The notes beneath the pieces are model-generated. The model worked only from the letters and a program-made list of their open reading frames with translations. It searched no databases and was not told where the DNA came from. From an uncultured Paracoccaceae bacterium (GTDB lineage: Bacteria; Pseudomonadota; Alphaproteobacteria; Rhodobacterales; Rhodobacteraceae): DNA of 64,000 nt. The first letter of the stretch is position 1, and every line of letters begins with the position of its first letter. Location: assembly GCA_905182105.1 (NCBI GenBank), contig CAJJAR010000001.1:62001-126000 (forward strand), given 5' to 3'. Made by a program: the position numbers and the translations under genes. Shown here in pieces: positions 1 to 64,000 of the stretch.

Positions 1-133
1 GGCCAATCGCGAATGAACCGATGACATTGGCGGCCAGCGTGCCCATGGGAAAGGCAACTGCCAACCCCACAAGGTATCGCAGGCTTGCGCCCACGGCCCC
101 ACCAAGGGCCACAAAGATCATCGTTTTCATCAT
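1..133 (-). CDS. crcB: CrcB fluoride channel, N-terminal part (cut by window start)
   Basis: Only the first 44 codons are in the window. The translation begins MMKTMIFVALGGAVGAS and continues with a GxxxRY segment and the stretch FPMGTLAANVIGSF. This is the typical first transmembrane part of CrcB/Fluc, a small membrane channel that exports fluoride. Two ATG codons stand in tandem (133 and 130), so the exact start is open. The gene starts 42 bases after the rarA stop on the same strand, which suggests co-transcription. No fluoride riboswitch is visible just upstream. Confidence 0.85.
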   Translation of the reverse strand, partial: MMKTMIFVALGGAVGASLRYLVGLAVAFPMGTLAANVIGSFAIG

Positions 134-175
134 CAGGGGTCTGTCGCGCTTACCGCGCCACTTGTCAACCTTGCG

Positions 176-1477
176 TCACTGTTCGCGCTTGGCCCGCAAC
201 TTTGCGAAATAGTCGACGCGCTTCTTCAACTCGCGCTCGTGGCCACGTTCGACAGGCACATAAAACTCAGGCCTGTGCATCGTGTCAGGGAAGTAGTTCT
301 GCCCTGAAAACCCATCTTCCGCATCATGATCATATGCATAACCCACACCGTATCCCTGATCTTTCATCAAAGATGTAGCACCGTTTAAGATGTGCTTGGG
401 TGGTGGTTCTGAACCCGTTTGTTTGGCGGCGTTGCGCGCTGCTTTATAAGCCACGTAGGTCGCGTTGGATTTAGGGGCCAGTGCCAGATAGGCCACAGCC
501 TGAGCCAAAGCCAGCTCCCCTTCAGGGCTGCCAAGACGCTCATAGATTTCCCAACTCTGCAGGCACACACCTTGGGCCTGCGGGTCGGCTAACCCGATGT
601 CCTCAACAGCCATGCGTGTGATGCGGCGCGCTAAGAAACGTGGATTTTCGCCGCCCTCAAGCATACGCGCGAACCAATAAAGCGCCGCATCAGGATCAGA
701 GCCGCGCACTGACTTATGCAGGGCGCTGATCAAGTTGTAATGTGAGTCACCACTTTTGTCGTATTGCGCAGCGCGGCGCATCAGCCGTGTAGATAATGTG
801 GCCTTGTCAAACTTCGTGTCTGTTTCCCACGCTGCAACCTGTTCGATCAGATTCAACAACGTCCGCCCATCACCATCAGCCATCTCAAGCAGTGCTCCAC
901 GCGCAGGTTGATCCAAAGGCAGTTGGCATTCTAACTCTTGCTCTGCCCGTTGGGCCAACAGCTCAAGATCAACGAGATCGAGGCGTTCTAACACCAACAC
1001 TTGAGACCGCGACAGAACCGCAGCATTCAACTCGAACGATGGGTTTTCCGTCGTTGCACCCACCAACAGGATCGTGCCGTCTTCCATGTGTGGAAGGAAC
1101 CCGTCTTGCTGTGCTTTGTTAAAGCGGTGGATTTCATCCACGAACAACAGGGTCCCCTGCCCATTTTGGTGGCGAATACGTGCGGCTTCAAATATCTTCT
1201 TCAGGTCAGGCACACCGGTAAAGATTGCCGAGATTTGGACAAAATGTAGATCGGTTTCGTTGGCTAACAAACGCGCAATTGTTGTTTTTCCAACACCCGG
1301 AGGACCCCAAAAAATGAGGGAGGTTAATGCGCCAGCACCCAGCATGACTGTGAGCGGCGCATCTGCGCCCAACACCTGAGACTGACCAATCACTTCACCC
1401 AAAACTTTGGGGCGCAAGCGATCTGCCAAGGGTCGCGGCATGTTTACGACTGGGGGTGCACCAAATAAATCAGCCAC
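176..1477 (-). CDS. rarA: Replication-associated recombination protein A (RarA/MgsA), AAA+ ATPase
   Basis: 433 residues, the usual length for RarA, a cytoplasmic AAA+ ATPase related to clamp loaders that acts at stalled replication forks. Walker A GPPGVGKT is at residues 58-65 and Walker B LLFVDEIHRF at about 110-119. The C-terminal MgsA-type domain contains the segments GSDPDAALYWFARML and RMAVEDIGLADPQA. The start is GTG at 1477: the stop of the upstream protease gene overlaps it as TAGTG, so the two are translationally coupled. The first residues MADLFG are typical of the family. Function is known from the family and not tested here. Confidence 0.95.
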   Translation of the reverse strand: MADLFGAPPVVNMPRPLADRLRPKVLGEVIGQSQVLGADAPLTVMLGAGALTSLIFWGPPGVGKTTIARLLANETDLHFVQISAIFTGVPDLKKIFEAARIRHQNGQGTLLFVDEIHRFNKAQQDGFLPHMEDGTILLVGATTENPSFELNAAVLSRSQVLVLERLDLVDLELLAQRAEQELECQLPLDQPARGALLEMADGDGRTLLNLIEQVAAWETDTKFDKATLSTRLMRRAAQYDKSGDSHYNLISALHKSVRGSDPDAALYWFARMLEGGENPRFLARRITRMAVEDIGLADPQAQGVCLQSWEIYERLGSPEGELALAQAVAYLALAPKSNATYVAYKAARNAAKQTGSEPPPKHILNGATSLMKDQGYGVGYAYDHDAEDGFSGQNYFPDTMHRPEFYVPVERGHERELKKRVDYFAKLRAKREQ

Positions 1478-2856
1478 TACAAACGGAACCTAAGTTGAAC
1501 GCGACTGCCACCGCGTATGATATCAAGACGCACACCACGGCCAGAGTTTGTTAGCCCCTTGCGTAGATCGCTAGGGGTTTCAACGACCTTTGAGTTCACG
1601 GCTTCAATGATGTCACCACGCCGTAGCCCAACTTGCACAGCGATTGGGCCAGTGTTTACCACAACCACACCAACAATATTTGGCGAAAGCCTTAGTTCCT
1701 CACTTACCGCTGGATTGGCCAATGCCAGCTCAAGCCCCGCCAAAATCGCATCGTCACCCAGCACCGTAAAATCGCGTGGCGGATAGTCGGGTGCTGAAAT
1801 CAACTCAACCGTGACATCAGACGCTTCGCCGTTTCGGGTACGAGTTACCACGGCGGTATTGCCAATGCCCCCCACACTCATTCGAAACAACATCTCACCA
1901 CCAGAAATTACTGGTTGGCCATCGACAGCTGTTATCACGTCACCAACCTCAAAACCTACAGTACGAAAGGGGCTGGCGGGATGAAGATCTGTAATGATGA
2001 CCCCCCCTGATCGATCAAGACCAAAGGACGCCGCCATATCGTAATCCAGAACCTGACCAGAGACGCCTGCCCAAGCACGGTGAAACCTGTCACTGCCCGC
2101 CTTTGCTTGATTGACGAACTCCGCAACAAGGTCTGACGGGATAGCAAAGCCAATCCCATTGGACCCGCCCGATCTGGTCAAAATAGATGTGTTTATTCCA
2201 ATCAAGCGGCCAGCCATGTCGACCAAGGCACCACCTGAGTTTCCAGGGTTGATGGGCGCATCTGTCTGGATGAAATAGCCAGTTCCATTCCCGTCAGAGC
2301 CACCAGACCGCGCCAATCCAGAGATGATACCGCTGCTGACAGTCTGGCCCACACCAAAGGGATTTCCGATTGCGAGAGTCAGCTCACCGACTTGTACATC
2401 GTCGCTGGTGCGCAGTGCGAGGCTGGGCAAGTCGCTCGCATCTTCAAGCTGCAGGATTGCAAGATCGCTTGCCTCGTCCCCCAGCAAAACACGGGCGGAA
2501 TATTCACGCCTATTATTAAGAACAACGCGGATATCAGTTGCCATACCAACCACATGGTAGTTGGACACGACAATCCCATTAGGCGATAGGATCACGCCAG
2601 ATCCCAATGAATTTTGCGCCCGTGGTTCAGGTGCGGCACCCTCAAAGAACCGCTGGAAAAATGGGTCGTCCAGAAAACTATTGCCGCGCGCCTCAGTCAC
2701 GCGTGTCGCATAGATATTCACCACGGCCGGTGCGGCCTGCTTCACCAGCGGCACAAAGCTAAGTTGGATTTCCATTTGTGACTGGGGAACTTTTTGCTCT
2801 GCCCACACAGGTGCAGAAAAACCAAGAGAGACGATCAATGCAATAAAATATTTCAT
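1477..2856 (-). CDS. DegP/DegQ (Do-like) periplasmic serine protease with PDZ domains
   Basis: 459 residues. The N-terminal signal peptide (about 1-19, ending APVWA) sends it to the periplasm. The HtrA-family catalytic triad is visible: His101 in NYHVV, Asp131 in DLAIL and Ser207 in GNSGG. Two PDZ-like domains follow, the first around 275-345 and the second at the C terminus around 385-450. The family degrades or refolds misfolded envelope proteins. The gene ends on the first base of rarA, with a 1-base overlap. A candidate for degP, degQ or degS-like naming, which I cannot settle from sequence alone. Confidence 0.92.
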   Translation of the reverse strand: MKYFIALIVSLGFSAPVWAEQKVPQSQMEIQLSFVPLVKQAAPAVVNIYATRVTEARGNSFLDDPFFQRFFEGAAPEPRAQNSLGSGVILSPNGIVVSNYHVVGMATDIRVVLNNRREYSARVLLGDEASDLAILQLEDASDLPSLALRTSDDVQVGELTLAIGNPFGVGQTVSSGIISGLARSGGSDGNGTGYFIQTDAPINPGNSGGALVDMAGRLIGINTSILTRSGGSNGIGFAIPSDLVAEFVNQAKAGSDRFHRAWAGVSGQVLDYDMAASFGLDRSGGVIITDLHPASPFRTVGFEVGDVITAVDGQPVISGGEMLFRMSVGGIGNTAVVTRTRNGEASDVTVELISAPDYPPRDFTVLGDDAILAGLELALANPAVSEELRLSPNIVGVVVVNTGPIAVQVGLRRGDIIEAVNSKVVETPSDLRKGLTNSGRGVRLDIIRGGSRVQLRFRL

Positions 2857-2916
2857 GCTAAATTATATGCGCAGGCCCAGCGGGTCATGCAACCCCTGCC
2901 ACGAAAGCAGAAATGC

Positions 2917-2947
2917 AAAAAGCCCCCGCTGAAACAACGGGGGCTTT
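2917..2947 (-). terminator. Rho-independent terminator after rplQ
   Basis: The arms AAAGCCCCCG (2919-2928) and CGGGGGCTTT (2938-2947) pair perfectly over 10 bp with a 9-base loop. Read on the minus strand the stem is followed by a T run. It closes the alpha operon downstream of rplQ and separates it from the protease gene. Confidence 0.9.
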
Positions 2948-2975
2948 GTAAACAACCAAGAAGGTCGCGAAATTA

Positions 2976-3392
2976 TTATTCCGCGTTTGATTCTTCAGCT
3001 ACGCGTGCTTTGTCGCCAGCGCCTTTAGCATCGCGATCGCGGTCAACAAATTCGATGATCGCCATCGGTGCCATGTCGCCATAACGGAAACCAGCTTTGA
3101 GAACACGAACATAACCACCTTGGCGGTCTTTGTAGCGTGGGCCCAAGATGTCGAACAATTTTGAAACATATTGGTCTTGCTTCAGCTTAGAAGCGGCCTG
3201 ACGACGGGCATGTAGATCGCCGCGTTTCGCCAATGTGATCATCTTCTCAATGATTGGGCGCAGTTCTTTTGCTTTTGGCAAAGTTGTTTTGATTTGCTCA
3301 TGTTCAATGAGCGAGCCAGCCATGTTTGAGAACAACGCTTTACGGTGTTCGTGTGTACGGTTCAGGCGGCGGTATCCACGTGCGTGACGCAT
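2976..3392 (-). CDS. rplQ: 50S ribosomal protein L17
   Basis: 138 residues starting [20 protein letters not shown], the L17 signature. It binds 23S rRNA in the large subunit. It is the last gene of the alpha operon, after rpoA, but separated from it by a 213-base gap. The C-terminal tail beyond about residue 120 is acidic and charged, common in alphaproteobacterial L17. An intrinsic terminator follows. Confidence 0.98.
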
Positions 3393-3605
3393 AGTCTTAA
3401 TCTCCGAATGTGCTCTCTACGAGCGTTTTTACTTTGTCTGGCCCGCGATGCGTGTCGCTGACTCTCCTTGGGGCAGGTGCCCATCGTATGACGCTAAACC
3501 GAGTATAGGTATAACGTCGGTATCGTGTCGGCATTATGTCGGTGCAAACACTTACACAAGACCGGTTTGGTGTGGCGGACACATGGCCCGCCGCACCGGT
3601 GTTAC
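3393..3605 (-). other. rpoA-rplQ intergenic region with hairpin and 11-bp repeats
   Basis: This gap of 213 bases holds no convincing gene. Right behind the rpoA stop the arms GGTGTGGCGG (3569-3578) and CCGCCGCACC (3588-3597) form a GC-rich stem with one mismatch. No T run follows, so it is not a clear terminator. Further on, GTCGG occurs at 3516, 3527 and 3538 with an exact 11-base period. The length suggests a leader or an extra promoter for rplQ, but I see no strong -35/-10 pair. Confidence 0.4.
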
Positions 3606-4622
3606 TTAAAAGTTGTCTTCAAACTTTTTAGCCAAATCTTCGATGTTGTCCGGTGGCCAGTCCTCGACGTCCATGCCCAGGTGCAGACCCATGCCTGACA
3701 ACACTTCTTTGATCTCGTTCAAAGATTTGCGGCCAAAGTTTGGAGTGCGCAGCATTTCCGCTTCGGTCTTTTGAATCAAATCGCCGATATAAACGATGTT
3801 GTCGTTCTTCAGACAGTTTGCTGAACGAACAGACAATTCCAACTCGTCAACTTTCTTAAGAAGCAACGGGTTGAACTCAAGACCGTCATCTTCGTCCGCG
3901 CGGGACGCTGATTCTGGCTCGTCAAAGTTCACAAAGATACCAAGCTGGTCCTGCAGAATACGTGCAGCAAATGCTACAGCGTCATCCGGCGTGATGGAGC
4001 CATCTGTTTCGATCTTCATGGTAAGTTTGTCATAATCCAACACTTGACCTTCGCGGGTCGGCTGAACGTCATAAGAAACTTTCTTAACAGGCGAATAGAT
4101 TGCATCGATCGGAATAAGACCGATTGGTGCGTCTTCTGGCTTGTTTTTGTCGGCAGCAACATAGCCTTTGCCAGTGTTCACAGTCAGTTCCATGAATACA
4201 TCTGCACCATCGTCTAGGTGGCAGATAACGTGATCACGGTTCAGGATTTCGATACCAGCGGATTCGCTGATGTCGCCTGCTGTTACAACGCCTGGACCTT
4301 TTGCAGAGATAGAAAGACGCTTAGGTCCTTCAACTTCCATACGCAGGGCAACCTGCTTAAGGTTCAAAACGATGTCTGTGACATCTTCACGTACGCCAGC
4401 AACGCTGGAGAATTCATGAAGAACATTGTCGATTTGTACAGATGTGATTGCTGCGCCCTGAAGCGAGCTCATCAATACGCGACGCAGGGCATTGCCCATT
4501 GTCAAACCAAAACCACGTTCCAGCGGCTCAGCAACAACTGTTGCTTGGCGCGCAGGATCGTTACCTGGCTTTACTTCCAATTGTTGTGGCTTGATCAACT
4601 CAGCCCAATTTTTGTGGATCAT
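3606..4622 (-). CDS. rpoA: DNA-directed RNA polymerase subunit alpha
   Basis: 338 residues when started at the ATG at 4622, which has a strong Shine-Dalgarno GGAGGGACGT directly upstream and gives the usual alphaproteobacterial N terminus [18 protein letters not shown] longer frame starting 42 bases upstream is not supported. The N-terminal domain (1-235) assembles the polymerase. The C-terminal domain (about 255-325, with [17 protein letters not shown] and [12 protein letters not shown]) contacts UP elements and activators. Confidence 0.98.
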
Positions 4623-4734
4623 ACGTCCCTCCATTCTAGCTTTTGCCTCATGTCCCAAAGACAAAAGCGCCCGAGGTTTCAGAAATGCGGATTGTGGCCG
4701 CGTAAATCACGCGGCCGCAACCGTAATAAACAGC

Positions 4735-5124
4735 TTAAACGCGACGACGCTTTGGTGGGCGGCAGCCGTTGTGAGCCATTGGTGTAACGTCACGGATAGA
4801 TGTGATGTTGAAACCAGCAGCAGCCAAAGCGCGAAGTGCGCTTTCACGACCAGAGCCTGGGCCTTGCACTTCGACTTCAAGCGTTTTCACGCCGTGGTCT
4901 TGAGCTTTCTTAGCCACATCTTCAGCAGCCATCTGCGCCGCGTATGGCGTAGATTTACGTGAGCCTTTGAAGCCCATCGTGCCGGCAGAAGACCATGCAA
5001 TTGCGTTACCTTGAACGTCTGAGATCAAGATTTTTGTGTTGTTGAAAGAAGAGTTAACATGCACCACACCTGCGGCGATATTTTTGCGCTCTTTTTTCTT
5101 CGCGCGAATTTTTTCACGTGCCAT
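4735..5124 (-). CDS. rpsK: 30S ribosomal protein S11
   Basis: 129 residues. The S11 motif [18 protein letters not shown] and the C-terminal [11 protein letters not shown] are present. It sits on the platform of the small subunit near the Shine-Dalgarno helix. It lies between rpsM and rpoA as in the standard alpha operon. Confidence 0.98.
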
Positions 5125-5138
5125 TAATCAGAGCTCCC

Positions 5139-5507
5139 TTATTTTTTCTTACCAGCAATGGCCCTTGCAGGACCTTTGCGAGTACGAGCGTTAGTGTGCG
5201 TGCGCTGACCACGAACAGGAAGGTTACGACGGTGACGCAAGCCACGGTAGCAACCAAGGTCCATAAGACGCTTGATGTTCATTGTCGTATCACGGCGCAG
5301 GTCACCTTCAACTGTGTAGTTTGCGTCGATATGTTCACGAACTTTTAGAACTTCGTCATCAGACAATTCGTTAACGCGACGAGTCGCGTCAATGCCAACA
5401 GCTTCGCAGATTGCTTGAGCTGAAGTTGTACCGATACCGGTGATATATGTTAGGGCGATTGGAACCCGCTTTGCAGTCGGGATATTTACGCCGGCAATAC
5501 GTGCCAC
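5139..5507 (-). CDS. rpsM: 30S ribosomal protein S13
   Basis: 122 residues when started at the GTG at 5507, which gives the conserved start [15 protein letters not shown] and has an AAGGA Shine-Dalgarno about 12 bases upstream. An upstream ATG at 5558 would add 17 unconserved residues. The C terminus ([15 protein letters not shown] and [13 protein letters not shown]-like basic tail) is typical. S13 contacts the A-site finger and tRNA. It begins a new ribosomal block after the decayed hydrolase. Confidence 0.97.
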
Positions 5508-5529
5508 GTGTGCAATTCCTTTTAGTTGC

Positions 5530-5549
5530 GGGTCCGTAGTTCCGGACCC
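5530..5549. other. Hairpin in the rpsM leader, terminator-like on the plus strand
   Basis: GGGTCCG (5530-5536) and CGGACCC (5543-5549) pair perfectly. On the plus strand a run of six T follows, which is a terminator layout pointing against the operon. On the minus strand the stem is part of the rpsM 5' leader, about 20 bases before the Shine-Dalgarno. Confidence 0.55.
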
Positions 5550-5663
5550 TTTTTTCACAACAGAAGCCCGTTGGTACGAATACCTGCGGACCTTAGCTGA
5601 TCAGGTGATCCCGTATTTTAGACACAGTCCGCCATACGGTTTGATTCTCGCTAGAGATACGGC

Positions 5664-5692
5664 TGATTATTGGCTTTTGTTGTATGCGTCAA
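5664..5692 (-). promoter_or_regulatory. Candidate sigma70 promoter for rpsM-rpsK-rpoA
   Basis: Read on the minus strand: TTGACG (5692-5687), a 17-base spacer, then TAATCA (5669-5664). It lies between the end of the decayed hydrolase and rpsM. The -35 is good, the -10 moderate. It would restart transcription downstream of the inserted pseudogene. Confidence 0.45.
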
Positions 5693-5702
5693 GGGCCGTG
5701 AG

Positions 5703-6746
5703 CTAGTTTGATGTCCCCAGTTTATCCGCCAAAAAATTTCCTACGATTTGGTGTAGTTCAGTATGGACCTCACCCCTGTTTCGTGTGCCTTGATCAGAGC
5801 AGATGTTTTCTTCACTGCCAATTGAAATCACAACTTTGCCAAGACGACTGCATTCCGAAAAAAAGCGAAGTGGTAGGTGTTTGGCACAACCACCCTCTCG
5901 CCTTTGGCAAGCTGCATTGCCACCTTATCCCACTGCAAACCTTCAGGTATTGTTTCTGTTTCGCCCAGTTGCACGATCCTGGTGGCAACGGTGACGGCGC
6001 TTAACCCATCAGCTTTCAACGTTTGGGGCAACGCAGGGTCAATCGAGACGACCGCCCCAACCCGCGGATCGAGGCTTGAAGATTCATAGCGGGCTTCATC
6101 AATCGTATTCAGATCAAGGCCAGACGCGTTCATCCATCCGCAATCGATCTGGTCAGGAAAGCGATCACAGCAAGCGAGAACCCAACCGCACCAACGCGAT
6201 CCATGTCGACCATAACACCAAGGGGTAGTCCCACTTGCGCAAAATCCAGCCGCGCCTTCAAATCGTCAGGTCGTTCCCAAATACGAATAGTCGCGGATGG
6301 CAGGCTATCGCGTGACGTGGTGCGCGGATGATTGACCGCGAGCACAACAAATCCGCGTGTGGCAAGGTCAATTGCTAGCCATCCGATGCCCTTCGCATTC
6401 TCGCCCGATCCGTGTTAAAGAAGAACCACTGGTCTCAGTACAGAATCTGCAGTGGCGTCGCGGTGAGCATGGAAACCATAGAAAAGTGCGTTTTGCCCAA
6501 TCAGTTCGGGCACCTGATCGCTGGTCGCCAGATACCACATGAAGACTTAAAGCAGCACATTACGGTGCGAACACTCAGCGTGGTTTCGTGAAATCCTGCC
6601 AAGCGGTCAGGGGTTGGCCGCTCTGATGTTCCCATCAGCATAGCAGAAACGAAAATTGCAGCGATCAACGCTGCAATTCCCAAAACTATTCTCAAAACCC
6701 ATTTAATTGTCACGTCCCTTGTTTTGAACAACTTGCGCCGCGACAA
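5703..6746 (-). pseudogene. Decayed alpha/beta-hydrolase (predicted dienelactone hydrolase type)
   Basis: The pieces can be strung together on the minus strand only by changing frame several times. An N-terminal membrane or signal segment (from 6746, KWVLRIVLGIAALIAAIF) comes first. A stretch with LATSDQVPELIGQNALFYGFHAHRD follows and ends in a TAA near 6415. Then come the GWLAIDLATRGFVVLAVNHPRTTSRD strand-turn region, the nucleophile elbow GAVGFSLAV, where the expected GxSxGG glycine is lost, and a C-terminal part LDPRVGAVVSIDPALPQTL. The last 40 codons (CSDQGTRNRGEVHTEL to the stop at 5703) are in yet another frame. It is inserted between adk and rpsM inside the ribosomal cluster. No active product is expected. 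Confidence 0.8.
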
Positions 6747-6759
6747 TGGGTGACCCTAA

Positions 6760-7407
6760 TTAGGTATTCAATACCGCAGCAATATCGCCTTGCACAGCTT
6801 CGATATCACCTAAACCGTCAATCCGGTTTAGCATCTCTTTGGCATAGTAATAACCAATGAGCGGTGATGTCTTTTTGTAATATTCCATGAGGCGCGTTTT
6901 CAGGCTTTCCTCATTGTCGTCAGCGCGACGTTTGAATTGCCCAGCTTCACCACAGTTGGAACATTTACCATCAGCTGGCTCTGGTTTGGTGTTGTCGTTG
7001 TAGACCTCACCACAGTTACCACATGTTGAACGCGCTGCAATGCGTGCAACCAGCGCTGTATCGTCCACTTCCATCTCGATAACCGCATCAAGGCTTTCGC
7101 CTTCATTGGTCAACAGTTGGGTCAGTGCATCCGCTTGGGCCAAGGTCCGTGGGAAACCATCAAAGATAAAGCCGTTGGCCTTAACTGTGTTCAGTTGCTC
7201 ACGGATCAGTCCAATCACGATCTCATCGGTAACCAAAGCACCGCGGGCCATAACGTCGGCAACAATTTTACCCATCTCAGATCCGCTATCTTTGGCAGAG
7301 CGCAACATATCACCAGTGCTCAATTGCACCATGCCGCGTGTTTCGACCAGATGACGCGCTTGCGTCCCTTTACCCGCACCTGGCGGTCCAAGCAGGATGA
7401 TATTCAT
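6760..7407 (-). CDS. adk: Adenylate kinase, zinc-lid form
   Basis: 215 residues. The P-loop GPPGAGKGT is at residues 8-16 and the FDGFPRT motif at about 82-88. The lid carries four cysteines (129, 132, 149, 152; CGNC and CSNC), so it should bind structural zinc. It interconverts ATP plus AMP with two ADP in the cytoplasm. It overlaps secY by four bases (ATGA), the usual secY-adk coupling. Confidence 0.98.
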
Positions 7408-8771
7408 TTGCGGATCGGGCTCCGTTTTTTGCGTGTTTTACCTTTGCCACGTAGGCTCGATTTTTCAATCAAGCCTTCGTACTGTTGAGCAAGCAGGTGG
7501 CTTTGCACTTGTTGAATTGTATCCATAGTCACAGACACAACGATCAAGACCGATGTACCACCGAAGTAGAATGGGATCGCAAATTGGCCACGTAGAATTT
7601 CTGGCAGCACACATACAGCTGCAAGATAAGCTGCACCAAGTACAAGGACACGATTCACAACATACTCTAGATATTCAGCCGTCTTCTTACCTGGGCGGAT
7701 ACCAGGAACAAAACCGTTCTGGTTTTTCAGGTTGTCTGCAACATCATCAGGTTTGAACGAGACGTTGAATGTGTAGAAGTAAGCGAAAAACACGATCATC
7801 ACGATAAAGAACAATAGGTACAACGGTTGACCCGGACCAAAGTTCGCCAACAACCATGACATCACTGGGCTAGTAGAGTTGCCAGAGAATGTGCTGATGG
7901 TCACCGGAAGCAACAACAATGAGCTTGCGAAGATCGCAGGAATAACGCCGGCTGGGTTAACCTTGACTGGCAAGTGGCTAGAGCCGCCATCGTATACCTT
8001 CATACCAACTTGGCGACGTGGGTATTGGATGTGGATCTTGCGCAATGCGCGCTCCATGAACACAACAAATGCTATCGTACCAATAACCATAACAATCACG
8101 CCAATGATAACACCGGGGCTGATTGCACCAGAACGACCAGAAGCAAAGAACTGTGCCAATGCTGCAGGAACTTCAGCGATAATGCCTACGAAGATGATCA
8201 AGGAGATACCGTTGCCGATGCCGCGTGCAGTGATTTGCTCACCCAACCACATCAGGAACATTGTACCACCAACCAAAGTGATCATGCAGGAGAAGATAAA
8301 GTAGGACTGTGTTATGCCGTCCTGAACGAAGTCGCCACTGAACAAGCCAACAGACAAACCATAAGCCTGCACAGTGGCCAAAGCTACTGTACCGTAACGG
8401 GTGTACTGGTTGATCTTCTTCTGACCCTGAGCGCCCTCTTTCTTCATCTGCTCAAGGGCTGGAACCATAGAGGTCATCAGCTGAACGATGATCGAGGCCG
8501 AGATGTAGGGCATAATACCTAGGGCAAAGATACCCATACGGCCAAGCGCACCACCGGTGAACATGGAAACCATTCCGCCAATACCTTGGCCGGCGCTTTC
8601 CATAAACTGGCGAAGGGCAACACCATCGATCCCGGGAACCGGAATAAATGTGCCCAAACGGTATACGATCAGCAAACCAAGGGTGAACAGGATACGATTT
8701 CGCAGGTCTGTTGCTTTACCTAGCGAAGACCAGCTTGTGTTAGCGGCCATATTCTCGACGGCAGATACCAT
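7404..8771 (-). CDS. secY: Protein translocase subunit SecY
   Basis: 455 residues with ten hydrophobic segments. It begins with a Roseobacter-type N terminus followed by [23 protein letters not shown]. SecY forms the pore of the inner-membrane Sec translocon with SecE and SecG. A terminator-like hairpin lies only 24 bases upstream of the start, which may tune its expression relative to rplO. Confidence 0.98.
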
Positions 8772-8791
8772 TATTAGGCTCTTTCTTTAAC

Positions 8792-8830
8792 AAAAACCGC
8801 CGCCCAGCGGTTTTCCGATGGGCGGCGGTT
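8792..8830 (-). terminator. Terminator or attenuator hairpin between rplO and secY
   Basis: AACCGCCGCCCA (8795-8806) and TGGGCGGCGGTT (8819-8830) pair perfectly over 12 bp. On the minus strand the stem runs directly into TTTTTG. It stands after rplO and just before secY, so it should stop part or all of the transcripts arriving from the ribosomal genes. Confidence 0.8.
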
Positions 8831-8888
8831 GGAAAACTCTAAGACTATGTAAGGGGCAAAACTGCTACTCACAAGTGCGAAGGTCTAA

Positions 8889-9374
8889 TTACTCAGCTGC
8901 TGCTAGTGTCACTTTAGCTGTGAGGGTCAATTTGCCACCAGCTTTTTCGACAGCTTCAACTGCAGACTTGGACGCGCCGTGCACTTCGATAGTCAACTTG
9001 GATGTAACTTCACCCTTAGCAAGAACGCGAATACCGTCCAATACGCGACGAACAGCACCTGATGCGATCAACACATCGTGAGTGATTGCAGCGGATGCGT
9101 CGATTTTGCCTGCGTCTACGAATTTCTGGATAAGACCAAGGTTGATAACCGCATATGATTTGCGGTTCGGCTTGTTAAAGCCACGCTTTGGTAGACGTTG
9201 ATACAAAGGCATTTGACCGCCTTCAAAACCTTTGATCGCTACACCTGAACGTGATTTTTGACCCTTGATACCGCGGCCACCCATTTTACCGGTGCCGGAA
9301 CCTGGACCACGACCAACGCGCTTGCGTGGCTTCGTGGCACCTGGGTTATCGCGTAGTTCATTTAGTTTAAACAT
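8889..9374 (-). CDS. rplO: 50S ribosomal protein L15
   Basis: 161 residues, beginning [20 protein letters not shown] and continuing with the [22 protein letters not shown] segment typical of L15. It is a large-subunit assembly protein. In this window it is cut off from rpmD by an opposing gene of about 0.75 kb, and a candidate promoter lies about 95-120 bases upstream. Confidence 0.98.
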
Positions 9375-9468
9375 TTTGCTTCTCCTAAGCCGGATGTGCC
9401 CCCAGAAGCAAATGGGACAACCACGGCATGATTGGTTTTCGAGTCACCTGAATAATGACCACTTGGGG

Positions 9469-9497
9469 CGTATAGCCCTCGTACCGAATTGGATCAA
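9469..9497 (-). promoter_or_regulatory. Candidate sigma70 promoter for rplO-secY-adk
   Basis: Read on the minus strand: TTGATC (9497-9492), a 17-base spacer, TATACG (9474-9469). It lies in the 184-base gap between the inserted plus-strand gene and rplO, where a restart of ribosomal transcription would be needed. Confidence 0.5.
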
Positions 9498-9558
9498 GTG
9501 GTAGTTGACGTTACGAACACGGTTGCCACGCAGCAAGTTGATGTGGTGTGATTTAACG

Positions 9559-10302
9559 ATGTCACAAACAGTACGACTCCCACCGCGTTTGAAGATCATG
9601 ATGAGCCATCAATCGGTCCGTCCTATGGTCTTTGCCTTCATCGCTGGCCTTATATTGGTGATACACCACGGACCATGGTGGTCGCTCTTTGTAGCTTTGC
9701 TGGGTGTCCCACTACAAATGCTCAATGAATACTCTTTGCATAGGCACATCTTTCATTTGCCACCCCCCACGGAACAATGGAAGTTCGACATCCTTTATCA
9801 AGCACATTACGGGCATCATGATTTTCCAACGAACATCCCTCTTTTCTTTGCTCCATCTTGGGTTTCATTATCTATATTGGTGATTAACTACGGCGCTGTT
9901 TGGCTCCTGACGCGCATGGTTCTGCCAGAATATTCAATCGTTATTCCAGCCGCACTCGTCCTAGTTGGAGGTGTAGGGACTTTCCTCACCTACGAATGGT
10001 TTCATATGACTGCTCATCTTCCGGTTAAAAAGACTTGGGTGGAGCGTCATGTAACCGGATTGCACGCACAACATCACTTTCGTGATTTCAAACGTTGGTT
10101 TCATGTCTCACCTGGCGGCAATGTTATTGATCGCTTCATGGGCACCGCAATTGACCGAAGTGAATTAGTGTCAAAGCAACGTATCGAATTCATTAAAACG
10201 CTCGGTCTTAAACCAGACGATCCTCGGTTGGTCGCAGCACGCCACAAGTTCGCCGACAAATATCAACTAAGTAAATCTGAATTAGACGCTGCACAGAAAT
10301 AG
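9559..10302 (+). CDS. Fatty-acid hydroxylase / sterol desaturase superfamily membrane protein
   Basis: 247 residues from the ATG at 9559. Starts at 9505 (TTG) or 9598 (ATG) are also possible and no clear Shine-Dalgarno decides. It has several hydrophobic segments and the di-iron histidine clusters of the superfamily: HRHIFH (61-66), HYGHHDF (83-89), HMTAH (149-153) and HAQHH (169-173). Such integral membrane oxygenases hydroxylate or desaturate lipids; the substrate here is unknown. The gene points head-on against the spc operon, between rpmD and rplO, and ends in its own hairpin. This position is not standard and suggests an insertion in a Rhodobacteraceae ancestor or in this strain. Confidence 0.85.
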   Translation: MSQTVRLPPRLKIMMSHQSVRPMVFAFIAGLILVIHHGPWWSLFVALLGVPLQMLNEYSLHRHIFHLPPPTEQWKFDILYQAHYGHHDFPTNIPLFFAPSWVSLSILVINYGAVWLLTRMVLPEYSIVIPAALVLVGGVGTFLTYEWFHMTAHLPVKKTWVERHVTGLHAQHHFRDFKRWFHVSPGGNVIDRFMGTAIDRSELVSKQRIEFIKTLGLKPDDPRLVAARHKFADKYQLSKSELDAAQK

Positions 10303-10339
10303 AAAACGCCCCGCAGTTTCCTGCGAAGCGTTTCTATTT
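10303..10339. terminator. Bidirectional terminator-like hairpin after the hydroxylase gene
   Basis: Stem AAACGC plus CGCAG (10304-10316) with CTGCG plus GCGTTT (10321-10333), interrupted by a CC/AA internal loop, with a TTTC tip. T-rich sequence follows on the plus strand, and the minus-strand exit is TTTTC. It can end the plus-strand gene and also ribosomal transcripts coming from rpmD. Confidence 0.65.
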
Positions 10340-10378
10340 AAGGCGGAATGAACCCCGTCCTATGCTAACCCGTTAGGC

Positions 10379-10567
10379 TCAGCCTTTTTCTTCGATGATC
10401 TCAACCATGTGTGAGATCGAACGCACCATGCCGCGTACGGAAGGTGTGTCTTCCAATTCACGTGTCTTGTGCATTTTGTTCAAGCCAAGACCAACCAAAG
10501 TTGCGCGCTGCTTTGCAGGACGACGGATTGGTGAGCCAGTTTGTTTTACAACGATTGTTTTAGCCAT
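10379..10567 (-). CDS. rpmD: 50S ribosomal protein L30
   Basis: 62 residues, [16 protein letters not shown] and then [22 protein letters not shown], a clear L30. It is a small large-subunit protein, 11 bases after rpsE. It is normally followed by rplO, but here by the opposing hydroxylase gene. Confidence 0.97.
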
Positions 10568-10578
10568 GATGCTGGTCC

Positions 10579-11160
10579 TTATGCTTCTGCTGTTTCAGCA
10601 GTTGCTTCTGCGGCCGGCGCGTCATCACGCTTTGGCAGAATGTCAGCTACTTTTTTGCCACGACGTTGAGCAACCGCGCGAGGCGAAGACTCTTTGCGTA
10701 GGCCGTCCATAGTGGCGCGGATCATGTTGTACGGGTTTTGCGAACCGATGGATTTAGAGACAACGTCTTTAACACCCAGCATTTCAAAAACAGCACGCAT
10801 CGGACCACCAGCAATAATACCAGTACCTTCAGGTGCAGAACGCATAACAACTTTGCCTGCGCCGTGACGACCTTCCATGTCGTGGTGCAATGTGCGGCCT
10901 TCGCGCAATTGAACACGGATCATTTGGCGTTTTGCTTGCTCTGTGGCTTTGCGAATGGCTTCAGGAACCTCTTTCGCTTTACCTTTACCAAAGCCGACGC
11001 GACCTTTTTGGTCACCAACAACTACAAGTGCGGCGAAGCCAAAGCGCTTGCCACCTTTAACAGTTTTTGAAACGCGGTTAATCGCGACTAGGCGATCTGT
11101 AAATTCCGGTGTTTCGTCACGATCGCGGCGTGGGCCACGACGGTTTTCACGTTCTGCCAT
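10579..11160 (-). CDS. rpsE: 30S ribosomal protein S5
   Basis: 193 residues. The N-terminal double-stranded-RNA-binding domain has [19 protein letters not shown] and the C-terminal domain has [22 protein letters not shown]5 helps translational fidelity and mRNA entry. The tail is extended and Ala/Glu rich. It follows rplR with a 110-base gap that holds no gene. Confidence 0.98.
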
Positions 11161-11270
11161 GAGAACATCCTTTAATGAGTGAGCAAGCGCTCGTTAATTT
11201 CGATCCAAGTGAACGACTGTCCCCGGATCATCGAGGCGGCCCCTAACGAAAGGAGCCGCCTTCAAGTCGT

Positions 11271-11630
11271 TTAGATCTTCAAGCCACCTTCACGAGCGGC
11301 GTCAGCAACTGCTTTAACCTTACCGTGAAAGAGGAAACCACCACGGTCAAAGTAAGCAGTTTCAACGCCTGCTTTAAGTGCCCGCTCAGCAATCGCTGTA
11401 CCGACTTTAGCAGCCGCTTCAACGTTGTTTTTGCCAACAACACCCAATGCTTTCTCGTGTGTGGAAGCTGACGCAAGCGTCACGCCATTCACATCGTCGA
11501 TCAGCTGGGCGCTGATGTTTTTGTTTGAGCGGTGAACGGAGAGACGCAAGCGTCCCGCGTTTACCCGGCGTAGTTTGTTCCGAACGCGCATGCGGCGCTT
11601 CAGAAACAGAGTTCTTTTGCTGTTTGCCAT
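11271..11630 (-). CDS. rplR: 50S ribosomal protein L18
   Basis: 119 residues with [18 protein letters not shown] and the C-terminal [20 protein letters not shown], typical of L18, which binds 5S rRNA. It lies 11 bases after rplF. Confidence 0.98.
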
Positions 11631-11641
11631 CTGTGCGTTCC

Positions 11642-12175
11642 TTACTTCTTCTTGCCTTCTTTGCGGAAGACGAATTCACCTTTGTAGCGAATACCTTTGC
11701 CTTTGTAAGGCTCCGGTTTACGCCAAGCGCGAATTTCAGCAGCAACTTGACCAACAGCTTGTTCGTCAATGCCTTCAACCACAATTTGGGTTTGCTTTGG
11801 AGATGTGACAATCACGCCTTCAGGTGCAACATAATCAACATCGTGAGATAGGCCCAAGTTAAGCTTAAGCGTATTGCCAGTCATGGCAGCACGATAACCA
11901 ACACCTTGGATCTCTAGTTCTTTTTTGAAGCCGTTAGTAACGCCAATAACCAAGTTTGCAATCCGTGTGCGGCTCATGCCCCACTGTTGGCGTGCGCGCT
12001 TGGATTTGCCACGTGGAGTGACAGATACAGCATCGTTTTCGACCGTCAGTGTCACATCATCCGTTGCTGAGAACGAGCGTGTGCCCTTTGGGCCTTTGAC
12101 TTCGATGGTTTGGCCGGACACAGAGGCTGTTACGCCTGCTGGAAGACCGACTGGTTTTTTACCGATACGAGACAT
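11642..12175 (-). CDS. rplF: 50S ribosomal protein L6
   Basis: 177 residues from the ATG at 12175, which has AAGGAG at the right distance and starts [15 protein letters not shown] as in other L6 proteins. The longer frame to 12229 runs into rpsH and is not supported. The C-terminal motif [15 protein letters not shown] is present. It binds near the factor-binding site of the large subunit. Confidence 0.98.
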
Positions 12176-12185
12176 ATTGTTCTCC

Positions 12186-12578
12186 TTAGAATACGGTGCA
12201 GAGCACTTCGCCACCAACATTGGCTGCACGTGCTTTTGCGTCCGACATCACACCTTGTGGGGTGGAGACAATCGACACGCCTAGGCCCTGACGGACCACT
12301 GGAATGTCATTAACGCCCATGTAAACGCGACGACCAGGTTTTGAAACCCGCTTCAATTCACGAATAACAGGTTCGCCCTCGTAGTATTTCAGGCTGATTT
12401 CGATAGCTGGGTGGCCATCTTTGCCTGTCGTTGCTTCATAGCCGCGAATGTAGCCTTCATCAGCCAACACGTCCAATACCCAAGCACGCAGCTTTGAAGC
12501 TGGTGTCTCGACTACGGATTTGCCGCGCAATGAAGAGTTACGAATGCGTGTGAGCATATCTGCGATAGGATCGTTCAT
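12186..12578 (-). CDS. rpsH: 30S ribosomal protein S8
   Basis: 130 residues, [16 protein letters not shown] at the start and the S8 signature near [20 protein letters not shown]8 binds the central domain of 16S rRNA and in other bacteria represses translation of this operon; whether it does so here is not visible. Confidence 0.98.
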
Positions 12579-12593
12579 ATCTAATGCCCTTCC

Positions 12594-12899
12594 TTACCAG
12601 CTCGACTTGACCATGCCAGGGATTTGACCGGCAGAGCCGAGGTCCCGTAGCGCGATCCGCGAAATTTTGAGCTTACGGTAGTAAGCGTGTGGACGACCAG
12701 TTAGCTGGCAACGGTTGTGCAAGCGTACTTTGGACGAGTTACGCGGCAATTTAGCCAACTTAAGAGTAGCGCGGAAGCGCTCTTCCATAGGTAGGTCTTG
12801 ATTGCTTACGATTGCTTTCAAGGCTGCACGACGTTCTGCGTACTGCTTTACAAGCTTCTCACGCTTAACTTCGCGTGCGATCATGGATTTTTTAGCCAT
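12594..12899 (-). CDS. rpsN: 30S ribosomal protein S14 (zinc-free long form)
   Basis: 101 residues starting [20 protein letters not shown], with [20 protein letters not shown]. Only one cysteine is left from the CxxC zinc ribbon, so it is the zinc-independent form. It sits in the head of the small subunit. Confidence 0.98.
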
Positions 12900-12915
12900 A
12901 TCTATTCCCTCCCGC

Positions 12916-13470
12916 TTACGAGTTGAAAGGCATGTTGAAAGCTTTCAACAATGCTTTTGCTTCGTCATCGGTTTTCGCCGTAGTGGCGATCACAATATCC
13001 ATACCCCAGTTTTCATCGATTTTATCAAAATCGATTTCTGGAAATACGAGGTGCTCTTTTAGGCCCATGGCATAGTTGCCACGACCGTCAAAGGATTTGC
13101 CGGATACGCCGCGAAAATCACGGATACGTGGCATAGCAATTGTGGTCAAACGATCTAGAAATTCGTACATGCGATTACCGCGCAAGGTAACTTTCGCACC
13201 CATTGGCATTTCTTCACGTACACGGAAACCCGCGATGGATTTTTTGGCAATCGTGGTCACAGCTTTTTGGCCAGCAATCAATGTCAGGTCACCCTGGGCT
13301 GATTTGGCTTTTTTGCTGTCACGTACAGCGGCTGCACCGCAACCAATGTTCAACACGATTTTGTCCAAACGAGGGATCATCATGTCGTTTTTATAGCCAA
13401 ATTCTTCTTTCATGGCGGCACGAACGGTGCCAACGTAAGAAGCTTTTAGGCGAGGTGTATAATCAGTCAC
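12916..13470 (-). CDS. rplE: 50S ribosomal protein L5
   Basis: 184 residues with [31 protein letters not shown] and [17 protein letters not shown]. It binds 5S rRNA and contacts P-site tRNA. The start overlaps the rplX stop by one base, so translation is coupled. Confidence 0.98.
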
Positions 13471-13775
13471 TAGATCACATCCCCTGTTGTCTTGGCGAAA
13501 CGCACTTTGTTTTCACCGTCCATCTTAAAGCCAACACGTGTTGCTTTACCGTTTACATCAAGCAACGAAAGGTTGCTGAGTGCGATTGGCATAGCTTTAG
13601 GAATGCGGCCACCTTGGGATTCTTGAGTTTGGCGCGTTGCGCGGATCGAAATGTTCAGACCCTCTACAACAGCTTTACCCGCTTTTGGATCAATGGAAGA
13701 GATTGTACCCTCTTTGCCTTTGTCCTTACCGGTAAGAAGAGCAACCTTGTCACCCTTTTTCAACTTAGCAGCCAT
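13470..13775 (-). CDS. rplX: 50S ribosomal protein L24
   Basis: 101 residues from the ATG at 13775. Its Shine-Dalgarno GGAGGT lies inside the last codons of rplN (stop TGA, then TATG). The KOW motif [16 protein letters not shown] is at residues 8-23. L24 starts large-subunit assembly. A frame starting seven codons upstream would overlap rplN and is not supported. Confidence 0.97.
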
Positions 13776-13776
13776 A

Positions 13777-14145
13777 TCAAAGCACCTCCGGAGCAAGGGA
13801 AATGATTTTCATGAAGTTTTTCGCGCGCAATTCGCGAACAACTGGGCCGAAGATACGCGTACCTACTGGCTCATTATTGTTGTTCAAAATAACAGCGGCG
13901 TTACCGTCGAAACGAATGGCTGTGCCATCATCGCGACGAACTTCTTTTGCCGTGCGAACGACGACGGCCTTACGAACGTCACCCTTCTTAACACGGCCAC
14001 GTGGAATGGCTTCCTTAACCGAGACAACAATAATGTCGCCTACGGATGCGTATTTACGCTTGGAACCACCCAGAACCTTGATGCACTGAACACGGCGTGC
14101 GCCGCTGTTGTCAGCCACCTCAAGATTTGTCTGCATCTGGATCAT
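13777..14145 (-). CDS. rplN: 50S ribosomal protein L14
   Basis: 122 residues, [20 protein letters not shown] at the start and [23 protein letters not shown] at the end, exactly as L14. It forms the subunit interface with L19. Confidence 0.98.
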
Positions 14146-14221
14146 ATGGTTTCTCCCGACCTGTAGGGGGCGATGCGTGCCTGATCCCTAGGGTTTCGAT
14201 TATACTGTTAGTAGTCGCAGC

Positions 14222-14452
14222 TTATGCTGTGATTACTTCCCAGCGCTTTGTCTTCGAACGTGGCGCGCACTCGATGATGCGTACGGAATCGCCAACTTTG
14301 AAGGATTCGTTCTCATCGTGGGCCCGATACTTTTTGGACCGACGAATTGTTTTCTTCAGAACCGGATGTGTAAAGCGACGCTCTACAGCAACCGTTACTG
14401 TTTGGGTGTTAGCATCAGAAGTCACTGTGCCGGTCAAAATACGTTTAGGCAT
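14222..14452 (-). CDS. rpsQ: 30S ribosomal protein S17
   Basis: 76 residues, with [19 protein letters not shown] and [15 protein letters not shown] as in S17. Binds 16S rRNA near the 5' domain. It lies 11 bases after rpmC. Confidence 0.97.
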
Positions 14453-14463
14453 TGGTGTGCTCC

Positions 14464-14667
14464 TTATTCAGACGCCGCAGCAGCGGCTTTTTGGTTCAAG
14501 ATTGTTTTAACGCGTGCAGCGTTGCGACGTGCAACACGGATTTGCGCCGGGTTCTCAAGAGAGCCAGTTGCAGCTTGGAAGCGCAAGTTGAAGCTTTCTT
14601 TCTTCATCTCAGCTAGCTTTTCGCGAAGCTGATCTGGTGTCAGATCGTGTAGTTCTTGGGCGTTCAT
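14464..14667 (-). CDS. rpmC: 50S ribosomal protein L29
   Basis: 67 residues, [18 protein letters not shown] and [19 protein letters not shown], typical of L29 at the polypeptide exit. Normally it follows rplP directly; here about 750 bases separate them, with a terminator, a broken gene and a candidate promoter. Confidence 0.97.
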
Positions 14668-14784
14668 CGCCTTTTCCTTTCAACATCACCAGCTGGCCCC
14701 ATTAGGGTGACCATGATTCTGGTGGAGTCCACAGCAGATGGCTGCGTATAGGAGGGTTTGGGGAGTGTGGCAAGTGCCTTTTAT

Positions 14785-14813
14785 TTTATAGGGAAAGCAA
14801 AGGATTTACCCAA
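14785..14813 (-). promoter_or_regulatory. Candidate sigma70 promoter for the rpmC-rpmD block
   Basis: Read on the minus strand: TTGGGT (14813-14808), a 17-base spacer, TATAAA (14790-14785). It lies 118-146 bases upstream of the rpmC start, downstream of the rplP terminator. The rest of 14668-14913 shows no gene. Confidence 0.5.
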
Positions 14814-14913
14814 TTTTTATTATCAGTATCAAGTCGGTGCGGGGGACCGCTAGATGTGGTGGACGAGAACGCCAAGTTGGCAGCATCTCCCCCAAACGAG
14901 ACACATAACCCAA

Positions 14914-15314
14914 TTAGGAGGACTCCACTTTAATATCAGTCACAATGCGTGTCCCAACATAAAGGATCAAATTTGTGGCGAGGGCAAAAAATATGAACGT
15001 CACCCAGAACCAAATATCGTGATTTTCATGGCGAAAGACGAAAAACGAAACCAACAACACCAACAGATTATAGCCCAACAGAATGAGAAGGACTTTTGCA
15101 GGGCGAAGCAAAAGACTACCAAGCGCCTATATCCCCAAGGTCGAAGAGAAAACCAAAGGTAGGGGCCCCAAATTCCAGTCGACACCCCAGGCCGGAACAT
15201 CTTACCGGAGCAATACACAATTGTCGCGGCTGACCTGACAGCGAAATACATGTTACCGATCAACAGTATCGAGAGGACGACGAACCTGAGAAAGCGGCTG
15301 CGAAATAGTTTCAT
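14914..15314 (-). pseudogene. Small membrane protein gene, probably frameshifted, between rplP and rpmC
   Basis: From the ATG at 15314 one frame reads MKLFRSRFLRFVVLSILLIGN and on to a GIWGPYLWFSLRPWGYRR segment. From about 15111 a second frame gives RPAKVLLILLGYNLLVLL and WFWVTFIFFALATNLILYVG, ending at 14914. Together they look like one three-helix membrane protein split by a frameshift near 15110-15140. I do not recognise the family. No Shine-Dalgarno is visible before 15314. It could also be two unrelated chance frames. Confidence 0.4.
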
Positions 15315-15350
15315 AGATAAAGCATGACCCAGCGTTGGATACGACACAAA

Positions 15351-15384
15351 TAAAAAGCCCCCGCCGATCACTCGGCAGGGGCTT
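15351..15384 (-). terminator. Rho-independent terminator after rplP
   Basis: The arms AAGCCCCCGCCGA (15355-15367) and TCGGCAGGGGCTT (15372-15384) pair over 13 positions with one mismatch and a four-base loop. The minus-strand exit is TTTTTA. It should end the rplB-rplP transcript before rpmC, where the S10 and spc operons would normally run together. Confidence 0.88.
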
Positions 15385-15420
15385 CTTTATTTCTAAACCA
15401 TTGCGCCTAGGCACGAGGTT

Positions 15421-15834
15421 TTACCAGTCTTCACGAACCACGACGCGCGTTTTGATCGGCAACTTCATAGCTGCTAGGCGCAATGCCTCACGTGCGATGA
15501 CTTCGTCAACGCCGTCGATTTCAAACATCACACGACCAGGCTTAACTTTGGCGGCCCAACGGTCGACAGAGCCTTTACCTTTACCCATACGAACTTCGAT
15601 AGGTTTGGCTGTGATTGGCACATCTGGAAAAATACGAATCCAGACACGGCCCTGACGTTTCATGTGACGTGTCATCGCGCGGCGAGCCGCTTCGATTTGA
15701 CGTGCAGTGATACGCTCAGGTTCTGTTGCCTTAAGACCGTAAGTCCCAAAGTTTAGATCGGAACCGCCTTTAGCAAGGCCCTTAATGGAGCCCTTAAACT
15801 GCTTGCGGAATTTGGTACGTTTTGGCTGAAGCAT
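15421..15834 (-). CDS. rplP: 50S ribosomal protein L16
   Basis: 137 residues, [19 protein letters not shown] at the start, then [20 protein letters not shown] and the [19 protein letters not shown] loop near the peptidyl transferase centre. Last gene before the terminator. Confidence 0.98.
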
Positions 15835-15849
15835 CTGTACGCCCCCCTA

Positions 15850-16557
15850 TCAACGACGACCGCCGGCACCGCGAGGTGCTGGGCCGTCTTGGAGTTCTTG
15901 TGCTTTACGGTCACGCGCTGCTGGATCGTGTTCCATGATCTCACCTTTGAAGATCCAGGTTTTGATCCCGATGATGCCATAAGCAGTCATCGCTTCAACG
16001 TGTGCGTAATCGATGTCGGCACGCAAAGTGTGCAACGGAACGCGACCTTCACGGTACCATTCAGTACGCGCGATTTCTGCGCCGCCCAAACGACCAGCAA
16101 GGTTAATACGGATACCTAGAGCACCCATACGCATTGCATTCTGAACCGAACGCTTCATCGCACGACGGAAAGAAACACGGCGTTCCAATTGCTGTGCAAT
16201 GGATTCACCAACAAGAGCTGCATCCATTTCTGGCTTGCGTACTTCAACGATGTTGAGGTGCAATTCAGAAGCAGTAAAGTTTGCCAGCTTTTTGCGCAGA
16301 CCTTCAATGTCCGCACCTTTTTTGCCGATGATCACACCAGGACGTGCTGTGTGGATCGTAACGCGGCATTTCTTGTGTGGGCGTTCAATGATCACACGGG
16401 CAATACCCGCTTGTTTGCACTCAACTTTGATGAATTCGCGCATTTTAAGGTCTTCAAGAAGCAAGTTCCCAAAATCCTTAGTGTCTGCATACCAGCGGCT
16501 ATCCCAAGTACGGTTAACCTGAAGGCGCATGCCGATTGGATTTACTTTATTACCCAT
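15850..16557 (-). CDS. rpsC: 30S ribosomal protein S3
   Basis: 235 residues, [18 protein letters not shown], the KH domain with [18 protein letters not shown], and a C-terminal S3 domain. It lines the mRNA entry channel. One-base overlap with rplV. Confidence 0.98.
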
Positions 16558-16949
16558 TAGCTTTGCTCCCCTGATGTTGCTTCAACTTGACGAACCAAGA
16601 TTGTAACCTCTGCGAAAGGCTTGAGGATCTTGCCGAAACGACCGCGAGCACGTGGACGACCACGTTTCATTGTCATGTTCTTGCCAACCCAAGCTTCTGC
16701 AACGATCAACTCGTCTACATCAAGGTTGTGGTTGTTTTCTGCGTTAGCAATTGCTGATTGCAGGCATTTTTTCACATCACCAGAGATACGCTTTTTGGAG
16801 AACGTTAGGTCTGTTAGGGCCTTGTCCACTTTTTTGCCACGGATGAGTTGTGCAACCAGGTTCAGCTTTTGAGGGCTGGTGCGCAACATGCGAGTTTTTG
16901 CCATTGCTTCGTTATCAGCAACGCGGCGAGGGTTCTTATCCTTGCTCAT
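16557..16949 (-). CDS. rplV: 50S ribosomal protein L22
   Basis: 130 residues with [20 protein letters not shown] and [19 protein letters not shown], the L22 tip that lines the exit tunnel. Its start overlaps the rpsS stop by four bases. Confidence 0.98.
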
Positions 16950-17224
16950 TTGCGTTTCGCCTTCTTGTCAGCCGCGTGACCGTAATAGGTACGCGTTGGT
17001 GAGTACTCACCAAATTTCTGGCCAATCATATCCTCAGTGACGTTCACTGGGATGTGCTTGTGGCCATTATAAACGCCAAAAGTCAGACCAACAAATTGTG
17101 GCAGGATTGTAGAACGACGTGACCAGATCTTGATCACTTCGTGGCGACCGCTTTCAGCAGTCGCTTCGGCCTTTTTCAACACATATGCGTCGACAAAAGG
17201 ACCTTTCCAAACGGAACGAGACAT
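16946..17224 (-). CDS. rpsS: 30S ribosomal protein S19
   Basis: 92 residues, [20 protein letters not shown] and the [11 protein letters not shown]-like motif (here [20 protein letters not shown]). S19 contacts S13 in the head. It lies three bases after rplB. Confidence 0.98.
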
Positions 17225-17227
17225 AGA

Positions 17228-18070
17228 TTAACGTCCCTTCTTTTTGGCGTGACGCGAGCGAATGATAAGCTTTTGCGACGCTTTGTTTTTGTTGCGAGTA
17301 CGTGCACCTTTGGTTGGTTTGCCCCATGGGGAAACCGGGTGACGACCACCTGAGGTCCGACCTTCACCACCACCGTGAGGGTGATCGACCGGGTTCATTA
17401 CGACACCACGTACAGAAGGACGAATGCCCTTGTGACGCATACGGCCCGCTTTACCGAAGTTTTGGTTTGAGTTGTCTGGGTTAGACACGGCACCAACGGT
17501 GGCCATGCATTCCTGACGAACAAGACGCAATTCGCCGGAGCTCAGACGGATCTGAGCGTAACCGCCATCACGGCCTACGAATTGTGCGTATGTACCAGCA
17601 GCACGAGCGATTTGACCACCCTTGCCAGGTTTCATTTCGATGTTGTGGATGATCGTGCCGATTGGCATGCCAGAGAAGGGCATTGCATTGCCTGGCTTGA
17701 TGTCCGCTTTGGCCGCAGAGATGATTTTATCACCAATCGCAAGACGCTGTGGCGCCAATACGTATGCCTGTTCACCGTCGTCGTATTTTACGAGCGCGAT
17801 AAAGGCTGTGCGGTTAGGGTCATACTCGATGCGTTCGACAGTAGCCGATACATCCATTTTATTACGTCTAAAATCGACGATACGGTAAAGGCGCTTTGCA
17901 CCCCCACCTTTGCGACGCATCGTGATTCGTCCGGTGTTGTTCCGTCCGCCTTTTTTGGTCAAACCCTCAGTAAGAGTTTTGACCGGGCGGCCTTTCCAAA
18001 GCTCCGAACGGTCGATCAGTACCAACCCGCGTTGGCCTGGCGTAGTCGGTTTATACGACTTAAGTGCCAT
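17228..18070 (-). CDS. rplB: 50S ribosomal protein L2
   Basis: 280 residues, [17 protein letters not shown], the [19 protein letters not shown] segment and the C-terminal [15 protein letters not shown] loop near the peptidyl transferase centre. It begins a separate block, because rplW upstream ends in a terminator and an acyltransferase gene lies between. Confidence 0.99.
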
Positions 18071-18299
18071 GTTGATGTCTTCCGTTTTGCTTATCGGGTG
18101 CAGAGTGCACCGTCATGGTTATAGGGCCCCGAAGGTCCCAGAATTGATGCTCTTTACGAACAACGACGAAGCCCCAGACGAATCTGGGGCTGTGCCGATG
18201 GCTTCACCTATAAAAGACAGGGGGTCGGGTCAAGTGGTTTGGGTGAGGAATGTGTCAAGGCACGCAAAGAGGTTGCTGCCTAGCCGATCACCAAACCCC
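18071..18299 (-). other. Gap before rplB with hairpin and weak promoter candidate
   Basis: No gene is seen. AGCCCCAGA (18170-18178) and TCTGGGGCT (18183-18191) form a perfect 9-bp hairpin with a CGAA tip. The minus-strand exit is only partly T rich, so it is a weak terminator or a leader hairpin. On the minus strand TTGACC (18233-18228) and TATAGG (18212-18207) are 15 bases apart, a poor promoter candidate for rplB. Confidence 0.35.
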
Positions 18300-19175
18300 C
18301 TAAGTCCGATCCCATCGTCTCAGCAGCCAGTACCATTGGTCTGGGTTCGCCATGATCCGCGCGGACAGGCTGTCGTTGAATGCGCGTGTCATTGTCACTG
18401 GATCAGTGTGTGGGATGGGTGCTTCGAACTCTACGTGGAACGCGTTTCCGTCTCCGATGCGGATCCCATATGCAGGGACCAAGGGTACATCGTATTTAAG
18501 CGCAAGCTGGGCCGCCGAAAGTGATGTGAGTGCGTCGTGGCCTAGGAAAGGCAGTCCTGTCCCTTCCGCTTGCTTCTCATCCATCAAGATCGAAACGATG
18601 CCGCCGCTACGGATATGGCGCACAAGGGCTTTGGTCCCTGCCCGTCCTGTCGCCAAAATGGGTTGCCCACCGGCTTTGATCCCCGCAAGCAGGCGTCGTT
18701 CATAATGACGGTTCTTGTGCGGACGATAGACAGCGCCGCTTTCTAAGCCGTTCATCTTAACCACAGCGCGAATAGCTTCCCATTGGCCAAAATGCCCCGA
18801 GACGATGATCGCACCTTTGCCTGCAGCACTGGCTTCTTTAACCGCCCCCAAACCTGGACCATTGGTTTCAAACTTGTGGTGCTGAGTGTGAAATTCGGTG
18901 AGGTGGTAAATTTCAAACAACGTACGTCCCATTTGGCGACCCATAGATTGGCCCAACTTGGTTCGCGCGCTACGCTTCATGTCTGGGAACACGCGCTTTG
19001 CTTCGCGGTCAAATCGGCGGGTGGCTGGCGGAAACCAACGCACGATCAATCCCAATGTCGTCCCCAACCCGCGAGAGCGCAAATCAAATGCACGCCAGCG
19101 CAAAACAGTCAGCGCGGACCACAACGGAAAATAGCGGGCGTGGTGTAGCACTGATTTGAGAGGTTTAAAGAACAT
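18300..19175 (-). CDS. LpxL/HtrB-type lysophospholipid (lipid A) acyltransferase
   Basis: 291 residues, the length of the lipid A late-acyltransferase family. The catalytic HX4E motif is SGHFGQWEA with His128 and Glu133. An N-terminal hydrophobic anchor is weak. Further family features are SILMDEKQ at about 190-200 and the C-terminal PDQWYWLLRRW. The family moves a fatty acyl chain onto lipid A or a related lipid at the inner face of the inner membrane. It lies between rplW and rplB inside the S10 cluster, behind the rplW terminator, so it must have its own promoter or rely on read-through. Acceptor and acyl chain cannot be read from sequence. Confidence 0.88.
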   Translation of the reverse strand: MFFKPLKSVLHHARYFPLWSALTVLRWRAFDLRSRGLGTTLGLIVRWFPPATRRFDREAKRVFPDMKRSARTKLGQSMGRQMGRTLFEIYHLTEFHTQHHKFETNGPGLGAVKEASAAGKGAIIVSGHFGQWEAIRAVVKMNGLESGAVYRPHKNRHYERRLLAGIKAGGQPILATGRAGTKALVRHIRSGGIVSILMDEKQAEGTGLPFLGHDALTSLSAAQLALKYDVPLVPAYGIRIGDGNAFHVEFEAPIPHTDPVTMTRAFNDSLSARIMANPDQWYWLLRRWDRT

Positions 19176-19325
19176 ACCACCGTATGATCGTCTTCTGCGG
19201 TGATACCAATCGAAAACGTATAAATTTGTGGAAGTGCATGGTTTTCAGTGTATAATTGGTATTTTTTGGGAGCTTATCTCGACCACTGATTGTATTCGGT
19301 GAAGAGTTCGGCACCTCAAAAACAG
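19176..19325. other. AT-rich gap between rplW terminator and acyltransferase gene
   Basis: About 150 bases with no gene. This AT-rich stretch is where the promoter of the acyltransferase should lie, but I see no clean -35/-10 pair. Confidence 0.4.
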
Positions 19326-19357
19326 AAAAACCCCGCCTGCTAGCACAGGCGGGGTTT
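19326..19357 (-). terminator. Rho-independent terminator after rplW
   Basis: AAACCCCGCCTG (19328-19339) and CAGGCGGGGTTT (19346-19357) pair perfectly over 12 bp with a six-base loop; the minus-strand exit continues with T. It separates rpsJ-rplC-rplD-rplW from rplB. Confidence 0.9.
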
Positions 19358-19377
19358 CCCCAAATTGTTTAACTAGC

Positions 19378-19674
19378 TTACAGCCCAGTCGAAACGTCGA
19401 TGGAGTTACCCTCTTCGAGAGTCACATACGCCTTTTTCACGTCTTTCCGACGACCCAGCGCACCGCGGAACCGTTTCACTTTACCTTTAGTGATCGCAGT
19501 GTTCACGGCCTTAACCTTTACACCAAAGAGAGCTTCAACAGCCGCTTTGATCATTGGTTTGTTGCTGTCGATTGCCACTTCGAAAACAACGGCGTTTGCT
19601 TCAGAAGCACGTGTCGCTTTTTCTGTGATAATCGGTTTACGGATTACGTCGTAATGTTCTGCCTTAGTGCTCAT
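19378..19674 (-). CDS. rplW: 50S ribosomal protein L23
   Basis: 98 residues, [19 protein letters not shown] at the start and the [17 protein letters not shown] loop at the exit-tunnel docking site used by trigger factor and SRP. Start overlaps the rplD stop by four bases. A terminator follows. Confidence 0.98.
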
Positions 19675-20288
19675 TTCAGTCGAGCCTCCAGTGCTTCGAT
19701 CCCGGATTTCGTGATGACAAGTGTATCACGCTTTAGGATATCAAATACGTTTGCACCCATTGTCGGTAAGATATCCAAACCTTCAATGTTGCGTGACGCT
19801 TTCAGGAAATCTTCGTTCACAGAAGCCCCGTCGATGATCAACGCACGTTTCCAACCAAGGTTTTTAACAGCCTTAGCAAGAGCAGATGTTTTGCCATCAG
19901 TGTTTACGTCTTCAATGATTACCAATTCGCCGGCTTTGGCTTTGGCGGACAATGCGTGACATAGACCCAATTTACGGAACTTTTTAGTAAGATCGTGGCC
20001 GTGCGAACGCACAACTGGACCTTTGTAAACACCACCACCACGGAAGATCGGAGCAGAACGTGCACCGTGACGAGCGCCGCCGGTACCTTTCTGACGATAG
20101 ATCTTTTTGGTAGAGTAGTTCACTTCTGAACGTGTCTTAACCTTGTGTGTACCAGCTTGCGCATTGTTGCGCTGCCAGCGAACAACACGGTGCAAAATGT
20201 CTGCACGTGGCTCAAGACCAAACAAGGCCTCGTCCAAATCCAGAGTACCAGCAGATGTGCCGTCCAGTTTGATTACGTCAAGTTTCAT
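19671..20288 (-). CDS. rplD: 50S ribosomal protein L4
   Basis: 205 residues with [20 protein letters not shown], the L4 loop that reaches the exit tunnel, and a C-terminal globular part. In E. coli L4 represses its own operon; whether it does so here is not visible. Four-base overlap with rplC. Confidence 0.98.
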
Positions 20289-21007
20289 GCTTCACCACCT
20301 TCCGCAGGCGCTTCGACTGGTGCCGCTGCAGCTGCTGATTTCAAAGCGGCCGGGAAAGGCACGCCATCAGGCAATTTCTTTTTCACAGAATCTTTAACTG
20401 TAACCCAACCACCTTTGGAGCCAGGAACGGCGCCTTTGATCATGATCAAGCCACGTTCTGCGTCAGTTTTTACAACTTCAAGATTTTGCGTAGTTACACG
20501 AGCTGCACCCATGTGACCGGCCATTTTCTTGCCTTTGAAAACTTTACCAGGGTCTTGACACTGACCAGTGGAACCGTGCGAACGGTGAGACACGGAAACA
20601 CCGTGTGTCGCGCGCAAGCCACCAAAGTTGTGACGCTTCATGGCACCTTGGAAACCTTTACCAATGGATGTGCCTGATACGTCAACTTTTTGCCCGTCAA
20701 GGTAATGCTCAGCGGACAGTTCTTCACCGACGCTGATCAAGTTATCTTCGGAAACACGGAATTCGACCAGCTTGCGCTTTGGCTCAACCTTTTGTGCAGC
20801 GTAATGGCCGCGCATGGCTTTGCTTACACGTTTCACCTTGGGCGTACCTGCACCAAGCTGAACAGCTGTGTAGCCGTCTTTTTCCATTGTCCGTTGTGTC
20901 ACAACCTGAAGGCCATCCAATTGAAGAACAGTAACAGGGATCTGTTTACCATCTTCCATGAACAAGCGGGTCATGCCCAATTTCTTTGCGAGAATTCCAG
21001 AGCGCAT
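20285..21007 (-). CDS. rplC: 50S ribosomal protein L3
   Basis: 240 residues from the ATG at 21007, eight bases after GGAGGG. A TTG two codons upstream is less likely. It begins [16 protein letters not shown] and has the motif [20 protein letters not shown]. The C terminus is extended by an Ala/Glu-rich tail. L3 is an early assembly protein near the peptidyl transferase centre. Confidence 0.98.
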
Positions 21008-21021
21008 AATCAATACCCTCC

Positions 21022-21339
21022 TTAAGACTGCAACTTGATCTCGACGTCCACACCAGCGGCAAGGTCGAGCTTCATCAGCGCGTCTACCGTTTGTGGAGTC
21101 GGATCAATGATATCCAGCAAGCGCTTGTGCGTGCGGATTTCAAATTGGTCACGGGATTTTTTGTCAACGTGTGGACCACGTAGAACTGTGAATTTTTCAA
21201 TCTTATTCGGCAGCGGAATTGGGCCGCGAATAGATGCACCGGTACGTTTAGCGGTGTTTACGATTTCCTGTGTCGACGAATCCAACACGCGGTAATCAAA
21301 CGCCTTCAAACGGATGCGGATATTTTGGCTTTGTGCCAT
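21022..21339 (-). CDS. rpsJ: 30S ribosomal protein S10
   Basis: 105 residues, [19 protein letters not shown] and [20 protein letters not shown], clearly S10 (NusE), which also takes part in antitermination. It is the first gene of the S10 block. Neither tuf nor fusA lies upstream; the next gene is a glutathione transferase on the same strand. The 183-base leader 21340-21522 should carry the S10 promoter; TTGCGC and TACAAA 16 bases apart near 21413-21440 on the minus strand are a weak candidate. Confidence 0.98.
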
Positions 21340-21522
21340 TTGTCATCATCCCTAACTAGGGCTTAGATCGGAGAGGAGGATGTACGCTCACCGCACACCT
21401 TCATCGCGTCTTTGTAAAGAACTGTGAAGGGCGCGCAAAAGCACACCCCAACAGAACTTGGCCGCGTTTAGGTCGAGTCGCTGGCGAAAGCAAGTAATTG
21501 TTGGGCGAATCCTAAAGAAACC

Positions 21523-22176
21523 TTAGGCGGCGGGTGGCTTTGCCTTTTGCAGGTAGTCATCCATCGCTGGCTTATAGTGTGTCAGCTCGTCTGATACCGC
21601 TGCATACTGATGGATGCGTGCCTCATAGGCGACGATAGTTTCAGGCCAAACAACCGGCAGATCGAATGCCGACTGAAACGCTTTGATCCATGCGAAAGTC
21701 ACTGCGAACCCACAATCGCACAACCATAGCTTATCCGTTGGTAGGGCTGGATCACTAATCAAAAGCGCCAATGCCTCAAGGTGTTTGGAAATAGCAGCAC
21801 CACCAGCTTTAACGGCTTCTGCGTCGCGGGTCGCGTAAGCCACTTGGGCGTACAGAGCACGCACTGAAGGCTCCAAACGCGTATCATGGAAACGCCCTTT
21901 TTCGCGTGCTTTGGCGCGAAGCTGGACTGTGTCAGGCAGCATTGGGGTCTGAGCGAAGGCTTCATTCAGGTATTCAGCTATAGCCTCGGAATCCGACAAC
22001 ATGAAACCGTCATGGATCATTGCGGGCAAATTGCCTGATGGCACGATCGCCTTGTATTCTGCTGAACCGTAACCACCGGGCGGCGGCAGTTCTTCCCACA
22101 CGATCGACTTGTGGCGCATCATAACGCGCAGCTTGGCGCAGTAGGTCGCAACGGGAACGGTGTATATAGTCAGCAT
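21523..22176 (-). CDS. Glutathione S-transferase family protein
   Basis: 217 residues. The N-terminal thioredoxin-like domain has VPVATYCAKLRVMMRHK and the cis-proline and SDSEAIAEYLNE glutathione-binding region (about residues 49-72). A helical C-terminal domain follows with DCGFAVTFAWIKAF. Substrate unknown. It lies upstream of rpsJ and shares its strand, with no clear terminator in between except a short CCTAA/TTAGG inverted repeat at its stop. Confidence 0.88.
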   Translation of the reverse strand: MLTIYTVPVATYCAKLRVMMRHKSIVWEELPPPGGYGSAEYKAIVPSGNLPAMIHDGFMLSDSEAIAEYLNEAFAQTPMLPDTVQLRAKAREKGRFHDTRLEPSVRALYAQVAYATRDAEAVKAGGAAISKHLEALALLISDPALPTDKLWLCDCGFAVTFAWIKAFQSAFDLPVVWPETIVAYEARIHQYAAVSDELTHYKPAMDDYLQKAKPPAA

Positions 22177-22199
22177 ATCAAACCTACCTGTCAGAAATG

Positions 22200-22230
22200 A
22201 AAAAGGGCCAGCCGAACGAACGACTGGCCC
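22200..22230 (-). terminator. Rho-independent terminator after the amino-acid binding protein gene
   Basis: GGGCCAG (22205-22211) and CTGGCCC (22224-22230), with further partial pairing inside the loop. On the minus strand the stem exits into TTTTTC. It lies 19 bases behind the stop of the binding protein. Confidence 0.8.
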
Positions 22231-22248
22231 GATAGTAATAAAGTGCGA

Positions 22249-23028
22249 TTATTCAGCCAACAGCTGCCATTTCACGCCCAACTCGTCAAAGAAGCCTTGC
22301 TCTTGCTTCAATGTGATCCACGTGTTCACGTAGTTAATCCACACTTGGTCTGCTTGTGGCAACAACATCGCGATTGGTGTTGGTGAACGGCCTTCAGCCA
22401 CTGGTACGATCATCAGTTGGTCATACTGAGCAACCAATTTGTTTGCTTCGACGTTTGACGTGATGTTTGCGTCTGCACGGCCTGACAGCACTTCTTGGAA
22501 GTCACGTGCTGGAGCTTCGACGATGCGGTGTGTTGCATCTGGAAAGTACTGCTTCACTTGTGTTTCTTGTGTTGTGCCCAATGTGGCCGCAACAGAAACG
22601 TCTGCTTTGTTCAGGTCGTCCCAGTTGTTGAAACGGTCTGCGTTTTTCTTTAGCGTCAATGGTACTGTTGCCAATGAAAAGTAGCTGTCGGAATAACCAG
22701 CAGCTTTTGCGCGTGCTGGTGATACAGATGCAGAACCCGTGATGTGGTATTGACCGGCTGTTACGCCTGCGACCAGTGTTTTCCAGTCTGTTGGTACGAA
22801 CTCAACTTCAACACCTAAGTCGGCAGCCAAAGCTGTCATAACGTCGATATCATAGCCCTCATATGTGTTTGTCGCGATGTCACGCATGGACATCGGATTC
22901 CAGTCACCGGTTGTTCCAACTTTTAGAACACCACCGGACAGAATTTCGCTTAGCGCGGACTGCGCGTTTGCTTGGACTGAGCTAGCGGCCAGAATGACGG
23001 CGGTTGCTGCAATTTTAAAAATTTTCAT
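22249..23028 (-). CDS. Periplasmic substrate-binding protein, polar amino-acid ABC transporter family 3
   Basis: 259 residues with a signal peptide (about 1-22, ANA cleavage). The mature part has VGTTGDWNPMSMRD, then YEGYDIDVMTALAADLGV and ITGSASVSPARAKAAGYSDS, the layout of family-3 binding proteins. It most resembles those near cyclohexadienyl dehydratases, so an enzymatic role is not fully excluded. It is divergent from the ATPase and permease genes, with which it should form one importer. Ligand unknown. Confidence 0.85.
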   Translation of the reverse strand: MKIFKIAATAVILAASSVQANAQSALSEILSGGVLKVGTTGDWNPMSMRDIATNTYEGYDIDVMTALAADLGVEVEFVPTDWKTLVAGVTAGQYHITGSASVSPARAKAAGYSDSYFSLATVPLTLKKNADRFNNWDDLNKADVSVAATLGTTQETQVKQYFPDATHRIVEAPARDFQEVLSGRADANITSNVEANKLVAQYDQLMIVPVAEGRSPTPIAMLLPQADQVWINYVNTWITLKQEQGFFDELGVKWQLLAE

Positions 23029-23158
23029 TTGTTTCCCTTTTCAAACGGTGATTGATAGCTAGCTTGCCAGATAGGATTGAAAAGTCCCTGTGCCAAGAAA
23101 TTATTTTTTGGTGCCAATTCGTTAACGAAACCGTGAACATTGGAAAGTTATCTCGTTT

Positions 23159-23905
23159 ATGACTGATCAACCAAATCTAATCGAGATGCGTGGAGTGTCT
23201 AAACACTTTGGCGATTTTCAAGCGTTGAAAGACGTGTCGCTGGATGTGAAGCTGGGCGAACGTGTCGTGATTTGCGGGCCATCTGGGTCTGGAAAATCCA
23301 CACTGATCCGCTGCATCAACCGCCTTGAGGCCCATGAGGCCGGTGAGATTGTTGTTGATGGGGTGACCCTCACCCAAAGCCAAGATAGTCCTGATAAAAT
23401 TCGCGGCACCGTTGGGATGGTATTTCAACAGTTCAATCTGTTTCCACATTTGACCGTCCTTGAGAACCTGACGTTGGGACCACGCCGCGTACTTGGCTTG
23501 TCAGAGGACGAGGCCAAGGCACGCGCCATGCTGCATCTTGAGCGCGTTCAAATCCCCGATCAGGCAGACAAGCTGCCACGCCAGCTTTCTGGTGGTCAAC
23601 AACAACGCGTCGCGATTGCCCGCAGCCTGTGTATGGAACCGCGGATTATGTTGTTTGATGAACCCACATCTGCCCTCGATCCCGAAATGATCGCAGAAGT
23701 TTTGGACGTAATGACCGAGCTGGCTACCAGCGGAATGACAATGATCGTTGTAACACACGAAATGGGGTTTGCCCGCCGTGTGGCTGATAAGATGGTGTTC
23801 ATGGACAAAGGCGAGATCGTCGAAGTCGGCACCGCCGAAGATGTCTTTACAGCACCAAAGTCTGATCGCTTTGCAGCATTCATCAAACAAATTTTGAACC
23901 ACTAG
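23159..23905 (+). CDS. Amino-acid ABC transporter ATP-binding protein (GlnQ type)
   Basis: 248 residues. Walker [10 protein letters not shown] is at 40-48, the Q-loop at FQQFNLFPH, the signature [14 protein letters not shown] near 143-156, Walker [13 protein letters not shown], and the switch His in VTHEMGFA. It powers uptake from the cytoplasmic face. The permease starts 11 bases downstream. The 130-base gap upstream is shared with the divergent binding protein and should hold both promoters. Confidence 0.95.
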
Positions 23906-23916
23906 GAGCAGTTGAT

Positions 23917-24654
23917 ATGAAACGCGTTATTGTCCTTCTGCCCCTTCTTTTGATCCTATCTGGATGTTCTGGAAACTGGGGGTGGTACGTTGTTGATCCC
24001 ACGACCACCAATGGTGCCAACAACCTGCACTTTATGGCAACAGGTGCCTACAACACGATCCTGATGTCCCTAACAGCTATCATCATTTCCGTCATCGCCG
24101 GCCTGTTGGTCGCCCTGCCCGGTCTGTCAGAAAAGAAAGCATGGCGCGCGTTTAATCGCACCTATGTTGAAATCGTGCGCGCGGTTCCGATCCTTGTTCT
24201 GATCCTGTGGGTTTACTACGGCCTGCCCCAGTTGAGTGGCATCACGTTGAACGTTTTCTGGGCTGGCGTCTTTGCTTTGGCCCTGTCCGACAGCGCCTTT
24301 CAAGCTGAGATTTTCCGCGCAGGTATTCAATCGATCAGCAAAGGCCAATACGAAGCCGCACAGTCCATTTCGCTGAATTACCGCGATACAATGCGCTATG
24401 TGATCCTGCCTCAAGCAATCCGTCGCATCCTGCCAGCATTAGGCAATCAATTGGTTTATATGTTGAAGATGTCATCATTGGTGTCAGTCATCGGGATGCA
24501 GGAGTTGACCCGCAAGGCGAACGAGTTGGTCGTATCAGAATACCGCCCGCTTGAGATCTACACGATTCTTGTGCTGGAATACCTTGTGTTGATTTTGATT
24601 GTATCTTCTGGCGTTCGGTGGCTTGAGAGACGCATGAACAGCAGCGAGGCCTAA
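23917..24654 (+). CDS. Amino-acid ABC transporter permease with an N-terminal lipobox
   Basis: 245 residues with the family-3 inner-membrane permease domain (about 45-240) and the EAA loop EAAQSISLNYRDTMRYVILPQ. The first 20 residues are unusual for a permease: a short basic start, a hydrophobic run and LSGC at 15-18, which is a good lipoprotein signal, followed by a periplasmic stretch of about 25 residues before the first core helix. Only one permease is present, so it probably works as a homodimer. It lies 11 bases after the ATPase. Confidence 0.93.
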   Translation: MKRVIVLLPLLLILSGCSGNWGWYVVDPTTTNGANNLHFMATGAYNTILMSLTAIIISVIAGLLVALPGLSEKKAWRAFNRTYVEIVRAVPILVLILWVYYGLPQLSGITLNVFWAGVFALALSDSAFQAEIFRAGIQSISKGQYEAAQSISLNYRDTMRYVILPQAIRRILPALGNQLVYMLKMSSLVSVIGMQELTRKANELVVSEYRPLEIYTILVLEYLVLILIVSSGVRWLERRMNSSEA

Positions 24655-24656
24655 AT

Positions 24657-26021
24657 ATGGCGCAGGACGACCTAACAACAGGCCCAATGGTCCTGCATTT
24701 TAAGAACCTCGCTATACCTGCCGCTTTAGGCATGTTGTTCGCAACGCTCTACAACGTGGTTGATGTCTACTATGCAGGTCGCCTTTCGACGGAGGCCCAA
24801 GCAGGCTTAGCTATTGGTTATCAGGCGTTCTTTATCTTTTTGGCCGTGGGCTTTGGATTGGGATCGGGCCTAAGCGCGCTGGTCAGCAATGCCAAAGGGG
24901 CAAAAGATACATCAGGCACACGCAAGCTGGCGGCACAGGGCCTTAGCTTTGGCGTGATTGTCACAGTGATTTTTATGGTCGTTGCCCTGTGGCTTGGCCC
25001 TAAATTGATCGAAATCGTGTCTGAACCCGGTGGCTACCGTGATGCAGGCACTGGTTATTTCCATTGGTTGATTGTGGCCCTGCCCGGTTTCATGCTGGCC
25101 TACGGTGGCAACGGAATTTTGCAAGCGCATGGCGACTCCCGTTCATTGCAGCGCGCCTTGATGGGGGCGTTCTTTGCCAACGTCATTTTGAACCCGCTGT
25201 TGATGTTTGGCATCCCTGGCGTGTGGGACGGCATGGGGTTCAACGGCATCGCCTTGGCCACTGTCATCAGCCAGACAGGTGTGATGACCTTCATCCTGCG
25301 CCAAATTTTCAAACTTGATGTTATGCAGGGCGTTTTACTCTCTGAATTCAAACCTGACTTGAAGAGTTTTCGGAGCATCCTTGGGCAAATGTTACCTGCC
25401 ACAATGGCAATGATGGTAATGTTCTTTTCCAGCTTTGTTGTTCAATATGCCCTTAAGGGTTTTGGCGAACCAGCCATTGCCGCCTACGGCGTAGCCCTGC
25501 GAATTGAACAAATCTTGTTGTTGCCTGTTCTGGGTATGACGGGGGCGTTACTGCCCATCGCGGGGCAGAACTTTGGTGCCAAAGAATTCGACCGCATCCG
25601 CGAGGCACTTATCTTCTGTTGGAAGCTAGGCTTTGCAATGACCGCCATTGCGGCACCAGTTTTCTGGTTGGGTGGTTCGATGTTGATGTCGATCTTCACC
25701 AAAGACCCCGAAGTGATCGCGATCGGAACCAGCTATCTGCATGTGGATGGTTTTTTGTTCCCAATCTACATGATGCTGTTTTCAATCAATTCACTTCTTC
25801 AAGCGTTGAAAAAACCAATCTGGACCCTGTGGCTTAGCATTTATCGCCAAGGCTTCGCCGTTGGTTTCTTTATATGGATTTTCATTGGCATCTTGGATTT
25901 CAGTGTTTGGGGAGTTTGGTTGGGTATTGCCGCTGCAGTTTGCACAGGATGGATCAGTGCCATCTTGGTTGCCCGAACCATAGCAAAACAAAACATTGGC
26001 GGTTTTCTGCGCGCCGACTAA
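24657..26021 (+). CDS. MATE family efflux transporter
   Basis: 454 residues with 12 hydrophobic segments in two halves, beginning near NLAIPAALGMLFATLYNVVD and continuing VDVYYAGRLSTEAQAGLAIG, typical of MATE cation-coupled multidrug or metabolite exporters. It starts two bases after the permease stop, so it is co-transcribed with the amino-acid importer. Substrate unknown; the context allows export of a related amino acid or toxic analogue. Confidence 0.92.
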   Translation: MAQDDLTTGPMVLHFKNLAIPAALGMLFATLYNVVDVYYAGRLSTEAQAGLAIGYQAFFIFLAVGFGLGSGLSALVSNAKGAKDTSGTRKLAAQGLSFGVIVTVIFMVVALWLGPKLIEIVSEPGGYRDAGTGYFHWLIVALPGFMLAYGGNGILQAHGDSRSLQRALMGAFFANVILNPLLMFGIPGVWDGMGFNGIALATVISQTGVMTFILRQIFKLDVMQGVLLSEFKPDLKSFRSILGQMLPATMAMMVMFFSSFVVQYALKGFGEPAIAAYGVALRIEQILLLPVLGMTGALLPIAGQNFGAKEFDRIREALIFCWKLGFAMTAIAAPVFWLGGSMLMSIFTKDPEVIAIGTSYLHVDGFLFPIYMMLFSINSLLQALKKPIWTLWLSIYRQGFAVGFFIWIFIGILDFSVWGVWLGIAAAVCTGWISAILVARTIAKQNIGGFLRAD

Positions 26022-26143
26022 GAACAGCACGTCAAATTGGCAATTTCTGGCCGATTGTATAAACATCACATTGGTTCGTGGTTTGCGGGAACACCCTCAA
26101 CGCTATGGGGTGCGTAAAGCAATCATAAGAGGTGAGCAGCCCA

Positions 26144-27274
26144 ATGCATATTAACAGACGGACCTTTGCGCTTCGCGTAGCGATGTTGGGGTTATCAGGA
26201 TGCACAAACGCTGTGGCTTCAGGCCCCGCACGTGCAAAATCCGTAGCCTCTGACTTGCGCCCTGTATCCAACGGTGCCTAAAGCGCATGGGTTTGTAATT
26301 TTTATCCACGCGCCAAATCCAAAGGCATTTTCGCATCCACATTGCGCCAGGCCTTTAGAAACACAGGGTACTTACCCGGTGTAGTAAAACGCGACATAAA
26401 CCAAAACGACTTTAAACGCACCTTCGAAGATTATCTATCCATTGCAGCCTCTAACAAACTTGTGAGCAGGGGCGCACTGCGTTTGCCAGACACCGCGGAA
26501 CATTAAATACAATTGATCCAAATACGGCGTGGATGCAGAAATTATTGCGGCCATCTGGGGATTGGAAAGCTTCTTTGGCGAACGGCGCGGTGACGTTTCG
26601 GTTATCTCAGCCACATCGACTTTGGCCTTTGATGGACGGCGTGGTTCGTTCTTTGAAACGCAATTGATCGCAGCGCTTCAGATCATCCAAAGTGGCGACA
26701 TTCTGGCCTCTGGAATGACTGGCAGTTGGGCTGGCGCAATGGGTCACACCCAATTTATCCCTACATCGTATCAAGCCATTGCCGTAGATTTCAACGGCGA
26801 TGGTCGACTTGATATTCGTTCGAATGACCCGACGGATGCGCTGGCCTCAACTGCCGCCTACCTACAGCGCAATGGCTGGACGCGTGGTCTGCGCTGGGGC
26901 GCGGAAACAAGCAGCTCAGACGGCAATGTAATCCAACCCCAATCCGGTGGCCCCAAGTTTGCCATGACGGGAAATTTTCGTGCAATCAAACGCTACAACA
27001 ACTCGGATGCTTACGCGATCGGTGTTGGACATCTTGCAGATCCTATTGGTGGCGGCGGACCTTTGCGCACCAGCTTTCCACCTGACAAAAACGGCCTAAC
27101 CAAAGACAACAGGATCACTTTGCAAAAACGACTGACCGCCAATGGATTTGATACCGATGGCGCGGATACGTAATTGGTCCAAATTCGGAAAAAGCGATCT
27201 GCGCCTATCAGGCAAGTCGCGGTTTGACCTCAACTGGCACGCCCTCACTTGAACTGCTGCATAGCTTGAACTGA
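26144..27274 (+). pseudogene. Decayed MltB-type lytic murein transglycosylase lipoprotein
   Basis: The reading starts at 26144 with a lipoprotein-like N terminus (LGLSGCTNAVAS), then meets an in-frame TAA at 26279. The same frame goes on with SAWVCNFYPRAKSKGIF and VVKRDINQNDFKRTFEDYL and stops again at about 26503. The catalytic domain continues in another frame from 26529 (IIAAIWGLESFFGERRGD with the catalytic Glu, GAMGHTQFIPTSY). A last frame change near 27170 leads to the peptidoglycan-binding remnant AICAYQASRGLTSTGTPSLE. It is clearly a broken gene with at least four lesions. Confidence 0.9.
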
Positions 27275-27302
27275 AGGCGCATCGTTTCGCGTGATGCGGG
27301 CC

Positions 27303-29738
27303 TTAGCCCCGCACCAACGCCATTGTCGGATCATAGGGCCCCATGGGCGACACTGATGCTTTGATCAGATGCCCAATTACGTCGATTTTGCACGCTGTCC
27401 CTACCTGCGCCATGTCCGGATTAACAAAGGCATAGGCCAGGTTTTGCCCAACGCGATAGCCCCATCCACCAGAGGTCACAGTACCAACAACAGAACCCTC
27501 AACCATCACCGAAGCCCCGCCATGTGCTGGTGCCACAGTACTATCAAGCGTCAGGGTAACAAGCTGTTTGCGCGGCCCCTCAGCGCGCTGCTCCATCAAG
27601 GCTTCTTTGCCAACGAAGTCGGCCTTATCCATCTGTATAAAACGGTCCAAGCCAGTTTCGAATGGATTAAATTCCGTCAGGATATCAGCCTTCCAATGCA
27701 GGTAACCTTTTTCAAGGCGCATCGATTCAACAGCCAACGCCCCGAACAGTTTCAACCCATGTGCATTGCCAGCATCACGCAGCGCAAAGTAGGCCGCATA
27801 GAGGGAAGCATTTGGAATATGAACTTCATAGGCCAACTCCCCTGAAAAGCTAACGCCCATGACGGTAGCCGGTGAAAATCCGATGAAACATTCACGGACA
27901 GATAGCCAAGGAAACCCTTCCTTTGACCAATCTTCGCGACTGACGGCACTTAGAACATCACGTGCCTTTGGACCTGCAAGGACAAGGATGGTCTGGTCAT
28001 TGGTCAGTGATTTAATTTGCACATTTTCATCAGCGCCCAAATTCTTCAGCAACCAATCCATGTCATGGGATTCGGATGCCGCGGCTGACCCATACCAGAT
28101 ACGATCAGGCCCACGGTCAGAAGCGGGAATATTCGCAATCGTTGCCTCGGATTTCAGCATACCGTGTTCGTTCAACAGATAGGCCAAACCAACCTTGCCC
28201 ACCTTCTTTGGCAGACGCCCACAAATCATCCGATCAAGGAAGCTTTGTGCATCAGCCCCTGTAATCTCGTAGCGATTAAAACCATTAATTTCGCACAGGC
28301 CGACAGCGCTTTGCACCGCCTCTACCTCACCTTTGACCACGTCAAAGCTTTCGTCAAAACGGTAGCTGTGGGTGACTTTGAAATCTGGTGTGGGCTTGAT
28401 GAACTCAACTCGTTCCCAACCATTCACGACAGTAAACTCAGCACCCTCAGCCGCCAAGACAGGGGTCAGTGGTGTGGTCTTGGCCATGCGACCAGCAGGG
28501 CGATGTTCATTTGGGAAGTGGAAACGGAATTCGTTTTGGTAATCTTCGATCGCTTTCAGCGCGGTTAGTTCAACATTTGTGTGCCCCGCAAAGCGACGCG
28601 GATCGATACACCACGTGTCATAGCACGCTTCACCATGCACAATCTGTTGTGCCAAAAGCCAACCATGGCCGCCACCTTCACCAAGACCCGCGCGCAGACC
28701 AATGATACAGAACGCATTGCGTTTGCCAGGGATTGGGCCGACCAGTGGTGCACCATCAATTGTATAGGTGATGGGGCCGTTTACTATTGTATGTATACCC
28801 ACTTCAGTCAGCGCAGGCATACGGGCAAAGGCCCCTTCCAACACGTCCGTCACACGGTCTAAATCATCAGGGCAAAGGGCATTGACGAAATGTGGGTCGA
28901 TCCCATCCATGCCCCATGTTTTGCAGTCCTGTTCATAGAACCCGACCAACAAGCCGTTCTTATCCTGACGGCAGTAATAGTCGCTGATAGGGCATCGCAG
29001 CAGCGGCATGCGATGACATGCCTCAGCAATTGCTGGGATGTCTTCGGTGACAAAATACTGGTGCTCCATCGAAATTACGGGGTGGTGCACACCCATCATC
29101 ACGCCAACTTCGTTCACACGGTAGCCACAGGCGTTCACTACGATTTCGCAGTCGATGTCACCATGTTCCGTGTGGACCGTCCAGCTGTCATCTTTGTGTT
29201 GGGTCACCCCCGTCACTGGCGTGTTGCGGTACACTTCCGCCCCCGCCTTGCGGGCGCGGCGCGCAAGTGCCTGACACAGCTGTGCAGGATCAATATCACC
29301 ATCGCTGCCATCCCAAAGACCACCCAGCAGGTTGTCGGTCGAGATCAGCGGATGACGGCGAGCACATTCGGCTGCATCGATGACTTCAAATTCGACACCC
29401 ATGCCGCGAGCCATCGAGGCAAAGTGGCGGTAACCCTCCATCTGCTCCTCAGTGTTGGCAAGACGGATGCCTCCGTCCCCGTGATTGTAGTTCACCGGGT
29501 ATTCGAGATCTGCAGCCAGATCTTTATATAGGTTGATCGAGTGCGCCTTAAGCCCGACCATCGTTTGGTTCATACCAAAATTTGTAACCTGCGCCGCAGA
29601 ATGCCATGTTGTGCCAGATGTCAGTTCATTGCGCTCAACCAATACAACATCTGTCATGCCCTCTTGGGTCAAATGATACAAGGTTGAGCAGCCAGCAATA
29701 CCGCCACCAATAACTACAACACGTGTCTGCGTTTTCAT
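27303..29738 (-). CDS. FAD-dependent oxidoreductase with GcvT-like aminomethyl domain (dimethylglycine/sarcosine dehydrogenase type)
   Basis: 811 residues. The N-terminal DAO domain has the FAD-binding GGGIAG (11-16) and SGTTWHSAA, where the His is the usual covalent FAD site in dimethylglycine dehydrogenase relatives. An FAO-type linker follows, and from about 430 a GcvT-like folate-binding domain with AGPKARDVLS and FSGELAYEVHIP. Such enzymes demethylate N-methylated amines or amino acids and hand the one-carbon unit to tetrahydrofolate in the cytoplasm. It is divergent from a decayed mttB, its frequent neighbour. Substrate is not decided by sequence. Confidence 0.9.
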   Translation of the reverse strand: MKTQTRVVVIGGGIAGCSTLYHLTQEGMTDVVLVERNELTSGTTWHSAAQVTNFGMNQTMVGLKAHSINLYKDLAADLEYPVNYNHGDGGIRLANTEEQMEGYRHFASMARGMGVEFEVIDAAECARRHPLISTDNLLGGLWDGSDGDIDPAQLCQALARRARKAGAEVYRNTPVTGVTQHKDDSWTVHTEHGDIDCEIVVNACGYRVNEVGVMMGVHHPVISMEHQYFVTEDIPAIAEACHRMPLLRCPISDYYCRQDKNGLLVGFYEQDCKTWGMDGIDPHFVNALCPDDLDRVTDVLEGAFARMPALTEVGIHTIVNGPITYTIDGAPLVGPIPGKRNAFCIIGLRAGLGEGGGHGWLLAQQIVHGEACYDTWCIDPRRFAGHTNVELTALKAIEDYQNEFRFHFPNEHRPAGRMAKTTPLTPVLAAEGAEFTVVNGWERVEFIKPTPDFKVTHSYRFDESFDVVKGEVEAVQSAVGLCEINGFNRYEITGADAQSFLDRMICGRLPKKVGKVGLAYLLNEHGMLKSEATIANIPASDRGPDRIWYGSAAASESHDMDWLLKNLGADENVQIKSLTNDQTILVLAGPKARDVLSAVSREDWSKEGFPWLSVRECFIGFSPATVMGVSFSGELAYEVHIPNASLYAAYFALRDAGNAHGLKLFGALAVESMRLEKGYLHWKADILTEFNPFETGLDRFIQMDKADFVGKEALMEQRAEGPRKQLVTLTLDSTVAPAHGGASVMVEGSVVGTVTSGGWGYRVGQNLAYAFVNPDMAQVGTACKIDVIGHLIKASVSPMGPYDPTMALVRG

Positions 29739-29931
29739 TTTAGAATTCCTTTTTCATTTATCTCGGCTAATCTCAAAACCTAACCTTTCGTCAATCGCAT
29801 ATTTTTCATTCCCAATTCATCGAAATTAATATTTCGAATAGGTTAATCCATAAGAAAGCCATTGCGTCATCAATTCAGCTTATTCCTAGTCTATACTGAA
29901 GCGCTGCGCACGGATGAGCCAAAGGAATATT
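29739..29931. promoter_or_regulatory. Divergent promoter region with inverted repeat
   Basis: This AT-rich gap separates the GcvT/FAD gene from the mttB pseudogene. TCGAAAT (29820-29826) and ATTTCGA (29831-29837) form a perfect inverted repeat with a four-base spacer, a plausible operator for a dimeric regulator. Confidence 0.4.
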
Positions 29932-31453
29932 ATGTGACAAACACCGCCAAAATCCCAACGCTCAGGACGCCAACACCGCTTAGCTCAACGCGCAGCACCG
30001 CCAAAGGTCAATCCAGCACCTGCCGGACAAATCGGTGGGCAATACCGCCCCTTAAGTGAAGCTGATTTGAAGGAAATTTATCAAACGGCCCTACGCCTCC
30101 TGAGTGATCTAGGAATGGGCGAAGTCCCCGACAGGCTGCGTGACGATTTGGTTGCGGCAGGGGCGATTGCGATTGACAACGGGCGCGTCAGTTTCCCCAA
30201 CGCACTGGTCGAAGATGCCATTGCGATGTCCACTAAAACCTTTGTGCTGCACGGCCGAGACCCTGATCGTTCAATCGAAGTGGGTGGCGACAAAGGCTAC
30301 TTTGGAACCGGTGGGGCAGCGGTAAAAACTTTGGATATGGAGACCGGTTTATACCGCCCTTCAATGCTCAAAGGCCTCCATGACTTTACCCGCCTTCAAG
30401 ACACTCTCGACAACGTTGCCTGGTTCACCCACTGCTGTATCGCAACTGACTTGCCTGATAATTTCGATCTAGATGTGAACACCGCCTACGCACTTCTGCG
30501 CAATATGACGAAACCAGTTGCCACTGCGGACACCAGCGCAGAACACGTCGATACAATCGTCAAAATGTTGGATATAGCCGCTGGTGGTGAAGGAGAATTC
30601 GCCAAACTTCCTTTCCTAAAAACCCACATCAGCCCAGTTATATCTCCCGTGCGCTGTGGCGAAGACGCCGCCAAAGTATTCTAAGAATGCATTAATATAA
30701 CATTCCAATGTCGTGCATCACCGCAGCCCAAGCGGGCGCGACAGCCCCTGTAACAATGGCAGGTTTCCTTGCCCAATCGTTGGCCGAAACACTAGCCAGC
30801 CTTGTGATGGCAAATGTCATTTCCCCGGGTTTCCCGATGGTGTTTTCCAACCGGCCTTTGGTCATCGATCTACACAGCGGAGCATTTGCAGGTGGTGGTG
30901 GCGAAACGACATTACTCAATGCAGCCTCTGCCCAGCTTTCAAATCGGCTGGGGCTGCCTTCGGGTGTGGAGTGTTACATGACGGATGCCAAAGCAATTGA
31001 TGCGCAATACGGCGTTGAAAAAGAGATGACCAGCGTGGCCGCCGCCCTAGCTGGAGGGAACTTAATTTATGAAAGCTCTGGCATGACAGCCGCCTTGTTG
31101 GGCGTCAGTTTTGAGGCGTTTATTTTGGACGATGAAATTCACGCCATGACATACCGCACCATGCGCGGTGTTAAAGTATCTGAGGAAAACCTTGGCTTTG
31201 ATGCCATATGCGCAGCCATCCTTGGAGATGGTCACTTTCTAGGAGCGGATCATACTTACAAAGCGATGGAACGCGATTACCACTACCCCAAGCTGGCGGG
31301 CCGCGAACAGCCCCGCACATGGGCAGAAAACGGTGCGCTGGATGCATGGGACCACGCCAAGACGAAAGCCCGAGGGTATTGGACAGCCATCACCCTGAAT
31401 ACCTTAATGCTGATCAAGATGCCCAAATTAGAGCTGCATTTAAGATCGTCTGA
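29932..31453 (+). pseudogene. mttB: Decayed trimethylamine methyltransferase family gene (MttB-like)
   Basis: A Shine-Dalgarno (AAAGGA) is followed by ATG at 29932 and directly by TGA at 29935. From there the same frame reads RQHRLAQRAAPPKVNPAPAG, GGQYRPLSEADLKEIY and on through the MttB barrel to a TAA at 30682. A one-base deletion near 30694 then shifts to the frame of SCITAAQAGATAPVTMAGF and YESSGMTAALLGVSFEAF. A second shift near 31375 leads to the true C terminus SHHPEYLNADQDAQIRAAF, ending at 31453. MttB relatives demethylate trimethylated amines for a corrinoid protein. Four lesions make a working product very unlikely. Confidence 0.88.
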
Positions 31454-31555
31454 TCGTCTGATAGACGACATTGCGAATTGATAATAGTCAAACAACTTTG
31501 TAGCACTTGTTCAACGCAGCACGTGGGCGGATGCCCCAGCCCAAAGGACAAGCCC

Positions 31556-32749
31556 ATGACCGATTTCAGCAAAACCCGCGCAATGTTCCACATTCCCGAA
31601 GGAATGACTTACCTCAATGGCAACTCATTGGGGCCAATGCCGCGCGGCTGTGAGGCTTCAATCGTGAACTTCCTAAATGACGAATGGAAGACGGAGTTGG
31701 TCAAGGGGTGGAACACCAAGGGATGGTTCACACAAACTAATACCATCGGCGACCGCGTGGGCAAATTAATTGGCGCGCCAGAGGGGACAACCGTTTTAGG
31801 CGACACATTGTCGATCAAAGTGTTTCAGGCGGTTGCGGCGGGTCTTGCACTGGTTCCGGATCGTCGTGTGATCCTGTCCGACAACGGAAACTTCCCCACT
31901 GACCTCTATATGGTCGAAGGGCTGATGAAGCTAAAGAATGATGGTTACGACTTGCGCACACCTGATCCATTGGACGCTATGGCGCAGATCGATGAAACAG
32001 TTGCCGTGGTCATGCTGACCGAGGTGGATTACCGCACTGGTTACAAACACGACATGGCACAGATCATCGCCAAGGCACATTCCGTTGGCGCGATCGTTGT
32101 TTGGGATTTGGCACACTCAGCAGGTGCCGTACCTGTAGATGTTATTACAGCAGATGCTGATTTTGCGATCGGTTGTACCTATAAATTTCTCAACGGTGGC
32201 CCCGGTGCCCCCGCATTCATCTATGTCGCAGAACGCCTTCATAACGATGTTGAGCCAGCCCTAGCAGGATGGCACGGCCACGCCGCCCCATTCGCATTTG
32301 ATCTGTCATACCGCCCAGCAGAAAATATTGAACGATTGCGTATTGGCACACCCTCCATTGCAGCCTTCAGCCTGCTGTCCGCGGCTCTAGACGTGTGGGA
32401 CCACGCAGACATGAATGATGTGCGCGCACGCTCAATCGAATTGTCAGAGCTGTTCATCGCAGAGGTTGAAAAGCGTTGCGCAGGCGTGACCCTAGCCAGC
32501 CCACGCAATGCGGATCAACGCGGCAGTCATGTTTCGTTTGAATTCGAACATGGTTTTGCATGCATGCAGGCGTTGATCGCACAAAAAGTAATCGGAGACT
32601 TCCGCGCGCCCAACATTATGCGCTTTGGCATTGCGCCACTGTTCAATGACGAAAACGATATCCTGCGCGCTGTTTCGAGTCTCGAAGACATTTTGAACAA
32701 CGAAACGTGGAAAGAAGAGCAGTTTCAGCAGCGTGGTTTGGTCACCTAA
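31556..32749 (+). CDS. kynU: Kynureninase
   Basis: 397 residues from the ATG at 31556, which has AAAGGA eight bases upstream; a start 78 bases earlier adds unconserved residues. This PLP enzyme of aminotransferase class V has the PLP lysine in CTYKFLNGGPG (Lys210) and WDLAHSAG (Asp184, His187). It cleaves kynurenine or 3-hydroxykynurenine to anthranilate or its 3-hydroxy form plus alanine in tryptophan breakdown. No other kyn gene is adjacent. It converges on the BKACE gene. Confidence 0.92.
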   Translation: MTDFSKTRAMFHIPEGMTYLNGNSLGPMPRGCEASIVNFLNDEWKTELVKGWNTKGWFTQTNTIGDRVGKLIGAPEGTTVLGDTLSIKVFQAVAAGLALVPDRRVILSDNGNFPTDLYMVEGLMKLKNDGYDLRTPDPLDAMAQIDETVAVVMLTEVDYRTGYKHDMAQIIAKAHSVGAIVVWDLAHSAGAVPVDVITADADFAIGCTYKFLNGGPGAPAFIYVAERLHNDVEPALAGWHGHAAPFAFDLSYRPAENIERLRIGTPSIAAFSLLSAALDVWDHADMNDVRARSIELSELFIAEVEKRCAGVTLASPRNADQRGSHVSFEFEHGFACMQALIAQKVIGDFRAPNIMRFGIAPLFNDENDILRAVSSLEDILNNETWKEEQFQQRGLVT

Positions 32750-32775
32750 GCGACCAAACTATTAGGGTATAACAA

Positions 32776-33609
32776 TTACAGGCCTAACAGTGCGCGCGCT
32801 TCGAGTGGTGTTGCCACAGGACGTTCATAGCGCGCGCACACGTCAGCAGCACGCGCGATCAATGCCGCATTCGACGGTGCAAGTGTTTCGCGATTTAGGC
32901 GCACATTATCTTCCAAGCCAGCGCGCGTATGGCCACCTGCCGCAATAGCCCACTCGTTCACAGCGATCTGGTTTGGCCCGATCCCTGCAGCGCACCAAGG
33001 TGCATCAGGGGCGCGGTCTGCCATCATCTTCACGTAAAAATCAAAGACCGTTTTATCCGCAGGCATCGCGTTTTTCACACCCATCACGAATTGAATGTAC
33101 AAACGATTATGGATCAAGCCCGCCTGCTCCATTTCAATCGCTTTTAAGATGTGGCTCAAATCAAACGCTTCAATCTCAGGCATAACTTCATACTTCACCA
33201 TTTCAGATGCCAACCACGACACCAGCTGAGGTGGGTTTTCATAAACCCGTGATGGGAAGTTGTTTGAGCCAACAGACAAGGATGCCATGTCAGGGCGCAA
33301 AGACAACATACTGCCACGCTCTTGTCCTGCACCAGAACGGCCACCTGTCGAGAACTGGATAATCACGTCAGGACAATGTTTCTTTAACCCCTCCTGCAGC
33401 TCTGCAAATTTGTCAGGGTCACTGCTGGGTGTTTCGTCAGCGTTACGCACGTGGGCATGGATGATGCTGGCCCCTGCTTCAGCGGCGGCATGGCTACTTT
33501 CTATTTGTTCAGAAATGCTGGTTGGGACAGCAGGGTTAGCTGCCTTCGTTGGCACCGATCCTGTGATTGCACAGCATAGGATGCAGGGTTTTCCAGCAAC
33601 TTCAGACAT
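32776..33609 (-). CDS. Beta-keto acid cleavage enzyme (BKACE, 3-keto-5-aminohexanoate cleavage family)
   Basis: 277 residues from the ATG at 33609, which overlaps the pcaG stop; a longer frame inside pcaG is less likely. The zinc-site motif HAHVRN follows GASIIHAHV at about 55, and AAGGHTRAGLEDN near 235-250 adds the other His. Family members transfer from acetyl-CoA to a beta-keto acid, giving acetoacetate and a new acyl-CoA. The position at the end of a pcaHG operon suggests a keto acid from aromatic breakdown such as 3-oxoadipate, but this is inference. Confidence 0.88.
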   Translation of the reverse strand: MSEVAGKPCILCCAITGSVPTKAANPAVPTSISEQIESSHAAAEAGASIIHAHVRNADETPSSDPDKFAELQEGLKKHCPDVIIQFSTGGRSGAGQERGSMLSLRPDMASLSVGSNNFPSRVYENPPQLVSWLASEMVKYEVMPEIEAFDLSHILKAIEMEQAGLIHNRLYIQFVMGVKNAMPADKTVFDFYVKMMADRAPDAPWCAAGIGPNQIAVNEWAIAAGGHTRAGLEDNVRLNRETLAPSNAALIARAADVCARYERPVATPLEARALLGL

Positions 33610-34162
33610 CAAAGAACACCGTTTCGTTTTCACCTTGAAGGTGGATATCCAACTGATATCCGTTTGAACCTTTTTGCGCGATCAACGTCGTGCGACGTGT
33701 CGGCTCAATCATAGACAATATTGGATCATCGTCAGCCACGTTTTCTGCGAAGTAAGCCCGCGTGTGCAGTCCTACATTGATCCCGCGCGCAACAATCCAC
33801 AATGCAAGATGCGGGGACTGCAAAGTGCCGTTTTGATCAATGACGGCACCGGGCATGACGGTCTCGATAACAAACTCACCAGTTTCAGCATCAGATGGCG
33901 CACGACCAAACCCTTTGCCGTTTTTGTGGAACGTGCCCGCGCCGTCAGGTTGCCAAATCTCAACCAAACCATCGAGAACAGGATCACCCATCCCATCAAT
34001 AATGCGACCTCGAACAGTGATAGGATCGCCCGTCAAATCGGCTCGCAAACTTGTGCCCAGTTGGCTTTGATAGCCGCGTTCAAGTCCAGCAAACTCCGGG
34101 ACGCAACCGATGTGAACATATGGACCCGCAGTTTGGGACGCGCTTTCTGGTAGCTTCGCCAT
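33602..34162 (-). CDS. pcaG: Protocatechuate 3,4-dioxygenase alpha subunit
   Basis: 186 residues, SASQTAGPYVHIGCVP at the start and the intradiol dioxygenase fold. It lacks the iron ligands, as alpha subunits do, and pairs with PcaH. It starts with the last base of the pcaH stop (TAATG), so the two are coupled. Confidence 0.95.
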   Translation of the reverse strand: MAKLPESASQTAGPYVHIGCVPEFAGLERGYQSQLGTSLRADLTGDPITVRGRIIDGMGDPVLDGLVEIWQPDGAGTFHKNGKGFGRAPSDAETGEFVIETVMPGAVIDQNGTLQSPHLALWIVARGINVGLHTRAYFAENVADDDPILSMIEPTRRTTLIAQKGSNGYQLDIHLQGENETVFFDV

Positions 34163-34890
34163 TATGTGCCCTCCAACTGGTTTTCAAACAAAGTCGCACC
34201 GCGTCCACGCAACACGATATCAAAGCGGAAGGCCCGAATATCCATCGGCACCGTGGCATCCATATCCAAACGCGCCGTCAAACGATCAATCGCCGCAGCA
34301 TCAGGGATCGATTGGGCAATCGGGCAAAGCGCAATGTGGGGGTCGCCCTCAAAATACATTTGTGTGATCAAGCGTTGGGAAAAAGCCATGCCAAAGACAG
34401 AAAAGTGGATATGCGCGGGCCGCCAATCATTGCCACCATTGGGCCAAGGATAGGCACCTGGCTGAACCGTGCGGAATGAATAGCTGCCATCTTCACTGGT
34501 AATCACACGACCACAGCCACCAAAGTTAGGATCAAGTGGAGCAAGGTAGGCATCCTTCTTGTGGCGATAACGTCCACCTGCATTCGCTTGCCACACCTCG
34601 ATCAAGGCGTTCGGCACAGGCCGACCATCGCCATCACGCAACACACCGTGTACCATAATGCGTGGGCCAATTACTAACCCACCAGCAACCGCGTGGTTGA
34701 TCAAAAGATCATGATCGTTTGGCCCCAAAACATCATGCCCGAATGTTGGTCCCGTCGCCTCAGTCATCGTTGTCGCGAAAACAATCGGTTTGTGGATTGG
34801 ACCCCGGCTTAGGCTTGAGCGATAATCAAGCGCAATGCGCGGTGGATGCAGCGAGAAGTCGCGTGGGGCTATATCTGTAAGTTTGCTCAT
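34162..34890 (-). CDS. pcaH: Protocatechuate 3,4-dioxygenase beta subunit
   Basis: 242 residues. The four non-heme iron ligands are visible at Tyr108 (GGRYRHKKD), Tyr147 (GAYPWPNG), His160 and His162 (RPAHIHFS). With PcaG it opens protocatechuate between the two hydroxyls to 3-carboxy-cis,cis-muconate, the entry step of the beta-ketoadipate pathway. It overlaps the upstream rhodanese gene by four bases. Confidence 0.97.
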   Translation of the reverse strand: MSKLTDIAPRDFSLHPPRIALDYRSSLSRGPIHKPIVFATTMTEATGPTFGHDVLGPNDHDLLINHAVAGGLVIGPRIMVHGVLRDGDGRPVPNALIEVWQANAGGRYRHKKDAYLAPLDPNFGGCGRVITSEDGSYSFRTVQPGAYPWPNGGNDWRPAHIHFSVFGMAFSQRLITQMYFEGDPHIALCPIAQSIPDAAAIDRLTARLDMDATVPMDIRAFRFDIVLRGRGATLFENQLEGT

Positions 34891-35297
34891 TTCGCAGTTC
34901 CTGCTTTGGGCGTTGGTATCTCAACTGGACCGCCTTGTTCTGCCCAAGTTGAAAAACCTTCTTTCAAATGCGCCGCTTCAAACCCCATGTCTTGGAGGGT
35001 GGCTGTTGTAATCGCAGAGCGCCAGCCAGATGCGCAATGAAAGACAAAGGTTTTATTTTCACCAAAGATCGGTTTGAAATAGGGGCTATCGGGATCCACC
35101 CAAAACTCGATCATGCCGCGCGGGGCGTGAAAGCTGCCTGGAATGAGGCCACGTTGGCGCTCACGAATGTCACGGATATCGACGACGATCACTGACGGGT
35201 CATCCAACATTACAATTAAGTCTGGTGTCTCAATTTCTTTGATACGTGCGCGCGCGGAAGCAACCATATCAGCCGATGAAATCTTTAATTTAGGCAT
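34887..35297 (-). CDS. Rhodanese-like sulfurtransferase domain protein
   Basis: 136 residues, one rhodanese domain with the active loop CASGWRSA (Cys88) and the VVDIRDIRERQRGLIPGSF N-terminal motif. It is the first gene of the pcaH-pcaG-BKACE unit and overlaps pcaH by ATGA, so it is translated together with the dioxygenase. A role in sulfur delivery or in protecting the iron enzyme is possible but not shown. Confidence 0.88.
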   Translation of the reverse strand: MPKLKISSADMVASARARIKEIETPDLIVMLDDPSVIVVDIRDIRERQRGLIPGSFHAPRGMIEFWVDPDSPYFKPIFGENKTFVFHCASGWRSAITTATLQDMGFEAAHLKEGFSTWAEQGGPVEIPTPKAGTAK

Positions 35298-35361
35298 TCA
35301 TTGGTCTTTCAAAGATTGTATTTTCTAAACGATGGCATGGTGCCAATCAAACGGCAAGTTT

Positions 35362-36804
35362 CTAACTCGCGGCTTGCAGTATTCCCTCAACATCCAGAAA
35401 TGTCTCAACGTGATCGGCCAAGTCATCCAGCGTCTGTTCAACACCTGAACTGTAACTGCCCAACGCAGTCACACCCAAACGATTTAGAAATGCACAGCGC
35501 CACGCATCATTGCTGAACATCCCATGCAGGTAGCTGCCCATGACACGCCCATCACTGGATTGTGCCCCCTCGGGTTGACCGTCAACATGCGCAAAAGGAC
35601 GCGCGCTATCAGGCCCCGCAGTTCGCCCGATGTGGATCTCATACCCCTCAAACGGCAACTCTGTGTCAGCGTGCACAGCATGAACCGAAGTTAGACGTTT
35701 GTCGCCCGTCATCTGCGTGACAACATCCAACAAACCAAGGCCGGCACTGTCCCCTGCAGTCCCTTCGATCCCGTCAGGGTCACTGATCACTTGGCCCAGC
35801 ATTTGGTAACCGCCACAAATGCCCAACACATGACCACCACGCCGATGGTGCCCAGCCAAATCCACATCCCAGCCTTGCGCGCGAAGGTAGGCAAGATCGC
35901 CACGGGTTGACTTACTGCCTGGTACGATAACCAGATCAGCGTCAGCAGGAATGACGTCGCCAGCCTTCAACATCACAAGCGAAACATTTGGTTCTTGGGC
36001 CAACGGGTCCATATCATCAAAGTTCGCAACCCGTGACAGGGTCAAACAAACCACTTTGAATGTGCCGTCCTGCGGACCTGACGAAATATCAAGCGCATCT
36101 TCGGCAGGTAGACGCCACGCATCCTTGAACCACGGCACAACTCCAAAACCACGCCAACTCGTGTGATCGCTAATCATTTCGTATCCGTCATCAAACAGGC
36201 TGGGGTCACCGCGAAACTTGTTAATCATGAAACCAACGACACGGCCATTGTCATCCGAATCCATGACCGCTTGTGTGCCGACAACTTGGGCGATTACGCC
36301 ACCTCGATCGATGTCTCCACACAAGATCACAGGTACATTCGCCGCTTCAGCAAAGCCCATATTGGCAATATCACCTACCCTTAGGTTGATTTCGGCCGGA
36401 CTGCCCGCGCCTTCGACAACAACCAGATCGTATTGAGATTTCAGACGCTTAAAACTTTCTAAAACCGAGGCCATAAGTGTTGGTTTTAACTTCGTATATT
36501 CACGCGCTTTGACAGTCGCAATGCGCCGACCCTGAACGACAACTTGGGAGCCAACCTCGGACTCTGGCTTTAATAAAACGGGATTCATATCTGTGTGTGG
36601 CAAAATCCCGCAAGCCAAAGCCTGCAAGGCCTGTGCGCGTCCAATTTCGCCTCCATCCATCGTCACAGCGGCGTTGTTCGACATGTTCTGCGGCTTGAAC
36701 GGAGCAACGGATAAACCACGTCTTTTAGCAGCACGACACAGGCCCGCTACAAGCATCGATTTCCCGACATTTGAGCCAGTACCTTGGATCATTATTGACT
36801 TCAT
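35362..36804 (-). CDS. cobQ: Adenosylcobyric acid synthase (glutamine-hydrolysing)
   Basis: 480 residues. The N-terminal synthetase has the P-loop-like GTGSNVGKS (8-16) and [10 protein letters not shown]. The C-terminal glutaminase has the nucleophile Cys330 in [14 protein letters not shown] and the His in GSYLHGMF. It amidates four carboxylates of adenosylcobyrinic a,c-diamide. No riboswitch lies before it. Two CGCTTACCC repeats stand upstream. It is separated from the rhodanese gene by 64 bases. Confidence 0.97.
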
Positions 36805-36834
36805 TTTATTCCCGTTCGTTAGTCATTGGGTCAG

Positions 36835-36866
36835 CGCTTACCCTTGTATCAGGTTAACGCTTACCC
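36835..36866. repeat. Two direct CGCTTACCC repeats upstream of cobQ
   Basis: CGCTTACCC occurs at 36835-36843 and 36858-36866, 23 bases apart, just upstream of cobQ and facing the small plus-strand gene. The spacing of about two helix turns suits a dimeric DNA-binding regulator. Confidence 0.45.
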
Positions 36867-36977
36867 ATTTCAACCTGTTTTAAAAAAACAGATTTTCAGG
36901 TAAAAAAATGCATTAATATATGTAAACAAACAAAAATATGTTACCTTACTTCTTAATTATTTAAGCAGGAGTGGAAA

Positions 36978-37187
36978 ATGAACATTAACATACCCAACAT
37001 TTTCACCAACGTCGTCACTGCAGCTTTGCTAGGATCAGCGGCGATTGTCGCCGCATCCTTTTTGATCACTGCACTTTCCTCCGTCAGCGCCTTATATGGT
37101 TACGATCACCATTTCCAAGATCCGGCTTGCTTGGTCATCGCTGGCAGCATTGCTGTCGTTACCTCTCTCGTAGCTTCCTTCGCCTGA
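36978..37187 (+). CDS. Small membrane protein, unknown
   Basis: 69 residues after a good Shine-Dalgarno (AGGAGTGG). Two hydrophobic segments (about 13-40 and 48-68) flank a short loop with YGYDHHFQDP. I do not recognise a family. It lies alone between cobQ and cobO, which both run the other way. The start signal supports a real gene. Confidence 0.55.
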   Translation: MNINIPNIFTNVVTAALLGSAAIVAASFLITALSSVSALYGYDHHFQDPACLVIAGSIAVVTSLVASFA

Positions 37188-37318
37188 AGCCCAAACTGAC
37201 AGCACTCAAACAACATCGAATAATTGGCTAATTTGACATAGCTTACGATGCCGAGGATGCGATGCCAGCAAGGTTGAAATGCGGATATCGCTTGGTGCAA
37301 TAGTTGTTAGGCTATGTT

Positions 37319-37927
37319 TTAAAACTCAACGCCCTTTTGTGCCTTGATCCCATCACGGAAAGGATGCTTCACGTTGCCCATTTCCGTGACCATATCCGCG
37401 GCTTCGATCAACTCTTCTTTCGCGTTTCGCCCCGTTAAAACAACGTGGGTCATGAATGGCTTTTCAGTCTGCAAGAACTCGACGACTTCATCAATGTCCA
37501 AATAGTCATTGCGCAACGCGATATTGATCTCGTCCAGCAGCACGAAATCAATCTTTGGGTCCAGAATCACTTCCTTGGCCTTTACCCATCCCGCACGCGC
37601 CGCTGCGATGTCACGTTCACGGTCTTGGGTTTCCCATGTGAAGCCCTCACCAGAGACAATAAATTTGCACTCGTCCGCAAAGCGTTCCGTTAAAAATGTA
37701 CGCTCACCAGTTGCCCAGTTTCCCTTGATGAACTGGACAACGGCACAGGGCATTTCATGGGCGATGCAGCGCATTATCATGCCGAAACCACTGGATGATT
37801 TGCCTTTGCCTGGCCCCGTGTGGACAACGATCAGGCCCTTCTCTTCGGTCTTGGTCTCCATCATGCGATCACGGGCCGATTTGATCTTTTTCATTTTCTC
37901 GGTGTGGCGTGTGTTTTCGTCGGTCAT
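37319..37927 (-). CDS. cobO: Cob(I)yrinic acid a,c-diamide adenosyltransferase
   Basis: 202 residues with the P-loop TGPGKGKSS at 37-45 and DFVLLDEINIALRNDYLD. It moves the adenosyl group of ATP onto Co(I) of cobyrinic acid a,c-diamide. It runs away from the riboswitch-controlled cob operon and has its own short upstream region (37928-37982). Confidence 0.95.
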   Translation of the reverse strand: MTDENTRHTEKMKKIKSARDRMMETKTEEKGLIVVHTGPGKGKSSSGFGMIMRCIAHEMPCAVVQFIKGNWATGERTFLTERFADECKFIVSGEGFTWETQDRERDIAAARAGWVKAKEVILDPKIDFVLLDEINIALRNDYLDIDEVVEFLQTEKPFMTHVVLTGRNAKEELIEAADMVTEMGNVKHPFRDGIKAQKGVEF

Positions 37928-37982
37928 GTGGGGCTCCGCAAATGCTTGACAATATGGGGGGACGGGCGCAAACCAATCCTTG

Positions 37983-38160
37983 CTGGTGCCTGTGTTAAAT
38001 CAGGTGAAAAGGGAATGCGATACGGGAAATATTTTCCCCGAAACGCAGCCGCCCCCGCGACCGTGACCGGAGAGGTTGCCCAACACCACTGATCGCAAGA
38101 TCGGGAAGGTCGGACATACCGCGAGAGAAATCTCAGATCCGCAAGCCGGGAGACCTGCCA
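37983..38160 (+). promoter_or_regulatory. Cobalamin riboswitch upstream of DUF1636-cobW-cobN operon
   Basis: Conserved blocks in order: GGTGCC near 37985, GGTGAAAAGGGAA near 38003-38015, GCCGCCCCCGCGACCG near 38048-38063, and the B12 box GCCGGGAGACCTGCC at 38145-38159. Downstream (38195-38225) a CCCC/GGGG hairpin before a TTTC could act as the expression platform. Adenosylcobalamin binding should turn down the cob operon. Confidence 0.92.
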
Positions 38161-38265
38161 GCATCGACGTTATGTGAACCGGACGGGGTGTTCCGGGCAT
38201 GCGGGTCCCCATGCGCGGGGTTTCGGATGGCCCAACTCTTTCCCTCTAAATTTGAGGCCAAAAGA

Positions 38266-38664
38266 ATGACTGATACAAGTATTTTAGAACCTGTTGAATT
38301 GCTGGTCTGTACGACTTGCAAGATGGGCCAAGCCATTGAAGACGACGCTTTTCGCCCTGGCAATCTACTGCACAAAGCCATGTTGGAACAAGATTTGCCG
38401 GAACACGTGACCGTACGTGCCGTTGAATGTTTCACAAACTGCCAAGGCGGCTGCAACATCATGATGCGCGGCGGAAATCGCTATGCTTATGTTTATGGTA
38501 ACCTAGACCCAGAAACGCAGGTCGAAATCATCACAGATGGCGTTACCCGCTACTACAATGCCGCTGACGGGTTTGTACCTTGGCGCGAACGCCCTGAACA
38601 CTTCCGCAAGAACTGCGTTGCCCGAATCCCACCACTTAATTTGCCACAGGATGCTGCCAAATGA
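38266..38664 (+). CDS. DUF1636 family cysteine-rich protein
   Basis: 132 residues from the ATG at 38266. Cysteines at 15 and 18 (CTTC) and at 55, 59 and 63 (CFTNCQGGC) suggest a metal or [2Fe-2S] site in a thioredoxin-like ferredoxin fold. It is the first gene after the riboswitch and overlaps cobW by ATGA, so a role in cobalt or electron handling for corrin synthesis is likely. The biochemical function is not known to me. A distant paralogue lies at 53756-54118. Confidence 0.85.
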   Translation: MTDTSILEPVELLVCTTCKMGQAIEDDAFRPGNLLHKAMLEQDLPEHVTVRAVECFTNCQGGCNIMMRGGNRYAYVYGNLDPETQVEIITDGVTRYYNAADGFVPWRERPEHFRKNCVARIPPLNLPQDAAK

Positions 38665-39695
38665 GCGATCTCGCCAAACTTCCCGTCACAGTAATCACTG
38701 GTTTCTTGGGTGCGGGTAAAACCACCCTCATCCGTCACCTTATTCAAAACCCACAGGGCAAACGGTTGGCAGTGGTCGTCAACGAATTTGGCGATGTCGG
38801 TGTCGACGGTGAAATCCTGAAATCCTGCGCGATCCCTGATTGCCCAGCCGAAAACATCATGGAGCTGTCCAACGGTTGCATCTGCTGCACTGTGGCTGAC
38901 GATTTCATTCCAACGATCGAGGCCTTAATGGCGCTAAAGCCGCGCCCTGATCACATCCTTATCGAGACATCAGGCTTGGCCTTACCAAAGCCGCTGTTGA
39001 AAGCCTTCGATTGGCCTGACATCCGTTCCAAAATTACCGTAGATGGTGTAATCGCCTTGGCCGATGCCGAAGCCGTGGCCGATGGCCGCTTCGCGCCAAA
39101 CGTTGCAGCGGTTGACGCCCAGCGCGAGGCAGACGATTCACTGGATCATGAAACCCCATTGTCCGAAGTGTTCGAGGATCAAATCAGCTGCGCTGACATC
39201 ATTCTGTTGACTAAGACTGATCTTGCTGGTGCCGATGGCATCGCAAAAGCCCGCTCTGTCATCGAAGCTGAATCGCCTCGTCCAATTCCAATCGTTGAAA
39301 TCTCTGAAGGTGTTGTTGATCCCCGCGTGATCCTTGGCCTAGCGGCCGCAGCCGAAGACGACATGGACGCACGACCATCACACCACGATGGGCATGATGA
39401 TCACGAACATGATGATTTTGAATCTATCGTGGTCGACATTCCTGAAATCGCAGATCCTGCAGACTTGGTCGCACGCATTGAAGCCATGGCCAAGGATCAG
39501 AACATCCTACGCGTCAAAGGATATGCCGCCGTCAAAGGGAAACCAATGCGTCTGTTGGTGCAAGCCGTTGGTGCCCGCGTGCGTCAGCAATACGACCAAC
39601 CTTGGGGCACAACAGAGCGCCGCGGCCGTTTGGTTGTAATTGCTGAACATGACCACGTGAACCCTGACGCAATCCGCGCAGCGCTTGTCGACTAA
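38661..39695 (+). CDS. cobW: CobW, metal-binding GTPase of cobalamin synthesis
   Basis: 344 residues of the COG0523 GTPase family. Walker A is GFLGAGKTT (14-22), the metal site CICC lies in NGCICCTVAD, and the G-domain continues with TKTDLAGADG. A linker rich in His and Asp (about 230-255, HHDGHDDHEHDD) precedes the C-terminal CobW domain. It likely delivers cobalt to the CobNST chelatase. Confidence 0.95.
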   Translation: MSDLAKLPVTVITGFLGAGKTTLIRHLIQNPQGKRLAVVVNEFGDVGVDGEILKSCAIPDCPAENIMELSNGCICCTVADDFIPTIEALMALKPRPDHILIETSGLALPKPLLKAFDWPDIRSKITVDGVIALADAEAVADGRFAPNVAAVDAQREADDSLDHETPLSEVFEDQISCADIILLTKTDLAGADGIAKARSVIEAESPRPIPIVEISEGVVDPRVILGLAAAAEDDMDARPSHHDGHDDHEHDDFESIVVDIPEIADPADLVARIEAMAKDQNILRVKGYAAVKGKPMRLLVQAVGARVRQQYDQPWGTTERRGRLVVIAEHDHVNPDAIRAALVD

Positions 39696-39701
39696 GCTGA
39701 C

Positions 39702-42700
39702 ATGCACGTCGTCTTTCGCGAAAGCCACGGGTTAGAGGAATCAGAAACCCCATTTGATCTGCAGCAATCGCCTGCGGATCTTGTGGTGTTGTCCTTCTCC
39801 GACAGTGACCTTGGTGCCTTCGCGGCAGGCTGGCATCGTGGGGATGGTAAACTGCCAACCCTACGCCTTGCCAATTTGACAGCTCTAAAACATCCGCTGT
39901 CCGTTGATACCTATGTTGAACAAACCCTTGAGGGTGCAAAAGGTATCCTGATCCGTTTGATCGGCGGGTACGCCTACTGGTCATATGGCCTGCAACAAGT
40001 TGAAGCCCTGTGTCGCGCAAAGGGCATTGCTTTGGCTGTGCTCCCTGCGGATGGCCGAACAGATACACGGCTTGATGAGGTCTCAACTCTTCCTGTCTCA
40101 ACCCTGCGCCGCCTATCCCACCTGTGTGATCAAGGTGGTGAAGTGGCAGCCCAAGCAGCCCTTGCGCAATTGTCCCTTGCTGCTGGTCTTTATGCTGGTC
40201 CAGTGCGCGGTGCAAAAGGCGTACCTAGCGTTGGTGCATGGACACCTGAACACGGCGTAACCTGTCCTGTTGCCGCCTTTGCCCCGGACAGCGAAAAACC
40301 CCGTGTCCTCATCAGTTTTTACCGCGCCTATCTCACTTCTGCGGATATGGCCCCCATCACAGCCCTGTTCGAAAGCCTTAGGGCAAAGGGTTGCGATGTC
40401 GTCGCGCTGTTTGCACCATCTCTAAAGGCACCAGACGCCGCCACTTGGCTGCGCCGACAAACCCTTGCGCTAAAGCCTGATGCGATTGTCAACGCCACTT
40501 CGTTTTCCGGCAAAGGAGCTGACGGCACCTCTCCTTTAGACGCGGCCGGCGTTTCTGTTTTCCAAGTTGCCCTTTCCACATCACGGCGCAAAGCCTGGGA
40601 TGAAGAAGAACGCGGGCTTTCCCCCACAGACCTCGCCATGCACGTCGTCCTGCCAGAAGTAGACGGCCGCATTTTTTCGGGCGTCACCTCTTTTAAAGAG
40701 CCGCGCAAAAAAGACCACAACCTGCAATTTGCCCGTTTTGCCCACCGTGTTGAACCCCCACGGATTGAGGCAATCACGAAACGTGTCATCCGGTGGATTA
40801 CACTTGGGCAAAACAACAACGCCGATCTGACACCCGCAATCGTCCTCTCCACCTATCCAGGCAAAGACTGGCAAATGGCGCACGCCGTTGGGTTGGATGC
40901 TATAGCTTCAACCGATGCTATTCTCGATGACCTAAACGATGCAGGATGGACAACCCAAAGTGCTGCGCCACTTGAAGCCAGCCTAGGGACCGAAACCATC
41001 GCATGGCCTCTAGCCGATTATCAGGCCGCGCTGCAAACGTTGCCGCAAACATTGCAAGACGCCCTATCAAACGCATGGGGCAACCCCTCTGACGATCCGG
41101 CGTTTCGCGATTGTGCGCTACACTTTTCCGCCACCCGCAGGGGCGCGGCGCTGATCGCGTTGCAGCCAGAACGAGGCGAGCGCGATGTGCGTGTGGACGA
41201 TTACCACGACCTCGCCCGTGTCCCGCGCCATGGCTATGTCGCGTTTTATCTTTGGTTGCGCTATGCGATCAAAGCCGATGCGCTGATCCACGTCGGTGCC
41301 CACGGCACATTAGAATGGCTTCCAGGTAAATCGGTTGCCCTGTCAGATGAATGCTGGCCCGAAGCCTTGATTGCTGATCTGCCCGTTATCTATCCGTTCA
41401 TCGTTAATGACCCCGGCGAAGCCGCCCAAGCAAAGCGGCGCATTGGCGCTGTCACCTTGGGGCACGTCCCACCGCCGATGAAGGACAGTAAAACCCCTGA
41501 CCAGTTTTTGCGACTTGAAACCCTGCTGGATGAGTTCTCGAACGCCGACGGATTAGACCCCCGCCGCCGCGACCGCTTGCAGGCTGACATTCGTTCAGAA
41601 GCCCAAGCCATCGGCGTTGAGGCTGATCTGGGTCTAGATACGGCCACCTCTACCGCAGAGGCGTTAACCCGCATCGACCGTTTTGTCTGTGACATCAAAG
41701 AAAGCCAGTTTGGCGACGGCCTGCATATCTATGGCCGAGCACCCGTTGTCTCAGGCACCTTTGATGCAACGCAATCTGCACAAGGCGAACAAACCGGACT
41801 GCTTGATGCGCTTGCTGGCAAACGGATTGACGCAGGACCATCGGGATCGCCCTACCGTGGCCGCACCGATGTGCTGCCAACAGGGCGCAATTTATTCACG
41901 ACCGATCCGCGATCAATACCCACACGTTCTGCATATACCCAAGGCGTCAAACTGGCCGAAGAACTGGTGCGCCGTCACCTGCAGGAAGAAGGCGATTGGC
42001 CCAAAGGATTGATCGTCGACCTGTGGGGGTCCGCCACCATGCGCACCGCTGGCGAAGAATTTGCGATGGCGTTACATCTACTGGGTGTGAAACCCGTTTG
42101 GGATGAAGGATCGGAACGGGTTTCTGGAATTGAAATCATACCGATCACTGAACTGGAACGCCCACGCCTAGATGTCACCCTGCGCGTTTCCGGCCTGTTT
42201 CGCGATGTGTTCCCAACCCTCTCAGCCCTATTTTCCCAAGCCATCCGCGCCCTGTCCAAACGTGACGAAGCCGCCGACTGGAACCCATATGCTGGCAAAG
42301 ACGCCGAAGACCGCGTATTTGGCCCGGCCCCTGCCAGCTACGGCCTTGGCATGGGAGCATTGGTGGAAACCTATGACGAGGAAAGCCGCGCTGCTGCAGG
42401 CGCTGCATGGCTAAAGGCCAGCTCATATGCGCTGGACGGTCAAAACATCACACTGAACGCAGAGGGCATCAAAGCCCGCGTTGCGGCAGCTGACAGCTTT
42501 GTTCATCCACAGGATTTGCCTGAAACTGATCTGTTACTTGCCGTTGATTACGCCACTCATGAGGCGGGCTTTGCGGCTGCAAAGGCCGCCATGGGTGGTG
42601 GCGACATCAAGCTGTATCACCTCGACAACACCGTTGCAGGCAAACCCCGTGCACGGACCTTATCCGAGGAAATCGCCCGCGTTGTCCACGCCCGCGCAGC

Positions 42701-42995
42701 CAATTCCGACTGGATTGTCGGCATGCAACGTCACGGTTTTCGCGGCGCTGCTGAAATTGCAGCAACCTTGGATCACATGGCTGCATTCGCACATCTGGCC
42801 CAAGTGGTCCCGGCCCACCTATTCGATCTTTATTATGACGCCACCCTTGGCGAAGACAGCGTTGTTTCATTCCTAGAGGATGCAAACCCCGAAGCCCTTG
42901 CAGCCATGCGTGATCGTTTCAACGCGCTACATGACGCTGGCTTATGGAACACGCGGCGCAATTCGATTGCCGCTGAATTGGAACGGTTGCCGTGA
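39702..42995 (+). CDS. cobN: Cobaltochelatase subunit CobN
   Basis: 1097 residues, large like magnesium chelatase H, with ALIHVGAHGTLEWLPGKSV and PLRGRTDVLPTGRNLF-like motifs (here YRGRTDVLPTGRN) and NPYAGKDAEDRVFGP. With CobS and CobT, which are not in the window, it inserts Co(II) into hydrogenobyrinic acid a,c-diamide using ATP. It starts six bases after cobW and overlaps cobG by four bases. Confidence 0.97.
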   Translation: MHVVFRESHGLEESETPFDLQQSPADLVVLSFSDSDLGAFAAGWHRGDGKLPTLRLANLTALKHPLSVDTYVEQTLEGAKGILIRLIGGYAYWSYGLQQVEALCRAKGIALAVLPADGRTDTRLDEVSTLPVSTLRRLSHLCDQGGEVAAQAALAQLSLAAGLYAGPVRGAKGVPSVGAWTPEHGVTCPVAAFAPDSEKPRVLISFYRAYLTSADMAPITALFESLRAKGCDVVALFAPSLKAPDAATWLRRQTLALKPDAIVNATSFSGKGADGTSPLDAAGVSVFQVALSTSRRKAWDEEERGLSPTDLAMHVVLPEVDGRIFSGVTSFKEPRKKDHNLQFARFAHRVEPPRIEAITKRVIRWITLGQNNNADLTPAIVLSTYPGKDWQMAHAVGLDAIASTDAILDDLNDAGWTTQSAAPLEASLGTETIAWPLADYQAALQTLPQTLQDALSNAWGNPSDDPAFRDCALHFSATRRGAALIALQPERGERDVRVDDYHDLARVPRHGYVAFYLWLRYAIKADALIHVGAHGTLEWLPGKSVALSDECWPEALIADLPVIYPFIVNDPGEAAQAKRRIGAVTLGHVPPPMKDSKTPDQFLRLETLLDEFSNADGLDPRRRDRLQADIRSEAQAIGVEADLGLDTATSTAEALTRIDRFVCDIKESQFGDGLHIYGRAPVVSGTFDATQSAQGEQTGLLDALAGKRIDAGPSGSPYRGRTDVLPTGRNLFTTDPRSIPTRSAYTQGVKLAEELVRRHLQEEGDWPKGLIVDLWGSATMRTAGEEFAMALHLLGVKPVWDEGSERVSGIEIIPITELERPRLDVTLRVSGLFRDVFPTLSALFSQAIRALSKRDEAADWNPYAGKDAEDRVFGPAPASYGLGMGALVETYDEESRAAAGAAWLKASSYALDGQNITLNAEGIKARVAAADSFVHPQDLPETDLLLAVDYATHEAGFAAAKAAMGGGDIKLYHLDNTVAGKPRARTLSEEIARVVHARAANSDWIVGMQRHGFRGAAEIAATLDHMAAFAHLAQVVPAHLFDLYYDATLGEDSVVSFLEDANPEALAAMRDRFNALHDAGLWNTRRNSIAAELERLP

Positions 42996-44137
42996 GTGGC
43001 CCCGAAGTAAAAGGCTGGTGCCCCGGTGCCTTGCGCCCCATGCAATCTGGTGATGGGTTAATCATGCGGGTGCGGCCACGCTTGGGGCAGCTTTCCAATA
43101 CACAGGCGCTTGGGCTTTGCGACGTATCTGCGACCTTTGGCAACGGTATCATCGATCTCACCAATCGCGCTAACTTGCAACTACGCGGGATCAAACCACA
43201 CAATCATCAAGCGGTTGTTGATGCATTGCTTGCGCTAGACCTGCTTGATGAAACCCCTGAACTTGAGGCGCGGCGCAACATCATATGTGCAGCTCTGCGA
43301 TCAACTGATGGCCTGACGGCGCGCCTCGCACTTGAGCTCACAGAACGCCTAGCTGAACTTCCAGAGTTACCAGGTAAATTCGGCTTTGCCATCGATGCCG
43401 ATGGACCGCCCCAACTTAGCGATGCACCGGCCGATATCCGGATCGAAACAGGCCCCTGTGGGTTGATCATTCGCGCCGATGGTTCCCCCCTTGGCGTGGC
43501 TGTCTCTGCAGACACCGCAATTAACGAACTAATAAGCATCGCACGTTGGTTCGCACAAACCCGCGACAACGATATACGGCGCATGGCCGCACATCTTGGG
43601 TCAGTGCCTTTGCCCCTTCGTTTCGCGCGCGAAACCTCTCATAAGCCTGCTGCACAACTTGTGCCCGCACAATTGCCCCAAGGGCGCGTTTTTGGTGCAC
43701 CATTTGGCAGCTTACCCACCAAAGAATTATGCGCATTATTGGCTTCAAACTCAACTTCAACACTGACGCTCACGCATTCACGCATGTTTCTTCTGAGCGG
43801 CGAGTTAGACGCCGGAGAAACCAGCTTTATCACCACACCAGACGCACCTGAACTTGGCGTAGATGCCTGCCCCGGTGCACCAGCTTGCACCGCCACCCAA
43901 CAAAGCACCCGCGCCATTGCACATGCAATCACCCCACATCTTAATGGTCGGTCATTACATGTATCGGGCTGTACCAAAGGTTGTGCGCGACCGCGCAATG
44001 CGGATGTCGTGCTTGTAGGGCAGAACGGCGGCTTTGACCTTGTTTTGAACGGGGTTTCGTGGGATGTGCCAGTGCTGCAAGGGATCAAACCAGACTCTGT
44101 TATAGACGCCGTGATCAACGAATTAGGACGCCACTGA
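42992..44137 (+). CDS. cobG: Precorrin-3B synthase
   Basis: 381 residues of the nitrite/sulfite reductase ferredoxin-like fold. The C-terminal 4Fe-4S/siroheme-type cysteines are in CPGAPAC and SGCTKGC. It uses O2 to hydroxylate C20 of precorrin-3A and form the gamma-lactone, so it marks the aerobic pathway. Stop overlaps the cobH start as TGATG. Confidence 0.94.
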   Translation: MSGPEVKGWCPGALRPMQSGDGLIMRVRPRLGQLSNTQALGLCDVSATFGNGIIDLTNRANLQLRGIKPHNHQAVVDALLALDLLDETPELEARRNIICAALRSTDGLTARLALELTERLAELPELPGKFGFAIDADGPPQLSDAPADIRIETGPCGLIIRADGSPLGVAVSADTAINELISIARWFAQTRDNDIRRMAAHLGSVPLPLRFARETSHKPAAQLVPAQLPQGRVFGAPFGSLPTKELCALLASNSTSTLTLTHSRMFLLSGELDAGETSFITTPDAPELGVDACPGAPACTATQQSTRAIAHAITPHLNGRSLHVSGCTKGCARPRNADVVLVGQNGGFDLVLNGVSWDVPVLQGIKPDSVIDAVINELGRH

Positions 44138-44766
44138 TGCCATACACCTATGAGACCGATGGCGCGACCATCTACAAAGGCAGCTTTGCCACCATCAGGG
44201 CAGAAGCCGATTTAGCTCGTTTTGATGACAATCACGAAAGTATCGCAGTACGCATGATCCATGCCGCTGGCATGGTTGATCTAGCACAACATGTGCACTT
44301 TTCAGATACCTTCGGCCCAGCAGCCCGCGCCGCATTGCAAAATGGCGCGCCGATCCTGTGCGATGCCTACATGGTGTCCGAGGGTGTTACGCGCAAACGT
44401 CTGCCTGCAGACAATGAAGTGATCTGTACCCTGCGTGATCCACGGGTTCCTGACATGGCCAAAGAGATGTCCAATACGCGCTCCGCTGCAGCGCTTGATT
44501 TGTGGCGTCCACACCTTGAGGGCGCATTGGTCGCTATTGGCAATGCACCAACCGCACTGTTCCATTTGTTGAACATGTTAGAAGACCCCAACTGTCCACG
44601 TCCCGCCGCTATCATCGGGTGCCCTGTTGGTTTCATCGGTGCCGCAGAAAGCAAAGAAGCGTTGCGCGAAGCGAACCCATTGCCATGGGCCATTGTTGAA
44701 GGCCGCTTGGGCGGGTCCGCAATCACGGTTGCCGCGATCAATGCTATTGCGAGCCGTGCAGAATGA
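44137..44766 (+). CDS. cobH: Precorrin-8X methylmutase
   Basis: 209 residues from the ATG at 44137 overlapping the cobG stop. VRMIHAAGMVDLAQHVHFS holds the catalytic His, and CPVGFIGAAESKEAL is typical. It moves the methyl from C11 to C12 to give hydrogenobyrinic acid. A frame starting 78 bases earlier is not supported. Confidence 0.96.
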   Translation: MPYTYETDGATIYKGSFATIRAEADLARFDDNHESIAVRMIHAAGMVDLAQHVHFSDTFGPAARAALQNGAPILCDAYMVSEGVTRKRLPADNEVICTLRDPRVPDMAKEMSNTRSAAALDLWRPHLEGALVAIGNAPTALFHLLNMLEDPNCPRPAAIIGCPVGFIGAAESKEALREANPLPWAIVEGRLGGSAITVAAINAIASRAE

Positions 44767-45491
44767 GCACGGGTACAATATACGGCGTCGGCCTTGGCCC
44801 AGGTGATCCTGATTTGTTAAGCGTGAAATCTGACCGCTTGGTGCGCAACGCCAAACATGTTGCGTTTTTCCGCAAGGCAGGACGCAAAGGACAATCCCGA
44901 CAGATAGCTGAACCAATGCTGCCCGAGGGCGTCATCGAATTCGCGATGGAATACCCAGTCACCACTGAAATTCCGCTGAGTGATCCGCGTTACAACGAAA
45001 TCCTCTCTGCGTTCTACGAAGATTGCGCGGCACATCTGCGCACCCTCGCCCAATCTGGCGAAGACGTTGTTGTCTTGTGTGAAGGTGATCCGTTTTTCTA
45101 CGGTTCGTTCATGCACATGTATGAACGCCTGAAAAATGACGTGCCTGTTGATGTGGTTCCTGCGATCACTGGTATGTCGGGCGCGTGGACGGCCACGGGT
45201 CATCCAATCACCTGGGGCGATGATGTTTTGACCGTTCTGATGGGCACCCTGCCCGAAGACGAGTTGTCCCGCCGCATGGCAGACACAAACGCATTGGTCG
45301 TGATGAAAATTGGCCGCAACATTGAGAAAGTGCGTAGTGCACTGCGCACTGCTGGAAGATTCGATGACGCATGGATTGTAGAGTTCGCAACGATGCCAAA
45401 CCAAACCGTCAGCAAGCTAAGCGAAGCAGGTGAAAAAGTGACGCCTTACTTCTCAATCATCGTGGTTCACGGTCAGGGTCGCCGTCCATGA
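44763..45491 (+). CDS. cobI: Precorrin-2 C20-methyltransferase
   Basis: 242 residues, tetrapyrrole methylase fold with GVGLGPGDPDLLSVKS at the start and VVLCEGDPFFYGSFMHMYERL. It methylates precorrin-2 with S-adenosylmethionine to precorrin-3A. Four-base overlaps on both sides. Confidence 0.96.
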   Translation: MSTGTIYGVGLGPGDPDLLSVKSDRLVRNAKHVAFFRKAGRKGQSRQIAEPMLPEGVIEFAMEYPVTTEIPLSDPRYNEILSAFYEDCAAHLRTLAQSGEDVVVLCEGDPFFYGSFMHMYERLKNDVPVDVVPAITGMSGAWTATGHPITWGDDVLTVLMGTLPEDELSRRMADTNALVVMKIGRNIEKVRSALRTAGRFDDAWIVEFATMPNQTVSKLSEAGEKVTPYFSIIVVHGQGRRP

Positions 45492-46240
45492 GCGGTAGCG
45501 TTGTCATAGCTGGTATTGGACCAGGTGATGATTATCTTGTCACACCGCAAGTCACTGACGCCTTGGCCAAAGCGACCGACATTGTTGGCTACTTTCCCTA
45601 TGTGGATCGCATTGCGCCGCGCGAAGGTCTAACGCGCCACGGCAGTGACAACCGCGTCGAGATTGACCGCTCCCAACATGCACTGGAAATGGCGCTTGAG
45701 GGGAAACATGTCGTCGTCGTTTCATCCGGTGACCCCGGTGTGTTTGCAATGGCTGCCGCTGTTTTTGAAGCGCTTGAAAACGGGCCTGAGGATTGGCTGA
45801 ACATTGATATCAACGTTCTGCCCGGCATCACTGCAATGTTGGCTGCATCTGCACGTGCCGGTGCGCCCCTTGGCCACGATTTCTGCGCCATTAATTTAAG
45901 TGATAATCTTAAACCATGGTCCATCATCGAAAAACGGTTGCGCCTAGCGGCCGAAGCTGATTTTGCTATGGCCTTCTATAACCCACGCAGCAAATCACGA
46001 CCCGAAGGGTTTGAGCGCACACTTGAAATTCTCAAAGATGCCTGTGGTGATGATCGTCCCGTTATCTTCGCCCGTAACGTGTCGCGCCCTGATGAAACGA
46101 TCAAGATTGTACCACTGTCACAAACCACGCCAGACATGGCAGACATGCGCACGATGGTTTTGGTGGGCTCCAGCCAAACGCGCATTATTGAGCGCGAGAT
46201 TGGCCCGATTGTTTACACTCCAAGATCGCTTGCCAAATGA
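45488..46240 (+). CDS. cobJ: Precorrin-3B C17-methyltransferase
   Basis: 250 residues, GIGPGDDYLVTPQVTDALAK at the start and VVSSGDPGVFAMAAAVFEAL. It methylates C17 and contracts the ring to precorrin-4. Its last 28 bases overlap the 3' end of the antisense cobK. Confidence 0.96.
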   Translation: MSGSVVIAGIGPGDDYLVTPQVTDALAKATDIVGYFPYVDRIAPREGLTRHGSDNRVEIDRSQHALEMALEGKHVVVVSSGDPGVFAMAAAVFEALENGPEDWLNIDINVLPGITAMLAASARAGAPLGHDFCAINLSDNLKPWSIIEKRLRLAAEADFAMAFYNPRSKSRPEGFERTLEILKDACGDDRPVIFARNVSRPDETIKIVPLSQTTPDMADMRTMVLVGSSQTRIIEREIGPIVYTPRSLAK

Positions 46241-46968
46241 GCCAGCCAGTCCAAAACCTCTTGTGCAGTTCCCACTTCTGGGCGCGCGGGGATGTACGGA
46301 CGGTCGATCATAATGATCGGAATATTCAAGGCGCGGGCCGCGTCAATCTTAGCGCGTGCTCCACTGCCCCCAGCATTTTTAGCAACAACCAATTCGATCT
46401 TATGATCCCGCATCAAGGCAATGTCGTTCTCGACGCTAAAGGGCCCTTGATCAACGATAATACTACGGTTTGGCAATGGCACTTCGCCACTTGGGGCATC
46501 CACAACGCGCAACAGGTATTGATGCTGCGGGCACGGCGCAAAGGCGTCCAAATGCATGCGGCCAATCGCCAACATCACGTTTTGCACAGTGCCGCTCAGC
46601 ACGGCAACAGCACTATTAATATCCGCAACATGTCGCCACTGATCGCCCGTTTGCGCAACCCACTTGGGTCGCGTCAATGCCAGCAGTTGCGCATTCGTTT
46701 GCGCACACGCGGCAACCGCGTTCATACTCATTTGGGCAGCGAACGGATGGGTCGCATCGACCACATGCGTGATAGCGTTTTCAACAATGTATTTGGCCAA
46801 TCCCTCAACACCACCAAAACCACCAATGCGCGTAGGCAAAGGTTGGCGTTTGGGGCGTGCAACACGACCCGCGTAGGAAAACGTAGCGTTCATGCCAGCG
46901 TCATGCAGAACAAGGGCCAAACCCGTGGCCTCTGTGGTGCCGCCAAGAATAAGCAGGTGATCTGTCAT
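46213..46968 (-). CDS. cobK: Precorrin-6A reductase, antisense inside the cob operon
   Basis: 251 residues from the ATG at 46968, which gives MTDHLLILGGTTEATGLALV and has an AAGGG Shine-Dalgarno; a longer frame to 47043 runs into cobL. THVVDATHPFAAQMS and VVAKNAGGSGARAKIDAA are conserved. It reduces precorrin-6A with NADPH. It is transcribed against the operon: its start codon overlaps that of cobL in CATG, and its end overlaps cobJ by 28 bases. It therefore needs a promoter inside cobL. Confidence 0.96.
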   Translation of the reverse strand: MTDHLLILGGTTEATGLALVLHDAGMNATFSYAGRVARPKRQPLPTRIGGFGGVEGLAKYIVENAITHVVDATHPFAAQMSMNAVAACAQTNAQLLALTRPKWVAQTGDQWRHVADINSAVAVLSGTVQNVMLAIGRMHLDAFAPCPQHQYLLRVVDAPSGEVPLPNRSIIVDQGPFSVENDIALMRDHKIELVVAKNAGGSGARAKIDAARALNIPIIMIDRPYIPARPEVGTAQEVLDWLAHLASDLGV

Positions 46969-48157
46969 GTCTAATGTCCCTTGGTTGACCATTTTGGGCT
47001 TGGGCGAAGATGGACCAAATGCCATGACGCCTGCAAGCCTCAAGGCGCTTCAAAGCGCTGAAATCGTTATGGGGGCCGCACGCCATTTATCATTGCTGCC
47101 TGCGATTGATGCTGCGTTGATCACTTGGCCAGTTCCCTTTGCCGATGGTATTGCACAGCTTTTGGAGTTGCGAGGCAAACGCGTTGTCACCTTGGCCTCT
47201 GGCGATCCGTTTTGGTTTGGTGCAGGCAGTGTTTTCGCCCGTCATTTACACCAGGATGAATGGACTTCGATCGCAGGACCCGCGACCTTTTCACTGGCTG
47301 CAGCTCAGATGGGGTGGACGTTAGAAAACACTCTTTGCCTTGGACTACATGCAACACCATTATCGCGTCTGCGCGCACATCTCTCCACAGGTCAGCGGTG
47401 TATCGCGCTTTTGCGCGATGGCGCGGCTGTGCAGGAGCTGAATAGTTACATTTCAAACAACGGTTTTGGCGGCAGTGATTTGACAGTTTTGGAAGCCCTT
47501 GGTGGTCCACGCGAGCGCGTCACCGCGTTTGATCAACTCAGTGAGGTAGTTCAGCATCCAGTATGTGTAGCGATTGATATCAAGGGCAGTGGTCCTGCGA
47601 TCAGCAAAGCATCAGGCAAAGACGATGCGCTATTTGCCAATGATGGGCAGATCACAAAGCGCCCTATTCGTGCCCTCACATTGTCTGCTCTTGCGCCAAA
47701 ATTTGGTGAACACCTTTGGGACCTTGGTACAGGGTCTGGTTCAATTGCCATTGAATGGTTGCTAAGTCATCCATCTGTCACCGCCACTGCAGTAGAAGCA
47801 ATCTCTGAACGTGCCGCACGCGCTGCGCGTAATTCTATGACGTTGGGGGTGGAACGTTTAGACGTTATTACCGCCAAATCAATAGACGTGTTAGACGATC
47901 TACCCGCACCAGACGTTGTGTTTGTTGGCGGTGGTCTAACCCAAGAGTTGCTAGATGCTCTTTGGAATATCATGCCGGTCGGTTGCCGTTTCGTAACAAA
48001 TGCCGTGACCCTAGAATCTGAGGTAATTGTTGCGCAAGCGCATGCCGCCAAAGGCGGTGAGTTGATGCGCATCGAAATCGCCAACTCCAAACCTCTTGGT
48101 ACAAAACGTGGTTGGTCTAGCGCCTATCCCATTGTCCAGTGGAGCGTGACACGATGA
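46967..48157 (+). CDS. cobL: Precorrin-6Y C5,15-methyltransferase (decarboxylating)
   Basis: 396 residues. The N-terminal tetrapyrrole methylase domain begins PWLTILGLGEDGPNAMTPAS. The C-terminal CbiT-type methyltransferase (from about 225) has LWDLGTGSGSIAIEWLL. It adds two methyls and decarboxylates the acetate at C12. Start codon overlaps the divergent cobK start. Confidence 0.96.
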   Translation: MSNVPWLTILGLGEDGPNAMTPASLKALQSAEIVMGAARHLSLLPAIDAALITWPVPFADGIAQLLELRGKRVVTLASGDPFWFGAGSVFARHLHQDEWTSIAGPATFSLAAAQMGWTLENTLCLGLHATPLSRLRAHLSTGQRCIALLRDGAAVQELNSYISNNGFGGSDLTVLEALGGPRERVTAFDQLSEVVQHPVCVAIDIKGSGPAISKASGKDDALFANDGQITKRPIRALTLSALAPKFGEHLWDLGTGSGSIAIEWLLSHPSVTATAVEAISERAARAARNSMTLGVERLDVITAKSIDVLDDLPAPDVVFVGGGLTQELLDALWNIMPVGCRFVTNAVTLESEVIVAQAHAAKGGELMRIEIANSKPLGTKRGWSSAYPIVQWSVTR

Positions 48158-48519
48158 TCGTTGCAGGGTTTGGGTTTCGCAGCAACGCGACCATCGACAG
48201 CTTAACCTCTGCCTTCAGCGAAGCGGGCGTTAACGCGGTAGATGCTATTGCGACGGCCGAAGACAAATCAACAACTGCAGTATTCATTGATTTTGCCGAA
48301 ACAATTGGTGCACCGATCATTTCAATTGACGCGTCTGCGCTAAACCAAATCGAAACCCATACCCAATCAAAAGCCAGCCAAACCCACCGTGACACGGGTA
48401 GCATGGCAGAGGCAGCTGCCCTCGCCGCTTTGAGCAATGACGCAAAGTTGCTGGCACCCCGTTCCATTTCTAATGACCGTATGGCAACCTGTGCCATCGC
48501 CCAAGGATCCAAATCATGA
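48154..48519 (+). CDS. cobE: Cobalamin biosynthesis protein CobE
   Basis: 121 residues from the ATG at 48154, overlapping the cobL stop as [21 protein letters not shown] at the start matches CobE and the CbiG C-terminal domain. Precise role in the aerobic pathway is unclear. Overlaps cobM by four bases. Confidence 0.88.
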
Positions 48520-49310
48520 CTGTACACTTCATTGGCGCAGGCCCCGGTGCCGCTGATCTTTTGACCCTGCGTGGCCGCGACATCATCGCGGCATGCCCTG
48601 TCTGCCTATACGCAGGATCACTGGTTCCACAAGAAATTTTGGGCCACTGCCCTGCCGACGCTAAGATCATTAATACCGCAGCGATGGACCTTGATACCAT
48701 CATCACCACCATAAAAACAGCAACTGAGGCGGGCAAAGACGTGGCGCGTCTGCATTCAGGCGACTTATCTGTATGGTCTGCAATGGGTGAACAAATGCGC
48801 CGTCTGCGCGCTGAAAATATTGCGGTAAGCGTAACACCTGGTGTTCCATCCTTTGCCGCCGCTGCTGCAGCACTGGGCACTGAACTGACATTGCCTGGGT
48901 TGGCGCAATCAGTTGTGTTGACCCGCACACCTGGCCGCGCGTCCTCAATGCCAGAGGGTGAAAGCCTAAAGAACTTTGCCGCCACTGGCGCGACATTGGC
49001 GATCCACCTGTCAATCCAGAACCTTGATACAGTCGTTGCTGACCTTACCCCATCTTATGGTGATGACTGCCCTGTTGCGGTTGTTTACCGCGCCTCATGG
49101 CCAGACGAACAAATCATCCGTGCAACCTTATCCACCATCGCCGCAACGGTCACGCCTGAAATTGCACGTACCGCGTTGATCCTTGTTGGCCCGGCTTTAG
49201 CGGGCGAAGGGTTCGACGAAAGCTGTCTTTACGCGACAGACTATGACCGCCGTTATCGCCCTCAAACCGCTGACAGCCCTTGGGCCAGCTGGAGTCCTGA
49301 CGATGAATAA
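48516..49310 (+). CDS. cobM: Precorrin-4 C11-methyltransferase
   Basis: 264 residues, [20 protein letters not shown] at the start, then [16 protein letters not shown] and [19 protein letters not shown]. It methylates C11 of precorrin-4 to precorrin-5. Confidence 0.97.
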
Positions 49311-50616
49311 TATGCCCAAAGGCCTTCTCATTTCTGCACCTAGTTCTGGTACCGGCAAAACAACTGTCATGTTGGGACTGCTGCGTGCTTTGGCAGAAGA
49401 CGGTTTGAACGTTCAGCCCTTCAAAAGTGGTCCTGATTATATTGACCCTGCGTTTCACCGCGCAGCGGCTGGCCGGCCCTCTTTCAACTTTGATACATGG
49501 GCGATGAACCCGTCACTGTTGGGCGCGATTTCAGCTCAAGCTGAAGGATCGGACATCGTAATCGCTGAGGGGTCCATGGGTCTGTATGATGGCGTTGCGA
49601 AACCGGGTGCAACGGGGCACGGAACCAGCGCAGAGACGGCGGCCAAAATGGGCTGGGGCGTGATCCTTGTGATTGATGTAAGTGGTCAAGCACAGTCTGC
49701 GGCGGCAACAGCTTTGGGCTTTGCCAAGTACAATCCCGATCTTAATTTTGCAGGTGTGATCCTAAACCGTGTGGCGTCACCGCGCCACGAACGCCTGACC
49801 CGTTTAGGCATGGAGAAACACGGTATTAAGGTGTTGGGAAGCTTGCCCCGCCGCGGTGATCTTGCGTTGCCTGAACGCCACCTTGGACTAATCCAAGCAG
49901 TGGAACATCCCGACCTTGAAGTGGCGATTTCTGGGTATGCCAACTTCCTGCGTGAGAACGTGGATTTAGAAGCCATCAAAGCCACAGCCACAGGTGGCGA
50001 TCGATTGCCGGCAGGCAAACTACCTAAACCACCTGCGCAACGCATTGCGTTGGCACAAGACGCGGCATTCTCATTCACCTACCCGCACCTAGTTGCTGGA
50101 TGGCGGGCGCATGGGGCGGAAATCATTCCGTTCTCACCACTTGCCGATGAAGCACCTGACACAAAGGCCAATCTAGTTTGGTTGCCGGGTGGATACCCAG
50201 AATTGCACGCAGGTCCGTTGGCAGCAGCTTCTAACTTTCGCAAAGCGATGATGGAACACGCCAAAACACGTCCTGTGCACGGGGAATGTGGCGGCTACAT
50301 GGCGTTGGGTAAAGCCTTGGTCGACAAGGAAGGCAACAGTCACGAAATGCTAGGCCTTCTTGGCCTTGTCACCAGCTATGAAAAACGCAAGTTCCACCTT
50401 GGCTACCGCAAAGCGCATTTGATTGCACCAATGCCTGGGTTTGCCACGGGTGAAGCATTGCGTGGCCATGAGTTCCATTATTCCACCATTGTAGAGGAAC
50501 CTGATGCACCTCTGGCCGAAGTCTTGGACGCAGAAGGCAACCCAGTTCCAGAAACCGGCTCCACCAATGGCAACGTCACGGGCACCTTCTTTCACCTGAT
50601 TGCAGAGGCCAGCTAA
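49303..50616 (+). CDS. cobB: Cobyrinate/hydrogenobyrinate a,c-diamide synthase
   Basis: 437 residues from the ATG at 49303, which overlaps the end of cobM; ATG 49312 is also possible. ATP site [11 protein letters not shown] near residue 11-21, then [13 protein letters not shown]. The C-terminal class I glutaminase has [11 protein letters not shown] with the nucleophile Cys. It amidates the a and c side chains before cobalt insertion. Confidence 0.96.
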
Positions 50617-51348
50617 ATGACCGGTTTTGTAAGCTTCGTCGGCTCTGGGCCCGGCGATCCTGAATTGCTCACTTTGAAAGCGGTGGACCGTTTGAAGACA
50701 GCAGATGCTGTTTTGTTTGATGACCTGTCGTCCGGTCCTATTCTGTTACATGCTGGCAAGGGTGCCGATTTGGTCGGCGTTGGGAAACGTGCAGGCCGCG
50801 CATCCCCCAAGCAAAGCCATGTCAGTCAATTGTTGGTTGAGTATGCGCAAACAGGCGCTCGTGTTGTCCGTCTCAAAAGTGGCGATGGCGGAATGTTTGG
50901 GCGCCTTGAGGAAGAGATTGTAGCGCTGCGTGAAGCGGGCATTCCTTATGAAATCATTCCCGGCATTCCATCAGCCTGTGCCGCTGCGGCCGCCGCCGGC
51001 ATTCCCCTAACCCGCCGAATGACGGCACGTCGTGTTCAGTTCGTAACTGGGCACGATGTGGACGGCACTTTACCTGATGATGCAAATCTTGTGGCACTTG
51101 CCGATCCTATGGCAACAACCGTGGTGTTCATGGGTAAACGGACGTTTCCGGCCTTGCTTAAGAAATTGATCGCGCATGGTTTGCCACATGACACACCCGC
51201 CCTTTTGGCCGAAGCGGTCAGCACACCGGAACAGTCGTTAAAGCGCACAACGGTTTCTGAATTGGCAAAGGAACTTCAGGCAGAGTTTTCACCGAACCCA
51301 GCCCTGATCCTATACGGTCCTTTGGCGACAGATTACGACGATGGATAA
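50617..51348 (+). CDS. cobA: Uroporphyrinogen-III C-methyltransferase
   Basis: 243 residues, VGSGPGDPELLTLKAVDRLK, RLKSGDGGMFGRLEEE and GIPLTRRMTARRVQF. It makes precorrin-2, the branch point to cobalamin and siroheme. Start directly behind the cobB stop; stop overlaps cobF by eight bases. Confidence 0.96.
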   Translation: MTGFVSFVGSGPGDPELLTLKAVDRLKTADAVLFDDLSSGPILLHAGKGADLVGVGKRAGRASPKQSHVSQLLVEYAQTGARVVRLKSGDGGMFGRLEEEIVALREAGIPYEIIPGIPSACAAAAAAGIPLTRRMTARRVQFVTGHDVDGTLPDDANLVALADPMATTVVFMGKRTFPALLKKLIAHGLPHDTPALLAEAVSTPEQSLKRTTVSELAKELQAEFSPNPALILYGPLATDYDDG

Positions 51349-52081
51349 CCTGACACTCATCGGTATCGGGACCGGAAATCCTGACCACCTTACATTTGAA
51401 GGCGCACGCGCAATCCAAGAGGCGACAACGATTCTGATCCCCCGCAAGGGCGGTGAAAAATCCGACCTTGCTGATCTGCGCCGTCAGATTGTTGAGAAGG
51501 TTGTGGTGGGCAATGGCCAACAAATTATCGAATTTGATCTGCCCGTGCGTAAATCAGATGGTGACTATTTGGAAAACGTGGATCTGTGGCATGATGCAAT
51601 CGCGGATGCGTGGATCAAGGCCGCAGGTAACACTGAACGCGCGGCGTTGTTGATCTGGGGCGACCCATCGCTTTATGACAGTTCGCTGCGTATTGCCTCG
51701 CGTCTCAAACCCTACCCAAAGGTACGCGTCGTTGCGGGGATCACAACACTTCAAGTTTTGACTGCAGCCCACGCAATCCCTGTGAATGAAATAGGGGCAC
51801 CCTTTGTTGTGACCACGGGGCGACAGTTACGCGAGAATGGTTGGCCCAAAGGTGCTGACAGCGCCATTTTTATGCTCGATGGCAACTGCGCATTTCAAAC
51901 GCTGAATGGTGCAGATTTTGATATCTGGTGGGGCGCGTATCTAGGGATGGAGAATCAAATCATCCGCTCTGGCCCGCTTGATCTTGTCAAAGACGAGATC
52001 ATTTCGGCCCGTGCGGAAGCGCGCGCCGCACATGGATGGATCATGGATGCATACTTATTGCGCCGTAAACGGCCAGAATAG
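51341..52081 (+). CDS. cobF: Precorrin-6A synthase (deacetylating)
   Basis: 246 residues with LIGIGTGNPDHLTFEGARAI and LLIWGDPSLYDSSLRIASRL. It methylates C1 and removes the acetyl group released in ring contraction, a step specific to the aerobic pathway. Last gene of the operon; a second riboswitch follows. Confidence 0.96.
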   Translation: MDNLTLIGIGTGNPDHLTFEGARAIQEATTILIPRKGGEKSDLADLRRQIVEKVVVGNGQQIIEFDLPVRKSDGDYLENVDLWHDAIADAWIKAAGNTERAALLIWGDPSLYDSSLRIASRLKPYPKVRVVAGITTLQVLTAAHAIPVNEIGAPFVVTTGRQLRENGWPKGADSAIFMLDGNCAFQTLNGADFDIWWGAYLGMENQIIRSGPLDLVKDEIISARAEARAAHGWIMDAYLLRRKRPE

Positions 52082-52138
52082 CCTCCGAGATTAAGTTGTC
52101 CCTTGTGCGACTCACAGATGGGGTTGTAGACGTAAAGG

Positions 52139-52318
52139 GCTTGGTGTTTGTCGGTTTTGTCGATGAACGAAGAGGGAATTGGGTTAGGTTTAAGTCAACC
52201 AAATCCCAGGCCGCCCCCGCGACTGTATGCGAAGAGCGGGTTTCGAATTTGCCACTCACCCTATTTGGTGGGGAAGGTCGAAGCCACGTGATGAGACGCA
52301 AGCCAGGAGACCTGCCGG
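52139..52318 (+). promoter_or_regulatory. Cobalamin riboswitch upstream of cbtB-cbtA
   Basis: Conserved blocks: GGTGTTTGTCGG near 52143, AGAGGGAA near 52171-52178, GCCGCCCCCGCGACTG near 52210-52226, and the B12 box GCCAGGAGACCTGCC at 52302-52316. It should repress the cobalt-uptake genes when adenosylcobalamin is plentiful. cbtB starts about 50 bases downstream. Confidence 0.93.
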
Positions 52319-52366
52319 GCTGAAACGTAATTAAATCTGTCGGGTGTGACAGTAAGGAGAAGACCA

Positions 52367-52555
52367 ATGAAGACGACTGCAGCAACTATGACCTTAGAAG
52401 ATCAGGCATCAGCCAGCCGCACAGGTTTGGCGTCTGCATTTTTCGCATTGATTCTTGGCGTAGGCATCATTGCCGTCACTGGCCACGTTCAAGCAGCAGC
52501 ATTGCACGATGCTGCACACGACGTGCGTCACGCAACTGGCTTCCCCTGCCACTAA
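52367..52555 (+). CDS. cbtB: CbtB, small cobalt transporter subunit
   Basis: 62 residues from the ATG at 52367, with AAGGAGA upstream. One transmembrane helix (about 20-46) is followed by a His-rich tail (LHDAAHDVRHATGFPCH) that should bind metal. It precedes cbtA by one base, as usual for this transporter pair. Confidence 0.93.
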   Translation: MKTTAATMTLEDQASASRTGLASAFFALILGVGIIAVTGHVQAAALHDAAHDVRHATGFPCH

Positions 52556-52556
52556 A

Positions 52557-53237
52557 ATGTTTGCACGCATTGTAACCAGCGCATTGTTCGCTGGTGCTAC
52601 AGCTGGGTTGTTGATCGCCCTGTTGCAGTATGCGTTTGTGCAACCTGTTTTATTGCATGCTGAACTTTATGAAACTGGCAACTTGGTGCATTTTGGTGCT
52701 GCTCCTATTTCGGCAATTCAAGACGTGAGTGGGTTTGATCCCATGCGCGACCTCCTATCTGTTTTGTTCACCATGCTGACCTACTGCGGTTATGCGATGA
52801 TCCTTGTGGCGCTTATGGGCGTCGCAGAGGAACGTGGTGCCGACATCACACTGCGCAACGGCATGATCTGGGGCCTTATGGGCTTCATCGCAGCGCACCT
52901 TGCACCTGCCTTTTCATTGCCCCCAGAGGTCCCAGGTGTTGCGGCCGCCGATGTGTTGTTGCGCCAGTACTGGTGGTTTGCGACTGTTGCGACAGCTGCA
53001 ATCGCGATGTGGTTGATCGCCTTCCACTTCACGATGGTTGGCCTTGGCGCTGCGATTGTGCTGCTTCTGCTGCCCCACATCATTGGTGCACCACAACCCG
53101 CTGAATTCACAGGCCCCGTTCCAACAGAAATCGGTGCGTTGTTTGCTTCTCGTGCACTGAGTGTCGGATTGGCTGCTTGGGTCATCCTCGGTGCATTCTG
53201 TGCATACTTTTGGACCAAAGAAGGCGAAGTGGCTTAA
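52557..53237 (+). CDS. cbtA: CbtA, cobalt transporter integral membrane subunit
   Basis: 226 residues from the ATG at 52557, one base after the cbtB stop; an overlapping longer frame is not supported. About five transmembrane helices, FARIVTSALFAGATAGLLIA and then ALMGVAEERGADITLRNG. The family is predicted to import cobalt and is regulated by B12 riboswitches in many bacteria; direct transport evidence is limited. Confidence 0.92.
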   Translation: MFARIVTSALFAGATAGLLIALLQYAFVQPVLLHAELYETGNLVHFGAAPISAIQDVSGFDPMRDLLSVLFTMLTYCGYAMILVALMGVAEERGADITLRNGMIWGLMGFIAAHLAPAFSLPPEVPGVAAADVLLRQYWWFATVATAAIAMWLIAFHFTMVGLGAAIVLLLLPHIIGAPQPAEFTGPVPTEIGALFASRALSVGLAAWVILGAFCAYFWTKEGEVA

Positions 53238-53273
53238 CCACCGCTTCCCACTTTCTCAAACAGGAAAAACTAC

Positions 53274-53759
53274 ATGGATCGTAGACTTTCAATGCTCCTG
53301 ATCGGTTTGGTCTTTGGTGGCGGCATCGGGTTCACAATTGCGGCTGGTAATGGTGTTACGTTTGACGGCCATGATCACGCGACTGGACACAATGGCGATG
53401 GCCACGATCATTCAGCAGTCAAATCAATCGACCTACCTGCAAGTGATGCAGCCCCAACACTTGCTGTGCAGGTGTTCAAAGATCCAGCGTCTGGCTGGAA
53501 CCTCCAGATTCAGAAAACTAACTTTACCTTCGCTCCCCAAAACGCCAGCACGGCTGATGTGACAGGCGAGGGCCATGCGCATCTCTATGTGAACGGTGAT
53601 AAAGTCGCACGAATCTATGCAGATTGGTTCCACATAGATCACTTGCCCGAAGGTGATGTGTTGGTCGAAGTGGCGCTGAACGCAAACAACCACAGCCAAC
53701 TTAGCGTTGATGGCGTTCCGTTGCGGGTCAATATTCAGGTCATGAACACAACAGATTAA
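53274..53759 (+). CDS. Histidine-rich exported protein, candidate cobalt-binding partner of CbtAB
   Basis: 161 residues. An N-terminal helix (about 5-25) serves as signal or anchor. It is followed by a His/Asp cluster (His 33, 35, 39, 44, 46) and a beta-rich domain with EGHAHLYVNGDKVARIYADW and FHIDHLPEGDVLVEVALNAN. It follows cbtA by 36 bases, behind the same riboswitch. I do not recognise a named family. Location should be periplasmic. A role in binding cobalt for CbtA is inference. It converges with the next DUF1636 gene, with stops overlapping. Confidence 0.75.
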   Translation: MDRRLSMLLIGLVFGGGIGFTIAAGNGVTFDGHDHATGHNGDGHDHSAVKSIDLPASDAAPTLAVQVFKDPASGWNLQIQKTNFTFAPQNASTADVTGEGHAHLYVNGDKVARIYADWFHIDHLPEGDVLVEVALNANNHSQLSVDGVPLRVNIQVMNTTD

Positions 53760-54118
53760 TCCATCGTTGGGATACGGGCGCGCAAGCGATTACGTAACTC
53801 TCCCAATGAGCGAGCATCTTCAATCCAGCCCTTCTTTAGCTCAAGAAACAACTGACACAGCTTAACGATTTCCGTTTCAGACGCTTTGATATCCAACCCA
53901 TCAAAAACATAGGTGCCACGCTTTTCGCCCTGAAGCGAGATGTTCACGGCATGGACGCATCCACCAAGGCATGGCGTTGCCTCCACTTCTATATGATCAC
54001 CGAGCCCAGCAAGCTTGATCGCACTGCGCAATGTTGCACAGTCTTGGCGTGCGGTAACATCACTCTCGCGTTCGCATGTGGCGCAAACCAATAAGCGGTT
54101 CACTGGTTTTTGTGTCAT
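53756..54118 (-). CDS. Second DUF1636 family cysteine-rich protein
   Basis: 120 residues. LLVCATCERESD near the start and ATPCLGGCVHAVNISL hold four cysteines (CxxC and CxxxC), the layout of thioredoxin-like [2Fe-2S] proteins. It resembles the DUF1636 protein at 38266 but is shorter, with a different C-terminal half. It is not behind a riboswitch of its own. Function unknown; the place next to cbtBA suggests cobalt or corrin metabolism. Confidence 0.8.
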   Translation of the reverse strand: MTQKPVNRLLVCATCERESDVTARQDCATLRSAIKLAGLGDHIEVEATPCLGGCVHAVNISLQGEKRGTYVFDGLDIKASETEIVKLCQLFLELKKGWIEDARSLGELRNRLRARIPTMD

Positions 54119-54157
54119 AACCCATCCTCTGTCATATTACGTTGAAGGCTAGGGTAA

Positions 54158-54180
54158 TTGAAATATCAGGGCAATTTCAA
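54158..54180. repeat. Inverted repeat TTGAAAT/ATTTCAA upstream of the second DUF1636 gene
   Basis: TTGAAAT (54158-54164) and ATTTCAA (54174-54180) are perfectly inverted with a nine-base spacer, 40 bases upstream of the DUF1636 start. It may be an operator for that gene or an end structure for glk. Confidence 0.35.
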
Positions 54181-54214
54181 AACATACATCCATACCCATC
54201 ACGTAAAGATCGAC

Positions 54215-55129
54215 TTAAGCCCGTGATTGAGCGTACCTCGCACAGCCATATAACGCTGCGTTATCTTCAGTTATCACGTACAGTGGAACCTGGCCAAAAC
54301 GACCAGAGAAGGTTTCATCTTTGCCAGCTTCGGCAGCGATTGCTTTGGCCGCAGTTTCCGAATTCATAATCGCGCGTGCCACGCTGCCATTAAAATATAG
54401 ACCGGCAAAAGGCATATATTGGAATGCCATTTCCCCACAGAACAAGCCCAAGGCCTTCGCGAAAAGAGCGACCGTCTGAGCACCCTCTTCATTTGTTAGT
54501 GCCGTGATTTGTGCCGGATTCGTTTCCTTGAAACCAAGTGCAACATGCAACGCAGCGAGCCCGTCACCTGAAAACAACGCTTCAACTTTGTGGAAGCTGC
54601 TGGCCTTGTCGCCAACCGCGACGCGCAAAACTTCCATAACGCTGCTTGGTAGGCTCGCGTGACCCAACTCGGCTTCAATCACGTGGCCCGCGTGGCACAT
54701 GCTGACGTTAAACCCTGTGGCGATGCCCGCAACAAGAGCTTGATCGCCATGCGGTTTACCACCACTAATTTGCTTCACAACATGGTCAGGTAACACGTCT
54801 AATGCATAGCCAAGCGCAACCAAATCATTCAAAAGATGTGCTCGCTCAAGGCCCAAAGATTGCGCCAATACCTCTGTGTCAAACTCCCAATCGCCGTTAG
54901 TCAGCTCACCTTTTCCAGCGGAAACAGGCCCAGCAATCGCGATACAAATTGAACTTGGCTTTGGCCCGACCAAAGCTGCAAAATACTCTTGGGCTGCCTC
55001 AACGAAGCAATCAACATCCGCATTTGAGTACCTGATAAAACTCTCTGCTATAATGCCATTAGCGTCAGCCAAAGCAAATCTTGTATTTGTTCCGCCAACG
55101 TCAGCTACGAGTGTTAGATCGTTTGTCAT
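54215..55129 (-). CDS. glk: Glucokinase
   Basis: 304 residues of the bacterial Glk family, not ROK. DVGGTNTRFALAD near the start is the phosphate-binding motif, AIAGPVSAGKGELTNGDWEF follows, and HLLNDLVALGYAL carries the catalytic Asp. EALFSGDGLAAL is also typical. It phosphorylates glucose with ATP. Its start overlaps the ATPase stop as TAATG, so it belongs to the sugar ABC operon. Confidence 0.93.
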   Translation of the reverse strand: MTNDLTLVADVGGTNTRFALADANGIIAESFIRYSNADVDCFVEAAQEYFAALVGPKPSSICIAIAGPVSAGKGELTNGDWEFDTEVLAQSLGLERAHLLNDLVALGYALDVLPDHVVKQISGGKPHGDQALVAGIATGFNVSMCHAGHVIEAELGHASLPSSVMEVLRVAVGDKASSFHKVEALFSGDGLAALHVALGFKETNPAQITALTNEEGAQTVALFAKALGLFCGEMAFQYMPFAGLYFNGSVARAIMNSETAAKAIAAEAGKDETFSGRFGQVPLYVITEDNAALYGCARYAQSRA

Positions 55130-55890
55130 TAGGCTTCTTTTTGATGAGGGTGTTTACCGAGAATAATCATGCTCAATAGATCATCATCGGTGACAGAGTC
55201 CACATCAACTGTCCCAACCAATTTACCATTTTTCATAACCGAGGCACGATCGCATAGGGTCATCACATCATGGATGTCGTGACTGATTAGGAAAATCCCA
55301 ATACCCTCGGCTTTTAGTTTTTGAATCAGTTCGGAAACCATCTGAGTTTCATGTGGTCCAAGGGCTGCCGTTGGTTCGTCCATGATCAGGATTTGCGCGT
55401 TGAAATATACAGCGCGAGCAATGGCAACTGATTGGCGTTGCCCACCAGAAAGCGCCGAAACTGGGTCGTTAAACTTTTGGAAGTTTGGGTTCAGCCGCGC
55501 CATGATTTCGCGTGCTTCTGCTTCCATCGCATCATCATCGACCAAACCAAATGGCGTCACCAATTCACGTCCCAAGAACAGGTTGCTGGCGGTGTCCAAG
55601 TTATCGGCCAAAGCCAACGTCTGATAGATTGTTTCGATGTTATAGCTACGTGCATCACGTGGGTTTCTGATCTCAGCTTTTTCGCCGTTGATCAGTATTT
55701 CGCCCGAATCCATTGCATAGGCACCCGATAGGATTTTGATCAGCGTAGATTTACCCGCACCATTGTGCCCAAGCAAGCCCACTACTTCGCCAGGATGAAG
55801 TTCAACGCTGACGTGGTCCACGGCATGAACGCCGCCAAAAGAGATGCAGATGTCGCGCATTTCGACGAGGGGTGTGTTTGTATTACTCAT
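55129..55890 (-). CDS. Sugar ABC transporter ATP-binding protein (XylG/FrcA type, single ABC domain)
   Basis: 253 residues from the ATG at 55890 with GAGGA upstream. Walker [10 protein letters not shown] (41-49), signature [14 protein letters not shown], Walker [12 protein letters not shown], switch His in LISHDIHDV. It has one nucleotide-binding domain and not the two of E. coli XylG, so it probably works as a dimer. It lies between permease and glk. Confidence 0.93.
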
Positions 55891-55901
55891 AACTGTTGTC
55901 C

Positions 55902-57239
55902 TCACTTCGCGCTTTTGCGGTAAAGATTGTCGAGATAGACGGCAAAGACCAAGACAGCGCCGACAACGATTTGTTGGATGGCTGCGTCAAATCCAATCAG
56001 CACCATTCCAGTTTGTAACGACTGCATCACCAGGGCTCCCAGAACCGCACCATAAATTGTGCCTATACCACCTGCTAAAGACGTGCCGCCAATAACGGCC
56101 GCTGCGATCACATACAGCTCATCCAATGTACCCAGTGCGTTTGTTGCAGACCCCAAACGGGCCGAAGCAACAACCGCGGACAAGCCTGTGAGAAACCCCA
56201 TCAATGCAAAGATTTTAACAGTCATCCATTTGGTGTTGATACCCGACAGTGTTGCCGCCTCTGGGTTGCCCCCGATTGCGTAGACATAGCGACCAAAGCG
56301 TGTTCGCTGCATCAGTATCGTCATGCAAATAACCACAACAACTAAGATCAAAACTGGGATCGCAAAACCGTGGCTGATGAACAAACCTTCTGCTGGAACT
56401 TCGATGCCCGTTTCCGCGACATAGCGTTTCACGATGCCCTTGGGCCAAGGGTATGAATTTACCAATAAGACAGAACCGATAACCGCAGCACAGCTGATAC
56501 CACCAATGAAATAATCAGCCCAAACTGAGCGCATGACAAAACCAAAGCGTGTGCGTTGTTTGCGACTGTTCAAAACCATCACCACAACTGCGATGCAGCC
56601 CAATGCACCAACGATCCAGCTACCAACTTCGCCAACGGCACCGTAGGGTCCACCACCCAGCAATTTGAATGTTTGATCGACGGGGGAAATTGTTTCACCA
56701 CTTGTGATTAGGAAGGCAACGCCGCGCCACACCAGCAAACCACCAAGGGTCACGATAAAGGCAGGGATGGCTCGGTATGCTATTAGCCAACCGTGGATTG
56801 CGCCAACAAAGGTACCTGCAATCATGCCAGCAATAACGGCGATGATCCAGATCATTGGATGCCCAACCCCCATTAACGGCGGCAAAACGTAAACTTGGGT
56901 CACTCCCATGACGACTGCACAAAAACCCAAGACAGAGCCAACAGACAAGTCAATGTGGCGAGTTACAATTACCAGAACCATACCACAGGCCATAATCCCG
57001 ATCGAAGATGTTTGAACCGAAAGATTCCAAAGGTTGCGCGGAGTTAGGAACGCACCGAAACCGTTAAATACTGCACCGTAAACATGGAAGCCGATCCAGA
57101 TCAGTGCAAGTGCACCCAACATCCCAAGCAGTCTTGTGTCGAGTTCAGTCGCCTTTAGAAAGCGAGCCAATGGACCACCTTTATCTTGAGGCGGTAGGCC
57201 ATGCGGTGGCGCAGTTTTGGTTTCAGTTGTGTTGCTCAT
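55902..57239 (-). CDS. xylH: Sugar ABC transporter permease (XylH type)
   Basis: 445 residues from the ATG at 57239 (or 449 from 57251). About 12 hydrophobic segments with the ribose/xylose permease features [39 protein letters not shown] and [20 protein letters not shown]. It forms the membrane channel of the importer. Confidence 0.92.
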
Positions 57240-57328
57240 GTCGATATCCAATGTACGGTCACGCGCATCTTACACCACAAAAGTGCAGCGACGAAGGGCG
57301 GCGTCAGAATGTTAGAGAATTAGGTAAT

Positions 57329-57358
57329 GACACCGGCGACAAATGTGCCGCCAGTGTC
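57329..57358 (-). other. Hairpin between xylF and xylH
   Basis: GACACCGGCG (57329-57338) and CGCCAGTGTC (57349-57358) form a 10-bp stem that includes one G-U pair when transcribed on the minus strand. No T run follows. It sits just behind the binding-protein gene, where such stems commonly protect the upstream mRNA and give more binding protein than permease. Confidence 0.6.
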
Positions 57359-57365
57359 GGTAGGA

Positions 57366-58394
57366 TTAGTTACAGCCAGCAACGCCATCCATGGCGCCTG
57401 CGCATACTTTGTCCTTAGCGATGTGACCTGCGTCGATCACTGCGCTGATATTGTCTTTTGTGACAGGTGTTGGATCAAGGAAGATTGCGTTCATTTCAAC
57501 GCCCTTGGAACCACCAGACCACTTAACAGCACCCTCAATGTCTGAAAGTGCAGCACCACCAGCCAAAGCGACCGCAATACGACCGGCTGCTCCACCTAGA
57601 TCGCCAGCGTTTTTCCAAACTGAAACAGTTTGTGTACCACGTGCAACACGGTTCAACGCCGCGTGGTCGCCATCTTGGCCACCCACTGGAACTGCTAGAC
57701 CCTGTGCTTCAAGTGCAGCAATTGCACCACCAGCCATACCGTCGTTTTCTGCCAATACAGCGTCAACTTCGTTATTTGCAGATGTCAGGATTTGCTCCAT
57801 GTTCTTCTGAGCGTTGTCAGGTTTCCAACCATCAGTGAATGCTTCACCAACAATAGTGATTGTGCCAGCAGCAACATCGTCACCGATGACTTCCATCATG
57901 CCTTCAAGAAGGAACAATGCGTTAGGATCTCCTTTGTCGCCCTTGATGATCGCGTAGTTGCCAGTTGGCTGAACAGCTTTCACTGACTCTGCGATAATAC
58001 GGCCAACGCCTTTGTTGTCGAACGTGAGGTAGAACGTGCGATCATCTTCGATCAAACGGTCATAGCCAACAACTGGGATACCTTCAGCTTCTGCTTGATC
58101 AACAGCTGGACCGATAGCGTCTTTATCCATTGCTAGAATGATCAACGCATCCGCGCCTTGTGCGATCAATGCTTCAACGTCAGTCAACTGCTTAGAAGCA
58201 GATGCTTGTGCATCAGCAGAGATATATTTCGCGCCAGCAGCTTCCAAAGCAGCTTTGATCGCGGCTTCATCAGTTTTCCAGCGCTCTTCCTGAAAGTTTG
58301 ACCAACTTACGCCGACGATTACATCGTCAGCCAATGCCGCTGTGCCCATGACAACACCGGTCATGACTGCGGCTGCAGTTTTAAATAGTTTCAT
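57366..58394 (-). CDS. xylF: Periplasmic D-xylose-type sugar-binding protein
   Basis: 342 residues with a signal peptide (1-22, ALA before DDVIVG). VGVSWSNFQEERWKTDEAAI and IPVVGYDRLIEDD are typical of XylF. It captures a pentose or hexose in the periplasm for XylH. First gene of xylF-xylH-xylG-glk. Xylose is the best guess because of the nearby xylB. Confidence 0.92.
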   Translation of the reverse strand: MKLFKTAAAVMTGVVMGTAALADDVIVGVSWSNFQEERWKTDEAAIKAALEAAGAKYISADAQASASKQLTDVEALIAQGADALIILAMDKDAIGPAVDQAEAEGIPVVGYDRLIEDDRTFYLTFDNKGVGRIIAESVKAVQPTGNYAIIKGDKGDPNALFLLEGMMEVIGDDVAAGTITIVGEAFTDGWKPDNAQKNMEQILTSANNEVDAVLAENDGMAGGAIAALEAQGLAVPVGGQDGDHAALNRVARGTQTVSVWKNAGDLGGAAGRIAVALAGGAALSDIEGAVKWSGGSKGVEMNAIFLDPTPVTKDNISAVIDAGHIAKDKVCAGAMDGVAGCN

Positions 58395-58570
58395 GTGTTC
58401 CTCCCAAAGCGAACAGAACTCTCCGCCGGAATCGCCCGGCGGTAGAGAATGAAGCTATGTAGACCTTTTTAAATTCGAATTGCAAATTAAATTGGACATC
58501 TTCGATTAAAAAAGTCATCCTTTATGTCTGGGCCTCATATTCTTATAAGGTTTTTGAAGGAGATCAACCT
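58395..58570. promoter_or_regulatory. Divergent xylF-ROK control region
   Basis: The xylF leader carries the stem CCGCCGG (58425-58431)/CCGGCGG (58438-58444), extended by CTCT/AGAG. Between it and the repressor gene, TTTTTAAATTCGA (58466-58478) and TCGATTAAAAAAG (58502-58514) form an imperfect inverted pair, candidate half-sites for the ROK repressor. AAGGAG stands before the repressor start. Confidence 0.5.
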
Positions 58571-59782
58571 ATGGCTTTTGGACATCAACGTGAACAAGGA
58601 CGGCATATTTTGCTGCGTGAGATCGAGCGTCGCGGCCCAATTCCACGTATCGATCTTTCTCAAAATACGGGAATCAGCCGCGCAACTGTGACCACTGTAA
58701 CCGCCGAATTGCTGCGTGATGGCCTGATCGAAGAGATACCTCGTGACACTGAGTCTGCGACTGGCATGAAGCGCGGCCGCCCTCGCGTAGACCTCAAGAT
58801 CGCAAGCGGTGCCCATTTGGTCGCAGGCATCAAGGTATCAGGTCATTCAATTTCTTTGATGCTGGTTGATTTCGAAGGGACACAAATTGCAGAGCTTGAA
58901 GTACCATTCCTTGACGGCCCTACATCTTCTATAGGATTGACGGAACAAATCGCTCATGCCCTGGACGACCTCACCGCACTTGTCGGCAAAGCTGTTCACG
59001 ATCTTTCAGGGATTGGTGTTGGACTCGCGGGTGTTGTCGATGCTGCCAACGGAACCGTCTATTGGTCACCATCTCTTAAAGAGCGCAACATCAATTTACG
59101 TGATAAATTGAACCTAAAACTGGGTGTTCCAACCTTTTTAGACAATGACGCCAACTTGGTCGCGATGGCAGAAAAGACATTTGGCTTGGGCCGCGACCAC
59201 TCTGACTTCATCGTGGTTACCATCGAAAGTGGTGTAGGTATGGGCCTTGTGATCAATGGTCAGATTTATCGTGGCACGCGTGGATGTGGTGCAGAATTTG
59301 GTCACACAAAAGTGCAGCTTGAGGGCGCATTGTGTCGTTGTGGCCAGCGCGGATGCCTTGAGGCATATGTGGCTGATTATGCGTTAGTTCGTGAAGCAGC
59401 CAGTATCGGTTTCTTGGATTTAGACCAACCGATTGAGAATCACGTCAGCCGTCTGTTGACCGCCGCCAAAGACGGGGACCCAACAGCTAAAACCATTGTG
59501 GATCGTGCGGGTCGTATGTTTGCCCTTGGTCTTGCGAATTTAGTGAACGTATTTGATCCACAGCTAATCATCTTAGCCGGTGAACAAATACAATTTAATC
59601 ATCTTTACGCCAAAGATGTTATTGAGGACATGCGCAAGTCCATCGTTCAAATTGACAAGCCCCCACCAGACGTGGTGATCCACAAGTGGGACAACTTAAT
59701 GTGGGCGCGTGGCGCTGCCGCTTACGCATTAGATTTTGTATTAGATATGGCAGCACAGGAAGTGCGCGAAGATGTGGGTTAA
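58571..59782 (+). CDS. ROK family transcriptional repressor (XylR-like)
   Basis: 403 residues. N-terminal winged helix with IDLSQNTGISRATVTTVTAE (about 27-46), then a ROK sugar-kinase-like domain with VGLAGVVDAANGTVYWSP and the zinc motif CRCGQRGC near 255-262. It should sense the imported sugar and repress the divergent xylF operon. Its last 11 bases overlap the next gene. Confidence 0.93.
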   Translation: MAFGHQREQGRHILLREIERRGPIPRIDLSQNTGISRATVTTVTAELLRDGLIEEIPRDTESATGMKRGRPRVDLKIASGAHLVAGIKVSGHSISLMLVDFEGTQIAELEVPFLDGPTSSIGLTEQIAHALDDLTALVGKAVHDLSGIGVGLAGVVDAANGTVYWSPSLKERNINLRDKLNLKLGVPTFLDNDANLVAMAEKTFGLGRDHSDFIVVTIESGVGMGLVINGQIYRGTRGCGAEFGHTKVQLEGALCRCGQRGCLEAYVADYALVREAASIGFLDLDQPIENHVSRLLTAAKDGDPTAKTIVDRAGRMFALGLANLVNVFDPQLIILAGEQIQFNHLYAKDVIEDMRKSIVQIDKPPPDVVIHKWDNLMWARGAAAYALDFVLDMAAQEVREDVG

Positions 59783-61301
59783 AACTACCGCAATTATAAT
59801 GCTCATCGTTGGCCCCGCTTTTGCGGCTCCGACGTTTGAGGCCCAATCCGTTCCACAACACGCATATACAGGTGGATGGGAACATTATGTTGGCGGCGGC
59901 CTAGCCGTATTTGATTGTGACAACGATGATCGCCTTGATCTTGTTGCTGCAGGCGGCGAAAGCCCCCCTGCCCTTTGGCGTAACATCAGTGCCGATGGTG
60001 GGATGGTTCGATTTGAGCCCAAACCATTACCCGAGCTAACCGCGACGACAGGCGTATACCCCATTGATATCGACAATGACCGCGCACTGGATCTAGTTGT
60101 GCTGCGCGTCGGTCTGGACATGATTTTACGCGGTGACGGCAACTGTACCTTTACTCCAATGGAGCTTGAGGGCGTCACCTTTGAGGATAAATGGAGCACG
60201 GCATTTTCTGCAACTTGGGAAAGTACCAACACGCTGCCAACCCTTGCATTTGGGCATTATGTGGATCGAAAGAACCCCGACGGCCCATTTGAGGCCTGTG
60301 ACACCAACCTGCTGTTACGTCCAAACGGCGAAACCTATTCAGCCAAAACCTTAGCCCCAGGTTATTGCCCACTGTCCATGTTGTTTTCAGACTGGTCACG
60401 TGATGGCGTGGCTGAACTGCGGGTTAGCAATGACCGCCATTACTATGTAAATAATGGTTCTGAACAACTGTGGGATATTGCAGAAACGCCCCGCCTTTAC
60501 GGAGAAGACGACGGATGGATCAACCACAAAGTGTGGGGTATGGGCATCGCCAGCCGCGATATCGACCGCAACGGTTTGATCGATGTATTCCTATCCTCAA
60601 TGGGGGATCAACGTCTTCAAGAATGGACAGGCAAAGACGCCGAATTCAAAGACGTTTCCTTCAAACGTGGGGCCACAGCACACAAACCTTATACCGGTGG
60701 TGATGGGCGTCCGTCGACAGGTTGGCATATCAGCCTTGGCGATGTTCAGAACGATGGCAGGGACGATGTGTTCATCGCAAAAGGCAATGTACAACAGATG
60801 CCAGGCATGGCAATTGAAGACCCAAACAATTTGTTAATTCAGAACGAAGATACGACCTTTAGCGAAGCAGGCCTAGAGGCTGGCATCGCTAGCCTACACC
60901 GTTCGCGTGGTGCTGCGTTGGCAGACTTTAACGCCGATGGATTACTGGATTTGGCCGTGGTCAATCGTGTTGCACCGCTCGAAGTATATCGCAACACAAC
61001 CAAAGAGGCCGGAAATTGGCTGTCCATCGAACCCCGCCAACAAGGTGCCAACACCCGCGCGATTGGTGGCTGGATTGAGTTAATGGATGACTACGGCTTG
61101 CAGCTACGTGAGATCACTTTGGGGGGTGGCCATGCTGGCGGAATACTTGGCCCACAACACTTTGGTTTGGATCAAGCTGAAGGCGTATCATTCCGTATTG
61201 TTTGGCCTGATGGTGCCCATAGCGAATGGGCCAAGGCAAAACCGAACCAACGTTTGCAGGTTATACGTTCAGGCGATGCCTTGGATATCCTTCCTTATTG
61301 A
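59772..61301 (+). CDS. CRTAC/UnbV-type FG-GAP repeat protein, exported
   Basis: 509 residues with a signal peptide (about 1-19, AFA). Several calcium-binding FG-GAP/VCBS repeats are visible as DxDxDxxxD loops: DCDNDDRLDLV, DIDNDRALDLV, DIDRNGLIDVF, DVQNDGRDDVF and DFNADGLLDLA. The C-terminal ASPIC/UnbV domain has FGLDQAEGVSFRIVWPDG. It probably folds as a beta-propeller in the periplasm or outside. It overlaps the ROK gene and converges with the peroxidase gene by seven bases. Function unknown. Confidence 0.88.
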   Translation: MWVKTTAIIMLIVGPAFAAPTFEAQSVPQHAYTGGWEHYVGGGLAVFDCDNDDRLDLVAAGGESPPALWRNISADGGMVRFEPKPLPELTATTGVYPIDIDNDRALDLVVLRVGLDMILRGDGNCTFTPMELEGVTFEDKWSTAFSATWESTNTLPTLAFGHYVDRKNPDGPFEACDTNLLLRPNGETYSAKTLAPGYCPLSMLFSDWSRDGVAELRVSNDRHYYVNNGSEQLWDIAETPRLYGEDDGWINHKVWGMGIASRDIDRNGLIDVFLSSMGDQRLQEWTGKDAEFKDVSFKRGATAHKPYTGGDGRPSTGWHISLGDVQNDGRDDVFIAKGNVQQMPGMAIEDPNNLLIQNEDTTFSEAGLEAGIASLHRSRGAALADFNADGLLDLAVVNRVAPLEVYRNTTKEAGNWLSIEPRQQGANTRAIGGWIELMDDYGLQLREITLGGGHAGGILGPQHFGLDQAEGVSFRIVWPDGAHSEWAKAKPNQRLQVIRSGDALDILPY

Positions 61302-62623
61302 TCCAGCGGCAGACCACTCGGAACAGACGAGGGAATTCCCAATGCGCCTTTTAGGCTTTGGGGGTCAGTCAATGTATTTAAGAATGCAACAATTTCTGCG
61401 ACCTCTTTTTCTTTCAAATCGACTGGTTTCAGTGCATTTGCCACAGCGATTTTTGCAACCTCATCAGGATCACGCATAACCGCAAAATCACCCTCGCCCA
61501 ACTCCACAGGCAAAACAGCCACACTTTCCAGGTAAGCGTTAAGTGATGCAATCGGGTCAAGGTGATGACGCACCACACCTTCCAACGTTCCATAAGCTCC
61601 GCTGTGACCATAGGGGCTGGTGTGCGCGACATTGCGCAACGAGGGTGTTCTAAAGGCATATGCATCCGCAGGATCGCCAGTCACACGCATGCGTCCTTCA
61701 TCCCGCTGATGACGCTCAAATCCAGCAGCTTTGCCCGGCCCGATCTGCGGCATGGCGATCGCATGAAAATCATGATCCGTTTGGAACAGCCCACTATGGC
61801 AAGAAGCGCATCCCGCTTCACCATAAAACAGTTGTTTGCCAGCTTCAGCCATTGCTTCAAGCGGCTGGTCAAATCGCAAATGAAGATCAAAAGGGCTGTT
61901 CGTAGCCCGCCATTCAAAATCGACAAAAGCCGCAATTACGTCTGAGATATCGGTAAAGTGGATCGGGGCATCCGTCCCAATAATCGGATCAAAACGCGCG
62001 CGATATTCTGGAATGTCTTCGATGCGTTTTGCCAAAATGTCCCATGCCCCACCCGGACCTGTCAACACACCTTGACGCACTGCTTTGGACACATCGTTTT
62101 CAGAAAAATGTCCTGCCATTTCATCAGCTGACAACACTGGGAACATGGTTTGCGCGGACAGCAGCGTTGCAAAGCCACTTTCCATTTCGCCACCCAAAGG
62201 TGTGCGAATACCAGAGGCGCGGGTCTTATCAACCTCAAGACGTCCATCATGAAAGAAGCTAACAAATTCAGCAGCACCCAAGTTGAACAACGCAGGTGCA
62301 TTGCGCGGAATGCGTTTTTCTGGCAGGTTCGCAGCATCAATTACACGTTCCGTGCCAAGACCAACACCACCATCACCAATACCAAGGGATAGTCCATCGG
62401 CAGTGTTAAACCTTGGGTGATGACAGGTCGCACATGAAACTGATTTGTTGCCTGAGAGGATTGGATCAAAAAACAGTAATTGTCCCAACGCAATTTGTGG
62501 CGGATTGATCTCAGGAAAATCAACATCAGCAGATGGCAAAGGATTGGCAAAGCCAGTGCTGGTTGTCAGCGCAAGGATTGCGCCAACGCATACACATGAT
62601 AATTTTGTTGGAGACAAATTCAT
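61295..62623 (-). CDS. Di-heme cytochrome c peroxidase / MauG-like protein
   Basis: 442 residues with an N-terminal signal (about 1-26, GFA). Two c-type heme sites: CATCH at 64-68 and CASCH at 272-276. It is longer than simple CcpA peroxidases and closer to MauG relatives. Family members reduce peroxide or oxidise protein side chains in the periplasm. It starts 14 bases after xylB, so the two are co-transcribed, and faces the CRTAC gene. Confidence 0.9.
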   Translation of the reverse strand: MNLSPTKLSCVCVGAILALTTSTGFANPLPSADVDFPEINPPQIALGQLLFFDPILSGNKSVSCATCHHPRFNTADGLSLGIGDGGVGLGTERVIDAANLPEKRIPRNAPALFNLGAAEFVSFFHDGRLEVDKTRASGIRTPLGGEMESGFATLLSAQTMFPVLSADEMAGHFSENDVSKAVRQGVLTGPGGAWDILAKRIEDIPEYRARFDPIIGTDAPIHFTDISDVIAAFVDFEWRATNSPFDLHLRFDQPLEAMAEAGKQLFYGEAGCASCHSGLFQTDHDFHAIAMPQIGPGKAAGFERHQRDEGRMRVTGDPADAYAFRTPSLRNVAHTSPYGHSGAYGTLEGVVRHHLDPIASLNAYLESVAVLPVELGEGDFAVMRDPDEVAKIAVANALKPVDLKEKEVAEIVAFLNTLTDPQSLKGALGIPSSVPSGLPLDQ

Positions 62624-62637
62624 CTAAAATTCCATTC

Positions 62638-64000
62638 TTACTGTATCGTTTTCCACGCAGGGAAATTGTTGTGAAATTGATCGTAACGCAATTGGTAAGC
62701 TTCCAGCATCGTAGCATTTGGAACAATTGTTTTGTCTACTGGTGGCTTCGTCATTACATCCTCAATGGAAGCACCTGTCACCCCACAGATAGCCAACCTT
62801 GCCGCGCCAAGCGCTGCACCGAAGTCACCTTGTTCAGGTAACTCAAGCTTTAAGTTCAGAACAGTCGCCAACATTTCCACCCAATAGGAGGAGCGCGCAC
62901 CACCTCCAATTGCCAAAATTGTATCAAGCTTAGCACCCGTCAGGCGCAACGCCTCAAGACTATCACGCATCGCAAAGCTCACCCCTTGAAGAACCGCTTG
63001 GGTCATCTCGGCGCGGTCGGTGGCAACGTCCAATCCAACAAAACCCGCACGCACTGAGCTGTCGTTATGAGGTGTCCGTTCACCCGAAAGGTAGGGATAG
63101 AATTGCACTTTCGTTGGGGCACGCAGGGCATCGCCCAGCTCTGCAGTAAGTGCGGCAGGGCTTTGCCCTGTAATGCGACTAAGCCAATTAAGGCTGTCAG
63201 TCGCTGCCAAAACAACACCCATCTGATACCACTGGTCTGGAACTGCATGACAAAACGTATGCACAGCACTGTCTGACATTGGGGAGAAACCATCACGCCC
63301 AGCCAGCAAAACACCTGATGTGCCCAATGACACAAATCCTGTTCCTTCAGACATTGCACCGACACCGCATGCAGCAACCGCGTTGTCCCCACCGCCTGCC
63401 ACGACTTGAACACCGCTTGGCAGACCGTATTCCTCAGCAACGACTTGGCGCAATTCACCAACCACTTGCGAACCCTCAAAGAGCGTTGGCATCTGTGACC
63501 GTGATATACCTGTCGCAGCAAGTAAATCATCAGACCAATCACGCGCACCGACATCGAGCCAAGAGGTTCCCGCACTGTCAGACATATCTGCAGAATAGAT
63601 CCCCGTTAACCAAAAGCTCATGTAATCTTTTGGAAGCAAGACCATTGCTGTTTTGGCGAAAAATTCCGGCTCATGTTTAGCGACCCAACTTACCTTAGGC
63701 GCAGTAAAGCCGGGGAAAACGATATTACCGGTAAGGGCACGAAACATTGGCATCGCATCAAGTGCTGCTGCCTCAACATGGCTGCGCGTGTCATTCCATA
63801 AAATGCTAGGGCGCAGCACTGTTCCATTCTGATCTAACAACGTTGCACCATGCATATGCCCTGAAATACCAATGCCGCGCACCGCCCCAAATGCCTTGGG
63901 ATCGGCGTCACGCAAGCCTGCCATCACCGTCTTGCACGCCAGTGTCCAATCGCTAGGGTCTTGCTCAGACCAACCAATATTGGGGTGTGCCACGTCATAG
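62638..64000 (-). CDS. xylB: Xylulokinase (N-terminus cut by window end)
   Basis: The frame is open through the window end; the visible part is about 454 residues and lacks only the first 30 or so, since family proteins begin with a glycine-rich phosphate motif before the GWSEQDPSDW seen here. GIGISGHMHGATLLD, GGGDNAVAACGVG and ILAIGGGARSSYWVEMLATV are FGGY kinase motifs. It phosphorylates D-xylulose to the 5-phosphate in the cytoplasm. Confidence 0.93.
   Translation of the reverse strand, partial: YDVAHPNIGWSEQDPSDWTLACKTVMAGLRDADPKAFGAVRGIGISGHMHGATLLDQNGTVLRPSILWNDTRSHVEAAALDAMPMFRALTGNIVFPGFTAPKVSWVAKHEPEFFAKTAMVLLPKDYMSFWLTGIYSADMSDSAGTSWLDVGARDWSDDLLAATGISRSQMPTLFEGSQVVGELRQVVAEEYGLPSGVQVVAGGGDNAVAACGVGAMSEGTGFVSLGTSGVLLAGRDGFSPMSDSAVHTFCHAVPDQWYQMGVVLAATDSLNWLSRITGQSPAALTAELGDALRAPTKVQFYPYLSGERTPHNDSSVRAGFVGLDVATDRAEMTQAVLQGVSFAMRDSLEALRLTGAKLDTILAIGGGARSSYWVEMLATVLNLKLELPEQGDFGAALGAARLAICGVTGASIEDVMTKPPVDKTIVPNATMLEAYQLRYDQFHNNFPAWKTIQ

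Follow-up and report, generated by a model that had tools for sequence, protein, structure and literature searches.

Gene organization around the cobalamin riboswitch

The window analysed here is the whole stretch of 64,000 nucleotides taken from contig CAJJAR010000001.1 (positions 62,001 to 126,000, forward strand; assembly GCA_905182105.1) of an uncultured Paracoccaceae bacterium. As listed in Table 1, it carries a cobalamin (B12) riboswitch, which is followed on the same strand by cbtB, cbtA and a third gene, here called X. The X frame is open over all 161 amino acids, exactly where a sequence-only reading had placed an unnamed His-rich exported protein behind the same B12 riboswitch as cbtB-cbtA. 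This order was confirmed by the Rfam match and by the two genes that lie between it and X. The His/Asp cluster pointed out in that reading was likewise found (GHDHATGHNGDGHDH, residues 32-46). While CbtA scored above its NCBIfam cut-off, CbtB matched TIGR02459 at 5.3e-16 with 58.9 bits, just below the cut-off of 64.4.

Table 1. Features of the riboswitch-cbtB-cbtA-X locus, in window coordinates
Feature	Position	Strand	Description
Cobalamin (B12) riboswitch aptamer RF00174	52125..52333	+	Rfam 111.7 bits (cut-off 31.5), E 3.8e-27, full model 1-189; leader of cbtB-cbtA-X
cbtB, 62 aa	52367..52555	+	Pfam PF09489 2.6e-18; one TM helix (by eye), C-terminal His motif HDAAHDVRHATGFPCH
cbtA, 226 aa	52557..53237	+	Pfam PF09490 2.8e-42; TIGR02458 1.9e-66, above cut-off; predicted multi-helix permease
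X, 161 aa	53274..53759	+	Predicted periplasmic protein held by a signal anchor; proposed as third subunit in this clade of CbtAB
Glycine zipper G11-G15-G19-A23-G27, X residues 11-27	53304..53354	+	In helix 4-25; from HMM-found rows
GHDH motif and His/Asp-rich linker, X residues 32-46	53367..53411	+	Expected at the periplasmic membrane surface
FN3/Ig-like beta domain, X residues 51-158	53424..53747	+	Nine predicted strands; pLDDT (block means) 93-98 for residues 51-160
GHAH, X residues 100-103	53571..53582	+	Candidate metal ligands H101 and H103, each in 21/21 HMM-found X rows
H120	53631..53633	+	Candidate ligand, kept more often in X than in the wider family; 20/21 HMM-found X rows
N138-x-H140	53685..53693	+	Candidate metal ligand H140, in 21/21 HMM-found X rows
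DUF1636 protein	53756..54118	-	Pfam PF07845 2.4e-17; convergent, 4-bp overlap with the X stop

The stop of cbtA and the start of X are separated by 36 bp, and a scan of the window revealed no terminator-like site on the plus strand between them. Riboswitch, cbtB, cbtA and X are therefore likely to share one transcript. CbtA and CbtB domains are encoded in adjacent genes, as in a CbtAB unit, and the location is equally typical of such a unit, with RF00174 directly upstream and cob genes further upstream in the window. These form part of an extended series of B12 synthesis genes, two of which gave tetrapyrrole-methylase Pfam matches; the labels CobM, CobB, CobA and CobF are ones that we presume from family knowledge. 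In some loci related to X, cob genes are also found nearby. The genome of the window (88.5% complete) was further searched for NicO and CbiM, with CorA and HupE outside the search, and no match to either family was obtained. Of the cobalt families NicO, CbiM and CbtAB, the last alone was thus detected in the genome.

The DUF1636 gene is a frequent but not a constant neighbour, with a match in 29 of 38 loci related to X, and DUF1636 was absent from CbtAB-related literature among the matches listed (the best 20 of 43). A second cobalamin riboswitch (37967-38176) leads genes at 38188-39695 that encode a DUF1636-like protein and a CobW-like GTPase (both named by eye), and DUF1636-type genes are present at two B12-linked places of the window.

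Family and name searches for X

No significant Pfam or NCBIfam family was obtained for X, the best match being LEA_2 at 0.13. Over the 39 rows of the X alignment A1, stray matches to BetaGal_gal-bd (2/39), DUF2846 (1/39) and the copper-resistance family CopI (1/39, 3.3e-4) were taken as chance or as a result of His-rich composition. Sequence searches against solved structures gave no significant relative (the top match, at 0.051, covered part of a zinc ATPase), and a profile search of PDB sequences returned CusF as its sole match, short of significance at E = 1.

Two named families were considered and rejected. X is not a PCu(A)C (PF04314) protein, as neither X nor its 38 relatives gave such a Pfam match, and what X has in common with PCu(A)C fusion proteins is the beta domain alone. 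X was also compared with DUF4198 (PF10670), which we take to be the Pfam family of NikK-like proteins, and an hhalign probability of 0.2% was obtained against a small and diverse set of eight DUF4198 sequences. In the available portions of the literature searched, the 2003 and 2006 Rodionov papers apart, neither X nor a third component of CbtAB was found to be mentioned; X may still correspond to one of the older names CbtC to CbtG or CbtX. CbtC is given as a 'predicted cobalt transporter' in the consulted part of a Pseudomonas genome paper (PMC7142416).

Coupling of X to cbtA and the riboswitch

Species genomes were scanned for relatives of X with six seeds (VFGGGIGF, HNGDGHDH, FKDPASGW, IQKTNFTF, YADWFHID and LNANNHSQ). 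Besides the window, 38 loci were found to encode relatives with 41-87% identity, and X is thus not a chance reading frame. The co-occurrence with cbtAB behind riboswitches that the sequence-only reading had proposed as a check is evident in these loci: cbtA lies directly upstream of the X relative in 37/38, and a cobalamin riboswitch leads cbtB in 36/38. The stop of cbtA even overlaps the start of X in five of them (L009, L018, L029, L030 and L031). At L005 the contig start falls inside cbtA. At L039, from a Verrucomicrobiales bin, the X domain is fused behind a DoxX-like membrane part (DoxX score below the cut-off) and cbtA is missing.

Evenly drawn genome samples were then searched with a profile, which is not tied directly to the seeds, although it came from the loci found with them; a match starting at profile position 5 or earlier was counted as an anchor-bearing X. 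In the family sample (149 genomes), 44 matches were obtained. All 18 anchor-bearing ones adjoin cbtA on the same strand. None of the remaining 26 does, including a match in G294 that begins at profile position 12 and has no GHDH. The class sample (289 genomes) gave 13 matches, with 4/4 anchor-bearing matches adjoining cbtA and only a remnant in G077 doing so among the other nine. Similarly, 4/4 anchor-bearing matches adjoin cbtA among the 11 matches of the phylum sample (398 genomes). G000 and G154 are present in all three samples. The link of X to CbtAB is strong.

Distribution of X on the CbtA tree

CbtA itself is more widespread than X. A CbtA match was found in 61 of the 289 class-sample genomes (60 above the cut-off) and in 45 of the 149 family-sample genomes (44 above the cut-off). 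X is absent beside 27 of the 45 CbtA rows fetched for the family sample, and 25 of these 27 fall outside the clade described below. The suggestion of the sequence-only reading that X completes the CbtAB uptake system was therefore too broad when applied to CbtAB in general.

In a tree of 114 CbtA rows, all 57 X-bearing rows fall into one clade of 61 (support 100/98), while X is carried by 0/53 rows outside it (among them L148, for which only 352 bases behind cbtA are available). As 37 of the X rows came from the X search and over-represent X, the family sample alone provides the fairer count, with X in 18/20 rows inside the clade and 0/25 outside. The X label requires 5 changes on this tree as compared with a mean of 38 in shuffles, in a tree whose bootstrap had not settled. 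The tree covers neither 24 of the 61 class CbtA matches nor the family match below the cut-off (G321), nor L050-L052, three very divergent CbtA rows that the CbtA of the window missed as a query.

Four rows inside the clade are exceptions: L159, L161 and L137 have no X, and L113 has a decayed one. The latter (L113:355-750, reverse strand) is a decaying X directly behind cbtA in a 1.8-Mb genome of the same class. X is an addition in one CbtAB clade and not a general CbtAB component. On these sequences it looks like a single gain followed by a few losses, which the tree permits but does not prove.

Plasmid-borne copies of the unit

Matches were also obtained in 80 plasmid records, 7 of which were examined: three carry the whole unit, one a remnant and three other copies of the domain. 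The riboswitch-cbtB-cbtA-X unit is present on a 12-kb mobilizable Pontibrevibacter plasmid, on a Leisingera plasmid adjoining a Tn3 transposase, and on a Labrenzia plasmid adjoining a recombinase with merA near; X is annotated as 'hypothetical protein' on these three. On a Roseibium plasmid (L176:5288-6444), X lies behind a cbtA that is 5'-truncated next to conjugation genes; X and the DUF1636 gene are intact, and neither a cbtB match nor a riboswitch was found on it. Judged from these records, riboswitch-cbtB-cbtA-X is a cassette that evidently moves, partly on plasmids.

A predicted membrane anchor and a candidate metal site

X was modelled by AlphaFold2 from the 39-row alignment A1. Residues 4-25 form a helix and are followed by the linker, both at low confidence, and the beta domain anticipated in the sequence-only reading (residues 51-158) was predicted with nine strands at high confidence (Table 1). 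By fold comparison it is FN3/Ig-like, a common class: Foldseek gave no match to solved structures at E <= 1e-3, and the best VIA Z was 9.5, with 80 residues superposed at an rmsd of 2.1 A, which is uninformative on function.

Because the A1 seeds partly build in the helix, H120 and N138/H140, statements on conservation rest on 21 HMM-found rows. In those rows, which span the anchor, zipper positions 11, 15, 19 and 23 are kept 21/21 and position 27 is kept 19/21; variants of the helix motif occur (e.g. L042, L072, L076 and L079), with the same four positions still fixed. Each position of GHDH (residues 32-35) is kept 20/21, and G100, K110, R113, Y115 and N138 are as invariant (21/21) as the histidines H101, H103 and H140. 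The share of the commonest residue averages 0.75 over the helix (10-26) and 0.80 over residues 27-35; for the domain the mean is 0.63, and for the linker 0.46. Of the 61 X rows, 42 retain H46, at the end of the linker.

Helices with a glycine zipper typically pack against neighbouring helices, and a cleaved signal peptide would need no fixed zipper positions. As these positions are fixed in 21/21 rows, X is better called membrane-anchored than exported. With the positively charged N-terminus MDRR, the beta domain should face the periplasm. The anatomy of X (TM anchor, GHDH, His-rich linker, and a beta domain with GHxH and N-x-H) is consistent with the idea that X binds metal in the periplasm as part of the transporter.

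The fixed zipper, together with the coupling of X to one CbtA clade, would also suit a protein that mainly assembles or stabilises CbtA/CbtB through its helix, with the histidines being secondary. Precedents for such accessory importer parts are CbiN with CbiM and NikK/NikL, as described in the relevant parts of PMC2667541 and PMC7689651. However, H101, H103 and H140 are kept 21/21 in the HMM-found X rows and 32/34 in the wider family, which suggests that the domain has a job of its own. Moreover, when CbtA and X were modelled as one read-through chain with a thinner X alignment, the X-helix block means were 64, 54 and 36 as compared with 51, 50 and 43 for X alone. With confidence in the helix hardly raised, if at all, the modelling lends no support to a CbtA-X contact, and packing of one X helix on another X appears equally possible. 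An X that mainly serves assembly is accordingly considered quite unlikely.

A wider family of the beta domain

The beta domain is not confined to X. G100, H101, H103, K110 and H140 are present in 61/61 X rows and in 34, 32, 32, 33 and 32 of 34 broader rows respectively, while H120 is present in 59/61 X rows but only 17/34 broader rows. By this pattern the domain is a putative family of its own, as yet unnamed, with conserved GHxH, K and N-x-H, and its conserved histidines are likely to mark a candidate metal site. In L108:4276-4680 and L109:4513-4911, from two 1.4-Mb genomes of SAR11-like size, the GHxH histidines are replaced and an N-terminal AHHPG motif is present.

A PCu(A)C domain stands in front of the X-type beta domain in 10 of 11 aligned longer relatives (L091-L098, L100, L105 and L107), and the X domain aligned to these PCu(A)C-linked copies with an hhalign probability of 100% (E 2.1e-39). 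One gene of this type (L177:6602-7360) adjoins that of an unnamed 469-aa protein without a Pfam match, with a branched-chain-type ABC transporter in the vicinity. In three further loci (L088:3155-4697, L089:3336-4883 and L179:4771-6309), a YHYH gene is followed directly by an X-domain gene; the pair is likely a two-gene periplasmic unit. A CopC gene (L088) and a COX1 gene (L086) were found within about 3 kb of a domain copy, at one locus each.

Could X then carry copper or nickel, merely as a passenger in a B12 cassette? The fusion of the wider family to PCu(A)C would agree with this, as would the single CopI match among 39 relatives and CusF as the sole, non-significant profile match in PDB sequences. 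But anchor-bearing X lies directly behind cbtA in 18/18, 4/4 and 4/4 cases of the three samples, and X and cbtAB units travel together on plasmids, so we regard a passenger carrying another metal as very improbable. Since the beta domain is common to copper and other contexts, it is the riboswitch and cbtAB, and not the domain, that suggest cobalt as the metal.

Proposed role of X

The gene order, the riboswitch, the restriction to one CbtA clade, the conservation of anchor and histidines and the predicted domain together point to X being an accessory third subunit of one predicted CbtAB clade, which captures metal for CbtA; we consider this role reasonably probable. At low B12, the riboswitch would allow joint expression of cbtB, cbtA and X. 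The X protein would be held in the inner membrane by its glycine-zipper helix, packed on the helices of CbtA/CbtB or on a second X, with GHDH and the His-rich linker at the outer face of this membrane and the FN3-like domain reaching into the periplasm. The linker and H101/H103/H140, possibly with H120, may bind a scarce divalent metal, most likely Co2+, and X would then hand it over to CbtA at its periplasmic mouth, close to the His motif of CbtB.

Several points count against this proposal. Most of the examined CbtA rows outside the clade, and three inside it, manage without X, and the relatives of the beta domain lie in copper or unassigned contexts. The read-through model of CbtA and X, the merely predicted cobalt transport by CbtAB and the growth result from Methylobacterium (both below) likewise weigh against it. 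X is best read as an optional third subunit, which would capture metal for CbtA in one clade.

The many CbtAB units without X would also fit a role of X in buffering metal or guarding the unit in the periplasm. Near the transporter, X would then sequester cobalt in excess, or else copper, zinc or nickel that compete with it, and would serve protection or selectivity instead of feeding CbtA. Such a function agrees with the loosely conserved, His-rich linker and with a domain common to PCu(A)C fusions. It is nevertheless unlikely, given that control by a B12-sensing riboswitch generally suits scarcity more than excess, and that the anchor is conserved past what the tethering of a buffer would need. 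Capture of metal for CbtA thus remains our preferred role for X.

In a broader and more tentative picture, to which we give slightly less than even weight, an FN3-like periplasmic metal-binding domain (GHxH ... K..R.Y ... N-x-H) would have been joined to several metal systems, by fusion to PCu(A)C, behind YHYH and by fusion to a DoxX-like part. Within a single clade of CbtAB, the domain would have gained the zipper anchor and GHDH, and the resulting three-part cobalt importer with a capture arm may have spread among marine Alphaproteobacteria as a riboswitch cassette, partly plasmid-borne.

CbtAB is little studied, and its role as a cobalt importer was predicted by comparative genomics. As a partner that tracks one of its clades, X provides a handle on the putative cobalt transport by CbtAB and on metal capture before entry, and the common domain is a name-worthy family for hypothetical proteins and PCu(A)C fusions. 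X occurs in Roseobacter-type bacteria, which include B12 suppliers of algae. Cobalt capture by X would therefore bear on marine B12 supply.

Comparison with known metal importers

CbtAB is described as a predicted cobalt transporter (PMC2667541), and cobalt transport by it is likewise given as predicted, with experimental confirmation pending (PMC4771312). The cobalt-uptake table of a 2021 review (PMC7689651) does not include CbtAB, and in Methylobacterium overexpression of cbtAB gave no rise in growth rate under plasmid-induced cobalt limitation (PMC2773004); each of these statements refers to the consulted part of its source. Within this family (PF09490 and PF09489), the cbtB-cbtA pair of the window behind its cobalamin riboswitch is a plain member. 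What distinguishes its clade from CbtAB generally is the addition of X, which none of the 53 CbtA rows outside the clade has.

Relatives of the domain resemble X to different extents. The PCu(A)C-linked copies have the same beta domain, with GHxH, K and N-x-H largely kept, but they carry PCu(A)C in front, show no alignment to the zipper anchor or GHDH, and have no cbtA match in the 9-kb stretches around them. The YHYH-associated copies (neighbours of PF14240) share with X a single beta domain with the conserved set of histidines. However, they lie directly behind a YHYH gene, and no cbtA or cbtB match was found in their stretches.

The closest precedents in outline are NikK/NikL of NikKMLQO and CbiN of CbiMNQO, in which, as proposed here for X, an extra part is encoded together with a metal importer; some NikKMLQO operons are also located next to B12 genes or follow a B12 riboswitch, according to the pertinent part of PMC2667541. 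Unlike these proteins, X has CbtA as its presumed partner instead of an ECF transporter, and it combines one predicted TM helix with an FN3-like domain.
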